Positions 1 to 64,000 of a stretch of DNA of 64,000 bases are shown piece after piece. Both the position numbers and the translations under genes were made by a program. Position 1 is the stretch's first letter, and each line of letters begins with the position of its first letter. Source of the stretch: Streptomyces sp. NBC_00569 (GTDB taxonomy: Bacteria; Actinomycetota; Actinomycetes; Streptomycetales; Streptomycetaceae); assembly GCF_036345255.1 (NCBI RefSeq), contig NZ_CP107783.1, forward strand, positions 248,001 through 312,000, in the 5' to 3' direction. The notes beneath the pieces are model-generated. The model searched no databases. It was not told where the DNA came from and saw nothing but the letters and a program-made list of their open reading frames with translations.

Positions 1-1
1 C

Positions 2-727
2 GGCATCGGGGAAGTCGACCACTCCTCCCTCGGCGACGCCGAGGACAGCGAGAGCGAGAAGAGGTTGATCGCCGAGCTCCACCGGCTGGAGTCGGCGCAG
101 GCCGATTTCCTCCTGGGGCACCTCGGCGACATCGGGCCTGACGACACGCTGGTGGACGCCGGCTGCGGGCGCGGCGGGTCGATGGTGATGGCGCACCAAC
201 GCTTCGGATGCAAGGTCGAAGGTGTCACGCTGTCGGCCAAGCAAGCCGACTTCGCCAACCGGCGTGCCCAGGAACTCCGCATCCAGGACCACGTGCGCGC
301 CCGCGTCTGCAACATGCTCTCCACACCCTTCGAGACAGGGCAGGCCGCGGCCTCGTGGAACAACGAGTCGAGCATGTACGTCGACCTGCAGGACCTCATG
401 TCGGAGCACTCCCGCATCCTTGAGGTCGGCGGTCGCTACGTGACCATCACCGGCTGCTGGAACCCGCGGTACGGCCAGCCTTCGAAGTGGGTCTCGCAGA
501 TCAACGCGCACTTCGAGTGCAACATCCACTCGCGCCGGGAGTACCTGCGTGCCATGGCCGACAATCGCCTGGTGCCGCAGGCCGTCGTCGACCTCACCCC
601 CGCCACTCTGCCCTACTGGGAGCTGCGGGCAACATCTTCGCTGGTCACGGGAATTGAGGACGCGTTCATCAACTCCTACAAGGACGGCTCCTTCCAGTAC
701 CTCCTCATCGCCGCCGACCGAGTCTGA
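2..727 (+). CDS. Geranyl diphosphate 2-C-methyltransferase, 5' end outside window
   Basis: SAM-dependent enzyme that adds a methyl group to C2 of geranyl diphosphate, the first committed step to the earthy odorant 2-methylisoborneol. The reading frame is open from base 2, so the N-terminus lies outside the window. A SAM-binding glycine motif (VDAGCGRGGS) is near residue 50 of the visible part, followed by SWNNESSMYVDL, GGRYVTITGCW and PRYGQPSKWVSQ, which are characteristic of this family (S. coelicolor SCO7701 type). The partner terpene cyclase and the cAMP-binding-like protein of the usual operon are expected upstream, outside the window. Downstream genes are unrelated aromatic-catabolism pieces, so the operon ends here. 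Confident family call. Confidence 0.93.
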   Translation, partial: GIGEVDHSSLGDAEDSESEKRLIAELHRLESAQADFLLGHLGDIGPDDTLVDAGCGRGGSMVMAHQRFGCKVEGVTLSAKQADFANRRAQELRIQDHVRARVCNMLSTPFETGQAAASWNNESSMYVDLQDLMSEHSRILEVGGRYVTITGCWNPRYGQPSKWVSQINAHFECNIHSRREYLRAMADNRLVPQAVVDLTPATLPYWELRATSSLVTGIEDAFINSYKDGSFQYLLIAADRV

Positions 728-775
728 CCTCTGCTGCACGGGAGGGCCTGCCCCTGACGGGACGGGCCCTCACTA

Positions 776-1249
776 ATGATCACCACGAGCGATCAACGAG
801 GTGTGCACTGGGCGGCCACCGGGGAGGAGACGCCGATGTACGCCTCCGCCGAGGAGCGCGCCGCCGGCATCGCCAAGGGCCAGGCCCTGGCGGCCGACGA
901 GCTGCGTTCCTGGCTCACGGCCTCCGCTGACCGGCTGGCATCGGGACTCGACGGGCTCACCGACGACCAGTGGCAGCACAAGGTCGTCACCGCCCAGGGC
1001 CGCACGGTCCCTGCCACCGAACTCCCGTGGGTGCGCGCCCGGGAGGCGTGCGTCCACGCGATCGACCTCGGTACCGGCACCACGTTCCACGACCTGCCGG
1101 ACGGCTTCCTGACCGCACTCGTCGACGAGATCCGCGACAAGCGCGGACTGGTCGACCTGCCCGACGGCCCGCTGCCGGAAGTCGCGGCCTGGCTGACCGG
1201 TCGCCCCCACTCGCTCGCCGACGCTCCCGAGCTCGGCCCGTGGCTCTGA
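776..1249 (+). pseudogene. Maleylpyruvate isomerase (mycothiol-dependent) remnant, 5'-truncated
   Basis: The family isomerises maleylpyruvate to fumarylpyruvate in the gentisate pathway using mycothiol. From about base 803 the translation (WAATGEETPMY, then ELPWVRAREACVHAIDLG) matches the middle and C-terminal part of the family. The N-terminal segment of about 70 residues, which holds metal-binding residues of the four-helix domain, is absent, and there is no ribosome-binding site before the first ATG at 776 or a clear one before ATG 836. The full protein is about 240 residues; here at most 157. It ends 11 bases before the flavin hydroxylase gene, so the two were probably one operon whose front was deleted. 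A functional short protein cannot be excluded. Confidence 0.75.
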
Positions 1250-1260
1250 GGAGTTGAGTC

Positions 1261-2535
1261 ATGTCCCATCCTGATGTGATCGTCGTCGGTGGCGGCCTCG
1301 GTGGCCTCGGCGTCGCCTTCTCGCTCACCCGCCAGGGCCACAGCGTCCGCGTGCTGGAGAGTGCGCCGGCCTTCGGCGAGGTCGGGGCCGGCATCCAGCT
1401 GGCGCCCAACTGCACCCGCATCCTTGACGACTACGGCCTGCTCGAGGAAGCCAGGAGGCTCGGCGTCGTCCGGGACTCCATGGTCATGCGCGATGCCGTC
1501 GACGGCGCCGAGCTGACGCGGCTCGACCTGCGGGACCTGGAGAAGCGCTACGGCTACCCGTACCTGGTCATCCACCGCAGCGACCTGCACGGTCTGCTCC
1601 TGCGCGCGTGCGAGCGCGTCGGCGTCGAGCTGATCACCGACGCGCAGGTCACCTCGTACGAGAACACCGACGGCGGCGCCCGCGTGACCCTCGCCTCCGG
1701 CGCGACGCATGAAGCCGGCGTCGTGATCGCGGCCGACGGACTGCACTCCATCGCTCGCAAACTGCTCGTCGACGACGAGCCCGTCTCCTCGGCGTACGTC
1801 GCCTACCGCGGCACCGTGCCCGCCGCGCTGCCGCGGGTGGAGTCCGTCGACCTCGGCGAGGTCGCGGTGTACGTCGGGCCCGCCTGCCACTTCGTGCGCT
1901 ACGGCCTGCGCGACGGCGAACTACTCAACCAGGTCGCCGTCTTCGAGTCGCCCAAGGCACTGGCCGGGCAGGAGGACTGGGGCACGCCCGACGAACTCGA
2001 TGCCGCCTTCGCCAAGACCTGCGGCTTCGTCCGGGACGGCCTGCCGTTCATGTGGCGGGACAAGTGGTGGCGGATGTTCGACCGGGACCCGATCATGAAC
2101 TGGGTCCACGGCCGGATATCGCTGCTCGGCGACTCCGCCCACCCGCCGCTCCAGTACATCGCGCAGGGAGCGATCATGGCGATCGAGGACGGCTGGGTGC
2201 TGGGTGAGCATGTCGCCCGCAGCCGAGCCGCCGACGGCACGACCGACTGGGACACCGCCCTCGCCGCCTACCAGGCGGTCCGCCCTGAGCACTGCCGCCG
2301 CGTGCTGACCACCTCCCGCAAGTGGGGTGAACTGTGGCATCTCGACGGAGTCCCCCGCGAGCAGCGCAACGCACTGCTGCGCGCCCGCGACACCTACGAC
2401 TACTCGTTCGTCGACTGGCTGTACGACCCGACCGCGCTGACGCCGGAACAGGAGCCACCCATGTTCACGCCGATCCCGCTGTCCTCGCCGGATGCCGAGG
2501 CACGGATGCCAGTCGTGGAAGGCAGTGCGGCATGA
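1261..2535 (+). CDS. FAD-dependent 3-hydroxybenzoate 6-hydroxylase-like monooxygenase
   Basis: Class A flavoprotein hydroxylase of 424 residues, probably converting 3-hydroxybenzoate to gentisate with NAD(P)H and oxygen. An N-terminal dinucleotide-binding motif GGGLGGLG lies at residues 9-16, a DG motif (VVIAADGLHS) near 155-164 and the FAD ribityl-binding GD motif (LLGDSAHPP) near 287. Start ATG has GAGGAG about 8 bases upstream. It follows the maleylpyruvate isomerase remnant by 11 bases, which supports the gentisate assignment. Gentisate dioxygenase and fumarylpyruvate hydrolase genes are not in the window. Salicylate 1-hydroxylase-like activity is an alternative because the families are close. 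Family confident, substrate inferred. Confidence 0.85.
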   Translation: MSHPDVIVVGGGLGGLGVAFSLTRQGHSVRVLESAPAFGEVGAGIQLAPNCTRILDDYGLLEEARRLGVVRDSMVMRDAVDGAELTRLDLRDLEKRYGYPYLVIHRSDLHGLLLRACERVGVELITDAQVTSYENTDGGARVTLASGATHEAGVVIAADGLHSIARKLLVDDEPVSSAYVAYRGTVPAALPRVESVDLGEVAVYVGPACHFVRYGLRDGELLNQVAVFESPKALAGQEDWGTPDELDAAFAKTCGFVRDGLPFMWRDKWWRMFDRDPIMNWVHGRISLLGDSAHPPLQYIAQGAIMAIEDGWVLGEHVARSRAADGTTDWDTALAAYQAVRPEHCRRVLTTSRKWGELWHLDGVPREQRNALLRARDTYDYSFVDWLYDPTALTPEQEPPMFTPIPLSSPDAEARMPVVEGSAA

Positions 2536-2633
2536 GCGATGCCGGCCTGTACACGACCGTCCGTGCCCGGCTCGGCCGCTTCGACGGGTCCCTCGCTGTG
2601 GCGCGCCTGACGATCCCGCAGCAACAGGGCTGA
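2532..2633 (+). CDS. Short reading frame coupled to the hydroxylase (possible gene stump)
   Basis: A 34-codon frame starts at an ATG that overlaps the stop of the hydroxylase gene (ATGA), the arrangement expected for a translationally coupled next gene in the operon. It stops early and the product has no recognisable domain. It is most simply the 5' stump of a lost downstream gene. Its reality as a protein is uncertain. Confidence 0.25.
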   Translation: MSDAGLYTTVRARLGRFDGSLAVARLTIPQQQG

Positions 2634-3307
2634 CCGGGCTGCTGGACGGCACCGCGATCGGCGACATGGTCCCCGTGCCATCAATCCCGGCCCGGCCCGG
2701 GCTCTGGTGGTCGAGTCGGTCGCCTACCCGGTGATCCGCCAGGTGCGGTCCGGGTGCCTTACAGCGGGGGCCGGCTCAGCTGAAACCGCCACTGGTGGCC
2801 GAGCACCGCCCCGATCCGACGGCACTCCCGATGGCCCGTACCGCCGCGATCGGGGCGGTTCTGCATCTGCCGGCCGGCGCCATCGAGGCGGTCCAGGACC
2901 TGACCTCGATGAGCTGTGTCAGGTGTAGCAAGCACACCCGACGGCGAAGACGCCCTCGGTGTGAAATCCGTGAAGGCACAGGCGGCACCGTCATCGCGCA
3001 AGTCCGTTCCGCAGCCCAAGGCCGCGGCATGCCCCCTGCTCGCAAGCAACAGGCCAGTTCGATCTGGTACTGCCTGTGGAGGTCATCGTGTCCGCCATCG
3101 CCCGGATAGTGCGCGGGCGATGAAAGACATTGCCGGCTCCCGCACCATCGGCGGCGCCTTGGTGGCTGTTTGTTCCTCACGGTGCCGGGCAAGCGAAAAT
3201 TCAGTGCTTGGGACCACAGGCGCATCTTCGGGGAGCGGTGCACCCAGATGTCAGGTCGCTGCTGCTTCTCGCGGACCACTTCCGCCGGCAGCAAAAGGAG
3301 GCCCCTG
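2634..3307 (+). other. No convincing gene
   Basis: About 670 bases between the hydroxylase stump and the sigma factor. Several open frames exist on both strands, as expected at this GC content, but none has a good start and a recognisable product. The stretch probably holds debris plus the promoter of the sigma factor gene. A clear ribosome-binding site (AAGGAGG) at about 3295-3301 belongs to the sigma factor. Confidence 0.4.
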
Positions 3308-4087
3308 ATGCCCATACGTCACACGCATGATGACGCTCCCGATACCGCTGAAGCGTTCCACCGGCTTGCCGCCGCCGGTTCGGCACCCGAGCACAACGTG
3401 TTGTGCGAGGAGTTGGTGCAGGCCTGGCTGCCCATGGCACATCGTCTCGCCGCGAAGTTCCGTGACCGGGGCGAGAACTTGGAAGATCTCAAGCAGGTCG
3501 CGGCGCTGGGCCTGGTCAAGGCAGTTGAGCGCTACGACCCGGAGCGCGGCGCCTTCGAGCCGTACGCGGTGCCCACGATCACCGGCGAGGTCCGGCGGCA
3601 TTTCCGTGACTACGGATGGGATGTGCGTGTTCCGCGGCGTGTGCAGGAGCTTCGCAGCGCGGTCCGCATCGCGCGCCGCGAGGTCATCGACCAGCCCGGT
3701 CACGGGGGCGAGCCCAGCACGGAGGAGATTGCCGCCACGGCGGGCCTGACCCCGGAGCAAACGCGCGAGGGGATGGAAGCCCTCGACACTTACAGCGCGC
3801 TGTCCCTGGACGTTGAAACCACCGCATCCGGCGACGGGTTCAGCCTCGCCGACACCCTGGGCAGTACAGAGGCGGGATATGACCTCGTCGCCGACCGCGA
3901 GGCGGCCAAGGCAGGGCTCAAGACGCTGTCCGACCGCGAACGCACCATCCTCTACCTCCGCTTCTTCGAGGACATGACCCAGACCGGCATCGCCGATCAG
4001 CTCGGCATCTCCCAGATGCACGTCTCCCGCCTCATCACCCGCAGCTGCGCGCAGGTCCGCCGGCACGCGCTCGGCGCTGCTGCGTAA
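3308..4087 (+). CDS. RNA polymerase sigma factor, SigB/SigF/SigG family
   Basis: Stress or developmental sigma factor of 259 residues from ATG 3308, which has AAGGAGG six bases upstream; the open frame extends further back but without a better start. Region 2 is visible around residues 30-100 (AHRLAAKFRDRGENLEDL, then VGLVKAVERYDP-like GLVKAVERYDP and AVPTITGEVRRHFRD). Region 3 follows, and region 4 is at the C-terminus (LSDRERTILYLRFFEDMTQ, then GISQMHVSRL for the -35-binding helix-turn-helix). No anti-sigma or anti-anti-sigma gene is adjacent; the only nearby RsbW-like candidate is at 11867. It is followed by dps. The family recognises GNNT-N14-16-GGGTAC-like promoters, several of which are in this window. 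A decayed paralogue lies at 12951. Confidence 0.95.
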   Translation: MPIRHTHDDAPDTAEAFHRLAAAGSAPEHNVLCEELVQAWLPMAHRLAAKFRDRGENLEDLKQVAALGLVKAVERYDPERGAFEPYAVPTITGEVRRHFRDYGWDVRVPRRVQELRSAVRIARREVIDQPGHGGEPSTEEIAATAGLTPEQTREGMEALDTYSALSLDVETTASGDGFSLADTLGSTEAGYDLVADREAAKAGLKTLSDRERTILYLRFFEDMTQTGIADQLGISQMHVSRLITRSCAQVRRHALGAAA

Positions 4088-4291
4088 CCGCAGGCAGACC
4101 CTGCCCACACCCAACCTGCGCTCGGCCGTCGAGGACCGGAATGAACCTCTGAGACACGACAGACCCCGCAGTTCCGCACCGTGCGCACATCCAACAGCGC
4201 TGATGAACGTGTGTGGGCGTGTCAGCTGGGAATGCGTCCTTTGACGGGGGCAGAGGAGAACTACATGCCGTGCGAGACAGGAGAGTGAACG

Positions 4292-4852
4292 TTGACTTCC
4301 CGGAGCAACCCTCAGTACACCGTCCCTGGCATCACGGTGCAGGATGCCGGCACTGTGATCGAGCTGTTGCAGCAGCGTCTGCACGCGCTCAATGATCTGC
4401 ATCTGACGCTCAAGCACGTGCACTGGAACGTCGTCGGACCGCACTTCATCGCCGTGCACGAAATGCTCGATCCCCAGGTCGACCGCGTGCGCGACATGGC
4501 CGACGACGTTGCCGAACGTGTGGCTGCCCTCGGCGGCGTGGCCCACGGCACACCGGGCGCGCTGGTCAAGGAGCGCTCATGGGAGGACTACAGCGTGGGC
4601 CGTGCCGACGCCATAGCCCACCTCGGTGCTCTCGACGTCGTCTACACCGGTGTCATCCAGGCTCTGCGCGCCGCCATCAAGACGGTGGGTGACATCGATC
4701 CGGCAACCGAGGACCTGCTGATCGAGCAGCTGCGTGACCTGGAGCAGTTCCAGTGGTTCGTTCGTGCTCATCTGGAGACTGCGGGCGGCTCGCTCGCCAC
4801 GGCCGGGGTGGCCACAGAGGCAGAGGCCGCGCAGAGGGCCTCTGTCCGGTGA
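4292..4852 (+). CDS. dps: Dps family ferritin-like DNA-protection protein
   Basis: Dodecameric mini-ferritin that oxidises and stores iron and can coat DNA in starved or oxidatively stressed cells. The 186-residue product has the ferroxidase-centre signature LKHVHWNVVGPHFIAVHEMLD-type helix around residues 44-64 (visible pieces: HVHWNVVG and AVHEMLD), followed by the long helix DRVRDMADDVAERV. A TTG start at 4292, with ACAGGAGAG just upstream, gives the usual short N-terminal tail (a few residues before the core). The C-terminal tail of about 20 residues is Ala/Glu-rich. It lies 200 bases after the sigma factor gene and is closed by a strong hairpin at 4911-4942. Streptomyces dps genes are typically under stress sigma factors; no exact promoter match was seen here. 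Confidence 0.93.
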   Translation: MTSRSNPQYTVPGITVQDAGTVIELLQQRLHALNDLHLTLKHVHWNVVGPHFIAVHEMLDPQVDRVRDMADDVAERVAALGGVAHGTPGALVKERSWEDYSVGRADAIAHLGALDVVYTGVIQALRAAIKTVGDIDPATEDLLIEQLRDLEQFQWFVRAHLETAGGSLATAGVATEAEAAQRASVR

Positions 4853-4910
4853 CCTCATGAGCGCCGGCGTCGGGTTGTGCCACCGATGACGGCAGCCGAC
4901 GGACTTCGCA

Positions 4911-4942
4911 GTGAGGCCGTGGTCGCAAGGCCACGGCCTCAC
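4911..4942 (+). terminator. Hairpin terminator after dps
   Basis: A perfect 12-base stem (GTGAGGCCGTGG with its complement) encloses an 8-base loop, 58 bases after the dps stop. There is no T-run, which is normal for Streptomyces terminators. The stem would also work in the opposite direction. Confidence 0.7.
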
Positions 4943-5342
4943 GGCTGACCGCGCCGCACCACATGGGACCAGGCTCTGCTCCGACCCCGCACTGACCGGG
5001 GTGTCTCCACAGCAACCGGCGGCTGTCGCGCGGACTTTGGCTCCGGACGGGATAACCAGCACGGCCACCCGCTCCGGCTCGCCTATTCCGACCAGGCGCC
5101 GGCCACGGTGCTCCACCTGCGGGTCGCGCTTGCGGAACCCCTCCCGTACGGTTCGACAGCAGTCGGACAGCCATGCACCGCACACCGCTGAAGACCAGGG
5201 GACTACTCAAGGCGCAGAGCATCGTCATCACCCCGGCGTCCACCCTCCCCGCCGCCCTCACAGTTTCCCAGGCCCGGGGTCGAGCCCGGATCGGCAACCT
5301 CAACAGCATGATCAGGGCGACGTGTTGATGATCTGCAAACCC
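4943..5342. other. No convincing gene
   Basis: Open frames cross this stretch on both strands, but none has a recognisable product or a proper start. I see nothing else than the 3' flank of the small gene on the minus strand. Confidence 0.4.
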
Positions 5343-5576
5343 TTAGAGGTTCCTCTCTTGTTCGATGAGCTGGTCGGCCTTCTGCTGCGAGCTCGGTTGG
5401 TCCGCCAGGCCACCCATGACGTCGGCCACTTCTACGCCTGTGCTGTCGAAATACCGCTCGGCGATCTCCTTCTGCTTCGACAGCGGCTGGTCCTTGAGCC
5501 ATCGCTGGTTGTCCGCGCTGATCAGATGCATCAGGGCACTGACCGGGTCCGTGCCGTGGCCGAGGACTTCGGTCAT
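5343..5576 (-). CDS. Small hypothetical protein (77 residues)
   Basis: Minus-strand gene with a good ribosome-binding site (TAAGGAG, spaced six bases from the ATG). The product is soluble and helical by composition, with no Cys and no membrane segment. It contains a repeated-looking pattern of QPLSKQK and QPSSQQK, about 36 residues apart, which hints at two related helical hairpins. No family recognised. It stands alone between dps and the permease gene, both on the plus strand. Confidence 0.6.
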   Translation of the reverse strand: MTEVLGHGTDPVSALMHLISADNQRWLKDQPLSKQKEIAERYFDSTGVEVADVMGGLADQPSSQQKADQLIEQERNL

Positions 5577-6106
5577 GGGATCTCCTTACGGTGAACGCGC
5601 CCCGAAGGCACTGGGTGACGGCCGCCGGGCGCCGGTACCGAAAGTCCTGCCCGAGGGATGCATGGAACAGCCTCAGCTCGCAGGCAATGCACCCCATTGA
5701 GGGAGCTTGCCGCGCAGACGGACGGCCGGTGAGGCAGCGATGCTCCGTAACCCGAGTAGACCCACGGAACAACGGGGCCCGAGTGGCGCTCGTCAGTTCC
5801 CGACCTTGTGCCTCCGCGACGCGGCGGATGCCGGACCACCCCACGGCAGAACAGATCCCCCCGCAGCGAGGCACGACGCTGGACACCCAGCTCGACGTGA
5901 ACGGACGGCCTTACCCTCGCCCAGGCAGTAGCTCGGCGCCTCGCGTCCCGGCTTGCGGCACCTCCTGACATAACCCCACCCTGTTCATGACGCCCCTTCA
6001 TTCGTTCTGCCCCGGACCGGTCATGTGATCCCGGCGGCATTGTTTCCAAGGTGCCCCTGAGGGACACATAGCTGCGCGACTCCGACGACGGAAGGCGGGG
6101 ACACAC
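5577..6106. other. No convincing gene
   Basis: About 530 bases holding the upstream regions of the minus-strand small gene and the plus-strand permease gene. Long overlapping frames are present in several registers, but their products are low-complexity, Arg/Pro-rich and unlike known proteins. Confidence 0.4.
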
Positions 6107-7363
6107 GTGAACGACGGTTCGCGTGGTTCGCAGCGGGAGCCGGGCCGACCTGGCGCGGGTCCCGGCTCCGGTCGCGGCGGGCGACGGATGCGGTACATCG
6201 TGCTGGGTAGCCGGCCCGCCCGCGGAGTCGGGGCAGTGACACGGGCACGTACGGCTGGAACGGCGGTGCGGCGTGCCGGGGAGAGCCACGGCGTGGCCGT
6301 GAACCATGGGCTGCGCGTGGCCGCCGCGTACGCATGGCGGCTGCTGGTGCTCGGGGTGGCCCTGTACGCGGGATTCATGATCCTGGGGCGGTTGCAGCTC
6401 GTCGCCGTCGCTGTGTTCCTCGCACTGGTCGTGACCTCGGTGCTGCGTCCGCTGGCCGATCTGCTGGCACGGCGTCTGCCGAGGTCCGCGGCAGTCGCGG
6501 TGAGCGTGGTGGGGAGCCTGGCGGCCACGTTGGGTCTGCTGGCGCTGGTCGGCAGACTCGTTGCGGGAGAATCGGCTCAGCTGGGGGAGGAATTCTCGGG
6601 AGGCATCGAGCGGATCCAACGGTGGCTGGAAGGCTCTCCCTTCCACGTGAACCACGCGGTGCTGTCGGATATGCAGCACAAGGTGTCCACGTTCGTCTCG
6701 CAGCACCGTTCCGAACTGATCAGCAGCGCGCTCAGCGGCGCCGGGCGGCTGGTGGAGGTGCTCACCACAGCAGTGCTTGCGCTGTTCTGTTCGGTGTTCT
6801 TCATTCAATCCGGGAGCAGGTTCTGGTACTGGTTCCAGCAGCTGTTGCCGGAGGGCGCGCGAGACCCGTGGGGCCGCGCAGGACGGACTGCGTGGCGGAC
6901 GTTCGCCGGGTACACGCGAGGCATCATCATCGTGGCGGCCACCAACGCCGTACTGGTCGGGATCGCCCTGTTCACGCTGCGCGTGCCGCTGGCCCTGCCG
7001 CTGACGCTGCTGGAGTTCTTCGCCGCGTTCATCCCGCTGGTGGGTTCGCCCATCGCGCTGGCCGTGGCCACGGTCGTCGCCCTGGCAACGCGGGGACCGG
7101 TCATCGCGATCGTGGTGCTCGCCCTGATCGTGGTCGTCGGCCAGATCGAAGGCCATGTACTGCATCCTCTGGTAATGAGCTGGGCGGTGCGGCTGCACCC
7201 CGTGGTGGTCGCGCTCTCTGTTATCGCCGGAAGCATCCTGGCCGGGGTGATCGGCGCCGTCGTGGCCGTGCCGATGGTGTCGGTCGCCTGGGCCGTGCTC
7301 AGCGAACTGCGCACCCTGCGTGCCGTGCCGGACCCGGATCATCCTGCGCGCTCACCGGGCTGA
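6107..7363 (+). CDS. AI-2E family transporter (PerM/TqsA-like permease)
   Basis: Integral membrane protein of 418 residues in the AI-2 exporter superfamily, whose members export signals or act in sodium/proton antiport. After a basic N-terminus of about 70 residues come paired hydrophobic segments (AWRLLVLGVALYAG, then VAVFLALVVTSVLRPL). A soluble amphipathic middle part follows, then a C-terminal membrane block containing the family-typical FAAFIPLVGSP and GQIEGHVLHPLVM. The start GTG 6107 gives the longest form; GTG 6298, just before the first membrane helix, is an alternative start. Substrate cannot be read from the sequence. Confidence 0.88.
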   Translation: MNDGSRGSQREPGRPGAGPGSGRGGRRMRYIVLGSRPARGVGAVTRARTAGTAVRRAGESHGVAVNHGLRVAAAYAWRLLVLGVALYAGFMILGRLQLVAVAVFLALVVTSVLRPLADLLARRLPRSAAVAVSVVGSLAATLGLLALVGRLVAGESAQLGEEFSGGIERIQRWLEGSPFHVNHAVLSDMQHKVSTFVSQHRSELISSALSGAGRLVEVLTTAVLALFCSVFFIQSGSRFWYWFQQLLPEGARDPWGRAGRTAWRTFAGYTRGIIIVAATNAVLVGIALFTLRVPLALPLTLLEFFAAFIPLVGSPIALAVATVVALATRGPVIAIVVLALIVVVGQIEGHVLHPLVMSWAVRLHPVVVALSVIAGSILAGVIGAVVAVPMVSVAWAVLSELRTLRAVPDPDHPARSPG

Positions 7364-8248
7364 CACATTGACGCCGCCAGGCCCTGAGAAGCCCACGGGC
7401 CACTTCCTTTCCCAGCCGTCCCGCCCACAGAAGGGGTCAAGCTGCCAGGTTGCGCCACGCTGTGCCGATGAGTCACAGGCAACCAGGCAACCAGGCAACC
7501 CCGGGCTCCACGGTAGAGGACGCAGCACCTCGCTTCGTACCCTCGTGTCCCTCGAGTGGGGGCGCTTCGGCGTCCAGGATTGCACCGGTGAGGCGTTCAC
7601 TCTGCCGGTCGGGCCGCCTCGCGACCGGGCCGGAAAGAACACGACCGGCACGCAGCCCGAGGTACCGACCTTCCTGGCGAGGCGCCGATAGCAGCGCGTC
7701 AGCCCGACGAGCACGTGGCCGCGGCGGCCGACCACGGTGACGGCGGCACGCCAGTCGTCCGCCCTGCGTCGGCCGAGCCGGCACGCGGCGGTGTACAGCC
7801 GCAGCCCCTTACCGAAGGCATCACGCTGGAACTGCCGGTTGACCCAGTTGCCGATCTGGTCGTAGCGCCTGGACAGCCGCGCAGGTTGAGCGTGTCCCTT
7901 TTCGGCCGCGTGCGCTCCGGTGAGCGTCTGGGGGGAGGCCATGACAATCCGCTGCTGGCACTCCCGTGCGGTCCGTTCCGCCCGGCTCTACCAGGACAGC
8001 CCTCAAACCCTGGCGGCGGCAACCGTCACTCGGGGCACGGGGTACGGATCCGGACGTACCCCTGGCCGTAGTTGCGACGGGGCCCGCCGCAATTCGGCAA
8101 GCTCGTGGTGGCTGCGACGACCATGCCGCCCGTCGACCAGGTGAGGCCGCGCAGCATGGTGTACGTGTGGCGCCCGTCCGCAGATACCAACGCGGGCCGC
8201 AGCAAAGAGACTTCTCTCCGAGGAGTCATCACGCGACCCCCGAATCGG
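7364..8248. other. Long stretch without a firm gene
   Basis: About 885 bases. A minus-strand frame from ATG 7942 to 7352 encodes up to 196 residues, beginning with an ordered-looking segment (RRYDQIGNWVNRQF, AACRLGRRRADDWRAAV) and ending in low-complexity sequence. It lacks a ribosome-binding site and matches no family I know, so it may be a remnant. Nothing else is supportable. Confidence 0.3.
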
Positions 8249-8273
8249 GCATGGCGGCGAATGTCGCGGGTAC
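8249..8273 (+). promoter_or_regulatory. SigB-type promoter for the DUF6458 gene
   Basis: GCAT, 15 bases, then GGGTAC. This fits the Streptomyces SigB/SigH-class consensus GNNT-N14-16-GGGTAC/T. It lies about 50 bases before the start of the downstream gene. The same pattern with the same spacing precedes three other genes in the window. Confidence 0.6.
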
Positions 8274-8320
8274 CCGAAGACGCACTGGACCACCACCATC
8301 CGACAATGGAGGCGAATCTC

Positions 8321-8542
8321 ATGGGCCTAGGCGGATGCATTCTGCTCATCGGGGCAGGCGCCATTCTCACGTTCGGCACCGACTGGCACATGAAGAGCGT
8401 CAATCTCGATGTGATCGGCGTGATCATGATGATCGTCGGCGTCATCGGTGTGCTGGCCTTCACCAGCATCGCCAAACGCAGGCGGGTCGTCGTCCCATCG
8501 TCCGCTCCGATCATCGACGAAGAGCGAGATCGCCGTCTCTGA
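8321..8542 (+). CDS. Small membrane protein, DUF6458-like
   Basis: A 73-residue protein from ATG 8321, preceded by TGGAGGCGAATCTC (GGAGG about eight bases away). Two membrane segments are separated by a short loop: GLGGCILLIGAGAILTF and VIGVIMMIVGVIGVLAF. A basic patch (KRRRVVV) and an acidic tail follow. The loop TDWHMKSVNLDV matches the small actinobacterial DUF6458 group. Function unknown. A SigB-type promoter lies 50 bases upstream, so it is probably a stress-induced envelope protein. Confidence 0.75.
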   Translation: MGLGGCILLIGAGAILTFGTDWHMKSVNLDVIGVIMMIVGVIGVLAFTSIAKRRRVVVPSSAPIIDEERDRRL

Positions 8543-8943
8543 TACGAGGCGGGAGGTGAGCCGGGCACCGTCAGGCCGCGTGCGACTGTCCGCACCTTCG
8601 GCCTGCCGGTGCCCAATGGGGCCGTGCACGTCGCGAGTTGAGGCAGCGACCATGTGATGCGAGAGCCGCGAACCGCAAACCCAGGCCGACCGTCCTGGTG
8701 GCGCTCGGCTCCCATCTCCTCATAGCCGTCGCCCAGGCGGTCGCCGGATGCCTTTCCGGCTCACCCGCGCCGCTTCGGGGGCGGCCCATTCCGTGGGCAG
8801 GTCAGGGCAACGTCGCTGCACGCACGGCAAGCTGACGAACCTGCCGTGTGTCCTTACTCGCCCGGAGGCGCACATGTGCGACGCGCGACGGGATCAGTGG
8901 TCGAGGATCTCATCTGGTGTTACATCCGTGTCGCTCCTGTCCG
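8543..8943. other. No gene seen
   Basis: About 400 bases between a plus-strand and a minus-strand gene, i.e. two 3' ends facing each other. No recognisable product in any frame and no perfect hairpin noticed. Confidence 0.4.
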
Positions 8944-9390
8944 TTACGGGACAGCAGGCGGATCCCGATCCTCGTCGAGCAGCTGGTCGAGTTCCGCGTC
9001 GACCTCCCTCGACTGAGCCTCGGTACCGAACGGCATCATCGCGTGGCTGCGCTCCAAGTAGAGCAGCAGCGCCTGGTGGTCGATGTGAATGCGGGCCTCG
9101 CCCCTCTCATTGCGAACTCGCAGCAGGACTCCGAGCGGTTTGTTCTGCTCGGCCACGGGCTCCACGGTGATGTCTCCCATGCCCGCTGTGCCGGTGAGGC
9201 CGGCAGACAGCAGGTCCCGCGAGACGACCCAGCAGGCGCTGCTACGGCCAGGCCGGGCAGAGATCAGGCAGACGAGTGGGTCATCGGTGGAATACCTGAG
9301 CACGATGTCGCACCGGTCGCGTTCGCCGCCGGACAAGGTGACGAACCCCCGTGCGATGCCTTCGAGTTGGTTCTCCCTGCCAGGGCTCAC
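8944..9390 (-). CDS. SsgA-like sporulation and cell-division regulator (SALP)
   Basis: The 148-residue product matches the SsgA-like family, which is confined to morphologically complex actinobacteria and positions septum and cell-wall machinery (SsgA/SsgB with FtsZ). Diagnostic parts are DIVLRYSTDDPLVCLI near residues 28-43, the CWVVSRDLLSAGL stretch near 53-65, GMGDITVEP, and the end ALLLYLERSHAMMPFG. The start GTG 9390 has AAAGGG about nine bases upstream. Streptomyces genomes hold several SALPs with different roles; which one this is cannot be said. It stands alone, convergent with the DUF6458 gene. Confidence 0.88.
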   Translation of the reverse strand: MSPGRENQLEGIARGFVTLSGGERDRCDIVLRYSTDDPLVCLISARPGRSSACWVVSRDLLSAGLTGTAGMGDITVEPVAEQNKPLGVLLRVRNERGEARIHIDHQALLLYLERSHAMMPFGTEAQSREVDAELDQLLDEDRDPPAVP

Positions 9391-9841
9391 TGACTATCCC
9401 TTTCCCCCCTGCAGCCGCACGCCGATGACTCGTGCCATCGCACGTACGTCTACGAGATCGAACCTAGCCAATTGGCCGGGTATGCCACCCGACACCGGCC
9501 GGGTTGGGCGTCAACCCTTCGCAACGTGTTCGGAAAATTCGCACACCATCTCACAGCTGCACTGCCGAGGGCCTGTTCGTTTGCCGGGATGGGTGCATCC
9601 GCTCCGGCCGCCTCTCCCCCGCCAGGGAGCAGTTCGACAGGAGCGCGGTCTCGGCCGCCTGGAGTGGCTCCGCCAACCAACCGGAGGGGTGACGGCGCGC
9701 CCTCACCTCTTGCGCTCCGGCGCACGCTTGTGTGGATGAGTGTCGCCATGTGTGCCGCGGCAGCGCCCGGGCACCTGGCGGATATTGGATTCCCTGCGGC
9801 CCGCAGTGTGCGCCCGCCCGGACGAGGAGGTAGCCGCCGTG

Positions 9842-11491
9842 ATGACTCCCGCAGCGTCGGAGGAGCCCGAACCCAGGGAGCAGGGCTCGGGAGGTGGAGG
9901 TGGTGGAATCGGACCGGACGGCGGCGGGGGCCCGGGCAAAGGCCGCGGCCGGCACCCTGCTCCACTCGACAAGACCGCGGCACCGGGTTCCTCCGCTTTC
10001 GGCGTCATCACCACGGCCGTCCCGGCCCGGCTGGACCGCCTGCCGTGGTCGCGCTGGCACTGGATGATCGTCGTCGGCCTGGGCACCGTGTGGATTCTGG
10101 ACGGCCTCGAAGTGACGACGGTCGGCAACATCGCGAGCCGGCTGTCAGAGGAGGGCTCCGGGCTGGCCATCACGTCCACGCAGGTCACGGGCCTTGCCGC
10201 GGCCCTCTACGTGGCAGGTGCCTGTTCGGGTGCACTGTTCTTCGGCTGGCTCACCGACCGGTTCGGCCGCAAGAAGCTCTTCATGGTGACGCTGGCGGTC
10301 TACCTCGGCGCGACCGCGATGACCGGTCTCTCCTTCAGCGCGTGGTGGTTCTTCCTCTTCCGCTTCCTCACCGGTTTCGGCATCGGCGGCGAGTACGCGG
10401 CCATCAACTCGGCGATCGACGAGCTGATCCCCTCGAAGTACCGGGGACGGGTCGACCTCATCATCAACGGCAGTTACTGGCTGGGCGCGATCGGCGGGGC
10501 GCTGCTGTCGATCGTCATGCTGAACACGGACTACTTCCCCAAAGACCTCGGCTGGCGGCTCACGTTCGCTCTCGGTGTCGTCCTGGGGCTGGTGATCCTC
10601 CTCGTACGACGGCACGTGCCCGAAAGCCCGCGTTGGCAGCTCATCCATGGGCACCGCGAGGACGCCGACAAGCTCGTCGATTCCGTCGAGCGGGAGATCG
10701 AGGAGGACAAGCACGAGGAACTGGCGCCGCCAGCAGGCGAGATCACGATCCACGAGCGCAAGAGCATCGGCTTCGGGCTCATCGCGAAGACCGTCTTCCA
10801 CAGCTATCCCAAGCGCGCGGTGCTCGGGCTGTCCCTCTTCATCGGGCAGGCCTTCCTCTACAACGCGATCACCTTCGGCTTCGGCGCCATCCTTACCAAG
10901 TTCTTCGACGTCGAGAGCGGCCACACCGGCTACTACTTCGCGGTGATCGCGGCCGGAAACTTCGTCGGCCCGCTCGTGCTCGGCAAGCTGTTCGACACTG
11001 TCGGGCGGCGCATCATGATCGCCGGCACGTACATCGTGCCAGGCATTCTGCTGTTCATCACGGCCTGGCTCTTCGACCGGGGGTCGCTCACAGCCAACAC
11101 CCTCACGGCGTGCTGGTGCGTCGTGCTGTTCTTCGCCTCGGCGGGAGCGAGCAGCGCCTACCTCACGGTCTCCGAGGTCTTCCCGATGGAGACCAGGGCC
11201 ATGGCCATCGCGTTCTTCTATGCGATCGGTACGGCGGTCGGCGGAATCAGCGGCCCGCTCATCTTCGCCGACCTCACCGAGTCCGGCGTCCCCGGCGATA
11301 CGGCCCTCGCCTTCAGCATCGGGGCCGGCCTCATGTGCGCGGCAGGCATCGTCGCGGCCTTCCTCGCGGTCAACGCCGAGCGGCGTTCCTTGGAGGACAT
11401 CGCGAGGCCCCTCTCCCAGACGGAGAAGAGCGACGGACACACTCCTGGCAGCGGCGGCGGACCGGCCCCCGTGGGTGACACGTCGGGCTGA
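9842..11491 (+). CDS. MFS transporter, sugar/metabolite:H+ symporter type
   Basis: Major facilitator protein of about 549 residues in the cytoplasmic membrane. An unusual Gly/Pro-rich soluble N-terminal part of about 60 residues precedes the first membrane helix (WHWMIVVGLGTVWILDG). The loop 2-3 motif GWLTDRFGRKKLF, the helix 4-5 motif RFLTGFGIGGEYAA and the following ELIPSKYRGRV are typical of the metabolite/sugar porter branch. A central cytoplasmic loop of charged residues (REIEEDKHEEL) divides the two halves. GAGGAGG at 9822-9829 supports ATG 9842 or the adjoining GTG 9839; the frame is open further upstream. Substrate unknown. Confidence 0.88.
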   Translation: MTPAASEEPEPREQGSGGGGGGIGPDGGGGPGKGRGRHPAPLDKTAAPGSSAFGVITTAVPARLDRLPWSRWHWMIVVGLGTVWILDGLEVTTVGNIASRLSEEGSGLAITSTQVTGLAAALYVAGACSGALFFGWLTDRFGRKKLFMVTLAVYLGATAMTGLSFSAWWFFLFRFLTGFGIGGEYAAINSAIDELIPSKYRGRVDLIINGSYWLGAIGGALLSIVMLNTDYFPKDLGWRLTFALGVVLGLVILLVRRHVPESPRWQLIHGHREDADKLVDSVEREIEEDKHEELAPPAGEITIHERKSIGFGLIAKTVFHSYPKRAVLGLSLFIGQAFLYNAITFGFGAILTKFFDVESGHTGYYFAVIAAGNFVGPLVLGKLFDTVGRRIMIAGTYIVPGILLFITAWLFDRGSLTANTLTACWCVVLFFASAGASSAYLTVSEVFPMETRAMAIAFFYAIGTAVGGISGPLIFADLTESGVPGDTALAFSIGAGLMCAAGIVAAFLAVNAERRSLEDIARPLSQTEKSDGHTPGSGGGPAPVGDTSG

Positions 11492-11505
11492 GCGACCGCC
11501 GCGCC

Positions 11506-11562
11506 GTCTCTCAAGCGCCGGTAGGCCGAGGAAGCTGGTCTCTCAAGTGCCGGCAGGCCGAG
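11506..11562 (+). repeat. Imperfect tandem 25-base repeat after the MFS gene
   Basis: Two copies (11506-11530 and 11538-11562) starting GTCTCTCAAG and ending GGCCGAG differ at two positions and are separated by seven bases. They lie in the 3' flank of the transporter gene. They could be a duplicated intergenic element or part of a weak terminator. Confidence 0.6.
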
Positions 11563-11866
11563 AAAGGTGAGAGACCGCATCCTCGGTGTCCGCCCCAGAG
11601 CCGCTGATGGACTGAGGCATGGCGATACGCGCTGTGACCAACTTGCCTGCGCCGATCGGACCTCCGCCCCTGGCGCATTTCCCTCTCCGCGCTGTCCCGT
11701 AGACAGTCAAAGATGCCGTGACCGGCTCCTCGTGTTGCACGAATGGAGTAGCACTCTCATCCTGAGGCTGACTCAGGAGCGATCAGCGCTCACGCTACGT
11801 GTTCGGGGTACGGCCCACAGGGGGCGAGCGACGAGCGGGAGCTTCGCCGGTGAGGAGCCGAAGAAG
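11563..11866. other. Upstream region of the ATPase-like gene
   Basis: About 300 bases with no supportable gene. A GGGTAC at 11806-11811 resembles the -10 of a SigB-type promoter, but no GNNT lies at 14-16 bases before it, so I do not annotate a promoter. Confidence 0.3.
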
Positions 11867-12439
11867 ATGAATACCGCAGTGCCCTGCTACTACCACCTCG
11901 ACGTCGAGGTCAGCTCGGAACGTGTCTCACAGGTCAGGCGCATCCTGGCCGCCCACCTCCGGTACTGGAAGCTGGACATTCTCGTCGACCCCGTCTGCCG
12001 CGGTGTCGAGGTGCTGCTCCACACGATCGACGAGCACGCCACGGACAAGAACACCGACGTCGAGATGTGGTGGAACGGACAGCACCTGATCACCGCGGTG
12101 TCCGACCACGAGCGCGACCTGCCGGGCCCGCACTACGCCCCGGAAGGCTGCCTCGCGGAGATCGCCGCGCTGAGCGACGGCTGGGGCGGCTGCCCCACGC
12201 CCACGGGAAAGATCATCTGGTTCTCCCGCCGGGCCCGTCTCGGCGAGCGCGCCCCGCTGCTCCCCGTCGGCCCCGCGCCCACCCTCAACGAGGCACTCGA
12301 GATGCCACGCGAGGTACCGGTCCCGGCGTTCGCGGGCTCAGCGGTCACCGATCCCCTCGTGGCCGCCCCAACAGCCCGTGCGCACGGACCCGAACTGACC
12401 GTCCCACGCAGGCTCGTACGCCCGACACCGGCGATGTGA
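11867..12439 (+). CDS. GHKL/RsbW-like ATP-binding protein
   Basis: A 190-residue protein from ATG 11867 (GAGGAG upstream at about 11852). The first 120 residues match the Streptomyces HATPase_c group related to anti-sigma factor kinases: SERVSQVRRILAAHLRYW gives helix 1, and VEVLLHTIDEHATD stands at the N-box position where Asn/His/Glu bind ATP-Mg. The central WWNGQHLITAVSDHE replaces the usual beta strand and DxG box. The remainder (GGCPTPTGKIIWF) is the last strand, followed by a Pro/Ala-rich tail of about 60 residues. Canonical N-box and G1 residues are not all present, so kinase activity is uncertain. It may act on SigB-like factors. Confidence 0.65.
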   Translation: MNTAVPCYYHLDVEVSSERVSQVRRILAAHLRYWKLDILVDPVCRGVEVLLHTIDEHATDKNTDVEMWWNGQHLITAVSDHERDLPGPHYAPEGCLAEIAALSDGWGGCPTPTGKIIWFSRRARLGERAPLLPVGPAPTLNEALEMPREVPVPAFAGSAVTDPLVAAPTARAHGPELTVPRRLVRPTPAM

Positions 12440-12500
12440 CACCGGCCGGGTTCAGGAGCGGCGCGGCACCGTAGGCGTAGGCCCGATCGGCCTCCCGCCG

Positions 12501-12950
12501 GCCGCGCAGCTCTCGTGGCCGACCGGGCCGGGCAGGTCGATGCTGGTGGATCCTGAAGGGCGCCCTGGGCGCGCCCGGCTGCGGGGCGACACCAGAATTC
12601 CCGGCGGAACTGTGTTGCGGACAAAGGGAGTTCGCGACCTCGCCCACAGCTGCATGGACGAAGTGACCCATGCGACCGTCCACCACCAGGCGGACGCCAC
12701 AGCGGACGCCGCCCACCATGCCGAACACATGGGCGCGGCGGTGGTGGCGCTCGCCACGTCGCCCGTCCCTGTGTGCTCCACGATCAGCACGGGTGGCCGC
12801 TGCCGCTGAATGGCGCGGTGCTTCGGGCTGACGGCCGAGGAACAGCTCGCCGGCGGATGCCACGTGCACGCCGAGGTCGACTCGGGCGAAGAAGGGTGGG
12901 GAATGTTCGACCGGGCCCGGGTCCGGCGGCCTGTGATCCTCGCATTCAGT
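12501..12950 (+). pseudogene. Glutamate-cysteine ligase type 2 (YbdK/carboxylate-amine ligase) remnant
   Basis: The translation MLVDPEGRPGRA from 12540, AAVVALATSPVPV near 12750, and FGLTAEEQLAGGCHVHAEV after 12820 match in order, though with gaps, the family that ligates glutamate and cysteine (YbdK type; CHVHxxV holds active-site residues). A TGA at 12807-12809 interrupts the frame exactly where the family continues, so the gene carries a nonsense mutation. Upstream parts are degenerate, and the match stops at about 12950, where a sigma factor remnant begins in the same frame. A chimeric, dead locus. Assignment rests on motifs seen by eye. Confidence 0.6.
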
Positions 12951-13400
12951 GTGCAGGACCTACGTAACAAGGTCCGGCTCGCCCGCCGCGACCTCGTCCA
13001 GCAGCCCGGAGCCGGCGCGGAACCCAGCGTGGCCGCCATCGCCACCCATACGCGCCTGACCGAGGACGAGGTCCGCGACGGTCTCCAGGCCCTCGACGGC
13101 TTCAGCGCCCTGTCCCTGGATGCGGGGCGCCTGTCCTCAGGCGACGACGGCTTCAGCCTCGCGGACGCGCTCGGCGCGCCCGACGGGTCGTACGACGTGA
13201 TCACCGACCGCGAAGCCGCCAAGGCCGGCCTGGAACACCTCCCCGAACGGGAACGCACCATCCTCTACCTCCGGTTCTTCGAGGACATGACGCAGGGCCG
13301 GATCGCGGAACACTTCGGGATCTCGCAGATGCACGTCTCTCGTCTCATCCAGACGAGTTGCCGCCGCGTACGCGAGGAAGCCACCCGTGACGTAGCACGT
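12951..13400 (+). pseudogene. SigB-family sigma factor remnant lacking region 2
   Basis: From VQDLRNKVRLARRDL onward, the frame matches the sigma factor at 3308 along regions 3 and 4 (ALDGFSALSLDA, LPERERTILYLRFFEDMTQ, GISQMHVSRLI). Everything before that, including the whole of core-binding region 2, is missing and replaced by ligase-derived sequence. After the conserved end the frame runs on without a stop to 13781, giving a long unrelated tail that overlaps the next gene on the other strand. The remnant still has the -35-recognising helix. It could only be functional as a DNA-binding fragment; I regard it as decayed. Confidence 0.8.
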
Positions 13401-13664
13401 AGACCAGGACGCGGACACCCAGGCAGCTTGAAACAAAGCACAACCGGTCCGGCACATCGGCGCGCGGAGAATCTGGTCGGGTTTCAGCGTCGGACGATCG
13501 GGCCCCGAGTTCTTCGTGACCGTGACCCCGCCCTCTCTGCCTCCGCGGGAGAGCCGCAGGCTGCGGCCTCACGACCCAGCGGGCCGCCTCAGACAGGGGA
13601 TGGGAACACGCATGGATGCAGGCAAAGGCCGGCATGGATCGACGGCATGACTTCCGGGCTTCTC

Positions 13665-14324
13665 TCAGGCGGCGTCGTCCAAGCAGTCCGCCACGACGTC
13701 CTTGTCCAGGGCCGCCCGCACCAGCGCCGAGGCCATTGCCGCGTTCGTCGCCGCGTCATCGGCGATACGGACCAGCTCTGAGGTCTCCTGCGGCAGCCCG
13801 AGACGCTCGGCGCCCTGGCGCGCCTTGGAGTCCACGAAAGGGCCGAACTCCGGCCATACGTCCTGGACTTCACGGAGGAAGATGTCCGTTCCGACGCGCC
13901 CGATCCCGGGCAGCTCCCGTAGCAGCGTCCGCAGTTCGTCCGCATCGCCGTCCGCCTGCGCGCGCATCCTGCGCAGATCTCCGCCCCAGCGATCGATCAG
14001 GATCTGGCCACCATCACCCAGCTGGGTAGCCGTGCTTTCGTCATAACGGCGATACCCACCGCGCCCGAGCGCATCGACGCGCTGCTGCCAGGTGGCCTCG
14101 GTCATCCGTTTCGGATCCCTCAAGCCCGCCTCGTACAGCGACCGTGACGTCGAGACCGCAGCAGAGGCGCGGATCCGAGCGCTGAGCAGATGCGCGAGCA
14201 CGAGTGTCCGGTACAGCGGCTGAGGGGTGTCCTTCAAGCGGATGTGGGCCTCCGCGGCATAGGTCTGCCCGTGCCGTCGGAGCAGTTCCCGCATCACTTT
14301 CCTGTTCCTCGCGTTGCTGGTCAT
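13665..14324 (-). CDS. HhH-GPD base excision DNA repair family protein (endonuclease III-like)
   Basis: A 219-residue protein related to endonuclease III and AlkA glycosylases. The helix-hairpin-helix LPGIGRVGTDIFL is near residues 138-150. The conserved Asp of the family (FVDSKA) follows about 20 residues later. The catalytic Lys usual in bifunctional enzymes is not evident, which points to a monofunctional glycosylase or a structural relative. No C-terminal iron-sulfur Cys cluster is present. Start ATG 14324. The 3' end overlaps the readthrough tail of the sigma remnant on the other strand. Confidence 0.8.
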   Translation of the reverse strand: MTSNARNRKVMRELLRRHGQTYAAEAHIRLKDTPQPLYRTLVLAHLLSARIRASAAVSTSRSLYEAGLRDPKRMTEATWQQRVDALGRGGYRRYDESTATQLGDGGQILIDRWGGDLRRMRAQADGDADELRTLLRELPGIGRVGTDIFLREVQDVWPEFGPFVDSKARQGAERLGLPQETSELVRIADDAATNAAMASALVRAALDKDVVADCLDDAA

Positions 14325-14542
14325 AGCTCCGCTACTCCTCAGCGTGATGGCTCAGCCCATAGCGCGGGCCTTGGCTAGGGTGTCTCGGCGAGCCGACGGC
14401 TGGTGTGTGGACCGCGTGCGCACGGCGCGTCCTTCATCGCCGACGGCCGCCTCGAACGCCAACTGCGCCGGCCCGTGTTCGCCGACATGCGAACGGCGGA
14501 ATGGAGGGGTGCCGTGGAAGGAGTGAGGAGGTGGCGAACGCC

Positions 14543-14602
14543 ATGGCACGTGCAGTGTGGGGCGGCACCCTGACCTTCGGGTTGGTCTCCCTGCCGATAC
14601 AG
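14543..14602 (+). pseudogene. ku 5' fragment (first 20 codons)
   Basis: ATG 14543 starts MARAVWGGTLTFGLVSLPIQ, the conserved start of bacterial Ku, the end-binding protein of non-homologous end joining, with the GGAGG ribosome-binding site about 13 bases upstream. The similarity stops at about 14602, exactly where a minus-strand gene fragment begins. The rest of ku (about 250 residues) is absent from the window. Confidence 0.7.
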
Positions 14603-14658
14603 CCGCGGTGGATGCCGAGGGTGCGGCGGCCCGCGCGGACCGTGTCGGCGCTGGTCAT
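14603..14658 (-). pseudogene. 5' stump of a gene following transketolase
   Basis: Fifteen bases after the transketolase stop, a GGAGG motif (CCTCC at 14667-14671 on the plus strand) precedes an ATG at 14658. The product begins MTSADTVRAGRRTLGIHRG and then runs into the reverse complement of the ku fragment. The arrangement says this was the next gene of the tkt operon, cut off after about 18 codons. I do not recognise which gene it was. Confidence 0.45.
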
Positions 14659-14673
14659 GTCGGTGTCCTCCGG

Positions 14674-16521
14674 TCAGCGCACGACGGCCGTCTCGACCAG
14701 CAGCCGCGCCGCCGCCGCGATCGACTCGGCATCGATACCGGCTGCGTGCAGTTGCTCCGCGGGGCTCGCCGAACCGGGCATCGTCCGGACAGCCAGTCGC
14801 ACCAGACGCGGGACGGGGCGGCCGTCGGCAAACGCGTCGAGCACCGCGTCCCCGATGCCGCCCTCCTCGCGGTGGTCCTCCACTGTCAGGAGGCAGCCGG
14901 TGCTTTCGGCCGCCTCGCGCAGGGTGCGGCGATCGACGGGCTTGACCGAGTAGAGGTCAATCACGCGGACCTGGACGCCCTCGCCGTCGAGCAACTCGGC
15001 CGCCTTCAGGGCCTCATGGAGGGTGACACCGGCCGCGACCACGGTGAGCCGGTCCTGGCCGGAAGCGCGCAGCACCTTGCTTCCGCCGATCGGGAATTCC
15101 TCGGTAGGGCTGTAGATGACGGGGGTCTCTCCCCGCGTGGTACGCAGATAGCGGATGCCGTCGAGGTCGGCCATCTGCGCGACGAGTTTGGCCGTCTGGT
15201 TGGCATCGCAGGGGTAGAGCACCGTTGAGCCGTACATCGCCCGGAACATCGCCAGGTCCTCGAGCCCCATCTGTGAGGGCCCGTCCTGGCCGATGGCGAC
15301 GCCCGCGTGCGACCCGACGAGATTGATCCCGGCTCCGCTGATCGTGGCCATGCGCACGAAGTCGTACGCGCGAGTGAGGAACGCGGCGAACGTGCAGGCG
15401 TACGGCACCCAACCGCGCGTCGCCATCCCGACGGACGTGGCCACCAGCTGCTGCTCAGCGATGTAGCACTCGAAGAAGCGGTCTGGGTGCTCCTTGGCGA
15501 AGAACTCGGAGCGCGTCGAGTCACCCACCTCGCCGTCCACGGCGACGACGTCGCCACGGGCGGTTCCGACAGCGGCGAGCGCCCGCCCGTAGGCGTCGCG
15601 GGTGGCGACATCGTCGCCGATGTCGTAACGGGGAAGCTCGGCATGCCCCGATCCCACGGGATGCAGCCGCCGCGCGGCCGGCGGATGAGGCACCTCGACT
15701 CGCACATCACGTAGACCGCCGAGTTCGGCGATCGCTTCCTCGGCGTCCGGCAGCGGCTTGCCGTGCAGACCCTCGCGGTCCTCGACGGAGGCCACGCCCT
15801 TGCCCTTGAGGGTGCGGGCGAGGATCGCGGTCGGCTGCCCGGAGGTGGACTGCGCCTCGTCGTATGCCCGGTCGACCGCGTCGACGTCGTGCCCGTCGAC
15901 CTCGACGGTGTGCCAGCCGAAGGCCTGGAAACGGCGTGCGTAGGCCCCCAGGTCGTGTCCGTGCCGGGTCGGGCCGCGCTGGCCCAGACGGTTGACGTCG
16001 ACGATCGCGGTGAGATTGTCCAGGTGCTCGTACCCGGCGTGCTCAGCGGCCTCCCACACGGAGCCCTCGGCGAGCTCGCTGTCGCCGCACAACACCCAGA
16101 CGCGGTATTCCGTGTGGTCGAGCCGTTTGCCGGCCAGCGCGATGCCGACGCCGACGGGCAGCCCCTGGCCGAGGGAGCCGGTGGCCGTCTCGACCCACGG
16201 CAGCCGCCGGGGAGTCGGATGGCCCTCTAGCCGGCTGTCGAGCCTGCGGAAGGTGAGCAGCTCGGTGTCGTTGATCGCGCCGACGGCCTTGTACGCGGCG
16301 TACAGCAGCGGTGAGGCATGCCCCTTCGAGAGCACGAACCGGTCATTGCCCGGATGTGCGGGGCGGTCGAAGTCGTAACGCATGTGACGGGCCAACAGAA
16401 CGGCCATCAGGTCGGCGGCCGACATCGAGGAGGTGGGGTGCCCGGAGCCGGCAGCGGCGGACGCGCGAACACTGTCGACGCGCAGCTGCTGGGCGAGTTC
16501 GGTGAGTTGACGGGTGTTCAT
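14674..16521 (-). CDS. tkt: Transketolase
   Basis: Thiamine-diphosphate enzyme moving two-carbon ketol units in the pentose phosphate pathway. The 615 residues include the N-terminal motif AAGSGHPTSS (residues about 21-30), FVLSKGHASPLLYAAY, the ThDP-binding motif GDSELAEGSVWEAAE ending at VDVNRLGQ, and a second domain (YIAEQQLVATSVGMATRG), then the C-terminal domain. Length matches the compact transketolases found next to other sugar genes in actinobacteria (about 620) rather than the 690-residue housekeeping form. Start ATG 16521 is preceded by GGTAAGGAGCGAC. It probably acts in addition to a main transketolase elsewhere. The gene that followed it in the operon is truncated. Confidence 0.93.
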   Translation of the reverse strand: MNTRQLTELAQQLRVDSVRASAAAGSGHPTSSMSAADLMAVLLARHMRYDFDRPAHPGNDRFVLSKGHASPLLYAAYKAVGAINDTELLTFRRLDSRLEGHPTPRRLPWVETATGSLGQGLPVGVGIALAGKRLDHTEYRVWVLCGDSELAEGSVWEAAEHAGYEHLDNLTAIVDVNRLGQRGPTRHGHDLGAYARRFQAFGWHTVEVDGHDVDAVDRAYDEAQSTSGQPTAILARTLKGKGVASVEDREGLHGKPLPDAEEAIAELGGLRDVRVEVPHPPAARRLHPVGSGHAELPRYDIGDDVATRDAYGRALAAVGTARGDVVAVDGEVGDSTRSEFFAKEHPDRFFECYIAEQQLVATSVGMATRGWVPYACTFAAFLTRAYDFVRMATISGAGINLVGSHAGVAIGQDGPSQMGLEDLAMFRAMYGSTVLYPCDANQTAKLVAQMADLDGIRYLRTTRGETPVIYSPTEEFPIGGSKVLRASGQDRLTVVAAGVTLHEALKAAELLDGEGVQVRVIDLYSVKPVDRRTLREAAESTGCLLTVEDHREEGGIGDAVLDAFADGRPVPRLVRLAVRTMPGSASPAEQLHAAGIDAESIAAAARLLVETAVVR

Positions 16522-16548
16522 GTCGCTCCTTACCTCCGATGTGGTCGC

Positions 16549-17616
16549 TCATGCGGGCTTTCCGCGCCCCCCTGCCCGGAGCGGCCAAACACCGCGGGAC
16601 GGCCCGAGCTGAAACCTCCCGCGCTGTGGGACATCTTGCGTGCGAAGAGCACTGCCCCACAGACGATGAAGGCGGCCTGGCCGGCCCATGCTCGGTTGCG
16701 GGACATCCATTCCCTGCGCACCGCCCGGCCGGGACTCCACGTCGAAGGGCCCGGGCGCCCAGAAGTCCCCTCCCCGGGGTGTGTCGGCGGGGCTCCAGAG
16801 GGTGCCGGTCCCGGCGTGCTCACTTTCATCGAGCTGGGCGTCGTCTCCATAGGCGAGGTAACGGTTGAGCAGACCGGGAACCAGTGCGTTGCCGACCGGC
16901 GGGGCCACCGTGGACCCACCGATCCAGACCGCGAGCCTCCGGGGGTGAGCAGCGGCGTGATCCATGGCGCGGGCGGCCAGGTCCGGTTCATGGACCGGGG
17001 TGCCGGGGCGGGCCCGCCCCGGCACATGACTCAACACCCGGGCGAATTGGAGTGTGTTGACGACAGACACTTGCATCATCGTCGTCCGCGCCCGGGTGCC
17101 CTCGTGCAACAGCTCGCATCTCAGGAATGCGTTGCGACCCTGGATGGCGTGCTTGGCCCCGCAGTACGCGGACGGCAGAGGGATCCCGCGGTATGCGAGC
17201 GCGGGTCCGACCTGCGCGTTCGTCCCACGGTTGTTGAGGAGCATGTGGCTCAATGCTGCTCTTGTACCGAACACGCAGCAAAGGCCGGTCACTTCGGTGA
17301 CTCGTCGGCATTCGTCGGGCGTGGCCTGCGGGAAGGGGGCGACGACTCCGGCAAACGCGTTGTTGACCCAGACGTCGATCCGGGCGAACGCGTCGACCAC
17401 CGGTTGGTCAGCTCGATCGATGGCCTTGGGGTCGGTCACGTCGACGGGGAGGATCAACCCTTCGCCGCCCGCATGCCGCACCTCGTCCACCGCGCCGGCC
17501 AGTCCGGCACTGCCCCGGGCCACAGCGGCCCGGTCTCCGAGGGTGGCCACGGCCGTGGCCCGACCCATGCCGACGCTCGCTCCGGTCACGACGACGGCCC
17601 TCGGGAGCCGGATCAT
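16549..17616 (-). CDS. Short-chain dehydrogenase/reductase, catalytic Ser replaced by Pro
   Basis: SDR-fold protein of about 355 residues from ATG 17616. The cofactor motif TGASVGMG is at residues 10-17, and DVTDPKAIDRADQ and the NNAFAGVVAPF strand follow. YCGAKHAIQG holds the Tyr and Lys of the active site. In relatives, a Ser sits 13 residues before this Tyr (GSALAYRG); here the sequence is GPALAYRG, so the catalytic Ser is Pro. A shortened segment between the first strand and the second (ATAVATLGDRAAVARG) also suggests small deletions. Many substitutions in otherwise invariant places point to decay. No clear ribosome-binding site. Confidence 0.65.
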   Translation of the reverse strand: MIRLPRAVVVTGASVGMGRATAVATLGDRAAVARGSAGLAGAVDEVRHAGGEGLILPVDVTDPKAIDRADQPVVDAFARIDVWVNNAFAGVVAPFPQATPDECRRVTEVTGLCCVFGTRAALSHMLLNNRGTNAQVGPALAYRGIPLPSAYCGAKHAIQGRNAFLRCELLHEGTRARTTMMQVSVVNTLQFARVLSHVPGRARPGTPVHEPDLAARAMDHAAAHPRRLAVWIGGSTVAPPVGNALVPGLLNRYLAYGDDAQLDESEHAGTGTLWSPADTPRGGDFWAPGPFDVESRPGGAQGMDVPQPSMGRPGRLHRLWGSALRTQDVPQRGRFQLGPSRGVWPLRAGGRGKPA

Positions 17617-17782
17617 GGCTCGCCTGGCCGGGCATTGTCGTGTGTGAGCCGCTCCAAACGGTCCATGGCGGCCGAGTACCCGACCGCCATGGCCCATAAC
17701 GCCGTTCTTTTCGTGCCGGAGCCGGAGAACCGAGGGCCTCCGACCACTCGGCCCCGAGCAGCGGCGCTGCCTTTGCGCCTGA

Positions 17783-18118
17783 TCAGATCCTCGGCGCTCG
17801 CCCGCGCTGGGCGAGCTGGCGATTCAGTTCGGTGCGGATGTCGGCGCACAATGCGCCCGAGCGGCCCCACTCGACCAGCAGCTCGGCAACGTTACGGAGC
17901 TTGATGTCTGTGCGCATGGACGTCTCCCGCAGGACGTCCCAGGCTTCCGCCGACGTCATCCGCCCTACGGCGATGAGCACGCCGGCCGCTTGGTCGATCA
18001 CCACGTCGAAGACCCCCGGCTGCGGCCGACAGGCTTCGCTCTCCGGGTCCAGCACGGGTTCCTCAGGACCTTCGGCCGCAGGCTCATCGCGTCGCTGCTC
18101 ATAGGGGTGTGGCCTCAA
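17783..18118 (-). CDS. ANTAR domain RNA-binding regulator
   Basis: ANTAR domains bind paired hairpins in nascent RNA and act as antiterminators. The product has the domain at residues about 35-90: VFDVVIDQAAGVLIAVGRM, AEAWDVLRETSMRT, and then DIKLRNVAELLVEWG. No GAF or response-regulator domain precedes it, so it is a stand-alone version. A TTG at 18118 with GGAGG five bases upstream is my preferred start; a longer form from TTG 18145 lacks a binding site. A close paralogue is at 46950-47411. The RNA target and the sensing step are unknown. Confidence 0.8.
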   Translation of the reverse strand: MRPHPYEQRRDEPAAEGPEEPVLDPESEACRPQPGVFDVVIDQAAGVLIAVGRMTSAEAWDVLRETSMRTDIKLRNVAELLVEWGRSGALCADIRTELNRQLAQRGRAPRI

Positions 18119-18433
18119 CGGTGCCTCCAGGACAATCGGCGACAAATGACACCACTACTCTCCCTGTCCCTGAGTAATGCGACAATCCGCCGAGAGGCGT
18201 ACGAGTTGCCCTTGGACGTGGCACCACCACAGCCACCTCAGGAGCCCGACGTGTCGTTCTTGTCCCCGTGGGCACCCGTGCCATGGCCACAGCAGTGCCG
18301 CACCATTTCCCACGGATGCATTTCTTCGGCTTCTACCGCACCAAGGTGCTGTCGCAGCTGTGGACCTGAGTCACCTGTCTCGGGGGAACTGTGGGAGAGG
18401 TGCCGCCGAAGCACGGCACGCAAGGGGAAAGGC
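18119..18433. other. Intergenic region between divergent genes
   Basis: About 315 bases containing the upstream regions of the ANTAR gene (minus) and the hydrolase gene (plus). No gene and no certain promoter seen. Confidence 0.35.
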
Positions 18434-18970
18434 ATGGGAAAGACCGCGGTCGTCGTCATCGACATGATCAACACATACGAACACGATGACGCCCACCTGT
18501 TGCTGCCCGCTGCGGAGGCCGCGCTCCCGGCCATCGTGCGGCTGCTCGAACGTGCCCGCGAGAGCGGCGTTCCGGTCATCTACGCGAACGACAACTTCGG
18601 CCAGTGGAGATCCCATCACGGCGAGCTCCTGGAGACCGCACTCTCAGGCCCGCACGCAGATCTCGTCCGCCCCCTCAGCCCGGACAAGGATTCCCTCTTC
18701 GTCGTCAAGGCACGGCATTCCATCTTCTTCGAGACACCGCTCAGCTATCTCCTTCGACAGCAAGAAATCGAGCGTGTCGTGCTGTGCGGCCAGGTCACGG
18801 AGCAGTGCATCCTCTATTCGGCCCTGGACGCCCACATCCGTCACCTCGAGGTGACGGTGCCCCGTGACGCGGTCGCCCACATCCATGAGGATCTGGCGGA
18901 TGCCGCTCTGCGGATGATGGAGCGGAACATGGGCGCCGACATCGTGGTCGCCGATGAGATCAAGTTCTGA
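18434..18970 (+). CDS. Cysteine hydrolase, isochorismatase family
   Basis: A 178-residue hydrolase from ATG 18434 with AAGGGGAAAGG upstream. The catalytic Asp is in VVVIDMINTYE (residue 10), the Lys in FVVKARHS, and the nucleophilic Cys in LCGQVTEQCILYSA. The family includes isochorismatases, nicotinamidases and N-carbamoyl amidases; the substrate cannot be assigned from the sequence. Residues typical of metal-binding nicotinamidases were not found. The frame is open further upstream, but this start has the expected N-terminus. Stand-alone gene. Confidence 0.88.
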   Translation: MGKTAVVVIDMINTYEHDDAHLLLPAAEAALPAIVRLLERARESGVPVIYANDNFGQWRSHHGELLETALSGPHADLVRPLSPDKDSLFVVKARHSIFFETPLSYLLRQQEIERVVLCGQVTEQCILYSALDAHIRHLEVTVPRDAVAHIHEDLADAALRMMERNMGADIVVADEIKF

Positions 18971-19215
18971 CCCGGGTGTCGCTACGCCGGCGAAACCCTC
19001 TCCTCCATCGGCCCGGAAACTCGTGCCGGGTCTGCCGTTCGGCGACCCAGTACCCAGAGCTGCGGTGTCCAGGTCTCGTCTTCGACACTTTCGTCCTCGA
19101 CGTCCTCGCCGTCGCCTCCGTGCGGGGCGCCGAGATCCAGTCCTCAGTTCCCGGCACACCTCACGGCTGACGGACACGGACGGTGACGCGCGGAGTCGGC
19201 CGCGGCCGCACGCAT

Positions 19216-19248
19216 GGATGGCCCCCACCAGCATGGTGGGGGCCATCC
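19216..19248 (-). terminator. Terminator hairpin of the CsbD gene
   Basis: A perfect 14-base stem (GGATGGCCCCCACC and its complement) with a five-base loop, nine bases beyond the csbD stop on the minus strand. No gene overlaps it. Confidence 0.75.
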
Positions 19249-19256
19249 ACGTAAGG

Positions 19257-19448
19257 TCAGTGCTGGCGGTGCTTGACGGGCTCAGCAGCGCCTCGGGCAC
19301 GGTCGTGGACCTCGTGCAGGGACTCGTTGGCCTTGCTCTTCGCCTGGTCGGCCCTGCCCGTGGCCTCACTGCGGCGATCGCCGGTGACCTTGCCGGTCAT
19401 CTGCTTGGCCTTGCCCTTGGTCTTGTCCGTGCCGGCCTTACCTGCCAT
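19257..19448 (-). CDS. CsbD family stress protein
   Basis: A 63-residue, highly charged protein beginning MAGKAGTDKTKGKAKQ, followed by MTGKVTGDRRSEATGRADQAK and KSKANESLHEVHDRARG. This is the CsbD-like pattern (KGKVKEAVGK... type). In Bacillus the gene is SigB-controlled; function unknown. GAGGAGTTGTC precedes the ATG. A terminator follows. Confidence 0.85.
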   Translation of the reverse strand: MAGKAGTDKTKGKAKQMTGKVTGDRRSEATGRADQAKSKANESLHEVHDRARGAAEPVKHRQH

Positions 19449-19592
19449 GACAACTCCTCGTTCTCTGGGGCGTCTTGTGTGACGCCTGCTCCTCCAACGT
19501 AGGAGAGACGAAGGAAGATCGCCCGCCGGACAGTCACACTGTGTGATCCGACCTCGTGGCCGGGGGTGCGCGGCCGTAACGGCCCGAGCGTC

Positions 19593-19617
19593 GCGTGTCC
19601 GAGACGATCACGGGTAC
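19593..19617 (+). promoter_or_regulatory. SigB-type promoter for the LigD-like gene
   Basis: GCGT, 15 bases, GGGTAC. It lies 42 bases before the GTG start of the phosphoesterase gene, leaving a short leader with the ribosome-binding site GAAGGAGG. Confidence 0.6.
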
Positions 19618-19658
19618 TCGACCGCAACGGACCCGCGGCCCCGAAGGAGGGAGCTGCC

Positions 19659-20336
19659 GTGAGCGAGAAGGACAAACTGCGGACCTATCGCGGGGAGCGG
19701 CACTTCGACCGGACGCCCGAACCGAGCGGCGAGCGCGCGACGAAGGACGAGGCGTCACCGGCCATGGGCGAGGAGCCCACGTTCGTGGTGCAGATCCACG
19801 AAGCGAGCACGATGCACTTCGACTTCCGCCTCGAGGTCGAGGGAGTACTCAAGTCCTGGTCGGTCCCGAAGGGGCCTTCCTCCGACCCGCAGGACAAGAG
19901 ACTCGCCATCCCCACCGAGGACCACCCTTTGAACTACATGGATTTCGAGGGGGTGATCCCAACGGACGAGTACGGCGGCGGAACCGTCATCGTCTGGGAC
20001 CGTGGTACGTACCGGCCGACCAGCCATGACAAGCGGAACCGGCCGGTGCCGTTCGGGCAGGCCTTGGAGGACGGCCACGCGACGTTCGAGCTGCACGGCA
20101 AGAAGCTGCATGGACAGTACGCACTCACCCGGTTCCACGGCCGCGAGGAAGCGAGCGGCGCGGTCGCCAAAAGGCCGACATGGCTTCTCGTTCATACCGG
20201 TCACGGACACGGGAGCAGCGCCGGCACCCCCGATCCACGGCGGGCCCGGTCGGTTCGCAGCGGCCGAACGCTGCGGCAGGTCGCCGAGGCGCCGGACGCG
20301 CCCACATGGGAGGCGAACGACGGTGAACGGGAATGA
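19659..20336 (+). CDS. LigD-type 3'-phosphoesterase (DNA ligase D N-terminal domain protein)
   Basis: A 225-residue protein whose core is the 3'-phosphoesterase domain that in LigD trims 3' ends during non-homologous end joining. Visible family residues are HFDFRLEVEGVLKSWS-type (His, Asp, Arg of the metal site near residues 53-58), VPKGPSSDP, LNYMDFEGVIPTDEYGGG and LHGQYALTRF. It is a stand-alone version without ligase or polymerase domains. The C-terminal 50 residues (GHGHGSSAG, SVRSGRTLRQVA) are a tail seen in Streptomyces homologues. GTG 19659 has GAAGGAGG eight bases upstream. A ku fragment at 14543 is the only other NHEJ trace in the window. Confidence 0.88.
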   Translation: MSEKDKLRTYRGERHFDRTPEPSGERATKDEASPAMGEEPTFVVQIHEASTMHFDFRLEVEGVLKSWSVPKGPSSDPQDKRLAIPTEDHPLNYMDFEGVIPTDEYGGGTVIVWDRGTYRPTSHDKRNRPVPFGQALEDGHATFELHGKKLHGQYALTRFHGREEASGAVAKRPTWLLVHTGHGHGSSAGTPDPRRARSVRSGRTLRQVAEAPDAPTWEANDGERE

Positions 20337-20524
20337 CCGGCCCGTTGTATGCACCGCCGCCCGAACTCGAGCCCCGGATCCGGTCACTCCGAAGACGGGT
20401 CAGGACGATCCTGTCCCCGGCGGCGCACTTCCCCCGTTGCAGTCCAGCAGGCCGACTGCCTCACCAGCGCCGAAGAGCACACCCCACTCCCCCATCCCAG
20501 GCGCGACAGCCCGACCTCCCCGCC

Positions 20525-20549
20525 GCATAGTTGGATCACTCCTGGGTAC
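20525..20549 (+). promoter_or_regulatory. SigB-type promoter for the SseB-like gene
   Basis: GCAT, 15 bases, GGGTAC, ending 77 bases before the ATG of the SseB-like gene. Same pattern and spacing as at 8249, 19593 and 22018. Confidence 0.55.
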
Positions 20550-20626
20550 CGGAGAGCGGAGACGGCAGACCCCCACCCGGCGAACCCACGCCGGGCGGCC
20601 CACTCGGAGCCACGAGGGGACAAACG

Positions 20627-21043
20627 ATGTGTGACAACAACATCCCCGAGGAACTGTTCGCGGCCGCCGCCCAGGACGCCCTACGCGACCTCCACCGAGC
20701 ACCCGACGACGTGGCCGCGCTGGACACACTGGCCGCGTGCGACATTCTCGTTCCTGAACCTACCGAACTCGACACTCACGACCACTCGGAAGACGGCGGA
20801 CTGACGCTTCCCGTGATCGACGATCCACCACGCCTCCGGGCCGTCCCCGTCTTCACATCGGCAGAGCGGATGGGCCAGGCACTGCCCGACATTCTCGTGA
20901 GTCACCAGATACAACTAGGGCTGCTGGCAGCCAACTGGCCCGCCGACGAAGACCTGGCACTGCTCATCGACCCTGGCCACCACGACGGCGTGATCCTCAC
21001 CAGTAAGGGCGTACGCGCCCTGCTTGCCCCGCCCCGGCCTTGA
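20627..21043 (+). CDS. SseB-like domain protein
   Basis: The 138-residue product resembles the SseB N-terminal domain: LRAVPVFTSAERMGQALP matches the 'VPVFTS' core and is followed by the strand-helix pattern ending LLIDPGHHDGVILTSKGVRAL. The first 45 residues are an acidic helical extension (DDVAALDTLAACDILV). Cys3 and Cys38 are the only cysteines. ATG 20627 is preceded by GAGGGGA. Function unknown; SseB proteins have no established catalytic role. It lies 300 bases before the ADF-like gene in the same direction and carries a SigB-type promoter. Confidence 0.7.
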   Translation: MCDNNIPEELFAAAAQDALRDLHRAPDDVAALDTLAACDILVPEPTELDTHDHSEDGGLTLPVIDDPPRLRAVPVFTSAERMGQALPDILVSHQIQLGLLAANWPADEDLALLIDPGHHDGVILTSKGVRALLAPPRP

Positions 21044-21358
21044 GCGACCGCTCACCAAGCGCTCATGACGGCAGTCAACACGGCGCAACCGCAGACGGAA
21101 ACCGCACCCGTGGCCACCATCAGGGAAGCCGTTTGCCCGCCCGGCTGCCCAGAGCCCGGGCACATGAATATGTCTCCGCTGCATGACCAAGCGGGGAGAC
21201 TCGTCGCCCCTCGCAGCATGCGCCCGTCAGCTCTCGGAGGCGTAACAGTGCCACCTATCCTGGACCTATGGACTGCCGCACAACCCCTGATCCACGACCT
21301 CCCGGTCAAGGGTTCGTTGCGTTCGCCGAACGCCCACTCCAGATCGGAAGGTGTCGTC
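21044..21358 (+). other. Leader region of the ADF-like gene, open frame of uncertain reality
   Basis: The ADF-like frame is open back to ATG 21065, which would add 98 residues (containing CPPGCPEPGH and Pro/Ala-rich sequence). This extension lacks a ribosome-binding site at its start and is not part of the ADF fold. I leave it out of the gene but note that a longer protein is possible. Confidence 0.35.
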
Positions 21359-21763
21359 GTGACCAGCACCATCGCAGTCGAAGACAGCTGTATAGACGCC
21401 TTCAACAAGCTCAAAATCAGTCGGCACGTCACCACCGTCCTGTACCGGCTCAACGACGGTCTGAACACCCTCGCCCTTGATTTCGAGGGAAACCTGACCC
21501 ACGACGAACTCCTCAAAGCGTTGCCGTCCGATCCACGCTTCGTGGCCCATGAACTCTGCTTCGCCGACCAGGACGGCAGCCGAAGAGAGGCGATCGTGCT
21601 GATCCACTGGTCCCCCCAAGGCACCAGCCCCGAGCAAGAAGCGGCATACTCTGCCTGCTACAGCGCTCTCAAAAACCATCTTGACGGCGTCGACATCTCC
21701 GTCGAGGCCGCGAGCCGGTCCGACCTGGCGTACGACCGGCTGGTACTCATCGCCCGTACCTGA
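21359..21763 (+). CDS. ADF/cofilin-fold protein in a bacterium
   Basis: A 134-residue protein from GTG 21359 (GGAAGG seven bases upstream). It aligns over its full length with eukaryotic ADF/cofilin, which binds and severs actin. The N-terminus TIAVEDSCIDAFNKLK matches the cofilin start (GVAVADESLTAFNDLK), YRLNDG matches FGLND, LLKALPSDPRF matches FLEKLPENDC, and IVLIHWSP matches IVFFTWSP. From WSP a helix-containing stretch of 27 residues aligns without gaps, ending KNHLDGV. In yeast cofilin the actin-contact residues in this stretch are Arg96 and Lys98; here residues 92 and 94 are Glu. The C-terminal YDRLV matches YDSVL. Actin binding is therefore doubtful; partner and role unknown. Confidence 0.88.
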   Translation: MTSTIAVEDSCIDAFNKLKISRHVTTVLYRLNDGLNTLALDFEGNLTHDELLKALPSDPRFVAHELCFADQDGSRREAIVLIHWSPQGTSPEQEAAYSACYSALKNHLDGVDISVEAASRSDLAYDRLVLIART

Positions 21764-22017
21764 TCCGCGTGCGGTACACGTGCATAGTGCCCGACGGCTC
21801 AGGTTACTCACTGTGCGAGGAGCGGCGGACGTCTCCAGCATCCGACAGCACGTGAACCAGCCATAGCCCCGGGTAGTCCCACCGTTCCCGCCGATGTGCC
21901 CCGGGCCGCTGACGCGGGTTCGCACCCCAGTCACGGCTGACCTCCCGAGGCGCAAGCAGTGCTACGTCGGTCGGCAAGGCGACGTCGGGGCCTGTGCCCG
22001 TCTCAGCCGCTCAGGCC

Positions 22018-22042
22018 GTGTGGCTCACCGAGCCATGGGTAC
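22018..22042 (+). promoter_or_regulatory. SigB-type promoter for dnaK-grpE
   Basis: GTGT, 15 bases, GGGTAC, 117 bases before the dnaK start. No HspR-type inverted repeat (CTTGAGT-N7-ACTCAAG) was found in the 395 bases upstream of dnaK, so the usual heat-shock repressor control seems absent. The rest of the 21764-22158 interval holds no gene. Confidence 0.55.
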
Positions 22043-22158
22043 TAAAGACATAAAACAGGCGGTATGCACACACTCGGGTTCCTGCTGCGAACGGGCAGGC
22101 CCGGTGAGAACGGAGTGTGACGGGACGCCGGCAACCACGACGCAGGAGGGAGAGGCAG

Positions 22159-24018
22159 ATGGCGCGCTCGGTCGGTATCGATCTCGGCACGACGAACTCG
22201 GTGGTCTCGGTCCTCGAGGGCGGTGAGCCCACCGTGATCACCAACACGGAAGGGGCCAGGACCACCCCGTCGGTCGTGGCCTTCACCAAGAGCGGTGAGG
22301 TGCTCGTAGGCGAGGTGGCCAAACGACAGGCCGTGACGAATGTGGAACGCACCGCGCGCTCCGTGAAACGGCACATGGGAGACCACGGCTGGCGGTTCCC
22401 TGAAGACGCAGACATCGACGGCAAGCGGTACAACGCTCAGGAGATCTCCGCGCGCGTGCTGCAGAAGCTCAAGCGAGACGCCGAGTCCTACCTCGGTGAG
22501 GACGTCACCGACGCCGTCGTCACCGTGCCGGCGTACTTCGACGACACGCAGAGGCAGGCGACCAAGGAAGCGGGCGAGATCGCCGGTCTGAACGTCCTGC
22601 GCATCGTCAACGAGCCGACAGCCGCGGCACTGGCGTACGGACTGGACAAGGAGAACGACCAGACGGTGCTGGTCTTCGACCTGGGTGGCGGCACCTTCGA
22701 CGTCTCGATCCTCGAGATGGGCGAGGGCGTCATCGAGGTGAAGTCCACCAACGGCGACACCAACCTCGGCGGTGACGACTGGGACCAGCGCATCGTGGAT
22801 CACCTGGTCCAGCAGTTCAAGAACGGCCACGGCGTCGATCTGTCCAAGGACAAGATGGCGGTGCAGCGCCTGCGGGAGACCGCCGAGAAGGCGAAGATCG
22901 AGCTGTCCTCGTCCTCCGAGGCGACCATCAACCTGCCCTACATCACGGCGTCCGCCGAGGGCCCGCTGCACCTGGACGAGAAGCTCACGCGCGCCCAGTT
23001 CCAGCAGCTCACGTCCGATCTGCTGGAGCGCTGCAAGACGCCGTTCCACAATGCGATCAAGGATGCCGGCATCAAGATGTCGGACATCAACCACGTGATC
23101 CTCGTGGGCGGCTCGACGCGTATGCCGGCCGTGAGCGAGCTCGTCCGCGAACTCTCCGGAAAGGACCCGAACAAGGGTGTGAACCCGGACGAGGTCGTCG
23201 CCATCGGTGCCACTCTGCAGGCCGGTGTCCTCAAGGGTGAGGTCAAGGACGTCCTGCTCCTCGACGTGACCCCGCTGTCCCTCGGTATCGAGACCAAGGG
23301 AGGGATCATGACGAAGCTCATCGAGCGCAACACCACGATCCCGACCAAGCGTTCCGAGATCTTCACGACGGCCGAGGACAACCAGCCGTCCGTGCAGATC
23401 CAGGTCTTCCAGGGCGAGCGCGAGATCGCGGCGTACAACAAGAAGCTCGGGATGTTCGAGCTCACCGGTCTGCCGCCGGCCCCGCGTGGTGTCCCGCAGA
23501 TCGAGGTCGCCTTCGACATCGACGCCAACGGCATCATGCACGTGACCGCGAAGGACCTGGGCACGGGCAAGGAGCAGAAGATGACCGTCACCGGCGGCTC
23601 CGCCCTGCCGAAGGACGACATCAACCGCATGGTCCACGAAGCAGAAAAGCACGCCGAGGAAGACCACCGACGCCGCGAGGCCGCCGAGACGCGCAACCAG
23701 GGCGAGCAGCTCGTCTACCAGACGGAGAAGTTCCTCAAGGACAACGAGGACAAGGTCCCCGGCGAGGTCAAGACCGAGGTCGAGGAGTCGCTCACCGAGC
23801 TGAAGGAGAAGCTCAAGGGCGAGGACACCGCCGAGATCCGCACCGCCACCGAGAAGGCCGCCGCCGTCTCGCAGAAACTGGGCCAGGCCATATACGCCCA
23901 GGGCGCGCAGGCCGCCGGCGGTCCCGAGGCCGGCACCCCGGGCGACGGGCAGAAGGCCGCTGACGACGACGTCGTCGACGCCGAGATCGTCGACGACGAC
24001 AAACCCGAGGCGGGCTGA
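22159..24018 (+). CDS. dnaK: Chaperone DnaK (Hsp70), second-type copy
   Basis: The 619-residue chaperone has the ATPase signatures GIDLGTTNS (residues 6-14), [12 protein letters not shown] and [13 protein letters not shown]. The substrate-binding domain follows ([14 protein letters not shown], then [12 protein letters not shown]), then a helical lid and an acidic tail ending DAEIVDDD. The start ATG has GGAGGGAGAGGC upstream. It is followed two bases later by grpE, but not by dnaJ or hspR, which accompany the main Streptomyces dnaK operon. With the SigB-type promoter, this looks like a separate stress-regulated copy. Its J-domain partner must come from elsewhere. Confidence 0.95.
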
Positions 24019-24020
24019 CC

Positions 24021-24515
24021 ATGAACAAGGAGCGCCTGGAGATCACAGAGCCGGCACTGCGGCGCCTGCTCGAGGAGCGCACGGCCGACCTGCAGCGGGT
24101 GAAGGCGGAGTACGACAACTACCGCAAGCAAGTACGGCGGGATCGCATGGCCGTGCGGGAGATCGCCGTCGCCAACGTCCTTCGCGCGCTGCTTCCCGTG
24201 CTCGATGCCGTGGACCGCATGTGTGTGCACGAACCGATCACGCCGGGTCCGAACGACGTCACCGACGCCCTGCGTACCCAACTCGGCGCGCTGGGCCTCC
24301 AGTCGTTCGGCGAGAAGGGCGACGCGTTCGACCCTGCCTTCCACGACGCAGTGGCCCATCATGTCTCCTCGGACGCCGATCGGCTCACCTGCTCGCAGGT
24401 CCTCCGCCTCGGGTACCGAGTCGGTGACCACCTGCTGCGTCCGGCCCACGTGGAGGTCACCGGACCGCCTCGACCCGATGGGAATCCCCGCCCTGGGCTC
24501 GGCACAGGGAGCTGA
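24021..24515 (+). CDS. grpE: Nucleotide exchange factor GrpE
   Basis: Hsp70 nucleotide exchange factor of 164 residues. The N-terminal coiled coil (ERTADLQRVKAEYDNYRKQVRRD) is followed by the four-helix part (LRALLPVLDAVDRM) and the C-terminal beta domain with KGDAFDPAFHDAVAHH, HHEAV-like in the family. The C-terminal end GDHLLRPAHVEV is the typical 'xVxKxxR' strand. It is shorter than the main actinobacterial GrpE (about 200 residues), since the acidic N-terminal extension is missing. Start ATG lies two bases after dnaK stop. Confidence 0.93.
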   Translation: MNKERLEITEPALRRLLEERTADLQRVKAEYDNYRKQVRRDRMAVREIAVANVLRALLPVLDAVDRMCVHEPITPGPNDVTDALRTQLGALGLQSFGEKGDAFDPAFHDAVAHHVSSDADRLTCSQVLRLGYRVGDHLLRPAHVEVTGPPRPDGNPRPGLGTGS

Positions 24516-24657
24516 GCCGATTCGGACCGGCTGAGCCGGCGCATCACGCTGCCGGCCTCAGAGTCGGGAACCTCCTCCCAGAAACGGTCGTTGCGGCACG
24601 CGAGTTCTTGCGCAAATCTCTGCCTCGACATTGCAGGGGCGTGTCTAGGCTGGCCTG

Positions 24658-25098
24658 GTGGGGGTCGAGTTGCGGAAACGATGGGGTGCACAGCCGGCGT
24701 GGGCGAGGTGGACCCTAGTGGTGTACGTGACCGGGTTTCTCGTAGGGACTCGCACCCACGTCATCGATGTGGTCCGTGACGGTACCCACGCCTACGCGAT
24801 GTTCCCCCAAGTGTCCTTGCGGATGTTCTTCCTGAGCCTCGTCGTGCTCGATCCGCTGGTGGTCGTGCTGGTGGGACTCGTGCGGCTAGAAGGGGTCTGG
24901 CTGGCGGGCGCCGTGATGGCGCTGGACCTGTGCGGCAACTGGTGGGGCAACTGGCACTGGCTTCGCGACGATCCTTCGCAGCTGCTGCGGCTGCTACCTC
25001 TCACGCTGTTCGGAGCGTTCGTCGTCGCGTCCACGCTTCCCCTGCATCGCGTTGCCGGGACGACAGCCAGATCCGAGACAGCACTGCCGTCTGCCTGA
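24658..25098 (+). CDS. Hypothetical integral membrane protein
   Basis: A 146-residue protein with four likely membrane helices: LVVYVTGFLVG, LRMFFLSLVVLDPLVVVLVGL, GVWLAGAVMALDLCGNWW and LLRLLPLTLFGAFVVAS. The first loop has THVIDVVRDG. No enzyme motif is visible. The GTG start at 24658 is weakly supported. Topology puts both ends in the cytoplasm if all four helices are real. Family unknown. Confidence 0.6.
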   Translation: MGVELRKRWGAQPAWARWTLVVYVTGFLVGTRTHVIDVVRDGTHAYAMFPQVSLRMFFLSLVVLDPLVVVLVGLVRLEGVWLAGAVMALDLCGNWWGNWHWLRDDPSQLLRLLPLTLFGAFVVASTLPLHRVAGTTARSETALPSA

Positions 25099-25344
25099 CG
25101 AAGAGCCGCAAAGGGCGAACTCCCGTACAGGAAGCTCCACTTCACCACTACCATCGACGAGCGGAACATCGTCATCGCCCCGGACCTGCCCGGGCCGCCG
25201 CCCCGGACCGACCGCGACGGGCGACCTGGAGGCGCGGGCCGGTGGGACCGGTCGGCCTCCCGGGACGACTCGAAGATCCGTCCGATCACGGAGCGGCCAC
25301 CCGTCACTGTCCGTCGGGGTCTCGGGCGCCGACGGACACGGCAG

Positions 25345-25677
25345 CCAGGCCCTCGTCTCGCTCGGGAAGGGATGCCGCCGATCCGCTCCTGGCGAGGCCC
25401 CGGCGACGCCGGCCGGCATCCCCACGCGGACAAGGGCTACGACTACAACCACCTGCGGCAGTGGATATCCCAGCGAGGGATCCGGCACCGCATCGCCCGC
25501 AAGGGCATCAAGATCTCGCAGCGACTCGGACGACACCGGTGGACCATCGAACGCACCATGTCCTGGCTCGTCGCCTGCCCCGCCCCCACCGCCCCTACGA
25601 ACGCAATGCCGACCACTTCCTGGCGTTCACCGGCATCGCCCGCACCTTCATCCGCTCTCGCAGGCTCACCCGCATGA
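25345..25677 (+). pseudogene. IS5-group transposase remnant (C-terminal DDE part)
   Basis: From HADKGYDYNHLRQW through QRLGRHRWTIERTMSWL the sequence matches the C-terminal third of IS5-type DDE transposases, including the second-half Asp and the final Glu of the catalytic triad (ERTMSW). The beginning of the protein is gone and the end needs a frame change (EPADHFLAF-like appears in another frame). Only about 110 residues of a 270-residue protein remain. Terminal inverted repeats were not identified. Confidence 0.8.
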
Positions 25678-25799
25678 GATGACTTCCAACGTGACAACAC
25701 CCGCCCCGGGGCTGACTGCCCGTAGGCGGGTGTGCCTCGCTCTTCGAGGGCGCGCCCGTAGTTCCGTCACCGGCGGCGCTCCGCCCGCGACATCGGAAG

Positions 25800-27473
25800 T
25801 CAGGCGAAGGTTCGGCCCAGATGCGCCGTCAGGGATTCCGGTACGGCGGGGTGGAAGCGTCCGGAGAGGTAGCCGTCCGGGCGGATCAGGATGGCCTCGC
25901 CGGCACGCGGCGCATAGGCGTCGCGGAACTCGCCCGCCGCGTCCCGCACCCGCGGCGGGCGCAGGCCGACGGGGCGGGCGTCCTCCGGTACCTCTGCGGC
26001 GGTGACCAGATAGGCGTCGAGCAGGCCGTGGGCGACGCGGTGCGCCTCGGCGGCGCAGGCCTCGAGCCGGGCGGCACCCTCGCCCGACGCGTGCTCCGAG
26101 TCCGCGAACAGCAGCAGCACATGTCGCGGAGTGCGCAGCAGGTCGAACAGCCGCCGCGGGTAGGAGGCGAGGTCGCTCAGCAGACCGCGGCAGTCCGGTG
26201 CCCGGTCGCCGGGGGCGGGACCAGCCTCAGGTGTGTGGTCCGCCGCCTGCGGCTGGGTCAACGGGCTGTCCGGGTAGGCGACCAGCAGCTGAGCCTGGCG
26301 CCGCAGCATCATCTCGGCTTCGTCCCCGTTGCTGATGAGGCCGGAGCCGGCACGGCGAACGGTGCTTGCATGGCGGACAGTGCGGTCGACCACCTCCTGC
26401 GCGACCGGGTGGCGTTCGGCGTGATAGCTCTCGAGCAGGTCGCCCGCCGCCAGACCGCGGACGGCCAGGGCCAATTTCCAGGCGAGATTGTGGGCGTCTT
26501 GCACGCCGGTGTTCAGGCCCTGCCCGCCGATCGGCGGATTGATGTGCGCGGCGTCCCCAGCGACGAAGAGGCGGCCGCTCCGGTAGCGGTCCACCAGGCG
26601 GTGGCTGGTCCGGAAGATGGACGACCAGCGCAGCGTGGAGGCGGTCGTCACCTCCGGGGACAGCCGATCGAGCACAGCCTGGATCTGGCCGAGGTCCGGT
26701 CCTTGGCCCTCCCCCAGCCCGAGGGTGCCCTCGTCCGGCGCGCTCGCGCCGTCTTCGCCTGCGGCATGGGCGCGGGGGCACAGCATCGACAGCCAGTACC
26801 GCCGAACTCCAGGCATCGGAATGCAGACGACCATGTCGTCCATCTCGCCGTTCGCGTCCAGGTGTACAGACCGCATGCTGTACCCGGCGGGCAGTTCCCA
26901 GTCGACCTCGACGTCGCCGATCATGTACTGCTCGGGGAAGGCGTCGCCCTCGAAGGCCAGGCCGGCCGACTTGCGGACCAGGCTGTGCGCGCCGTCGCAG
27001 CCCACGACGTAGCGGGCGTGCAGTTTCTCGATCCGGCCGTCGGCGTGCGCGAGGACGGCTTCCACCTCGTCCGGGCGTGTCTCCACCGAGCGGAGCTCGG
27101 TCGACCGCTCCACCTCCGTGCCGAAGCGCGCAAGGTGCTCGGTGAGCAGCCGCTCGGTCGTGCACTGAGGCAGAGTGGCGAAGGGGTAGGGGATCTCGGG
27201 CGGCAGACTGAGCTCGACGCGGGGGCGTGGCTTGCCGTCGATGTAGACCAGCTGGCCCCGGTGGGGCACCGCCTCGTCCAGCACTTTATGGACCAGGCCC
27301 ATGGCGTCCCACACCTCCAGGGTGCGGGGCACGATGCCGATGGCCTTGGCATGTGGTTGTGGGTCGGGCAGCTGATCGACGATGCGGCAGTCCACGCCGT
27401 GCCGCCGCAGTTCGGCCGCCACCGTCAGGCCCACTGGGCCCGCGCCCACCACGAGTACGTCGACATCGGCCAT
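25800..27473 (-). CDS. FAD-dependent aromatic monooxygenase, group A
   Basis: Flavoprotein hydroxylase of 557 residues. The Rossmann motif VVGAGPVGLTVAAEL is at residues 7-21, followed by the DG motif VVGCDGAHSLVRK near 155-167 and the GD motif FVAGDAAHINPP near 300-311 with GGQGLNTGVQDAHNLAWKLA. The C-terminal 150 residues form the thioredoxin-like domain typical of phenol hydroxylase and polyketide-tailoring enzymes (PgaE/MhpA type). Start ATG 27473 has GAGGGAGC upstream. It is followed on the same strand by the rifampicin monooxygenase-like gene upstream at 27938. The substrate is unknown; an antibiotic or an aromatic acid is likely. Confidence 0.88.
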   Translation of the reverse strand: MADVDVLVVGAGPVGLTVAAELRRHGVDCRIVDQLPDPQPHAKAIGIVPRTLEVWDAMGLVHKVLDEAVPHRGQLVYIDGKPRPRVELSLPPEIPYPFATLPQCTTERLLTEHLARFGTEVERSTELRSVETRPDEVEAVLAHADGRIEKLHARYVVGCDGAHSLVRKSAGLAFEGDAFPEQYMIGDVEVDWELPAGYSMRSVHLDANGEMDDMVVCIPMPGVRRYWLSMLCPRAHAAGEDGASAPDEGTLGLGEGQGPDLGQIQAVLDRLSPEVTTASTLRWSSIFRTSHRLVDRYRSGRLFVAGDAAHINPPIGGQGLNTGVQDAHNLAWKLALAVRGLAAGDLLESYHAERHPVAQEVVDRTVRHASTVRRAGSGLISNGDEAEMMLRRQAQLLVAYPDSPLTQPQAADHTPEAGPAPGDRAPDCRGLLSDLASYPRRLFDLLRTPRHVLLLFADSEHASGEGAARLEACAAEAHRVAHGLLDAYLVTAAEVPEDARPVGLRPPRVRDAAGEFRDAYAPRAGEAILIRPDGYLSGRFHPAVPESLTAHLGRTFA

Positions 27474-27937
27474 GATCAGGCTCCCTCGTCGTCCGGATTG
27501 GTTCCCGAGCCAGTTGCTTGATCAGGTTGCGCCGACCCGAAAGGGTTGAGGCTCCCCCACAGTGCGGAGCCGGTGGAATCGAAACCCTTTCTTTACTATT
27601 TGATTACCTAGCCGCATGAGATGACATTTCGTAAAAACGCCCTGCCAGGGCAAAACGAACGCCTAGCGGAAGGTGAACAGTCGAAACGGGCAGTTGAGAG
27701 GCCCAGAGGGCGTCGTAGATGTTCGACGCACGGCCGTCAGACGAACGCACGGCCGCCTGCGCCCATCCACTCCGTGGTGCTCTGACACCGTCTGCCGGTC
27801 GTCACTCGGAGGCTGCCCCTCCTCGCCGGCCGACCCATACGCCAGAGCACCACGGCTGATGCCGCCTCCAACCTTCCGATGGTCAGTGGCTACTGGCCAC
27901 GACCCTCCTCACGGACCTTTCGATTGCTCGGGCGAAA
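27474..27937. other. AT-rich intergenic stretch
   Basis: About 460 bases between the two monooxygenase genes. A run near 27585-27650 is unusually AT-rich for this genome (TTTCTTTACTATTTGATTAC). No gene seen. It is the upstream region of the 25800-27473 gene and may hold its promoter and an IS end remnant. Confidence 0.4.
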
Positions 27938-29578
<1,641 letters not shown>

Positions 29579-29620
29579 CTACAGCGTTCATGGGTCTCAC
29601 CTCCTCGGGCGGTGTCACGG

Positions 29621-30025
29621 TCAACTGCAAGCTACAAGCACGAGCATCACCCCGTCCAATCCTTTCAGACGAGGGTCCAGCGGCCCCGCGGAGAGCAGTG
29701 GCTCAGCCTCCGCGAGTACGACGCTGAGGCCACCGGACCCGACCCCACTGGTGCTGAAGGCGACGTTCTCCCGGCCGGAAGCGGGAGTGACGCCGGCCGA
29801 ACGGGCCGTGCCTCCGAAACGTTCGACGGTCACCGGGTCGCCGGTGGGCAGCGGCACCCTGACCGAGGTGACCGACGCACCGCTTGACGCTGGTGATCCA
29901 TGGGCGGGCGAAGCGGACGGAACCGCTGCGTGAACCGCGGTGGAGGGCAGGAACGCGGCCACAGCCACAGCGGTGGCGGCGGCGACAGATCTCAGGCGCG
30001 TGGATGTCGAATGTGCGGAGACCAG
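29621..30025 (-). pseudogene. S8 (subtilisin-like) secreted protease, 5' fragment
   Basis: The translation has a signal peptide (VAAATAVAVAAFLPSTAVHA) and then the propeptide pattern of large Streptomyces S8 proteases: PTGDPVTVERFGG, VTPASGRENVAF, AEAEPLLSAGPLDPRL. After DPRL the match ends and a stop follows at 29621. The catalytic domain, over 300 residues, is absent. No good start codon is visible upstream (the frame opens after a stop at 30026-30028), so the 5' end is also doubtful. Dead 5' fragment. Confidence 0.65.
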
Positions 30026-30472
30026 TTACACGGGGCTCTGAGGCACGGAAGAAACTCTCGACGATCGCAGTGACACGACTCGTCCGATGCCTGCAGCCGG
30101 CAGCTGGGCAACGCCTCAAACAGGCTTTTTCCGGGGCGACTTGACGACGTGACGCGCACTTGCCAGCCCCACCCGTGCGGAGCAGACGAACGCGAAGGCG
30201 CCCTCATCTCCGGGCGCCAGGCAGGTCGACGGCACGCAGGGCCGCGGTGGCCGCCGGCGCTGGACGCCAGGTCACGCACCGCGACCTCAACGGCCTTTCA
30301 GCGCACCTCGTGGCCGTGCACCGGTCCGGCGGCAAGCTCATCGGTTCGCACGGCCGGTCCGGCGCTGCATCCCGCCGACCGGATCGGTCGCCTACCGGCA
30401 GGTCGTGTCATCCCATTCGGTGAGTCCGCGGTAGCGGACGAGATGAGGGTGCAGGCGTGATGCCGAGGAAGG
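30026..30472. other. No gene seen
   Basis: About 450 bases between the protease fragment and the DUF1259 gene. Open frames have no recognisable product. Confidence 0.4.
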
Positions 30473-31444
30473 CTAGGAGGTGGTCGGCACCACGTTGGTG
30501 GCATCCACTGCGGGGCGCAGCGCTTTGGCGAGCTCGACGGCATCGCCCACTGCCCAGAAATGGGTGAAGAACAGGCGAGGGCTCTCCGTCAAGTGGTGGT
30601 TGTGCAGCTCGACGAGCTGGATCCTGCCCCGCCGCAAGGCTCCCAGTACGTTCTGGACCTCCTCGGCGAGCATGACGCAGTCGCCGCTGAGCGCTGCCCT
30701 GCCTTTGCCCAACGGCTGGAAAATGAACGCGCTGGTCGCGCCCAGACCGGAAGGCAGTACCAGATGGCCGTCGGAGATCGTCTCGCGGCGGGCGAAGACG
30801 ACCTTGTAGACCACACCGTCACTGGAACCCTTGGCGCCCAGCGCAGCCTCGATTCCGGCAATGTCCAGGGCGACGGGGCTCGGCGGGCCGGACGGTGTCG
30901 CCGGCGGGATGCCGGTGCGGTCGAATCCCGCGCGCAGGCCGCGCGCCAGGGCCAGTTCGTCCTGGCCGTGTCCGTGGACATGGACCCACCAGACGTCGGG
31001 GCTCTGGGCGGGCAGATGCTTGTGCAGCGCGGTCAGCGCGATTCCGTGCGCCTGCCAGGTGTCGACCACCCGCTGCAGTTCCCTTTCGGTGACCGCCACG
31101 TCGCCCATGCACATCGTGCTGCGGTCGGCGTACCGGACGAAGGCCACGTGCGCACCCAGCGCGAGCTCCGGGGTGATCACGATGTTGCCCTCGACGACGA
31201 CTCGAAGATCATCGCGCGGGTAGGGGGTGTGGTAGGTCGTCCCTCTCAGCAGTGAGCCGCTACGGCCCAGCACTTTCGCTACGGCCGCCCAGTCCGACAC
31301 GGTGGTGGTCACCGGCTTGACCATCGCCCCGTCGGGCATCCCGCCGGCGCTGGCCGGCCCCGCCCCGGCCAGCACCGGTGCCAGTGCGGCAGCGGCCAGC
31401 ACGCGTCGCCGAGACGTGGCCGCCTGTTCGTCTCCAGTCATCAT
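30473..31444 (-). CDS. DUF1259 (LppY/LpqO family) secreted protein
   Basis: Protein of 323 residues from ATG 31444, which has GGAGGAGATC directly upstream; the longer frame from 31474 lacks this. The N-terminus (SRRRVLAAAALAPVLAGAGPASA) is a Tat-like or Sec signal sequence. Two tandem DUF1259 units follow: the first around GNIVITPELALGAHVAF and MCMGDVAVTERELQRV, the second around LGATSAFIFQPLGKGRAALSG and LVELHNHHLTESPRLFFTHFW. Histidine-rich ends (HVHGHG, HNHHL) suggest metal binding. Mycobacterial relatives are lipoproteins; no lipobox Cys is seen here. Function unknown. Confidence 0.85.
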   Translation of the reverse strand: MMTGDEQAATSRRRVLAAAALAPVLAGAGPASAGGMPDGAMVKPVTTTVSDWAAVAKVLGRSGSLLRGTTYHTPYPRDDLRVVVEGNIVITPELALGAHVAFVRYADRSTMCMGDVAVTERELQRVVDTWQAHGIALTALHKHLPAQSPDVWWVHVHGHGQDELALARGLRAGFDRTGIPPATPSGPPSPVALDIAGIEAALGAKGSSDGVVYKVVFARRETISDGHLVLPSGLGATSAFIFQPLGKGRAALSGDCVMLAEEVQNVLGALRRGRIQLVELHNHHLTESPRLFFTHFWAVGDAVELAKALRPAVDATNVVPTTS

Positions 31445-31980
31445 CTGATCTCCTCCATGGCGAGATGAAACCATGGGAAATCGTAGCTATAACCGCCGAC
31501 TATGCCCATATGGGCCAAATGCCTCGCATGGCCGCGATTCAACACCAGGCCGACGACGATCCCCGCTCCTGGCTCGGCCAGGCTCGCCATCGCGGTACGT
31601 CCCGGGACCATCTCGGCAAAGCATTTGGGATGCGCCGCCGATCGGCGCGGGTACGGCTCTCGTCACCCGCCCGGAACTCCGCCGGAATGGCACGAACTCA
31701 ACAACCACGTGTCACACGCCAACGCACCACGCTACTCGGTCGAGGGCCGCCTCGTTGCGGCCTCCACCTGGCCGACGCCCTGCACCGGAACCGACTTGAC
31801 GCCGCATTGGGTGGTGTGGCGATTTCACTGAACTCGCAGTTCAATTGGAGGACTTGGGTATCGTCTGGTACCCAACAGGAACGAATAGGATCACATGGCC
31901 CTCGGGGCCCCGCGGATGCCCCACGTGTCATCATCACGCTGCTGTTGGGCATGGGGCGCCAGGCACACAGGAGAGAACCC
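31445..31980. other. No gene seen
   Basis: About 535 bases between divergent genes. A GGGTAT lies at 31856-31861, but no matching -35 was found. Nothing else supportable. Confidence 0.35.
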
Positions 31981-32289
31981 GTGACGCTGTACATCGCTGT
32001 GCCTCTTGTGCTGTTCGCGTTGCTTTACGCTGCCTCCGGCGCAGCGGCGATTGCCCGCGGCTGGGTGCCCCCCATGAACCGGCGCCATGTTCGCGTCCCG
32101 CGGATCTACGGCTGGGGACAGCTGATGGTGGCCTTCGCGCTGTGCTGGCAGACCGCCTTCGGGTTCAGCGCCTCGGACACTCGGGCGTCGGGAACACTGA
32201 TCGGCAGCGCGATTCTCCTGGCCGGACTCATCGTCATGGCGGTGGGGCAGTGCGCCGGCGGTAAGCGCAAGCGCGGCGGCACGCTGTAA
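31981..32289 (+). CDS. Small hypothetical membrane protein (102 residues)
   Basis: GTG 31981 has CAGGAGAG upstream. Three membrane segments: LYIAVPLVLFALLYAASGAA, YGWGQLMVAFALCWQTAFGF and GTLIGSAILLAGLIVMAVGQ, with a basic tail (GGKRKRGG). The frame is open upstream, but only this start has a binding site. No family recognised. Confidence 0.7.
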   Translation: MTLYIAVPLVLFALLYAASGAAAIARGWVPPMNRRHVRVPRIYGWGQLMVAFALCWQTAFGFSASDTRASGTLIGSAILLAGLIVMAVGQCAGGKRKRGGTL

Positions 32290-32480
32290 GCATTGTTCGC
32301 GCGGTCACGTTCGGTGCCAAATGACAAGGATTGCTGCTGTGGTGGTGCCGAGGAAGACGTAGCGGCGCTCGTCATGGCGGGCGACTCGACCTCGTTTATG
32401 GAAGAGCCCTTCCAGTGGTGCCCCACGGCCCCTAGGCTCGCCGCCGGATCACGGGACAGGAATGTCAACTGGGGGCGTGG

Positions 32481-32651
32481 ATGAGCTTCTTGACAGGGCT
32501 CGTGCTGATCATGGTCGGGGCGCCGCTGGTCGGCGTCATCGGCACCTGGATCGAGGACGCCGGATATGTGACGGTGGGCAAGACGGTCTCCGTCGGCGGC
32601 TATCTTGCGGTGCTCGGCGTCGCGGCGTGGCTGATCACCAGCTACTTCTGA
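32481..32651 (+). CDS. Very small membrane protein (56 residues)
   Basis: ATG 32481 to TGA 32651. The protein is two hydrophobic helices, FLTGLVLIMVGAPLVGVIG and VGGYLAVLGVAAWLITSYF, joined by EDAGYVTVGKT. Codon use (third-position GC) is like that of real genes here. It follows the previous small membrane protein gene by 191 bases. No family recognised. The ribosome-binding site is poor (GGGGG at about 32471). Confidence 0.5.
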   Translation: MSFLTGLVLIMVGAPLVGVIGTWIEDAGYVTVGKTVSVGGYLAVLGVAAWLITSYF

Positions 32652-32859
32652 CACCACTACACCGCACCATTGGTGCGATTCACCGCGGGTTCCGTCCACG
32701 CGATCATGCACCGTTGCGCTCGTCGGATCGTTGCGCCTGACGCGTGGCGGGGTGATCCGACGGATGCCAACTGGAAGGCTGAGAGGGACAATCCGAAGAC
32801 TACTGCCATCTCAAGTTGCTTAATGTGTTGCACTGTCCCACGGACTGGGGCATCAAGTG

Positions 32860-33317
32860 ACGGGCGAATGCCCGTCGGTTCTCCGGCCTGGAGCACGGTC
32901 CATGCGTTCGTCAGCCGGTGGCGCGAGCAGGGGCTGGCCCAGAGTTCCACCACCAGCTCCACGGACGGGCGCGACAGGCCGAGCGGCGTTCGCTGGGGCC
33001 GACAGCAGGGATCTTCGACTCACAGTCCGTGCGGGTGGCCGAGACCGTCAGCGCCTCAACTCGCGGCTGGGGACAACGGCAAGAAGGTAGGCGGCCCCAA
33101 TCGGCGAATCTCCGTGGGCTGCCTCGGGATGTCGCTGCTGGTGGTGCTGGTGACCGGTGCGAACGCCCAGGACAGCAACGCCGGCATCCCGCTGCTCGAA
33201 CAACTCCGCCAACTCCCGCGCAAGATCACACTCGTGTGGGCCGACAGCGGCCATGGCAGCCGGCATCGTCGACTTCGCCCGCGAACACGCCGCTCCGCGG
33301 AGAGCGCTCTGGTGTGA
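32860..33317 (+). pseudogene. IS5-group transposase remnant, frameshifted
   Basis: Pieces of one DDE transposase appear in three frames: the N-terminal part (PAWSTVHAFVSRWREQGLAQ) in one, the centre (PTAGIFDSQSVRVAETVSAS) in another and the C-terminal part (GKKVGGPNRRISV, LGMSLLVVLVTGANAQDS, KITLVWADSGH) in the first again. This requires at least two frameshifts. The final third of the protein, with the last catalytic Glu, is missing. The remnant abuts the 3' end of the rrf2-type gene at 33318. Confidence 0.8.
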
Positions 33318-33815
33318 TCAGCCGGATCCGCGCGCGCCCGGCCCCTCGGTCAGCCAGGCGCCGATCGTCGGCAGCGCCTCGGGGCCGCTGTCGCCCTCCA
33401 CTGACGTGACGAGGTCGGCGACGGTGACGGCCGCCAGAGATGCCCGCCATGCCGCGTCGGCGGCACCCATGGCCCGGGCGATCGGGCACTGCTTCGTGCA
33501 CTGTTCCGGAAGGGTTGCATATGGTCCGCGCTGGCGGATCTCGGTGCACACGAATGCGGGGCTCGCCCCGTCGACAGCCTGGACCACGTCCAGCAGGGTG
33601 ATGTCATGGGCGCTCTTCACGAGTTCGTAGCCGCCGGTCTTTCCCTGGACCGAGCGGACCAGACCAGCTCGGGCCAGCGCTTGCATCTGCTTGGCCAGGT
33701 AGCTCGGCGACACGTCGTGGAGCTCGGCCAGCCGGGCCGCCGGCACGGGCTCGTCGGCCGCGGTCAGCACCACACAGCAGTGCAGCGCCCACTCCACGCC
33801 ACCGGACAACTTCAT
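33318..33815 (-). CDS. Rrf2 family transcriptional regulator
   Basis: A 165-residue regulator; ATG 33815 has GGAGGTGAGC directly upstream. The N-terminal winged helix is GGVEWALHCCVVLTAADEPV through LVRSVQGKTGGYEL. Three cysteines (FVCTEIRQRG, EQCTKQCPIA) are spaced as in the iron-sulfur-binding members (IscR/NsrR), so it may sense redox or nitrosative stress. It is divergent from the NmrA-like gene, with two dyads between them. The C-terminus ends near a transposase remnant and could have been altered. Confidence 0.85.
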   Translation of the reverse strand: MKLSGGVEWALHCCVVLTAADEPVPAARLAELHDVSPSYLAKQMQALARAGLVRSVQGKTGGYELVKSAHDITLLDVVQAVDGASPAFVCTEIRQRGPYATLPEQCTKQCPIARAMGAADAAWRASLAAVTVADLVTSVEGDSGPEALPTIGAWLTEGPGARGSG

Positions 33816-33830
33816 GCTCACCTCCATTTG

Positions 33831-33877
33831 ACTCGGACACAGTCTATCCGAGTATTATCCCGGACATCAGTTGTCCG
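33831..33877. promoter_or_regulatory. Two dyads between the divergent rrf2 and nmrA-like genes
   Basis: ACTCGGA at 33831-33837 is repeated inverted as TCCGAGT at 33847-33853 (gap nine). CGGACA at 33861-33866 is repeated inverted as TGTCCG at 33872-33877 (gap five). Both share the TCGGACA/TGTCCGA element. The position directly upstream of both genes suggests operators for the Rrf2 protein. A TATTAT at 33853-33858 lies between them. Confidence 0.6.
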
Positions 33878-33916
33878 AGTTTGAGTGAAGGCTCGACTCA
33901 CGGAAGAAGGCACACC

Positions 33917-34648
33917 ATGAAGATCACCGTCATCGGTACCGGTCTCATCGGCTCCCAGCTCGCCACGAAGCTCACCGGTCAGGGTCACGACGTGACGACG
34001 GCGTCTTTGTCGTCCGGCGTCAACCTGCTCACCGGGGCCGGCCTCGACCAGGCCCTCACCGACGCCCACACCGTCGTCAACGTGACCAACTCCCCCACCT
34101 TCGACGAGCAGTCCCTCGACTTCTTCCGGACCACGGTGGGTAACCTGCTCGACGCGGGCAAGCGAGCCGGCGTACGCCATCAGGTCGCGCTCTCCATCGT
34201 CGGCGTGGACCAGGTGCCCGAGCTGGACTACTACCGCGCCAAGGCGCTGCAGGAAGAGTTGCTGCGCAGCGGCCCCACGCCTTACTCGATCGTGCGCGCC
34301 ACGCAGTTCTTCGAATTCATGGAGCCGACCATGTCGTGGACCTCGGACGAGACCGCCGTACGCCTGCCCGCCACACCCATTCAGCCGATCGCCAGCGCCG
34401 ACGTGGTCAACGCCCTCGCGGACGTGGCCACCGGAGCGCCGCTCGGCGGGATCCTCAACGTGGCCGGACCCGACGCGTTCACACTCGACGAGCTCGGCCG
34501 CATCACGCTGGCCGCCCGCGGGGACAAGCGACCGGTCGTCGTCGACGATCAGGCGGGCCTGTTCGCAGCCGTCCAGGGTGACGTCCTCACCCCCGGCCCG
34601 GACGCCCGCCTGGCGGCCACGCACTACCGGGACTGGCTCAACGGCTGA
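33917..34648 (+). CDS. NmrA/SDR-like NAD(P)-binding oxidoreductase
   Basis: Rossmann-fold protein of 243 residues from ATG 33917 (GAAGAAGG upstream). The motif GTGLIGSQLATKL is at residues 7-19, and the family core YYRAKALQEELLRSGP carries the Tyr-x3-Lys-like pair. The C-terminal PIASADVVNALADVA matches the atypical SDR group of YesF/YtfG quinone reductase type proteins. Its gene is controlled, by position, by the divergent Rrf2 regulator; such pairs usually respond to thiol or quinone stress. Substrate unknown. Confidence 0.85.
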   Translation: MKITVIGTGLIGSQLATKLTGQGHDVTTASLSSGVNLLTGAGLDQALTDAHTVVNVTNSPTFDEQSLDFFRTTVGNLLDAGKRAGVRHQVALSIVGVDQVPELDYYRAKALQEELLRSGPTPYSIVRATQFFEFMEPTMSWTSDETAVRLPATPIQPIASADVVNALADVATGAPLGGILNVAGPDAFTLDELGRITLAARGDKRPVVVDDQAGLFAAVQGDVLTPGPDARLAATHYRDWLNG

Positions 34649-35216
34649 GCTCCCATCTCCGGTGCGGGCCGGAAGCACTCCTCCCGCACGGCCCGCACCG
34701 CCCACCCTCGAGCACTCTCCACGTCGCCCCCCGACAGCCTCGCCCCTGCGTGCCGCAAACAGGGCGGCACACCTGCTGCCCTGTGCGGCAACCGCCTCGA
34801 GTTGCATCAGAGCAGCGACGGACACCCCATCGGGGCGGCCCGGTGGTGAGGCGAGGCGGTCGCGTCGGCCGGTCACCGAGCGTGAACCCAACAGGCCTCC
34901 GGTGTATGGGTGCCCCTTCTGCTTGCGCTGCGCGAGCCGCCCCGCGTCGATAAACCCACCGCCCCGGTCCACTCGACGCTACAGGGCGTTGGTGTTCCCA
35001 AGTTGGGTCGCCGGCACAGCCATCTCCTGCAAGCGCTCGTCGTACTCGACATGACCCACCTGGTTGGGCTTTCTGGGATGCGCGAAGCGTGTCCTGTCGC
35101 AGTCGCCGGAACGCATGCCCGTGAGCCGGGGTCGTGACCCGCCAGGAGCACGGGGAGGAAACGGCGTTGCGTACCGTGGGACCGGATTGGATGCTGGCTG
35201 GTCGGAGGCGGTGAAG
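34649..35216. other. No firm gene
   Basis: About 570 bases. Minus-strand frames give short ordered-looking pieces (VEYDERLQEMAVPATQLG, then RGGGFIDAGRLAQRKQKG) separated by stops. They may be leftovers of a lost gene that I cannot identify. Confidence 0.3.
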
Positions 35217-35705
35217 ATGATCAATGTTGTGTTGAAGCTTTCGGCACGCGACTTCGCGCATGCGGACCTCGCGTCGTGTGGGTGGTCAGGGTCCGAACAC
35301 CACTTGGCCGGCGTCGCGACGCAATTGGAGCGTGCCCGGCTCGGCGAGGTCGACTACCTTGCGGTCTGCCCTGCAACAGATATTCCCGTAGCGAAGGGCG
35401 GCATCGACTACCAGGTCAAGGAAGGTGTCGGCACTCTGTGGCAGCTGGCAGTCCATCCGGCATTGCAGTCGTGCGGGATCGGCACCTTCCTTGTCGAAGC
35501 CGCGGAACGTCGGATCCAGAACCGCGGTCTGCGGCAGGCTGAGCTCGGCGTGGAGGAGAGCAACCCCCGGGCTCGGGCGCTGTACGAACGACTGGGCTAT
35601 GCCGCCTTCGACCGTCAGCCTGACTCCTGGGACGAGCAGGCCCAGGATGGTTCGTTGCGCCGCTACGAAACGATGTGCACGTTGATGCGCAAGGAGCTCT
35701 CGTAG
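35217..35705 (+). CDS. GNAT family N-acetyltransferase
   Basis: A 162-residue acetyl-CoA-dependent acetyltransferase. Motif A is at residues about 72-100 (LWQLAVHPALQSCGIGTFLVEAAE: acetyl-CoA contact QxxGxG/A, here SCGIGT), followed by LGVEESNPRARALYERLGY. ATG 35217 or GTG 35211 both follow GGAGG at 35204-35208. The C-terminus ends CTLMRKEL. The acceptor substrate is unknown. Confidence 0.85.
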   Translation: MINVVLKLSARDFAHADLASCGWSGSEHHLAGVATQLERARLGEVDYLAVCPATDIPVAKGGIDYQVKEGVGTLWQLAVHPALQSCGIGTFLVEAAERRIQNRGLRQAELGVEESNPRARALYERLGYAAFDRQPDSWDEQAQDGSLRRYETMCTLMRKELS

Positions 35706-35930
35706 GTTCGGCCACATCAGGGATCACGAGATACCCGACAGCGGTGGACACCTGACCGCAGCCGGCACCAACGCGGACCACTCGGGAGAGGAATAGCTGA
35801 CCGCCGGCGCTGGTCGGGGCAGCGGCGCCGGGCAGCGAGTTCGGCGAACCCACCGATCAGAGGCGCTCCAGCCCCGGGCAGAGACCCTCCGGGTAGATGT
35901 GAAGTAGCCGGCCACACCTCGCCGAGCCGC

Positions 35931-35967
35931 TGCACCACCCTGCTGGCCGGGCCAGCAGGGTGGTGCA
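35931..35967. terminator. Perfect long hairpin, probably bidirectional terminator
   Basis: A perfect 18-base inverted repeat (left arm 35931-35948, starts TGCACCACCC) with one base between arms. It lies about 230 bases after the GNAT stop and directly before the end of a minus-strand pseudogene, so it can serve both. Confidence 0.75.
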
Positions 35968-35969
35968 AG

Positions 35970-37168
35970 GACGTGCAGGAGCGCCCTATGAGGCCACTAC
36001 CTGTGCCAGCAATCCGTAGTACTGACCGGGTGCGGCTCTCGAAGTCCACGCGTGCGGACAGGCCGAGGTTCCCGTCGTCCGGTACGCGCAGCAGGTCGAC
36101 GGACGTCTGGGCGAAGCGAGCGGGGAGCCCTTCCCTTTCGGCGACGGCCATGAGAGAGCGCAGTTCAGTGACGGCGGAGCGGGCGATCTCCCGCTGTTCC
36201 CGGCCGCCGCGCAGCATGGTCCGGTATCCAGATGCGGGTTCGGCCTCGGCGAGGGCCCGTTCGAGCCCGGTGGCGAGTTCCTCGCCGGCGCGTGCGGTCT
36301 GGCGCCCCTCGGCGCCGGCCTCCAGCAGGACTTGCAGCGCAACAAGCAGGGCGACGGTGTGCGGTCCGGGGGTGGCGGGATCGACGCGCACCGACAGGTT
36401 GGCCTCGACGTCGCCGGAGAGACGGCGGGCGGCGGTATGGACGCGCTCGGCCGAACGACGGTCCACTCCGGCATGTCCCAGACCCAGCACTCCGGCGTCG
36501 AGTACATCGCGCGCCGTGCGGACTCCGGCCGCTTCCATGTCCCGTACCGTCGGCTGACCGCCGCTCCCTTGATCAGCCGCGCGACGGGGACAGCGCTCAG
36601 CTTCGCGTCGATCTGCTCGCGGCGCAGCGCGCTCCACGCCACGCGCACGGCGTCGCGAGCCTGCGCGTGGTCCCGCGCCGCCTGGTCGGCGGCCTCGTAC
36701 AACTTCCGTGCTCGTGCCACGGTCTTGGGGCGTACGCCGGCCAGGCGTATCGAGGCGCGGATGTTCCCCCGATGAGACCGACGGCGATCAAGGCCAGCCC
36801 GATCAGCACGAGCGCGTCGGACAGGGCGTAGGGCTCTGCCTCCTCGAGCGACGGCTCCAGGTCACCCCTGTGCCGGCCCTCGGTGAACATGAAGCCGGTG
36901 TCCCAGCCGTACCCCGTGTCCGGGTCATAGTTCGGTGCCTTGAGTACCGCATCGCGGTCCGGATCGCACCGGTACGCGCTCTCACGCCGGCGACCCCCGT
37001 CGTGGTACGGATCCTGCCAGCGAACCGTGCACCGGCCGTCATGCTTCTCGCTGATCACGGTGAGGTCGATCTGCCGCGTATCGGGATACGACGCGTACAG
37101 GTAGGCCGACCAGCCGAACAGCAAAACGCCGAGCGTCAGTACCCACCGAAAGAACGGTTGTGCCGCAT
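35970..37168 (-). pseudogene. Membrane protein with coiled coil and HhH-like segment, three frameshifts
   Basis: Reading the minus strand from about 37168, continuity requires three frame changes. MRHNRSF opens in one frame and continues as RWVLTLGVLLFGWSAYLYAS in the next; the exchange is at about 37150. The second is in a run of five G at about 36770, linking LVLIGLALIAVGLIGG to RASIRLAGVRPKTVARARK. The third is at about 36560, linking SAVPVARLIKGA to GGQPTVRDMEAAGVRTARDVL. The product would be an N-terminal membrane protein with a helical part (YEAADQAARDHAQARDAV) and a helix-hairpin-helix-like segment. Function unknown. Three independent shifts argue for decay rather than sequencing error. 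Confidence 0.6.
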
Positions 37169-37202
37169 AGTCCCCCCTCGTGCCCCCGACGCGAAGGCCG
37201 TC

Positions 37203-37574
37203 TCAGATTCTCCAGGAGCGGATGCGGTCTGCTGTGCCGTACGTGTCCGTACGGCCGGCGTCGATGTCACGCGCGAGGTCGATCAGGGCGGCGTAGGGCG
37301 GGTCGATGGCCTCGCCCGCGGCACTCATGTAGGCGGTGGCGATGCCCGCCCCGTACAGGGCGTTGCGGACCGGGAGTGGGCGCAGGCGGATGATCGCGTA
37401 CATCAACGCGGCAGCGCGCCAGGCGTTGTCGACGACTGCGCCGATCTGCGGGGTGTTGACGCGGTGCTTGGCGACCGCGGCGACGAGGTTGGAGAAGTCA
37501 TGGATGTCCGGCTGCTTGGGCAGCACCTCCGCCTGGCGCTCCAGCAGCCAGCGGATGTCGATCGAGAGGTCCAT
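37203..37574 (-). CDS. Fic/Doc-like toxin component of a toxin-antitoxin pair
   Basis: A 123-residue protein whose ATG lies two bases after the antitoxin stop. It matches the actinobacterial 'Fic family toxin component' group: DIRWLLERQAEV near the start, VAAVAKHRVN, and the segment LPVRNALYGAGIATAYMSAAG at the position where canonical Fic proteins have HPFxxGNGR. That AMP-transfer motif is absent, so the catalytic chemistry cannot be the standard one, if it is active at all. It ends GTADRIRSWRI. Assigned by position and weak similarity. Confidence 0.6.
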   Translation of the reverse strand: MDLSIDIRWLLERQAEVLPKQPDIHDFSNLVAAVAKHRVNTPQIGAVVDNAWRAAALMYAIIRLRPLPVRNALYGAGIATAYMSAAGEAIDPPYAALIDLARDIDAGRTDTYGTADRIRSWRI

Positions 37575-37576
37575 CG

Positions 37577-37822
37577 TCAGGCGGCCCTGGAGGCGTCCTG
37601 CCGGGCAGGCGCGTCGTCGGGGAACGCCGCGTCGAAGGCGTCGGCGTTCTCGGCGATGTAGGAGCGGAACACCTCTGCGGCTCCTTCGAGGCGAGGGTCG
37701 CGGACCGCGTTGCGGGCGGCTTCGGTGATGAGCGCGGTCACCGACGTGCCCTCGGCTTCGGCGAGCTCCTGGAGCTGAGTGTGCAGTTCTTCGGGCACCC
37801 GGATCGTCACTGACTTCGACAT
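37577..37822 (-). CDS. Ribbon-helix-helix antitoxin
   Basis: An 81-residue protein from ATG 37822. MSKSVTIRVPEELHTQL is the beta strand and first helix of a CopG/Arc-type DNA-binding domain, followed by AEAEGTSVTALITEAARNAV, the second helix pair. The acidic C-terminus (ENADAFDAAF) probably contacts the toxin. It is immediately followed by the toxin gene, giving the usual antitoxin-first order and autoregulation by the RHH protein. The start is 30 bases inside the longest frame; the longer form is not supported. Confidence 0.8.
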   Translation of the reverse strand: MSKSVTIRVPEELHTQLQELAEAEGTSVTALITEAARNAVRDPRLEGAAEVFRSYIAENADAFDAAFPDDAPARQDASRAA

Positions 37823-38442
37823 ACCTCGACCGTACAGCAGGGCGTACAGCAAGGGGATGGGAACGACAGAAGGCGTCGCGCCCTGCCCGCCCTTCGACCG
37901 GCAGTTGCGTACCTCCGCTGCGTCGGCGCGTCCTTGAGCAGCCGCATCCGGTCCGCGCCCCGCACACCGTCCGCTCCGCGCGGGTGGCCACCACTGGTGA
38001 TCGCGGGCGAGAGGCCCCCTCCCAGCCGTATCGCCGAGTCACCGGGCTCATTCCAGTAACGCTTCTAGCTGGGGATACGCCCTCCCCACGTCCGCGAGAA
38101 CAGTATTCAGGAGGCATTCAGGGGGCCAAACGCCAAGCCATGACATAGATCATTTGACCGGAGCCGGGAGCCCGGAAAGCCGGGCACGCCTGTGCTTGTT
38201 CATCGGAGCGGCGACGTTCAGGCGTCTGGAGGATGTGACGAGACATTCGGATATCCCTGTGAACCGTCAAGCGCCGCTTCGGTACAGCGCGTCCAAAAAG
38301 TCGGGGCCTTTCATCGACGCATCGCCGAGTTGATCGCATTGATCACTCGAATGGCGGAGGGCGGTTGCCGAGCGCAGAGTGAGAACAAGGGCCCGAGCGC
38401 GCGCGTAAGCCGCTCGTGCCGGCAACTCTCTGTGAGGCAACC
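37823..38442. other. No gene seen
   Basis: About 620 bases between the antitoxin gene and the Asp23 gene. Open frames are not credible. It holds the upstream regions of both genes. Confidence 0.4.
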
Positions 38443-38919
38443 ATGGCCGATATCGAGCATGCAAGAACAGCCCCCGGCCCCACCACCGCGAGCACCCCGT
38501 CAAGAAGGGGCGCGGCGCCAGCAGACGCGGGCGGCACGACGACCATCGCTGACAGTGTGGTGGCCGTGATCGCCGGGATCGCCATCCGCGAGACGGACGG
38601 CGTCCACTCTGTCGGCAAGGGTGCCTCCAAGGCTCTGGGCGCGGTAACCGGCCGGATGTCCGCATCGTCGAGCCTCAGCCGGGCGGTCAAGGTGGAGGTG
38701 GGTGAGACGCAGACCGCGATCGACGTGGACATCGAAGTCGAGTACGGGATACCGATCCATGAACTCGCCGGTCAGCTGCGGACCCACGTCTCCGACGCAG
38801 TAGAGACGATGACCGGCCTGGACGTGGTCGAGATCAACATCAACGTCTTCGCTGTGCACATCCCAGGCGACGACAGCGCCGATGATGAGAGCGCCGACAG
38901 TGGGTCCCGCACGCGGTAG
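38443..38919 (+). CDS. Asp23/Gls24 family envelope stress protein
   Basis: A 158-residue protein from ATG 38443. A disordered N-terminal part of about 30 residues precedes the Asp23/Gls24 domain: TIADSVVAVIAGIAIRETDGVHSVG, then VKVEVGETQTAIDVDIEVEYGIPIHE and GLDVVEININVFAVHI. The family is linked to cell-envelope and alkaline or osmotic stress, often in several paralogues. It stands alone here. The ribosome-binding site TGTGAGG is modest. Confidence 0.88.
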   Translation: MADIEHARTAPGPTTASTPSRRGAAPADAGGTTTIADSVVAVIAGIAIRETDGVHSVGKGASKALGAVTGRMSASSSLSRAVKVEVGETQTAIDVDIEVEYGIPIHELAGQLRTHVSDAVETMTGLDVVEININVFAVHIPGDDSADDESADSGSRTR

Positions 38920-39180
38920 ATCCATGGCGCCCCGGCCTTCGTGCCACTGCCTCTGAGAGGTGGACTCAAGGACCTCCGAGCTGTGGTGACGCTCGTCAGC
39001 ACGCGGGCACGTTCGCGTATTTGAGCCGGAGGTTGACCATCTCCTCCGACATCGGACCCATGGAAATCTCTGACGGTCCCAGGGTGTCCGTCGCACGAGG
39101 GTGCTGCCGGGCCGGGCGAAACGGAGCATCACCGCTCACCGGCGCGGGGCGGCACCAGGCTCTGCCCGCGGTAGAACAGC
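38920..39180. other. Short intergenic region
   Basis: No gene; it separates the Asp23 gene from a transposase remnant. Confidence 0.4.
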
Positions 39181-39700
39181 TCAGTGCGTAGATTCTTCTC
39201 CAAGTTCCTGACGATCTGCGAGAGAGACGGCTGGGCCAAGCGCGGCCGCGGTCCGGTTCACCTCGCCGTCACTGAGCCTCTCCCAATGTGGTTGAGGCAT
39301 AGTGGCGGCCTTGACGATGTCGGCGATCCGGTTGGTGCCGCAGCGGGGCTTCCGCAGCCTGCACCGGCCCTTCAAGAACGGCCACGGACTGTTCGTCGAG
39401 GCAACGCCGAACTTGGCGTGGCTGTTTTTGTGCTTGCGCAGCCTTCGTTTGAGCCGACGGCCGCGCAGCGGTACACGGACGCCGCGGCCCACGCCCGCGT
39501 AGGCCCATTCCGCCCAGCACTGCGCGTGGGCGCCGGCGAGCGCGTCGACGTCCCCGTACTGCCGTGCGGCAGTCAGGTCATGACTGGAGCCCGGCATGGC
39601 GGGTGACGCCCAGAACAAGCGGCCGAACGGATCGGTGAGCACTTGGACGTTCATGCCATGGTGCTTGTGCTTCCCACAGTCAGTTTTGAGTGTCGCATCT
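39181..39700 (-). pseudogene. IS5-type transposase remnant (DDE C-terminal half)
   Basis: On the minus strand KHKHHGMNVQVLTDPFGRLFWASPAMPG, then HDLTAARQYGDVDAL and WAEWAYAG-VGRGVRVPLRGRR match a DDE_Tnp_4 transposase from the second Asp to the region before the end; LRKPRCGTNRIADIVKA is the usual C-terminal segment. The N-terminal half is absent, and the final part needs small indels. Base composition resembles the surroundings. No terminal repeats found. Confidence 0.8.
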
Positions 39701-39956
39701 GAGGTGGGCCGGGCGTGCAGGGCCCGACAGCTGGTCGGAAGGCACCGTCGTCGCGTCCCGATCTCCTGCTGTCAGCGCAAAGTTACTCCCCCGATTACCG
39801 TCAGGCGCTGCTGGACACATCGACCGGCGAAGGACGAACAAGCACGGCGAAGCTCCTGGCAGGACGAGCGATCTCAGTCGTGAACCCGTCCACCAGAACC
39901 TTCTACGCGTTGTGCGGCGGCCCAACTCGCCTACAGGTCAGGGAGGTCGGAAGGAC

Positions 39957-40930
39957 TCACTCTTCGTCTTCCTCGCACTCCCCTTCTTCATCCTCCTCAC
40001 CAGGAACCTCTTCGTACTCTTCCTCGGGCTCCTCTTCGTCTTCGTACTCTTCTTCCCCGTTCTCTCCCGCGGCCTCGTCCTCTTCGTCTTCGTCCGCTTC
40101 GTCTTCGTCCGCTGCTTCCTCCTCTTCCACAACTTCCTCGTGGGACCGAACCACCTCGCCGTCGCGGATGTCTCCGCGCCAGCCCTCGACGTCCTCGTCC
40201 GCGAACGTGACGTAACGCGGGAAGTGCTTGAAGTCCAGGCGCAGACGGCGTCCTTGGGCGCGCCAGAGGTTTCCGGTCTTCTCGAAGAGCCCCGAGGGGT
40301 AGTACTCGACGACGAGCACGAGACGCGTCAGCGTGGGCGTCAGTTCATGGAAACTCACACAGCCGCGGGTGGTGCCCTTCGCGCCTTCCGAGGTCCAGAC
40401 GATCCGCTCGTCCGGTACCTGTTCCTGGACGGTTGCCTTCCAACTGCGGCTCGACGGGCCGACCTTCAGCTTCCAGTCACTGCTCATCTCCTCGCTCTTG
40501 GAGACGCTACGTACACCCTTGGTGAACCTGCTGAACTCCTCGCACTGGGTCCAGCGGTTGTAGGCGGTGCGAAGCGGAACACCCACGTCCAGCACTTCGA
40601 CGATGTTCACGGACTTGGTGTCGCCGGACTTCTTCTTTCCGCCTCCGCCTCCGAAGACCTGCTGCACCTTGCCCACCACGCCGACGATCGCCTTCAGCGG
40701 GGAATCACCCTGGAGAATGCGTCCACCGATGCCGGGGAGACCCAGCGTCCGCTGAGGGACCCACCGTTCTCGGCTACGTCGAGGAGTTGGTCGGTCACAT
40801 CCTCCAGCTTGTCCCCGGCACGCTCGACCAGGTGCTCCCCCTGCGCGCCAAGGTAGGCGGCAAGCTCGTCGCACAGGATTTCCAGGCCCGATCCTCCTTC
40901 GCGGTCGCCGCCGCGATCTGTAGTGGCCAT
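39957..40930 (-). pseudogene. gvpZ: Gas vesicle accessory protein GvpZ-like (SRPBCC domain), frameshifted
   Basis: ATG 40930 (GGAGGTAGG upstream) starts a product of charged helical sequence (DELAAYLGAQGEHLVERAGDK). Near 40750 the frame is lost and continues in another register, where PGIGGRILQGDSPLKA leads into an SRPBCC/polyketide-cyclase-like domain (NIVEVLDVGVPLRTAYNRW, then FHELTPTLTRLVLVVEYY). It ends in a very acidic tail of about 70 residues (Glu/Asp). In S. coelicolor the corresponding gene lies in the gvp cluster. One frameshift of this kind could be a sequencing error. It is four bases after gvpY on the same strand. Confidence 0.65.
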
Positions 40931-40933
40931 GAC

Positions 40934-41620
40934 CTACCTCCGCCGCGCAGCAGTCTTCTTGGCAGTCGACTTCTTCGCAGTCGACTTCTTCGCCGGCGCC
41001 TTCTTGGCCGAAGCCCTCTTCGCAGTCGTCTTCTTGGCGGCCGTCTGCTTCGCGGCCGTCTTCTTGGCCGGTGCCTTCTTCGCGGCCGTCTTCTTCGCCG
41101 GCGCTTGCTTCTTGGCGGGAGCAGTCCTCTTCGCCCCCGCTGAACGGCGACGCCGCGGTGGTTCCTCCTCGGTCTCTTCTTCCCCTTCCTCCGACTCCTC
41201 TTCTTCCTCTTCCTCCGGCTCCTCTTCTTCCTCCTCCTCGGGCTCTTCCTCTTCTGCCTCTTCCGGCTCCTCTTCTGCCTCCTCTTCCTCCGCTTTGTCC
41301 TCGTCCTTCTCGCCGATGCGCAGCGTGCGTTCATGGAGGGAATCGGCGAGGTTGACGAGGCTACGATCGGCCGCAGCAACCAGTGCTCCACGTCCCGCGT
41401 CCAGCAGCTGGCCACGCACCTGCTCGTTCAGCTCGCCGACGCCTGGAACATCTCCGAGTTTCTGCAGGCCTTCGGTCAGGAGCTGCTGAGGGTTGAGCCC
41501 GAAGCGGCGTCCGGCGAGATACGTCGCCACCGCAAACGCGAGACGCGCTTTCTTGGTACGCCCTAGCACGTAGCCGCCCGCTACCGCGGTGGCAAGAGCG
41601 ATCTTGGTCGTGTCGTTCAT
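40934..41620 (-). CDS. gvpY: Gas vesicle accessory protein GvpY-like, histone H1-type tail
   Basis: A 228-residue protein from ATG 41620 (GAAGGG upstream). The first 100 residues carry a hydrophobic helix (IALATAVAGGYVLG) and a soluble domain (LLTEGLQKLGDVPG). Then comes a Glu run of about 50 residues and a C-terminal tail of about 70 residues of Lys/Ala repeats (AKKTAAKKAPAKKTAA), which resembles eukaryotic-type histone H1 and bacterial HU tails. Such tails bind nucleic acids or acidic partners. The gene is divergent from gvpO with 252 bases between and forms an operon with gvpZ. Function in vesicle assembly is unknown. Confidence 0.75.
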   Translation of the reverse strand: MNDTTKIALATAVAGGYVLGRTKKARLAFAVATYLAGRRFGLNPQQLLTEGLQKLGDVPGVGELNEQVRGQLLDAGRGALVAAADRSLVNLADSLHERTLRIGEKDEDKAEEEEAEEEPEEAEEEEPEEEEEEEPEEEEEEESEEGEEETEEEPPRRRRSAGAKRTAPAKKQAPAKKTAAKKAPAKKTAAKQTAAKKTTAKRASAKKAPAKKSTAKKSTAKKTAARRR

Positions 41621-41872
41621 GAAGCGGTTCCCTTCGGAAAGGGCAGGGGCACGGAGCCGATTCAGGGCCAACACCCCCGGCCCAGCCCGGATCGAGGAGA
41701 GAAGTCGGATGCGCCGTCCCGCACGGCACACAGCCCCCGAAGAGCCTCACGCCCTCGTCCGGCAGGCTTCCTCGAAGCCGCCCACCACCACTGCGAGATG
41801 TGGCCGTATATGATGAATTTGGACGTTCGCGCGTGGGATCTGGCGCCCGCACCGACGACGACGGGAGTGACC

Positions 41873-42223
41873 ATGGCCCCGGCAGAACCCGCCAAGCGGC
41901 GCTCGACCGGTGACCGCAGTACCTCCCGCGGCGCCAGCGGTGAAACTCGACGTCGCTCAGGCAAGGGCGGTGCCGCATGGGCCATGCGGGCCGCGGCGGA
42001 GCAGTTGCAGGAGCTGCTCGGGCGCGCGCCAGAGTCGGTTTCGGCACTGAAACCCACCGATGACGGCTGGGAAGCCGATGTCGAGGTACTCGAATTGGAA
42101 CGCGTCCCCGAAACCACCAGCGTGATGGCCAGCTACCGAGTAACTCTCAGCAAAGAGGGCGATCTCATGGCCTACGAAAGGACGCGCCGCTACACCCGAG
42201 GGCAAATCGATCGGCGAGGCTGA
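41873..42223 (+). CDS. gvpO: Gas vesicle protein GvpO
   Basis: A 116-residue protein from ATG 41873 (GGGAGTGACC upstream). A basic, disordered N-terminus of 45 residues precedes the GvpO domain: LQELLGRAPESVSALKPTDDGWEADVEVLELER-type core ending SVMASYRVTLSKEGDLMAYERTRRYTRG. In haloarchaea GvpO is required for vesicle formation. It opens the plus-strand cluster, 34 bases before gvpA. Confidence 0.88.
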   Translation: MAPAEPAKRRSTGDRSTSRGASGETRRRSGKGGAAWAMRAAAEQLQELLGRAPESVSALKPTDDGWEADVEVLELERVPETTSVMASYRVTLSKEGDLMAYERTRRYTRGQIDRRG

Positions 42224-42256
42224 GATACAGCCGAATTGCCGGTGAAGGGAGGCACC

Positions 42257-42739
42257 ATGACTGTGGTGCCGCAAGGTGGAGGCACCGTCACTCAGGGCGG
42301 TGGCAGGAGCGGCAGCCTCTACGACGTCCTGGAACTTATTCTCGATCGCGGGCTTGTGATCGACGTCTTCGTCCGCGTGTCACTGGTTGGCATCGAAATC
42401 CTGAAGATCGACGCTCGCATCGTCGTGGCCAGCGTAGACACGTACTTGCGATTCGCAGAGGCGTGTAACCGTCTCGATCTCGAGTCCGGACGCAAAGCAC
42501 CGAGCCAGCTCACCGACATCGTCGGCGATTCGATGGAGAGCGGAGCCAAGGGGAAGTCCAAGGGTGCCCTCTCAGGCGCCGTGGAAGCCATTACTGATTC
42601 CGTCAAGGGTGTCACCGACGGTAGCTCCGACGAGGAAGAGGAGGACGAGGACGAGGCTGAAGAGGAGAAGAAGAAAAGGGAACCCGTGGAGAGGCGACGG
42701 CGGCCTGCCCGGCGTTCCTCCCGACGGGAGAAGGGCTAG
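42257..42739 (+). CDS. gvpA: Gas vesicle structural protein GvpA
   Basis: Main structural subunit of the vesicle rib. ATG 42257 (GGGAGG four bases upstream) gives 160 residues. Residues about 18-75 contain the GvpA core [41 protein letters not shown] and [16 protein letters not shown] further 85 residues follow: a hinge and a strongly acidic run, then a basic end ([12 protein letters not shown]). Typical GvpA has about 70 residues and the Streptomyces form about 145, so this is a long variant. The tail is rich in charges and is unlikely to fit inside the rib. Confidence 0.93.
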
Positions 42740-42766
42740 GGCTCGCCCCGCGAGAAGGAGTAAGGC

Positions 42767-43480
42767 ATGGCCGTTTACATCTACTCCATCACCGGCAAGC
42801 AGCACCCTCTGCGCCTCGACGATCTCCACGGAGTCGGCGAGACTCCGGCCGACCTGCGCGTAGTGAAGGCCGGATTGCTGTGTGCTGTCGTCAGCGACGC
42901 CCCAGAGGACCTTCGCCCCAAACGTCGCGACATCAACGCGCACCAAGCGGTGCAGGAGCGGCTGATGGTGGACGGCACGGTTCTTCCTCTGAGATTCGGG
43001 CTCATGGCTGCCGACGACGAAGCCGTACGGGCCGCCCTGGAGGATCGTGCCGAGGAGTATGCGGACAGACTCCGCGTACTTGAGGGTTGCACCGAGTACC
43101 ACCTCAAGGCGTCACAGAACGAGGACTCCCTGTTGCGTGAGGTCCTTGAGGAATCGACGACGGCGCGGCAGCTCAACGAGGCGATTCGCACGGGTACAGC
43201 AGGTCCGGATGCGCCCGTCCAACTCGGTGAGCTGGTGGCCCACGAGGTGCAGACACGTCAGGATGCCCTGGCCGCAGGTGTGATCGAGGCCCTGCGCCCC
43301 TTCGCCCGAGAGTTTGACTCCTCCGCCCCGACCGGATCGGACTTCCTCAGCGTCTCGTTTCTTGTGACCGATGACAAAGAAGAGGGCTTCCTGACCACAG
43401 AGTTGAGCGTGGCGAATCAGTTGGGCGATGACTTCGAGCTCCGGCTGAGCGCCCCTCTCCCTCCCTACAGTTTCGTCTGA
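42767..43480 (+). CDS. gvpF: Gas vesicle protein GvpF
   Basis: The 237-residue product belongs to the GvpF/GvpL family, which is thought to interact with GvpA before assembly. Start ATG 42767 is preceded by AAGGAGTAAGGC. Features include AVYIYSITG, VVSDAPEDLRPKRRDINAHQAVQERL and VLPLRFGLMA, then a long helical region (LNEAIRTGTAG) and the terminal ELRLSAPLPPYSFV, shared with gvpL below (ITGPWAPYSF). Follows gvpA by 27 bases. Confidence 0.92.
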   Translation: MAVYIYSITGKQHPLRLDDLHGVGETPADLRVVKAGLLCAVVSDAPEDLRPKRRDINAHQAVQERLMVDGTVLPLRFGLMAADDEAVRAALEDRAEEYADRLRVLEGCTEYHLKASQNEDSLLREVLEESTTARQLNEAIRTGTAGPDAPVQLGELVAHEVQTRQDALAAGVIEALRPFAREFDSSAPTGSDFLSVSFLVTDDKEEGFLTTELSVANQLGDDFELRLSAPLPPYSFV

Positions 43481-43489
43481 GGAGTTCTC

Positions 43490-43741
43490 ATGGGTCTCTT
43501 CACGCAGCTCGTCACCCTCCCCCTCGCACCGGTGCGCGGCGTCGTTTGGACGGTCGACCGCGTCCTGGAAGCGGCGGAGAAGGAGTACTACGACCCAGCC
43601 CCCGTGCAAGCCGATCTCGCAGAACTCGAGCGGCAGTTGCTTGCGGGGGAGATCGACGAGGAGACGTTCGACCGGCGCGAGGACGAACTGCTGGACCGGC
43701 TGGAAGAGATCCGGGCGCATTGGCGGGGAGGGCAGCCCTGA
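43490..43741 (+). CDS. gvpG: Gas vesicle protein GvpG
   Basis: Short helical protein of 83 residues, starting ten bases after gvpF. MGLFTQLVTLPLAPVRGVVW and AEKEYYDPAPVQADLAELERQL, then GEIDEETFDRREDELLDRL, are the GvpG pattern. Binds other assembly proteins in known systems. Confidence 0.9.
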   Translation: MGLFTQLVTLPLAPVRGVVWTVDRVLEAAEKEYYDPAPVQADLAELERQLLAGEIDEETFDRREDELLDRLEEIRAHWRGGQP

Positions 43742-43774
43742 CCCGGCACGACGAGGGAACACGAGGCCACCATC

Positions 43775-44254
43775 GTGACTGAACCTCTGGCCAGCAGGCC
43801 TGGCTCCTATCCTTCCAGAGCGGCTCCGCCGTACGGGCAGGGCTCTTCCGCCAATCTCGCCGACATCCTTGAGCGCGTACTCGACAAGGGCATCGTCATC
43901 GCGGGCGACATTCAGATAAATCTCCTCGACATCGAGCTGCTGACCATCAAGCTCCGGCTCATCGTCGCGTCGGTCGACAAGGCAAAGGAGATGGGCATCG
44001 ACTGGTGGGAGCACGACCCCTCGCTGTCGTCACGGAGCAGGGACCATCAGTCACTCACCGAGGAGAACCGGCGGCTCCGTGCCGAGATAGATGCGCTCCG
44101 GGAGCGCGAGGCGCTTCCCGATCACGGGCACGAACGCGCGGACGAAGACGAGGACGCAGAGGAATACGAAGACGCGGAGGCAGAGGAAGAAGGGGACGCG
44201 GAGGAAGAGGAACCGCGCGGCAGGCGTCGACGAGGACGTGGCCGCAATGAATGA
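43775..44254 (+). CDS. gvpJ: Gas vesicle protein GvpJ (GvpA-like)
   Basis: Member of the GvpA/J/M family, 159 residues from GTG 43775. The core ANLADILERVLDKGIVIAGDIQ, NLLDIELLTIKLRLIVASVDKA occupies residues 28-75. A coiled-coil segment (RLRAEIDALREREALP) and a long acidic run (EDAEEYEDAEAEEE) with a basic end follow. Thought to sit at vesicle tips. The 3' end overlaps gvpL by eight bases. Confidence 0.9.
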   Translation: MTEPLASRPGSYPSRAAPPYGQGSSANLADILERVLDKGIVIAGDIQINLLDIELLTIKLRLIVASVDKAKEMGIDWWEHDPSLSSRSRDHQSLTEENRRLRAEIDALREREALPDHGHERADEDEDAEEYEDAEAEEEGDAEEEEPRGRRRRGRGRNE

Positions 44255-45062
44255 CGTAGTCACCTACGTGTATGCCGTGGCACGCAACGCCGACGGGCTC
44301 GAGGAACTCATCACGGCGCTCAACGGTGTCGCCGACGCCCCGGTCCGCCTCGTACCCGGCAGTCACGACGACACTCTGGTACTCGTGGCAAGTGACGTGC
44401 CCGCGCAGGACTTTCAGGAGGATGCCCTCAAGCAACGCCTGGAAGACCTGGACTGGCTCGAGGCGGTCGCCCGCGCGCACCACGCCGTCATCGAGGCCGT
44501 GGCCACCCGCACGACGGTGCTTCCGCTGCGTATGGCAACGGTGTATCTCGACGACACCAGGGCGCGGGACGTCCTGGATGGTGGGCAGGCCGTGTTCTCG
44601 GATCGTCTGGCGCGCCTGGCGGAGCACGTCGAATGGGGGGTCAAGATCTATGTCGAGCCGTCCGCTGCGCCAGCAGCGGCGGAGCCTCGCCGAGGGGCAG
44701 ACCTGTCCCCCGGACGCGCGTACCTGCGCAACCGCAGGCAACAGCAGACCGTGCGGGACAGCGTCTATCAGGCTGCCCAGGTGGCCGCCGATGCGGTCGA
44801 GGGCATAGGGCGCAGGCACGCCGTCGACAGGGCGCGCCACCGTGTGCAGCAGGGCGTTCTCGCCGACAAAGCGGGCGAGAACATCGTCAATGACGCATAC
44901 CTTGTGCCTCTGGCTCAGTGTGAGGAGTTCCGAGCCGGGGTTGAGCACGCCGCAGACGGGCTGCAGGGCGTTCGTATAGAGGTCACCGGTCCCTGGGCGC
45001 CCTACTCCTTCGCCATGCCACCCGCCGAGACCGATGACGCCTTGACAGGTCCGCGACCATGA
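44247..45062 (+). CDS. gvpL: Gas vesicle protein GvpL
   Basis: The 271-residue product belongs to the GvpF/GvpL family. ATG 44247 overlaps the end of gvpJ. VTYVYAVARNADGL opens the N-terminal domain, ARAHHAVIEAVATRTTVLPLRMATVY follows, and the end EVTGPWAPYSFAMP is like that of GvpF. Both GvpF and GvpL are believed to act in early vesicle nucleation. Overlaps gvpS by four bases (ATGA). Confidence 0.92.
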   Translation: MNDVVTYVYAVARNADGLEELITALNGVADAPVRLVPGSHDDTLVLVASDVPAQDFQEDALKQRLEDLDWLEAVARAHHAVIEAVATRTTVLPLRMATVYLDDTRARDVLDGGQAVFSDRLARLAEHVEWGVKIYVEPSAAPAAAEPRRGADLSPGRAYLRNRRQQQTVRDSVYQAAQVAADAVEGIGRRHAVDRARHRVQQGVLADKAGENIVNDAYLVPLAQCEEFRAGVEHAADGLQGVRIEVTGPWAPYSFAMPPAETDDALTGPRP

Positions 45063-45301
45063 CCACTCCCGACGTACCGTCGTCCGCCGGCGAGCCACTG
45101 GCGCAGCGGCAAGTGGCGCTCATCGATCTGCTGGACCGCCTGCTCAGCGGGGGCGTCGTCCTCACCGGTGATGTCGTACTGTCCATCGCCGACATCGATC
45201 TGGTGCGGATATCGCTCAGGGCGTTGATCGTGTCCATCAGCGCGCAGAACCCCTCGCCCTGGGCTGAGACGATGCCGCCTGGAGGCGACGATGGCGGCTG
45301 A
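45059..45301 (+). CDS. gvpS: Gas vesicle protein GvpS (GvpA-like)
   Basis: Small GvpA-like protein of 80 residues with the pattern LIDLLDRLLSGGVVLTGDVVLS, SIADIDLVRISLRALIVSI. It starts in the overlap with gvpL and overlaps gvpK by 11 bases. The family's GvpS/J members probably form the tip or nucleation part of the vesicle. Confidence 0.88.
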   Translation: MTTPDVPSSAGEPLAQRQVALIDLLDRLLSGGVVLTGDVVLSIADIDLVRISLRALIVSISAQNPSPWAETMPPGGDDGG

Positions 45302-45722
45302 GGACGGGCGCGAGCCTCCGGCTGGGCACCACAGTGGGTCGGCCCGTCGCCGTGAAGAGGTCGCGAAGGCCGCTGAGCGCGCCTTCCGACTTCTGCCCGC
45401 AGCGCCTCGCGACCTGTCACCGTCGGGCAGGCGTTCACACTCATCCGCACGTCGAATCAACTCCGACCCCGACACCGTGGAGCGAGATCTCGTCAGGCTG
45501 GTCCTCACCTTGGTGGAGCTACTGCGCCAGCTCATGGAGCGGCAGGCGTTGCACCGGGTCGATCAGGGAGATCTCACCGACGAGCAGGAGGAGCGCCTGG
45601 GGGCGACGCTCATGATCCTCCATGAGCGAATGAACGATCTGTGCGCCCAGTACGGGCTGACCATGGAGGATCTCAACCTCGACCTCGGTCCGCTGGGCAC
45701 ATTGCTGCCACCTTCCGACTGA
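45291..45722 (+). CDS. gvpK: Gas vesicle protein GvpK
   Basis: The 143-residue product has the GvpK domain at residues 57-143: RRINSDPDTVERDLVRLVLTLVELLRQLMERQAL, RVDQGDLTDEQEERLGATLMILHERMNDLC. The first half is a charged linker. It closes the cluster; a strong hairpin follows at 45780. Confidence 0.92.
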   Translation: MAAEDGREPPAGHHSGSARRREEVAKAAERAFRLLPAAPRDLSPSGRRSHSSARRINSDPDTVERDLVRLVLTLVELLRQLMERQALHRVDQGDLTDEQEERLGATLMILHERMNDLCAQYGLTMEDLNLDLGPLGTLLPPSD

Positions 45723-45779
45723 GTACGCAGGTGCGCGGCCGCTGCGGCACGACAGCAGGCATTGCGGGGGCCGGCAAAG

Positions 45780-45831
45780 GACCGGGGACCGCCGCCGCTG
45801 ATCGGGCCCGGGCCGGCGGCGGTCCCCGGTC
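45780..45831 (+). terminator. Terminator of the gas vesicle operon
   Basis: A perfect 18-base stem (GACCGGGGACCGCCGCCG and complement) with a 16-base loop, 57 bases after the gvpK stop. Confidence 0.8.
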
Positions 45832-46118
45832 GTTCGACGCGGGCCTGGGTGGTGCGGCCGGTGAAAGCCGCAGCAGATATGCAAGTCCCCACGGGTTCGC
45901 CATCCGCAATGGAGCGGGCGGTATCGAGAAGGCAGACGGGTGGAACGGTACCCAGGAGCGGCTGGGGAACCGGCATGGGAGCCCCAAGTTCCCCCCGGCC
46001 GGGCCGACCCGCTCTGCGAACCGCGCGCGAAAGCAGCCCGCGCATCAGCTCCCACAGGCCCGTGAAACCCCGCAGGGCCATGTGGCTGCGCCGCTTGGCT
46101 CAGCGGGGCGATGGACGT

Positions 46119-46143
46119 GCGTGTCGATCGCCCTTATGGGTAA
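46119..46143 (+). promoter_or_regulatory. SigB-like promoter for the hemerythrin gene
   Basis: GCGT, 15 bases, GGGTAA. It matches the pattern of the other SigB-type promoters except that the last base of the -10 is A instead of C or T. It lies 64 bases before the start codon. The rest of the interval from 45832 to 46118 shows no gene. Confidence 0.4.
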
Positions 46144-46207
46144 CCGGCCTGCGAACGTTCGAAGGCCCTGCTGCTTCGCAGCGCAATCCACCGAGGAGGA
46201 ACCGGCT

Positions 46208-46765
46208 ATGGGACACGGCGGAAACGTGATCGTCGAACTGACGACGGACCACCGAGAGGTCGACTCGCTGTTCGCCCAGATCGAGGCCCAGCCCGTGGGC
46301 GCCAAGCAGCGCCGGGAGCTGGCCGACGATCTGACCGTTGAACTGGTCCGTCACTCCGTCGCCGAGGAGGAGTACCTCTACCCGGCCGTCCGCAGGTTCG
46401 TCGACGGCGGGGACGACCTGGCGGACAAGGAACTCGAGGATCACGCCGTCGTCGAACGCCTCCTGAAAGACCTCGAGGGCCGCGAAGCCGACGACGACCA
46501 GTTCAACCATCTCGTCGCGAAGCTGAAGCTCGAGGTCAGCGCCCACGTGCGCGACGAGGAGAACCGGCTCTTCCCCCTCCTCGAAGCCTCCTGCACGCCC
46601 GAAGCGCTCGATGACCTCGGAGACAAGATCCGCAAGGCGAAGAAGACAGCCCCCACCCGGCCCCACCCGGCCGCGCCGACCACCCCGCCCGCGAACAAGA
46701 TCGTCGCCACGGGCACCGGACTCGTCGACCGCGCACGCGACCTCCTCACCGGCCGAAACCACTGA
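46208..46765 (+). CDS. Hemerythrin domain protein
   Basis: A 185-residue di-iron protein from ATG 46208 (GAGGAGGAACC upstream). The binding helices are visible: DHREVDSLFAQI, VRHSVAEEEYLYPAV, EDHAVVERLLKDL and AHVRDEENRLFPLL, supplying the His, Glu and Asp ligands. A Pro/Ala-rich linker and a short helix (GLVDRARDLLTG) follow the core. Such proteins bind oxygen or NO, or store iron, in actinobacteria. No partner gene is in the operon. Confidence 0.9.
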   Translation: MGHGGNVIVELTTDHREVDSLFAQIEAQPVGAKQRRELADDLTVELVRHSVAEEEYLYPAVRRFVDGGDDLADKELEDHAVVERLLKDLEGREADDDQFNHLVAKLKLEVSAHVRDEENRLFPLLEASCTPEALDDLGDKIRKAKKTAPTRPHPAAPTTPPANKIVATGTGLVDRARDLLTGRNH

Positions 46766-46949
46766 CGTCCTTGCTGGGAGTGGCCTGCTCGGCGCGCAGC
46801 CGCACACCGCGTTTCCGAGCGGGCGAACGGTTCGGACGGCGCCTCGCACTCACCATGGCCTTGGGGGCCCGTCCGGCGTTCGCTCTGACGGTAGGCGGAT
46901 CGGGCCGACGTAATCCGTGAAGTGCCTGGCCCCCTTCTGTCCGCTCCGG

Positions 46950-47411
46950 CTATCCCGGCGCGTGCGACGGCCCGCGGTCTTCCTGGGAGGGTTCGGCAGC
47001 GAACTCACTCTCCGTCCCTGTCCGCTCGGGGTCAGGGACGGGGCTCGTCCCTTCTCGAGGGCGCGTGTGCGTTGAGGGCCGGCCCGCTTCTCCTGCGCGT
47101 TGGGCGAGCTGCCGGTCCAGCTCGCGGCGGATGTCCGAACACAGCGCTCCGCTCTGCCCCCACTCGATCAGCAGTTCGGCTACGTGACACAACTTGATGT
47201 TGGTGCGCATCGAAACCTCGCGCAACACGTCCCACCCCTCCGCCGGTGAAAGCTGCCCGACGGCGACGAGTACGCCGATCGCCTGGTCAACAATCGTGTA
47301 CGAGCGCACCGCCTGGTGGAGCTGATCGACCTCGCTCTCCAGCGCCTCCAGTCGCTGCGCCTTACCCCCGGCACTCGGTTCGATGTCATCGCGGTCACGT
47401 GCGGGTGTCAT
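46950..47411 (-). CDS. ANTAR domain RNA-binding regulator, paralogue of the 17783 gene
   Basis: The 153-residue product from ATG 47411 (AGGAGGCC just upstream) has an N-terminal helix (ALESEVDQLHQAVRS) and then the ANTAR domain: IVDQAIGVLVAVGQLSPAEGWDVLREVSMRTN and IKLCHVAELLIEWG. It shares IKLxxVAELLxEWG, SGALC and ELxRQLAQR with the protein at 17783. It has an unstructured C-terminal tail of 40 residues with many Pro and Glu. RNA target unknown. The gene lies between the hemerythrin gene and nsrR. Confidence 0.85.
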   Translation of the reverse strand: MTPARDRDDIEPSAGGKAQRLEALESEVDQLHQAVRSYTIVDQAIGVLVAVGQLSPAEGWDVLREVSMRTNIKLCHVAELLIEWGQSGALCSDIRRELDRQLAQRAGEAGRPSTHTRPREGTSPVPDPERTGTESEFAAEPSQEDRGPSHAPG

Positions 47412-47661
47412 CAAAGGCCTCCTGCATAGGCGACTCGGTGGACTCATGTGGCCTCGCTGTGCGCTTCCCGGGCGGGGCGCCGCACACCCCGTCCGCCGGT
47501 GTTGCTGTCGCCCTCATGGCTCGCGGTGTTGCGGGGGCGTGCAGGTCGGTTCGAAGAAGATCGTGTTGCACGGTGTGGTTCGTGACTACGCGACCGGCAC
47601 TGCTCCTCCCCCGGCGCGCACCGAGCGTCACGTGGCGTAATCCACATCGCTCACAGGCCCC

Positions 47662-47695
47662 GCTAAATAGGAATCTAGTAAGCGTATTTGTTAGC
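47662..47695. promoter_or_regulatory. Dyad upstream of nsrR, likely autoregulatory operator
   Basis: GCTAAATA and TATTTGTTAGC frame an AT-rich 34-base element ending eight bases before the nsrR start. The region is the most AT-rich in its neighbourhood. An inverted repeat directly before the regulator gene suggests autoregulation. Confidence 0.4.
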
Positions 47696-47703
47696 GTCAC
47701 CTC

Positions 47704-48147
47704 ATGCGGCTGACGAAGTTCACCGATCTGGCCCTGCGTGCCGTGATGCGCCTGGCGGTCTCCGAGCAGGCAGGCCCCCTCACCACCCGCGAGGTGGCGG
47801 AGGCCATGGACGTGCCCTACGCGCACATGGCCAAGGCAATCACCCGGCTGCAGCACCTCGGCGTGCTGGAAGCCCGGCGGGGCCGCGGCGGCGGGCTCGG
47901 GCTGACCGGCCTGGGCCGTCAGGCGTCGGTGGGCTGGCTGGTAAGAGAACTGGAGGGCCAGGGCGAGGTCGTCGCATGCGACGGCGATCCGCCGTGCCCG
48001 CTGCGCGGGGCCTGCCGACTCCGTCGCGCCCTGGCCGACGCGCAGGAGGCGTTCTACGCCTCGCTCGACACCCTGACCGTCGCCGACCTGGTGGCCTCAC
48101 CCACGGGACCGGTCCTCATCGGACTGACCGGGCGCCGCGCCGAGTAG
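47704..48147 (+). CDS. nsrR: Nitric oxide-sensing repressor NsrR (Rrf2 family)
   Basis: A 147-residue Rrf2-family protein: LTKFTDLALRAVMRLAV is the first helix; TTREVAEAMDVPYAHMAKAI, the recognition part, follows; then RRGRGGGLGLTGLG forms the wing. Cysteines in ACDGDPPCPLRGAC (Cys-x6-Cys-x5-Cys) are the iron-sulfur ligands known for NsrR. It is followed by hmp, the usual target, 83 bases downstream. NO disrupts the cluster and releases DNA. Confidence 0.92.
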   Translation: MRLTKFTDLALRAVMRLAVSEQAGPLTTREVAEAMDVPYAHMAKAITRLQHLGVLEARRGRGGGLGLTGLGRQASVGWLVRELEGQGEVVACDGDPPCPLRGACRLRRALADAQEAFYASLDTLTVADLVASPTGPVLIGLTGRRAE

Positions 48148-48197
48148 TCCGACCCTCCGATCTGCGCCCTGTCAGGCGCCGATCACTCACACATCTA

Positions 48198-48220
48198 AAT
48201 GCGAAGATCATTCACCAATT
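48198..48220 (+). promoter_or_regulatory. NsrR box before hmp
   Basis: A 23-base sequence running AATGCGAAG to ACCAATT aligns position by position with the NsrR site I recall from S. coelicolor hmpA (AACACGAAT...ACCAATT), with the terminal AA/TT dyad kept. It ends directly before the ribosome-binding site AGGAG at 48221. Comparison is from memory. Confidence 0.6.
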
Positions 48221-48230
48221 AGGAGTCACT

Positions 48231-49430
48231 GTGCTCTCCGAGCAGTCAACCCCGGTCATCCGCACCACGCTGCCGGTCGTCGGCGCCGCCATCGGTGATA
48301 TCGCCGAGCTGTTCTACGCCAAGCTCTTCGACGACCGACCCGAGCTTCTGCGGGATCTGTTCAACCGGGGAAACCAGGACAGCGGGGAACAGCAGAAGGC
48401 CCTGGCCGGCTCCATCGCGGGCTTCGCGAGCATGCTGGTGGAGCACCCCGAGGCCCGGCCGGACGCGATGCTCGCCCGGATCGCCAACAAGCACGCGTCG
48501 CTCGGCATCACCTCCGACCAGTACAAGCTGGTCCACCAGCACCTCTTCTCAGCCATCGGTGATGTCCTCGGCGAGGCCGTCACCGAGGAGGTCGCAGCCG
48601 CCTGGGACGAGGTCTACTGGCTGATGGCCAACGCGCTGATCGCCATCGAGGCCCGCCTGTACCAAAGCTCCGGTACGGCCGAGGGCGAGATCTGGCATCA
48701 GATGGAGATCGCCGAGAGGCGGGAGGAGACCCCCGACACCGTCTCCCTCGTCCTGCGCCGCGCCGACGGCCGCCCGACGGGCTCCTTCCGCCCGGGCCAG
48801 TACGTCAGCGTCCAGGTCCAACTGCCCGACGGTGCACGGCAGATACGCCAGTACAGCCTTTCGTGCGCCCCGGGCGGCCCGCAGTGGCGCATCACCGTCA
48901 AGCGCGTCCGTGGAGCGGCGGCGCCGGAGGGCGATGTCTCCTCCTGGCTCCACGAGCACGCCCGGGTGGGCCACAGTCTCACCGTCTCCGCCCCGTTCGG
49001 TGACCTTGTCCTGCCCGAAGACGACGGGCCGCTGCTGCTGGCGTCCGCCGGCGTGGGTGTCACACCGATGCTGGCCATGCTCAACCACCTCGCCGCCGAG
49101 GCAACACCCCGAACTGTGACGGTGGTTCACGCCGACCGCACCCCCGGCGACCACGCCCACCGGGAGGAGCAGCACCGACTCGTCCAGGCACTCCTGAACG
49201 CCACGCTGCACCTCTGGTACGAGGAGCCGGGCGCCGAGGTGAGGCCCGACGCGGCCACCGGCCGGGCCGACGTGACCACGCTCGACCTGCCCCAGGGAAC
49301 TACGGCATATCTGTGCGGCCCGCTGCCGTTCATGCGCGCGGTACGCAGTGACTTGCTGCGTCGGGGGCTGCCCGCGGCGTCAATCCACTACGAGGTCTTC
49401 GGCCCGGACCTGTGGCTGGGCGGGGAGTGA
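48231..49430 (+). CDS. hmp: Flavohemoprotein (nitric oxide dioxygenase)
   Basis: Converts NO to nitrate using O2 and NAD(P)H. The globin domain covers residues 1-145, with the proximal His in NKHASLGI and YWLMANALIAIEARLY at its end. The reductase part has the FAD motif RQYSLSC and the NAD(P)H motif ASAGVGVTPMLAML, ending YEVFGPDLWL. The GTG start at 48231 is preceded by AGGAG five bases upstream. Total 399 residues, as usual. It is controlled by NsrR through the box at 48198. There is no gene immediately downstream in this direction. Confidence 0.95.
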   Translation: MLSEQSTPVIRTTLPVVGAAIGDIAELFYAKLFDDRPELLRDLFNRGNQDSGEQQKALAGSIAGFASMLVEHPEARPDAMLARIANKHASLGITSDQYKLVHQHLFSAIGDVLGEAVTEEVAAAWDEVYWLMANALIAIEARLYQSSGTAEGEIWHQMEIAERREETPDTVSLVLRRADGRPTGSFRPGQYVSVQVQLPDGARQIRQYSLSCAPGGPQWRITVKRVRGAAAPEGDVSSWLHEHARVGHSLTVSAPFGDLVLPEDDGPLLLASAGVGVTPMLAMLNHLAAEATPRTVTVVHADRTPGDHAHREEQHRLVQALLNATLHLWYEEPGAEVRPDAATGRADVTTLDLPQGTTAYLCGPLPFMRAVRSDLLRRGLPAASIHYEVFGPDLWLGGE

Positions 49431-49885
49431 GCCGACGCCGACGTCAGCTGGAGCCGGGCCGGCGGAAGAAGAAGCTCGGGTTCACGCGATCCTTGGGCTG
49501 CGGGTACAAAGCCGAAGGTCGACGCACGCAATGGACATGACCGAGGGGGCCACAGTCGGTGCCGTGTCCTTCGCGTGGCTCGGGATGGTCCTGGCGCTCT
49601 CTTTCCCGAAGCGCCGTTGAACTTCGGCTCCCGCAGGCACCCCCTGCTTTTCTGCCGGAACGTCGACTCCTGCGAGCTTTGCTCCTGTCCGTCGGCTGCC
49701 GCTCCGGCGGCACAAGGATCAGACGCGTCTACGTGTGTCCTTGCGGGCCAACCGCCTGAAACGGGAGACCGAACGCTTCCCTGGAGAGTTCGGCAGTGAG
49801 CCCACCCTCCGTCCCCGCCTTCTGCGGGTCGGGGCAGGGTCCATCCGACGACACAGAGACGACACGGACAAGGCCGTGGCCTATC
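49431..49885. other. No firm gene
   Basis: About 450 bases. A short frame at 49531-49620 gives MDMTEGATVGAVSFAWLG and ends in PKRR (29 residues). A small membrane peptide is possible but unsupported. Confidence 0.3.
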
Positions 49886-50464
49886 TCAGGCGGTCAGACG
49901 CTGACCTGTGGTGAGGCGCTGGACCAGCCCGGCGCGGTGCATCTCGGTTATCGGCGCCACGAGATCCGGGTGCCGCAGCAGAGCAGCTGCCCTGCGGCCG
50001 CGGTCATCCGGGTCCGTCAGACGCCGGAAATCAACAGTTGCCCCAGCGGTATGGCTGGTGTCGGCGAGTGCGGCGACCGCCTTGGCGGCCAGTTCCGGAT
50101 CAGCCAGCAGACATGCGGCCCAGCTGACGACGACCTCGTCCACCCAAGTACGCCATGCGTCCTCGTCCGAACTGTCGGTCTCCATCCCGTATGCGCTTCC
50201 GTCCACGCCCACGACCTGGTCGAGCCGGTCGGAACCTCCGGTGCCGGCCACTCCCACCAGCGCGGCGTCCATGGGCGTCGGGTAGCGCAGCCATGCCGCG
50301 ACCGTCACGGCCTGCCTGGCCTGCACCTCACACAAGGCAGAGTCCAGCGCGCTGCCACCCGACGGGTAGGAACGCGTCAACCATTGAGCGGTCGCCGCTA
50401 TGAGCGGGGAGAGATCTGCGAACACCGGACCGTCCGAATTACTGAGGGGAACGTGAACCAACAC
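49886..50464 (-). CDS. Hypothetical protein (192 residues)
   Basis: GTG 50464 has GAGG seven bases upstream. The product is mostly helical, with two Cys and no membrane segment (YPSGGSALDSALCEVQARQAV, VSWAACLLADPELAAKAVAALAD). I recognise no family. Codon bias and length suggest a real gene. It overlaps nothing and stands alone on the minus strand. Confidence 0.65.
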   Translation of the reverse strand: MLVHVPLSNSDGPVFADLSPLIAATAQWLTRSYPSGGSALDSALCEVQARQAVTVAAWLRYPTPMDAALVGVAGTGGSDRLDQVVGVDGSAYGMETDSSDEDAWRTWVDEVVVSWAACLLADPELAAKAVAALADTSHTAGATVDFRRLTDPDDRGRRAAALLRHPDLVAPITEMHRAGLVQRLTTGQRLTA

Positions 50465-50628
50465 GCTAGACCTCGGTATCCAGAGGCGAAATGACCCAGA
50501 ACACGACAGGAAAGTGGACTACGCCACACGACCCGACCGTGTGCCGCGCGGTGAGCACCACGCGACACACGGTCCAGGCAAAACAGTCAAGCGGTCCCCG
50601 GCGAGAGCCGGACCCCCGGACGCCGAAC

Positions 50629-50934
50629 TTACGCGTTCCCGCGCACGTGCGAGCCTGCCGCCGTCTCGATGCGGTGAGCCAGCTCGACGTCCACATCGGT
50701 GAGGCCGTCGTCGCCGCGAATCACGAAAGTTACTTGCTTGCCACGAATGTCGACGTCGGGGCAGCGGGCAAGAGTGTTGACGTCGTAGACGACATCTCCG
50801 ACGACGTTGACAGCCGTGGCGAAGTCGTACACCTCGACGGTGCGGCGCAATGTGTCGCCTTCGCGGAGCCAGTACACCATGTGAGCGTTGGACATTCTCT
50901 TGTCGATCTCGGCGTCGTCGAGTCGGTTTGCCAC
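50629..50934 (-). CDS. Pterin-4a-carbinolamine dehydratase-like protein lacking the catalytic His
   Basis: The 101-residue product has the PCD fold: LDDAEIDKRM near the start, DTLRRTVEVYDFATAVNVV as the helix, and CPDVDIRGKQVTFVIRGDDGLTDVDVELAHRIE in the second half. True PCDs have an HH pair before PD (HHPDIDI), the catalytic histidines. Here the corresponding residues are ARCPDVDI, so both are missing. The fold is kept, but dehydration of the carbinolamine is unlikely. It may have a regulatory or partner role, as PCD-type proteins do in eukaryotes (DCoH). Confidence 0.75.
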   Translation of the reverse strand: MANRLDDAEIDKRMSNAHMVYWLREGDTLRRTVEVYDFATAVNVVGDVVYDVNTLARCPDVDIRGKQVTFVIRGDDGLTDVDVELAHRIETAAGSHVRGNA

Positions 50935-51536
50935 GATGTCTCTCCTAAAGGTGCGGTCACCGCATACGGTGCCCTCCCCCGTGAGTGCCGAGCCGCCACG
51001 ACACGGCCGGAATCCGGGACCGACCCGCCTGCGATCTCCGAGGTGCCCCCGGAGGTGAGGACTTCGCGGGTGGTCGGGTTCTTGATCCGGCGGCTTCCTG
51101 CCGCCCCATTCTCCGCACTCTGTTCCGTGCGCCGGACTGCCCGTGCCCTGCGATGTCGGGGCTGCGATTCCTTGACGTCTTCATTCTTCTGCGGAGTGAC
51201 GGCGCCCTTTCCACTGCGCCGCAGCTCGGGTGGCTATGGATGCGACGGTCCACTTCTTCCATAATGCTCTGCTGTTCCGTCGGCGTGCACCTGCGAGCTC
51301 CCCATACGAGCCTTCAATACGCGCCCCACCTCTGTTCAGCCCCCGTGTCACACACCCCCCTGGGAGGATCCGCACGCGGGCGAACGTATTCACCCGGGCA
51401 GGTCTCTTACGCGGCTCTCGGATATCCGGGCCTCGTCGGTTCGCACGATGCGCAGTGGCCTCGGGACACCGCCCCGCTGCGCTGTGTAACAGTCGTCGAC
51501 GGCGCGTGCCCGGCTTCCGCACCGGTTGCACCGCTG
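50935..51536. other. No gene seen before the SDR fragment
   Basis: About 600 bases containing the upstream region of the PCD-like gene and the unrecognisable 5' side of the SDR fragment. Nothing else could be supported. Confidence 0.35.
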
Positions 51537-51794
51537 CCACGCGACATCCGCATCAACGTCCTCAGCCCCGGCACGGTCGACACAGAATCCCTCCGCAGCG
51601 CCCTGGCCATGGCACAAGACCCCGACGCCATTGCCACCCCCGTCCAGAAGATGGGCGAGGGCGACCCCACCGGCCGGATCGCCGAGCCCCGCGAGATGGG
51701 CACAGCCGCAGTCTTCCTCTCCAGTGACGCCTTCAGCGTCGTCACCGGCATCGAACATCGAACTCTTCGCCGACGGCGCATGGCCCAGATCTGA
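51537..51794 (+). pseudogene. SDR oxidoreductase C-terminal fragment
   Basis: DIRINVLSPGTVDTESLRSAL and GRIAEPREMGTAAVFLSSDAFSVVTGIE match the last third of a classical SDR. Near 51757 the frame shifts: the usual end ELFADGAW is found in another frame. The Rossmann motif and active-site YxxxK are absent, so only a fragment survives. Confidence 0.8.
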
Positions 51795-51832
51795 CCGCCA
51801 CCGCGAGCCGCACCACCTGCCGTCCGCCTGAC

Positions 51833-52996
51833 CTACGGCGTCGGCTCGAGCCGCTCGATCGCGACCAGCGCCGCGTCGTCGCCGAGATGGCCACCCACGT
51901 ACGCCTGCAGGTCGGCCCGCAGCCGGCCGAGCAGCGTCGACGGGTCGTCCCCGACCCAGGCCATGAGCCGTTCCGTCAGGGGATAGAAGGCGCGCGACTC
52001 GTCTCGGGCCTCGACGACTCCGTCCGTGTAGAGCAGGAGCACGTCGCCGACATCGAAGGGGAACGTATCCACCGTCGCCTCGGAGGAGAGGACGTCCGAC
52101 AGTCCCAGCGGAGGGCTCGCGTCGCCCGCGTCGAGGGGGATCACCTGCCCCGCTCTCAGGAGGAGCGGCGGCGGGTGCCCACAGTTCACGAACCGTACCT
52201 GCGGCTCCCCATCGGGGATGTCGAGCACCAGCGCGGTGACGAAGGCCTCGTCCGTGTTGTCGTCGGCATCGGATCCTGCCCCTGTCACGCCCTCGGGCTC
52301 CTCCCTCGAGCCGACTCCCGCCTCCAGGTGCTTGATCAGGGCCGGCAGCTCCTTCTCGCGCCGAGCCATGACGCGGAAGGCGCCCAGGACGAGCGACGCT
52401 TCGCTGATCGCGTCGAACCCCTTACCTCTGGCGTCCCCGAACAGCAGTCGGGTACCGGACGCCGTACGGGCGGCCGCATACAGGTCGCCGCCCATCTGCG
52501 CCTCCTCCTCGGCTGCCAGGTAGATCGAAGCGATGCGCAACGGGCCCGCCCGGTGAGGGAGCGGACGCAGCACGACGCTCTGGGCGGCGTGGGCGATCGA
52601 GCGCAGCCGCTTCACTCTGCGGTCGTCCCGCTCGCGCAGATAGGCGAAGAAGGTCACGATGATCGAGATCAGGACCGTCGCGACGATCTGGTACATGTGG
52701 TTGAGGTCCGTGAGACTCGTGCGCGCGACCGCCACCGCCGACTGGGCGATCACCGCGACCGCACCCACGAAGGCCGTCATACGCGGCCCCGCGAACGACG
52801 CCGTCACCGCGGGCGCCGCGATCAGGAACGGCCCCATATGGACGTCGGGCGGCACCAGGACATCCACGACCGTGACCACCGCGATCAACGCGAAGGGCAC
52901 GACGAGCAACAGCCTTCCACCGCGCCGTGACAGGTGCGGAGCGAAGACTCGGCGGCCGGGACCCATGTGAAAGGCATACCTCAGGTGACGGGGCAT
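51833..52996 (-). CDS. SpoIIE-type PP2C protein phosphatase with membrane anchor
   Basis: About 387 residues from ATG 52996 (ATG 52966 is close and also possible; longer forms are not supported). A basic N-terminus precedes several membrane helices (LLLVVPFALIAVVTVVDVLV, then FLIAAPAVTASFAG and VATVLISIIVTFFAYL). The phosphatase domain follows with the metal-binding motifs GGDLYAAARTASG (Asp), LFGDARGKGFDAI (GDxxGKG) and VLLLYTDGVVEARD. These enzymes dephosphorylate anti-anti-sigma proteins that control SigB-type sigma factors. No anti-anti-sigma gene is next to it. Confidence 0.88.
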   Translation of the reverse strand: MPRHLRYAFHMGPGRRVFAPHLSRRGGRLLLVVPFALIAVVTVVDVLVPPDVHMGPFLIAAPAVTASFAGPRMTAFVGAVAVIAQSAVAVARTSLTDLNHMYQIVATVLISIIVTFFAYLRERDDRRVKRLRSIAHAAQSVVLRPLPHRAGPLRIASIYLAAEEEAQMGGDLYAAARTASGTRLLFGDARGKGFDAISEASLVLGAFRVMARREKELPALIKHLEAGVGSREEPEGVTGAGSDADDNTDEAFVTALVLDIPDGEPQVRFVNCGHPPPLLLRAGQVIPLDAGDASPPLGLSDVLSSEATVDTFPFDVGDVLLLYTDGVVEARDESRAFYPLTERLMAWVGDDPSTLLGRLRADLQAYVGGHLGDDAALVAIERLEPTP

Positions 52997-53365
52997 GTCC
53001 TGTTGCCGCCTGACCTCACGGCGCGGCACGTGGCATCGACGGATCCGCCGGGAGAGCCACAGCAGCTGCGCCGTGACGTGGTCGGCGGTCTCACTCACAG
53101 AGCGTTCAGCTCGCCGTCCGGGGGAAGACCAGTCGAAGCCGTTGAACCCCTCCGCCTTCGCGGAACATGAGCCGGGCGAGTGCGGGTGGGAAGGGGGTGG
53201 CTTTGTCGGCGGGGTGGGTGACATCCATCCCCCAGGCCAAGGTGTCGCAGCCAGGGCGCTGACCACATACGTTCACCGACTTGGGCAACCGCACCCCACC
53301 GCACATGGGACGGTAATCTCTGCGCTCGACTGGATGTTCCGCCGGGCGGTCGAAGGGTAGCGGCA
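52997..53365. other. No gene seen
   Basis: Upstream region of the phosphatase and of the membrane protein gene, 370 bases. Confidence 0.4.
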
Positions 53366-53758
53366 ATGGGGGTTGCGCGGCAGGTCAGGACTCAGTCGCA
53401 GTCGCAGTCGGAGAGAGCTCCGAGTCTGCTGCCGGCACTCGGAATGGCCATCGTGCTGGCCGCACTACTGGAACGCTGTCTGTCGCTGTTCGGTGGACCG
53501 GAGACGTACATACTCTGCGATGACCTTGTACAGCTGTCCAAACGACTCGACCACGAAGCAAGCGTGAACCGGTGGCTCCTCCTGACCAGCCTCGTGCTGT
53601 CCGTAGCCGCACTTGTCATCTCACGCGTACGCCGCGGAAGAGTTCTTCCCGTGCTCATGCTGACTTCGGTCCTGATCCTGGTGGTTCTGGCCGACGACCA
53701 TGCGGCGCGCGCGGACGCCGTCGCCCTGCAGATCTCGACGTCTCAGACTTGCGACTAA
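53366..53758 (+). CDS. Hypothetical membrane protein (130 residues)
   Basis: ATG 53366 begins MGVARQVRTQSQSQSERAP, then three membrane helices: PALGMAIVLAALLERCLSLF, RWLLLTSLVLSVAALVI and VLPVLMLTSVLILVVLA. The region between the first two (TYILCDDLVQLSKRLDHEAS) would be outside. Three Cys in all, including one at the C-terminus. Family unknown. Confidence 0.6.
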   Translation: MGVARQVRTQSQSQSERAPSLLPALGMAIVLAALLERCLSLFGGPETYILCDDLVQLSKRLDHEASVNRWLLLTSLVLSVAALVISRVRRGRVLPVLMLTSVLILVVLADDHAARADAVALQISTSQTCD

Positions 53759-53942
53759 CCCACAAACCTCTACGACACTTCCCGAGGCTGGTTCAACTGG
53801 AATCCACTCGGCTCGGTGCTGTGACCGCATGAATTCGCCGGGCTCAGGCTGAGCGCCGCCGTTTCCTCACCTGCATGGGTGACAGACCGGGCGGACCAGC
53901 GGCACGGAGGATGGGCCCGGGATCAGATGGAGAGGGCGACGA

Positions 53943-55622
53943 ATGGACGACCACGGACTGGGCGGAAATCCGGCGTGGACGCCGGTCGCGCTCCTCGCGC
54001 TCGAGCAGCTCGAGCGGCTCGGGGCGGTCGGTTCGAAGCACGCCACAGCCGCCGGGGACGTCCTCTTCGCGGCCGGCGACGCGTCCTACGACTTCTTCGT
54101 CGTTCTCGACGGGTCGGCGGACATCGTGGAACGGCTCGGTGAGGTGACCGAGCGGGTGGTCGCGTCGTACGGTCCGGGTGAGTTCCTGGGCGAGATCGGC
54201 ATGCTCACCGGCGAACGCTCGAGACTCGCCGGGGTCATGCGGAGCGCGGGCCGGGTACTGCGCGTACCGCTGCGGCAGATCCAGATGTTGATGGCACAGG
54301 ACACCGCCCTCAGCGACTTCGTTCTGCGGACCTTCCTCGAGCGCCGGGCGAACCTGTTGCGCAAGGGCGCCGGTCTCACACTGGTCGGGTCCCGGTACGA
54401 CCCACGCTGCCGGGCGCTGCTGCAGTCGTTCTCGCGCAATCGGACCGCTGTCCATTGGCTGGACCTGGAGGAGCAACCCGAGGCCGAGGCGCTGCTGCAG
54501 GAACTTCGGGTGCCCGTCACGGACCTCCCCATCGTGCTCGTCCCGGGGCGGCCGATGCTGCGCAACCCGCAGCCGGCCGACATCGCCGCGGAGTTCGGGG
54601 AGCCACCCACCGAGGTCGACGATGACGACCGGGACGTCTGCGATCTGCTGGTCGTCGGAGGCGGACCGGGCGGCCTGGCAGCGGCTGTGTACGGCGCGTC
54701 GGAGGGGCTGCAGACGGCCCTGCTCGACGCGGCGGCCTTCGGAGGCCAGGCCGGCACGTCCTCGCGGATCGAGAACTACCTCGGTTTCCCGGCCGGTCTC
54801 TCAGGCGCCGAGCTCGCCGCACGTGGGACCGTGCAGGCGGCCAAGTTCGGCGTCCGGTTGCACCGCAACGCCCGCGCGGTGGCCTTCGCCGCCCGCACCG
54901 GCAGGCACCAGGTCACATGCGACGACGGGCGTGTGTTCAGCGGCCGGGACGTCATCATCGCGACAGGCGCCGAGTACCGGCGCCTGGCTGTTCCCGGAGC
55001 CGAGGCCTGGGAGGGAAGCGGCGTTCACTACGCCGCCACCGTGGCGGAGGCGCAGTCCTGCCTTGGCCATCCGGTCGCTGTCATCGGCGGTGCGAACTCG
55101 GCGGGCCAGGCCGCGATGTTCCTGTCCCGGACGTCCGATCCCGTGCATCTGCTGGTGCGGGGCCAAGATCTGGAACATTCCATGTCGCGCTACCTACTCG
55201 ACGCCGTCGTGGCCAACCCGAAGATCCGAGTGTGGCTTCGGACCGAGGCGGTCTCCCTCGATGCGGGCTCGGCGGTCACCGCACTCGACGTCGTCGACCG
55301 GCCGACCGGCCGGCGTTCGCGCCTGGAGGTCGGCGCCGTGTTCGTCTTCATCGGTGCAACACCCTGCACCGGCTGGCTCGGCGGCCGGCTGGCGACGGAT
55401 CGAGACGGGTTCCTCCTCACCGGACACGACCTCGCCGACACTTGGAAAGCCGACCGGGCACCACTGTCCTTCGAAACGAGTGAGCCGGGAGTGTTCTGCG
55501 TCGGCGACGCGCGCAGCGGCAGCGTGAAGCGGGTCGCCACCGCCGTCGGTGAGGGGTCCGCCGCCGTCCGGCTCATCTTCGAACGCCGAAGGCTGGACGG
55601 AGATCGTCACCTGTTCCTGTGA
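53943..55622 (+). CDS. cNMP-binding / thioredoxin-like / thioredoxin reductase-like fusion
   Basis: A 559-residue protein in three parts. Residues 1-130 form a cyclic-nucleotide-binding beta barrel (VLFAAGDASYDFFVVLDGSADI, GPGEFLGEIGMLTGERSR). Residues 140-215 are thioredoxin/glutaredoxin-like (YDPRCRALLQSF, VPVTDLPIVLVPG). Residues 225-559 are a flavin disulfide reductase: VVGGGPGGLAAAVYGASEG, FGGQAGTSSRIENYLGFPAG, VIGGANSAGQAAMFLS and GVFCVGDARSGSVKRVATAVGEG. The CxxC redox pair of true thioredoxin reductases is absent. Family members with this architecture are common in actinobacteria and their substrate is unknown. Start ATG has GGAGAGG upstream. Confidence 0.88.
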   Translation: MDDHGLGGNPAWTPVALLALEQLERLGAVGSKHATAAGDVLFAAGDASYDFFVVLDGSADIVERLGEVTERVVASYGPGEFLGEIGMLTGERSRLAGVMRSAGRVLRVPLRQIQMLMAQDTALSDFVLRTFLERRANLLRKGAGLTLVGSRYDPRCRALLQSFSRNRTAVHWLDLEEQPEAEALLQELRVPVTDLPIVLVPGRPMLRNPQPADIAAEFGEPPTEVDDDDRDVCDLLVVGGGPGGLAAAVYGASEGLQTALLDAAAFGGQAGTSSRIENYLGFPAGLSGAELAARGTVQAAKFGVRLHRNARAVAFAARTGRHQVTCDDGRVFSGRDVIIATGAEYRRLAVPGAEAWEGSGVHYAATVAEAQSCLGHPVAVIGGANSAGQAAMFLSRTSDPVHLLVRGQDLEHSMSRYLLDAVVANPKIRVWLRTEAVSLDAGSAVTALDVVDRPTGRRSRLEVGAVFVFIGATPCTGWLGGRLATDRDGFLLTGHDLADTWKADRAPLSFETSEPGVFCVGDARSGSVKRVATAVGEGSAAVRLIFERRRLDGDRHLFL

Positions 55623-55766
55623 GGGCCGAGCACGGACGGAATCGGCACCAAGGAGCCCGGCGGCGATCTCCTGCTCGCAGGTGTCGAACGCCGACAGTGA
55701 CAGTTCGTGCATCTCCGGCCCGCGCGGGCGGGCCTGCCTTCCCGGAGGCCAGGTCGGCCGTACGGC

Positions 55767-57599
55767 TCACCCGAGAACGCGGTCGAGGTTGAAGGCCGCG
55801 CTGATCAGCGAGAGATGAGTGAACGCCTGTGGGAAGTTGCCGAGTTGTTCTCCGGTCCGGCCGATCTCCTCGGCGTAGAGACCGAGGTGGTTGGCGTAGG
55901 TGAGCATCTTCTCGAAGGCCAACCGGGCTTCCTCCACGCGTCCGGCGCGGGCGAGCGCCTCGACGTACCAGAAGGAGCAGATCGAGAACGTGCCCTCGGA
56001 ACCTCGCAGACCGTCCGGGCTGGCTTCAGGGTCGTAGCGAAAGACCAGCGAGTCGGAGACCAGGTCCGTCGTGAGCGCATCCAGGGTCGCGAGCCACTTG
56101 GGATCGGTGGGCGCGATGAATTTGGCCATCGGCATCATCAGCAGGGAAGCATCGAGCACGTCGTCGCCCAGCCCCTGGACGAACGCCCCGCGATTCACCG
56201 ACCAGCCCTCTCGCATGATCTGCCGATAGATGGTGTCCCGGCTCTTCTGCCAGCGGGGAAGATCGGCCGGCAGCCCTCGCCGATTGGCCATCCGGATGGC
56301 TCGCTCGATCGCCACCCAGCACATCAGCCGCGAGTAGACGAAGTTCCTTCGGCCGTCTCGGATCTCCCAGATGCCCTCGTCGGGCTGATCCCAGTTGTCG
56401 CAGAGCCAGTCCACCAGAACGCCGACTTCGTCCCAGTGAGCGCTGCTGATGGGCCGCCCCCATTTGTCGTACAGGTAAATGGAATCGATCAGCGCCCCGT
56501 AGATGTCCAGTTGGAGCTGCTTGGTGGCGGCGTTGCCCACCCGCACGGGAGCGGATCCCAGGTGCCCCTCGAGGTGGAGCAGCTCGGACTCGGGCAGGTC
56601 ACTGCGCCCGTCGATGCCGTACATGATCTGCAGCGGACCGGTGGGGCCGGTGCCCCGCATGATGCCCCGTTCGGACAGGAAGCCCATGAAGGCCTCGGCC
56701 TCCGTGGTGAATCCGAGGCGGAGCATGGCATAGACGCAGAAGGCGGCGTCCCGGATCCACACGTACCGGTAATCCCAGTTGCGCTCGCCACCGGCCTGTT
56801 CGGGCAGGCTGGTCGTCGGTGCGGCCACGATCGCACCGGTCGGCACGTAGGTGAGCAGCTTCAGCAGGAGCGCGGAGCGGTGCACCATCTCCCGCCACCG
56901 GCCGCGGTAGCGCGAGCGGCCCAGCCATTGACGCCAGAACCGGACCGTCGCCTCGAACTGCTCCTCCGCCTCGGCATGCGGACATCCCCGCGGGCGGACC
57001 TCATCGCCGATCTGGTCGAGGGCGAACACCACGGACTCGCCTTCGAGAAGCTTGAAGTGCGACCACACGTCCGTGCCGTCGCACTCGAGTGGCGCGGTGG
57101 AGGTCAGTGCCAGTGAGATCGACCGGCACTCGAAGATGGCCTCGTGGCCTTGCGTACGCACGGTGTGCGCTTCTGCCCCGTAGCCGAAGCGAGGAGCTAC
57201 CCGCGCTCGGAACGGAAGGCTTCCCCGGACACCTATCACCCGCCGGATCAGCCGGTGCCGGGACGCCTCGCGCGACTCGTCGACGACCGGCATGAAGTCC
57301 TGGATCTCCGCCACCCCGTCGGCGGCGTAGAACCGTGTGATCAGCACGTTGGTGTCGGGGAAGTAGAACTGCCTCGTGCGCGTCGGCAGGTCCACGGCCA
57401 GCTCGAACGATCCGCCCTTGTCAGCGTCGAGAATGGAGGCGAACACACTCGGTGCGTCGAAGCGCGGGCAGCAGTACCAGTCGATGGTGCCGTTGGTCCC
57501 GACGAGCGCCGCGGTACGAAGGTCACCGATCAGACCGTGCTCGGAAATCGGCAGATAGCGCGACCCGTCCACTCGCCCGGATCCGTTCTCGAACTCCAT
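55767..57599 (-). CDS. Glycoside hydrolase family 15 (trehalase/glucoamylase-like)
   Basis: A 610-residue alpha/alpha-barrel enzyme. The N-terminal domain starts YLPISEHGLIGDLRTAALVG and DWYCCPRFDAPSVFA. DEGIWEIRDGRRNFVYSR carries the general acid Glu, and SEGTFSICSFWYVEALARAG the second Glu. In actinobacteria such proteins are often trehalases or glucoamylases, hydrolysing alpha-1,1 or alpha-1,4 glucosidic bonds; the two cannot be told apart by eye. ATG 57599 is preceded by GGGAGGC. No transporter or regulator is attached. The product appears cytoplasmic, with no signal peptide. Confidence 0.9.
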   Translation of the reverse strand: MEFENGSGRVDGSRYLPISEHGLIGDLRTAALVGTNGTIDWYCCPRFDAPSVFASILDADKGGSFELAVDLPTRTRQFYFPDTNVLITRFYAADGVAEIQDFMPVVDESREASRHRLIRRVIGVRGSLPFRARVAPRFGYGAEAHTVRTQGHEAIFECRSISLALTSTAPLECDGTDVWSHFKLLEGESVVFALDQIGDEVRPRGCPHAEAEEQFEATVRFWRQWLGRSRYRGRWREMVHRSALLLKLLTYVPTGAIVAAPTTSLPEQAGGERNWDYRYVWIRDAAFCVYAMLRLGFTTEAEAFMGFLSERGIMRGTGPTGPLQIMYGIDGRSDLPESELLHLEGHLGSAPVRVGNAATKQLQLDIYGALIDSIYLYDKWGRPISSAHWDEVGVLVDWLCDNWDQPDEGIWEIRDGRRNFVYSRLMCWVAIERAIRMANRRGLPADLPRWQKSRDTIYRQIMREGWSVNRGAFVQGLGDDVLDASLLMMPMAKFIAPTDPKWLATLDALTTDLVSDSLVFRYDPEASPDGLRGSEGTFSICSFWYVEALARAGRVEEARLAFEKMLTYANHLGLYAEEIGRTGEQLGNFPQAFTHLSLISAAFNLDRVLG

Positions 57600-57919
57600 G
57601 CCAGCCTCCCTACCGTTTCGCTGTTGGCAGGTGCGGAGGTCAAGACCTTCTGTTTCATCTTAGATCGCCCTCGGATTCCGGCACGGCGGAGCCGGGACGG
57701 GCTGAACGATCAACCATTCTCGACCAGTCTTCTGCTCCGTGCGATCAGCCCGCTCACGCCCGCCCAGAGGCAACGCCTGAACCCCGTTGAACCCCTTCAC
57801 GTGTGGATCCCGTCTCGTAGGGCACTCGGTGTCACACCAGTCAAAGACGGCGCATCCACCGCGTGCGATCCATGTGCTAGCCAGCCACGGTCGCGCGTCC
57901 CACGGATCGGAGACAGCCG
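57600..57919. other. Intergenic region between divergent genes
   Basis: About 320 bases with the upstream regions of the GH15 gene and the methyltransferase gene. No gene seen. Confidence 0.4.
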
Positions 57920-58612
57920 ATGGCTCCACAGGCACCGGCACTGGCCCAGGCGCCCACACCCACGCCCCGCCTGCTCCGCCCGCCCGGTGTGTACGCACCG
58001 CAGTGCGACACCCGGATACTCACCGGCGCGCTGTACCGGGAGCCCATCGGTCCCGGCACCGACGTGCTGGACATGGGGAGCGGGACCGGGGCCCTGGCCC
58101 TGCACGCCGCAAGGCGGGGCGCCCGTGTGACCGCCGTCGACATCTCCTGGGCCGCTGTGTGGACCACCCGTTTCAACGCGCTGCTGTCCCGGCAGCGTGT
58201 CACCGTACGACACGGGGACCTGACCACCGCGGTGCGCGGACACACCTACGACCTCGTCATCAGCAATCCGCCCTACGTCCCGTCTCCGTCGGACGGCCCG
58301 CCACGTCGTGGCAGGGCCCGTGCATGGGACGCGGGGGCCGACGGGCGGGCCTTGCTGGACCTCATCTGCGACACCGCCCCTGGCTCCCTGAGAGCCGACG
58401 GTGTTCTGCTGCTCGTGCAGTCGGCTCTGTCCGGAACCGACGTCACCCTGGATCGGCTCACCGGAGCGGGGCTGTACGCCGAGGTCGTCGACAGGGCCCG
58501 CATCCCGTTCGGACCGGTGCTCCGTTCGCGTACGCCCTGGCTGCGCGGGCGCGGACTCGTGGGCGAGGAGCACAGGGAAGAGCTGGTGGTCATCCGTGCC
58601 ACACGCATCTGA
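57920..58612 (+). CDS. HemK2/MTQ2-type methyltransferase
   Basis: A 230-residue SAM-dependent methyltransferase. The SAM motif is VLDMGSGTGALALHAARRG and the catalytic NPPY motif is in LVISNPPYVPSPSD (residues about 113-126). It is shorter than PrmC and lacks its N-terminal helical domain, as do the HemK2-type release-factor or other N-methyltransferases in Streptomyces. Start ATG 57920. The 3' end overlaps the next gene by 17 bases, so both are probably translated together. Confidence 0.85.
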   Translation: MAPQAPALAQAPTPTPRLLRPPGVYAPQCDTRILTGALYREPIGPGTDVLDMGSGTGALALHAARRGARVTAVDISWAAVWTTRFNALLSRQRVTVRHGDLTTAVRGHTYDLVISNPPYVPSPSDGPPRRGRARAWDAGADGRALLDLICDTAPGSLRADGVLLLVQSALSGTDVTLDRLTGAGLYAEVVDRARIPFGPVLRSRTPWLRGRGLVGEEHREELVVIRATRI

Positions 58613-59945
58613 GCGACCGCGCCGTGTCACCGTCGACCCGGGCGGCCCACTGCTCGTGGAGGGCCCCGTCGAGGTCGTAGCCGCCGATGGGACGGTGTCC
58701 GTCTCGCACCGGTTCACCGTCGCGATATGCACCTGCCGGCGCAGCCGCACCTTCCCGTGGTGTGACACCAGCCATCGCAGTCGCACCAAGTCACGGACTA
58801 CGGCGGACGCGGGGGCCAAGGGCCCGCTCCCCAAAGGGGCTTCTGCCACCACGGAGCCGCGGCCGATTCATGTGGCCGGGAGCGATCCGATCATGAATCC
58901 TGACAGCCGGGAGCCCCGCCGCCGGCCGACGCTCCCCCAGCCGCGCGGCGACATCTCGCGCCACGTCATCGACGCACTTCGAGGTGCGAGCACCACACCT
59001 GGCGTCGGGTCGCTGCCGCGGAGCACCGAGCCGTACGGGGACGACCTCCAACTCGCCCTGTACGTGCTCTACGAAATGCACTACCAAGGGTTCGCCGGTG
59101 TCGGGGACGCACTCGAATGGGACGCGGGTCTCCTGGCCCTGCGCGGTCTGCTCGAAGAACGTTTCCACAGTGCGCTGCGAGCCGACCTTCCGTCGCAGTC
59201 CGACGCGGAGGCCGCACTCGCACCTCTCCTTCTGGAGCCTGCCGGCCACGACGAATCGAGCGTGACCCACTTTCTGCAGAGGGACGGCACGGCGGAACAG
59301 CTCAGGGAGTACGCCGCGCTGCGGTCCCTCTACCACCTCAAAGAAGCCGATCCGCACGCGTGGGTCATCCCGCGCCTGCGCGGACGCGCCAAGGCCGGCA
59401 TGGTGGCCATCGAGTTCGACGAGTTCGGCGCCGGGCGTCCCGAGAACATCCACGCCCAGCTCTTCGCCGACCTCATGACCGATCTCGGCCTGAACACCGA
59501 CTACGGCCACTACGCCGACGCCGCTCCCGCGCAGGCGCTGGCCACCGTCAACGTCATGTCCCTGTTCGGTCTGCACCGCGCTCTGCGCGGAGCCCTCGTG
59601 GGCCACTTCGCCACCGTCGAAGTGACCTCCTCACCCGGCTCGCGACGACTTGCCGCAGCCCTGCGGCGCACCGGCGCCGGAGCGGCCGCGACACACTTCT
59701 ACGACGAGCACGTGGAGGCCGACGCCGTCCACGAACAGATCGTGCGCCGCGAGGTCGTCGGCGGACTGCTGTCCGACGAACCGGCACTCGCCCCCGATGT
59801 CGCCCACGGTGTCGAGGCCACCGTCTTCCTCGAAGAACGCCTCGCCAGCCACCTCCTGGGAGCCTGGCGGAACAGCCGCAGCGCGCTGCGCACACCGCTT
59901 GATCCGGCTTCTGCGAGGCTGAAGCCACCTGACACGAGGGCATGA
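58596..59945 (+). CDS. Fusion of CDGSH iron-sulfur domain and heme-oxygenase-like iron enzyme
   Basis: One uninterrupted frame of about 449 residues from GTG 58596. Residues 1-65 are a CDGSH domain: ICTCRRSRTFPWCDTSHR has the three Cys and one His of the 2Fe-2S cluster (the family's CDGS/T-H pattern, with T for G). A disordered linker of about 50 residues follows. From residue 115 the rest matches the 'iron-containing redox enzyme' family of heme-oxygenase-like fold: YVLYEMHYQGFAGVGDALEWD, HEQIVRREVVGG, AHGVEATVFLEERLASHLL. In related genomes these are normally two neighbouring genes; here no stop separates them. A second possible start for the second part is ATG 58893. Confidence 0.75.
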   Translation: MPHASERPRRVTVDPGGPLLVEGPVEVVAADGTVSVSHRFTVAICTCRRSRTFPWCDTSHRSRTKSRTTADAGAKGPLPKGASATTEPRPIHVAGSDPIMNPDSREPRRRPTLPQPRGDISRHVIDALRGASTTPGVGSLPRSTEPYGDDLQLALYVLYEMHYQGFAGVGDALEWDAGLLALRGLLEERFHSALRADLPSQSDAEAALAPLLLEPAGHDESSVTHFLQRDGTAEQLREYAALRSLYHLKEADPHAWVIPRLRGRAKAGMVAIEFDEFGAGRPENIHAQLFADLMTDLGLNTDYGHYADAAPAQALATVNVMSLFGLHRALRGALVGHFATVEVTSSPGSRRLAAALRRTGAGAAATHFYDEHVEADAVHEQIVRREVVGGLLSDEPALAPDVAHGVEATVFLEERLASHLLGAWRNSRSALRTPLDPASARLKPPDTRA

Positions 59946-60371
59946 GTTCCCTCCAGCGCCGCCGAGTGCCCGACGGCGAGGGAGGGAGCTCATGGCTCGT
60001 ACGGTCGGGTGCACGGTTGCAGTTGTTTCCAGCAGGTCAGCGCGTGCGTCAGAACTGTGTGGGCTTCATCTGGGAGAGGACGCTCGTGTCCAGTAGGCCG
60101 AGCAGGTCCGCAGGACCCTCGTACACGGCCTCGGCCCCCGCCTCTTCGAGGTCCGTACGCGGGATGCCCCCGCACAGTACGCCGACGGCGCGCACACCTG
60201 CCCTGGCGGCCGTCTTCATCGGGTTCCTCCGTGGATACCCCTGCCTTCAGGCAGGGGAGGAAACGGACTCCTGCGGAGCAGGGCAAGGTGGGGTCATTCG
60301 CCCCCAGGGCGAAAGGCCGTGCTCTGGCCCGCAGGTTTGGTCTCACACATCGGTCGCACTAGTTTGTGAGC

Positions 60372-61514
60372 GTGGCCACGACTTGTGTGAAGCGGGCGTT
60401 CAAGTACCGCTTCTATCCGACCGATGCGCAGGCTGCCGCGCCCACGCTTCGGTGCGGGCGCGGCAGGAGCGGGTCAACTACAACGCCACCTCGGCCATGC
60501 TGACCGCATTGGAAGAAGACCGGGGAACTGGCGTTCCTCAACGACGTGTCGTCGGTGCCGCTCCAGCAGTGTCTGCGCCACTTGCAGGCGGCGTTCACCA
60601 ACTTCTTCGCCAAGCGGGCCAAGTACCCGCGCTTCAAGTCGAAGAAGAAGTCGCGGAAATCTGCCGAGTACTCCACCAGCGGTTTCCGGTTCCGTGCCGG
60701 GGAGCTGACTCTGGCGAAGATGGCCCGGCCGCTGGACATCGTGTGGTCGCGCCCGCTGCCCGAGGGCGTGTCCCCGTCCACGGTGACCGTGTCGCAGGAT
60801 GCGGCGGGGCGCTGGTTCGTCTCCCTGCTGTGCGAGGACCCGGCCATCGCGCCACTTGCCGCTGCTGATGCGGCAGTGGGAATCGACGTCGGTCTGGAGC
60901 ATCTGCTGACTCTGTCCACCGGGGAGAAGATCGCCAACCCTCGGCACGAACGCCAGGACCGTGCCGCCCTCGCCCAGGCTCAGCGCCGCATGGCGAAGAA
61001 AGCGCCCGGCAGTGCGAACCGGGCCAGGGCCCGGCGCAAGGTCGCCAAGATCCACGCCCGCATCGCCGACCGTCGCCGCGACCACCTGCACCAACTGACC
61101 ACTCGACTCGTTCGTGAAAACCAAACGATCGTGATCGAGGACCTGACCGTGCGCAACATGGTCAAGAACCGGAGACTTGCCCGCGCCATCTCGGATGCGG
61201 CGTGGTCGGACTTGCGGAGCATGCTGGAGTACAAGGCCGCCTGGTACGGGCGGGAAGTGATCGCGGTCGACCGCTTCTTCCCCTCGTCCAAGCTGTGCTC
61301 CCACTGCGGCACCGTGCAGGGCACGATGCCGCTCAACGTCCGCATCTGGACGTGTGAGTGCGGCACGACCCATGACCGGGACGTGAACGCGGCACGCAAC
61401 CTTCTGGCCGCCGGGCTGGCGGTGACAGTCTGTGGAGCTGGTGTAAGACCTCAACGGAGTTCTCCGGGCGGGCAGTCGGCGACGAAGCAGAAAACCCCAC
61501 GGCGCGAGCCGTAG
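60372..61514 (+). pseudogene. tnpB: TnpB-like RNA-guided nuclease, N-terminally decayed
   Basis: Transposon-encoded ancestor-type of Cas12. From GTG 60372 the sequence reads VKRAFKYRFYPTDAQAA, then loses frame, with about 25 residues missing and two frame changes (ERVNYNATSAMLTA in a second frame, LAFLNDVSSVPLQQCL in a third). The catalytic part is intact: GIDVGLEHLLTLSTG (Asp), IVIEDLTVRN (Glu), HDRDVNAARN (Asp). A zinc-finger pattern follows (CSHCG, CECG). The RuvC-like core survives, but without the N-terminal domain a working protein is unlikely. Confidence 0.8.
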
Positions 61515-61548
61515 GAATCCCCCTCCTTCAGGAGGGGGAGCATGTCAA
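61440..61548 (+). ncRNA. Likely omega RNA region at the 3' end of tnpB
   Basis: In known TnpB systems the guide RNA is transcribed from the 3' part of tnpB and the right end, with the guide taken from the flanking DNA after the right end. Here this would give a guide starting at 61549 (GTCCCAGACC...). The hairpin at 61519-61538 fits the expected scaffold. Inference from family knowledge only. Confidence 0.35.
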
Positions 61549-62062
61549 GTCCCAGACCGTGTCTCCGACTCCGACGAACACCGCGTCGGAAGCGTCCGTC
61601 TCCGCCAGCTCAAGCGCGCGGTGGACCGGATCGGGGGCCGGCTTGCCCTCAGCCACGCCGTCGGCGCTCGCCACCCCCCACGATCACGTCGTCCGCGTTG
61701 ATGGCACAGCGCAGCGCCTTCAGTTCCGGTCCCCCGGCCGAGGTCGCAAGAACGATGCGCCAGCCGCGGCCGGCCAGCTCCCGCAGCAGATCCTGGGCGC
61801 CTTCCAGCGGCGGCAGTCGATCGAAGTAGGTTCCGTACAACGTGGTGTGCGCTGAGCTGAGCCGGGCGTCCTGGTCCTGGTCACGGTCCTCGCCGAGGAG
61901 GTGCGCGAGCACGTCGTCGGAGCCGAGGCCGATCGCCCGGTGGATGTCATGCATCGTCACGTCGTGTCCAACCCGTCGCAGCGCCTCCCACCACGTCACC
62001 ACATGCAGGTGGCTGGTGTCGACGAGCGTGCCGTCGACGTCGAACAGAGCCACGCGCGCCAT

Positions 62063-62414
62063 GCGTTCCACGTCCTTCGATGCGTCTGGTCCGGGTTCGT
62101 CCTCGCCTTCCGATCGGCGGCGGTGGTCGGCCCGTCGCTTCCCGCCGCGGTGCCCCGCCCGAGGCCCGTGACATCTCGCGACTCCCGCCCGGCGCCGCCG
62201 GCCGGATACGCAGAGGTGGCTAGGCGGCCGACGCGACTGGATGGCGCCCGGCGCGGGACACGGGGTGCCCTTGCCGAGCCTGAGTCACTCCGCGTTCCGC
62301 GTGGGTGCTGCGGCTCGGCTCTGCCGCGACGCGAACCTGTCACGGTGTTGCGCGGCGAGGCCCCGCGACGAGACCGTCGAGAGCCGATGCTGGGGACTCC
62401 ATACAGCCGAGTCG
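62063..62414. other. No gene seen
   Basis: About 350 bases between the HAD gene start and the minus-strand small gene. Open frames have no recognisable product. Confidence 0.4.
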
Positions 62415-62741
62415 TCAGCGGCCGAGAGCCTTGCGCAGCTCCTGCTTGTTCATCGACGACCGCCCGTCGATGTTGCGCTTCTTCGCCTCTTCGTACAGCT
62501 GATCCTTCGTCGGCCCCTGCGCGCCGCTGTGCGAGCGTTCCCCGCCGCGCTGCGAGGCCGACTTCGGGTCCTGGGTGGAGGTCTTGCTCGCCGTCTTCGA
62601 TTCGCCCGACCGCGCGCGCTCCTTGTTGACGGTACGCGCGGCGATCTCCTTCGCCCGGCTCTTCGAGGCACCACGCTCTTCGACGCTCTCCTTGATGTGC
62701 TCATACTGCCGTTCCCGCTTGGGACTTGAACCTCTGGGCAT
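62415..62741 (-). CDS. 'Plasmid stabilization' protein (small, Rho N-like helical)
   Basis: A 108-residue, very basic protein from the second of two ATGs (62741). PRGSSPKRERQYEHIKES and AKEIAARTVNKERARSGES form the first part, GGERSHSGAQGPTKDQLYEEAKKRNI and SSMNKQELRKALGR the second; the last portion resembles the Rho termination factor N-terminal helix (SAP/Rho_N-like). Similar proteins in Streptomyces are named plasmid stabilization proteins, without proof. It probably binds nucleic acid. Confidence 0.7.
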   Translation of the reverse strand: MPRGSSPKRERQYEHIKESVEERGASKSRAKEIAARTVNKERARSGESKTASKTSTQDPKSASQRGGERSHSGAQGPTKDQLYEEAKKRNIDGRSSMNKQELRKALGR

Positions 62742-63407
62742 CATCTGCCTCCTTGCCGCTCAAGTGACGTCCGAGCATCGAGTACCCCGGCCCGTCGGCA
62801 TCAAGAACACGGCAACCGAGCTTGCGTCGCAACAGCACACCCGGGGTCTTTGAGGGGCTTCAGCCGGAGCTCTCACACAGAGCCACCGACCTCCCCCGTC
62901 GCCCCCAAGGTGACGATCGAGCGCCAGATCAGCGTCCATGGACGGAAGGAGCGAGCACGACGTGCCCTGCCACGCTTCGTCGCGCCCTGAGCCAGTCGGC
63001 TGGGGAGCCCTCCCCGCAGAAACAGCCGTGACCTGCCCACATGCGGATCCACCCCGCCATGGTCGCCCACGCCGAGACATCGACCAGCGGCGAGCTTGGG
63101 CTCGGCACACCGGAGGCCTTCTGAGGGCCGACGAGTGCATCCACCCGGAGCGTCGACGAGCGCAACCGCGTCGGACGGTGGCCAGAAATCCAGCGCTGGC
63201 GTTCCGCGTGCCAAAGGAGCTCAACACTGCGGTGACGTTGCGCTTTGCATCCCCTTCGAACTTCCCCCACAGCGCCTCGAACCTGCTCTGGGTAATTCCT
63301 TGCCTTGCGTCAAAGAAGGCAAACGCAATCTTCGCCATTCAGCTCTGCGGTGTCTCCTCCGCATAGTCGCTGTCGTCCACCCGCGTTTGAGCCGCTTCAG
63401 GCGGCCA
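62742..63407. other. Stretch with a doubtful minus-strand frame
   Basis: About 665 bases. A minus-strand frame from ATG 63338 begins MAKIAFAFFDARQGITQ and continues KFEGDAKRNVTAVLSS, ordered-looking for 45 residues, then becomes Arg-rich. GGAGGAG lies some 15 bases before this ATG. It may be the 5' part of a lost gene. No family recognised. Confidence 0.3.
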
Positions 63408-63563
63408 TCACCAGTAGTGCCGCCTGCCACCCACAGAGTGACCAACAGCTCCGAGCACCCACAGGATGGCGCCGATCACCAACAGGATGACCCCGATGGT
63501 CCACAGTATGGAAATTCCAGTCACAAGTCCGATGACAAGCAGGATGACACCGAGGATGACCAT
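63408..63563 (-). CDS. DUF6131-like small hydrophobic protein
   Basis: A 51-residue protein from ATG 63563 (GGAGAG seven bases upstream). MVILGVILLVIGLVTGISIL and WTIGVILLVIGAILWVLGAV form two membrane helices; the tail VGGRRHYW is characteristic of this group. Function unknown; usually linked to stress regulons in Streptomyces. Too short for length-based gene finders, but clear. Confidence 0.8.
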   Translation of the reverse strand: MVILGVILLVIGLVTGISILWTIGVILLVIGAILWVLGAVGHSVGGRRHYW

Positions 63564-64000
63564 GACGCTCTCCAATCCGAGACGGACCCTCTCATTATGC
63601 GCCTCTCCCCACGATTCGGGGCTGGATGTCATCCGGGGGAGCCACCACGTCAGCTGTGAAGACATTTCCCTTGCGGAGTTCGAGGCGGCGGATGCGTGTC
63701 GCGGCGACAGCGACGAAGGAAAGAAATGGTTCGTGCTTGCGTTGCGTTTCCCAGCGACGCGCAGTCTGCGGCAGCCGGGCAACAGAGCGTTCCGCCACCG
63801 GAGCTGTCCGGGCTTGCTCTGCGTTGTCGATGCCGCGGCGGGAGACGCGACAGTGATGCAGTGTGAGCGGAGCCATCGGCGTAAGGCGACGTACGACTTC
63901 ACGATCGGCCGCCGGACGCTCGCCTCCACAGCACGACGCAGCCGTCGCGGAGCTCTGTCCGGCCGGGTCGAACATGGCGCCTAACTCTGTTTCCCCAGAA
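63564..64000. other. No firm gene to the window edge
   Basis: About 435 bases with open frames on both strands, none recognisable. The upstream side of the small hydrophobic gene occupies the first 150 bases. Confidence 0.35.

Follow-up and report, generated by a model that had tools for sequence, protein, structure and literature searches.

A gene in the 64,000-nucleotide stretch of Streptomyces sp. NBC_00569 analysed here (the window, at its full length) encodes a real ADF-homology protein of eukaryotic ancestry. Cofilin disassembles actin filaments in plants, animals and fungi, and the transfer of cytoskeletal regulators from eukaryotes to bacteria is rare. With a probability of roughly 60%, we read the window protein as a domesticated ADF-fold binding module that has gained a new face, belongs to an accessory stress programme, and no longer regulates actin, having a bacterial partner instead. 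The features discussed are located in Table 1.

The occurrence of ADF/cofilin in bacteria is already known and is not new here. The Cofilin/ADF entry of Yutin 2009 reads 'A homolog only in Streptomyces (112791749), probable HGT' (PMC2651865, quoted from this entry), the database record PDB 5IVU, released in 2017, is titled 'Crystal Structure of Streptomyces griseoflavus Cofilin', and many relatives carry the names 'cofilin family protein' or 'actin-binding ADF family protein' in RefSeq. These recorded Streptomyces cases correct the first-pass annotation, which had placed an ADF regulator outside the usual bacterial kit. Besides PMC2651865, our literature search (titles, term counts and the beginnings of abstracts) found no paper on the question, none with griseoflavus and cofilin together, and no study of the plasmid-borne 'cofilin family protein'. 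The new part is the ordering of these proteins into two bacterial types, together with the stepwise dismantling of the G-site in type 2.

Table 1. Location of the features (window positions; L017, L018 and L020 are separate loci with their own numbering)
Feature	Position	Strand	Basis or remark
CsbD-like stress protein	19257..19448	-	PF05532, E 1.1e-10
Stand-alone LigD 3'-phosphoesterase domain	19566..20336	+	Pfam/NCBIfam profile matches
SseB N-terminal domain protein	20531..21043	+	PF07179, E 2e-9
ECF-type promoter-like element GAC-N16-CGTT	21296..21318	+	close relatives have AAC-N16/17-CGTT in the same place
Ribosome-binding site GGAAGG	21346..21351	+	this or a similar form common to close relatives
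Type-2 bacterial ADF-homology protein, 134 aa	21359..21763	+	GTG start, stop included
GNLTHDEL, nearly constant type-2 motif	codons 44-51, 21488..21511	+	42 type-2 rows
Trp of the WSP motif	codon 84, 21608..21610	+	yeast Trp88
Glu replacing yeast Arg96	codon 92, 21632..21634	+	alignments
Glu replacing yeast Lys98	codon 94, 21638..21640	+	alignments
DnaK (Hsp70)	22117..24018	+	Pfam/NCBIfam profile matches
GrpE	24021..24515	+	over the Pfam cut-off; NCBIfam matches under theirs
Type-1 ADF	L017 1471-1887	+	
Type-1 ADF	L018 1483-1896	-	
Type-1 ADF	L020 1483-1896	-	

Family membership and phylogeny

Profile search matched the window protein to Pfam PF00241 (Cofilin_ADF) with 78.7 bits, against a gathering score of 22.4 (E 3.8e-22), and aligned residues 11-128 with profile positions 1-122 of 125. 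The protein has this single ADF-H domain and, with 134 residues, falls within the size of about 130-170 residues usual for ADF/cofilin proper. Among PDB chains its sequence matched actophorin (7sog, E 7e-16) and yeast cofilin (1cfy, E 2.6e-11), and local alignment with yeast cofilin scored 137, where 1000 shuffles averaged 27.0 and never exceeded 48. The open frame lies where the first-pass annotation put it. That annotation had reported an end-to-end alignment with yeast cofilin, including 27 gap-free residues from the WSP motif; the 1cfy match covers residues 3-128, and the gap-free stretch was borne out, as the match has no gap from Trp84 to its end. An ADF-H fold was predicted with a pLDDT of 91.8 and a TM score of 0.90 to both yeast cofilin and actophorin, so that the structure prediction and the profile search which that annotation had proposed as checks each returned the ADF family. 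The ADF-H domains of coactosin, GMF and twinfilin gave far weaker sequence matches. NCBIfam offered no family for the window protein and no credible one for four other ADFs.

Phylogeny was assessed by maximum likelihood with 94 rows and 138 columns, rooted on plant ADF and actophorin. Left out were L032 for its long branch, L018 because it is identical to P0190, the partial L024 and the near copies P0011, P0014, P0022, P0023 and P0025; L033 was in none of the trees. All 37 type-2 rows formed one clade (support 100/100) on a stem of 1.3 changes per column, and this clade fell outside the group of fungi plus type 1 (96/92), although with 138 columns many forks are weak and type 2 may be drawn outward by long-branch effects. 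Of the 25 type-1 rows, 22 formed a clade (99/96) that joined the agarics Lyophyllum, Asterophora and Termitomyces (93/93); P0190 stood beside the fungus Dispira (98/87), and P0126 and 5IVU stood apart. In the best tree, type 2, the window gene included, is thus a separate Streptomyces clade and type 1 is nested among fungal cofilins, an apparent fungus-to-bacterium transfer that was possibly repeated. The best free trees, which are the sole source of this count, suggest two or more captures of a fungal cofilin besides type 2. A single bacterial clade of 67 rows remained compatible with the data in the AU test (p 0.538, with 5IVU counted among the 33 others), and forcing that clade gave a tree 1.7 log units better than the free quick tree. 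The first-pass annotation had called for a phylogeny to tell an ancient from a transferred gene: that question is answered in part, in favour of a transferred gene.

The griseoflavus protein 5IVU, a type-1 member, resembles the window protein in being bacterial, in having a single ADF-homology domain and in its fold (TM 0.87, 20% identity). It differs in grouping with agaric-type fungal cofilins and in keeping the basic helix, which is remodelled in the type-2 window protein. Much closer is WP_227300865.1 of S. longhuiensis p1, a RefSeq 'cofilin family protein' with 71% identity over 99% of the window protein. From the Streptomyces plasmid proteins so named, an annotation by name only, we saw no essential difference.

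Changes at the actin-contact site and the constant motif

We take Arg96, Lys98, Lys105 and Arg110 of the long helix of yeast cofilin to be the basic G-site residues that contact actin, and Arg80, Lys82, Arg135 and Arg138 to be those of the F-site. In the window protein the four G-site positions hold Glu, Glu, Tyr and Asn, and yeast Arg109 corresponds to Lys105. At the F-site, Arg80 is matched by Arg76, and Lys82, Arg135 and Arg138 by Ala78, Ile131 and Thr134. Relative to eukaryotic ADF/cofilin (yeast 1CFY, Acanthamoeba actophorin 7SOG/1AHQ), the window protein replaces Met99 in addition to the four G-site residues, and the constant GNLTHDEL motif is new in its type. The equivalence of Glu92 and Glu94 with yeast Arg96 and Lys98, proposed in the first-pass annotation, was the same in three alignments, and equal ranges (query 51-121 to human 71-141) put the two residues at human cofilin positions 112 and 114. 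In a cofilactin study, cofilin helix 111-119 belongs to the G-site and Lys96 of human cofilin-1 is part of the F-site (PMC5945598); by the alignment ranges these are window residues 91-99 and Arg76. The G-site of the window protein is therefore broken, and its F-site appears partly kept. As Arg76, on the F-site side, and Lys105 are kept, weak actin binding would be possible for this protein.

Residues were counted in 25 type-1 and 43 type-2 rows, with 5IVU placed among the eukaryotes. Type 1 has Lys at yeast position 96 in 21/25 rows, at 98 in 22/25 and at 105 in 20/25, and Arg or Lys at 110 in all 25, so its actin-contact site looks mostly intact and, judged by residues, actin-competent in most rows. 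In type 2, Tyr occupies position 105 in 31/43 rows and Asn or an acidic residue position 110 in 36/43; a basic residue (Arg or Lys) is found at 109 in 41/43 and at 80 in 30/43, the latter being Gln in 10 of the 12 rows of subclade B. Position 96 is Glu throughout subclade A, to which the window belongs (15/15), Glu in 11 and Lys in one of the 12 rows of subclade B, Gln in 10/12 of subclade C, and Gln (2) or Arg (2) in subclade D. Position 98 is more varied in subclade A (Gly 9, Glu 3, Met 3 of 15 rows); it is Arg in 12/12 rows of subclade B, Glu in 10/12 of subclade C, and Lys (2), Arg (1) or Glu (1) in subclade D. The eukaryote-conserved residues Lys98, Met99, Ser104, Lys105 and Asp106 are kept in 2, 1, 3, 0 and 1 of 42 type-2 rows, compared with 23, 21, 23, 21 and 18 of 26 type-1 rows.

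By parsimony on the tree, the type-2 ancestor is reconstructed with Tyr at 105 and Asn at 110, Arg still at 98, and either Lys or Glu at 96. The change to Glu at 96 follows the branching of L019, and 98 was lost later. Lys105 and Arg110 were therefore lost first, after which 96 became acidic and then 98 changed. The charge reversal described by the first-pass annotation is thus real in the window, but the double reversal is no hallmark of the bacterial family: type 1 mostly keeps its lysines, and within type 2 position 98 is Glu in only 3/15 rows of subclade A and is still Arg throughout subclade B. Likewise, both residues it singled out have changed, but the loss is wider and began at the other two positions. 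Because the G-site charges are lost in the alignment, the type-2 protein most likely does not depolymerise actin. The window protein is a member of the PF00241 family, but the name actin-depolymerising factor would be wrong for it: the G-site residues were checked and are missing.

As these charges disappeared, other residues are held constant in type 2. Among 42 type-2 rows (L032 left out), Arg22, Thr26, Leu46, Thr47, Leu51, Ala69, Arg75 and Leu128 occur in every row with a letter at that position, Arg30, Gly44 and Asn45 in 95% of rows, and His48 in 98%; each of the type-2 constant residues occurs in under 20% of 32 eukaryotic rows. The constancy of GNLTHDEL is inflated, because L002-L016 were retrieved with two search patterns of which it was one. 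Among the type-2 places found by the Pfam scan, 14 of 16 keep its NLT, the exceptions being L032 (NWT) and the fragment L033. Residues 44-51 form a turn and part of helix 48-54 in the model, presumably across the sheet from the actin helix 91-105. We infer that Arg22, Thr26, Arg30 and the motif make up a new working surface.

Distribution, neighbourhood and regulation

PF00241 was found in 18/392 Streptomyces genomes at E <= 0.01 (17 over the cut-off) and in 0/14 control genomes. The 20 places comprise 16 of type 2 (15 genomes) and four of type 1 (4 genomes), types being assigned from sequences and trees and, for the short L024 and L033, by eye. Across the phylum, 4/396 genomes matched at E <= 0.01, of which that of the window was the sole one over the cut-off. 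A search with the window protein returned 26 proteins, from Streptomyces in every case with the organism named. It also matched six Streptomyces plasmid records, three of them typed mobilizable, and no phage records; the three plasmids examined are all linear. On its 10.3 Mb record the window gene itself sits about 269 kb from one end. Type-2 genes are accessory and are carried on chromosomes and linear plasmids. Type-1 ADFs are also named in Embleya and Kitasatospora, and among the matches listed those of all three genera have at least 56% identity to L017. Two shortened frames were seen: L033 1483-1776 (-), in genome G270, looks like a decaying type-2 copy, and L024 1474-1812 (-), in genome G078, like a decaying type-1 copy.

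Directly downstream of the window gene lies a dnaK-grpE pair (22117-24515). Beyond it, a frame of 146 residues at 24658-25098, without a Pfam match, may by eye be a small membrane protein, and by eye the frame 25372-25677 resembles the C-terminal part of an IS5-type transposase, possibly an insertion-sequence remnant. A conserved operon partner was sought by blastp clustering of mechanically called genes in 15 loci and the window; besides ADF, no cluster of similar genes occurred in more than four loci. Nor did any neighbour family dominate in the Pfam scan of 139/153 neighbours, where methyltransferases made up 7/139. In the three examined plasmids, genes for Asp23/Gls24, CBS, PRC-barrel, hemerythrin or STAS proteins lie within 6 kb, and DUF6766 is also among the plasmid ADF neighbours.

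A hemerythrin gene lies within 25 kb of ADF in 5/5 genomes tested (of 18 with ADF) and within 13 kb in four of them; in G323 it is 697 bases away and is the sole such gene of that genome. Random positions, even when confined to the arms, gave 5/5 within 25 kb in 0 of 200,000 draws, a limit that was set after the distances had been seen. Genes for ATP-dependent ligases were within 25 kb in only one of the five genomes, and DUF6766 was absent from four and about 28 kb from ADF in the fifth. In G162 a STAS domain and a subclade-C type-2 ADF domain are joined in one protein (L045 9756-10550, -). STAS domains are of the kind found in anti-sigma-factor antagonists. No second full-length STAS-ADF protein was found in 199 relatives and the plasmid set, with at most 13 candidates per genome among the rows listed. 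Overall, the ADF surroundings look like stress islands, in the window with CsbD, DnaK-GrpE and the LigD phosphoesterase domain, and without a widely common neighbour.

Two upstream blocks are common to seven genes of subclades A and B. Within 160 bases upstream, AAC-N16/17-CGTT precedes 7/27 ADF genes (L002-L006, L019 and L021, at -61 to -67) versus 1/245 of the remaining genes called in those loci and in the window; allowing either A or G in first place, which adds the window and L012, gives 9/27 versus 2/245. The matching ADF genes are related and so not independent. In L021 the spacer has diverged and both boxes are kept. The AAC form is absent from L007, L008, L009, L022, subclade C and the three type-1 genes; of the four subclade D rows, three lack it. 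In the window's genome GGAAC-N16/18-CGTTGA occurs 32 times, versus 9 for the reversed pattern. We take AAC-N16/17-CGTT to have the form of ECF sigma promoters, and an ECF sigma factor probably switches on the type-2 gene in subclades A and B. Two candidate regulators were considered. Sigma BldN, with a CGTTGA -10 element, would be a possible one; a text search found nothing on this, and two other papers gave no consensus. Sigma E was set aside, as the sigma E promoters described in PMC6767563 mostly have CGTC in the -10, compared with CGTT here.

Candidate partners and alternative explanations

The history that we favour would begin with an ancient transfer of a eukaryotic ADF/cofilin gene into Streptomyces, followed by its domestication as type 2. 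The ADF fold is predicted to have been kept, the alignment shows that the G-site charges for holding actin have been lost, and the nearly constant residues would have become a working surface that, judging by ADF topology, may lie opposite the actin helix across the sheet. Judging by its neighbours, the product would be a small intracellular binding protein of an accessory stress programme, with an ECF sigma factor as the probable switch in subclades A and B on the basis of the motif, and a putative bacterial partner. The altered partner proposed by the first-pass annotation is the reading best supported here.

We found no eukaryote-type actin in 36 Streptomyces genomes, 18 of them ADF-bearing, by PF00022 search. 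All 36 had PF00022 matches over the cut-off; the best scored 45.5 bits over less than half of the profile (43.3 bits in the window's own genome), which is consistent with MreB-class proteins. Two frames read by eye are MreB-like, and in G000 and G042 a stronger match (E <= 1e-7) is a second Mbl-like gene. That of G000 (L053 1066-2433, -; G000:C1:6516500-6516988) lies about 3.4 kb from another actin-family match taken for mbl.

The ubiquity of these proteins favours an alternative in which type 2 regulates bacterial actin (MreB/Mbl, possibly the second Mbl-like paralogue) through an altered interface and cuts or caps its filaments when the cell is stressed or sporulates. A PF00022 match at E <= 1e-7 was present in 10/11 genomes with subclade A or C versus 18/98 ADF-less genomes (4/18 in the first set and 14/80 in the second; Fisher p 2.8e-6), but the A and C grouping and the cut-off are both post hoc. 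Moreover, the ADF-less G019 (1.6e-7) and G008 (2.5e-7) narrowly miss this cut-off, and 1/7 genomes with other ADFs passes it. The Mbl gene tree held three independent pairs on supported branches, with a sign test median p of 0.5, and shared ancestry explains the association equally well, so that it is a lead and not a result. The mreB gene of S. coelicolor is reported to be under the envelope-stress factor sigma E (PMC6767563), but the CGTT found here departs from the mostly CGTC -10 elements described for that factor. We consider regulation of bacterial actin unlikely as it stands; as a candidate partner, bacterial actin is the most interesting one, at similarly long odds.

A second alternative, that a transferred gene is drifting without function, would fit its patchiness (type 2 in 15/392 Streptomyces genomes), the fragment L033 and dN/dS values that reach 0.59. 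In 15 hand-picked type-2 pairs dN/dS was 0.21-0.59, and it was 1.00 in one type-1 pair; values near 0.5 in some pairs are compatible with relaxed constraint. Against drift stand this range across the type-2 pairs, open frames in divergent subclades, a promoter and ribosome site common to subclades A and B, and the near-constant motif, and we give it little credence. The protein might instead act, after lysis or secretion, on the actin of eukaryotes encountered by the bacterium, such as fungi or amoebae, as its eukaryotic origin and the actin-competent residues of most type-1 rows would allow; with the G-site lost in type 2, and none of the matches listed in our literature search joining cofilin, Streptomyces and contractile injection systems, this is very unlikely. 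DnaK shares the actin fold and its gene and that of GrpE directly follow the ADF gene, but none of the genes called in L002-L016 (15 loci) falls into a blastp cluster with the window's DnaK, which makes it extremely improbable that the protein binds this chaperone and tunes its nucleotide cycle.

The most far-reaching version of the domesticated-module reading, which we hold to be decidedly unlikely, is that a captured eukaryotic actin regulator had its grip dismantled, gained a new face and now controls a bacterial target within a sigma-factor-controlled stress and dormancy programme, the boldest such target being a second Mbl-type bacterial actin. If true, this would be a bacterial cytoskeleton regulator built from a eukaryotic one. 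The question addressed is the fate of such a transferred protein in a cell without its target. Both states occur in one genus, type 1 with a mostly intact site and type 2 with a site dismantled in an order that can be read from the tree, and the question is therefore directly testable in laboratory Streptomyces.
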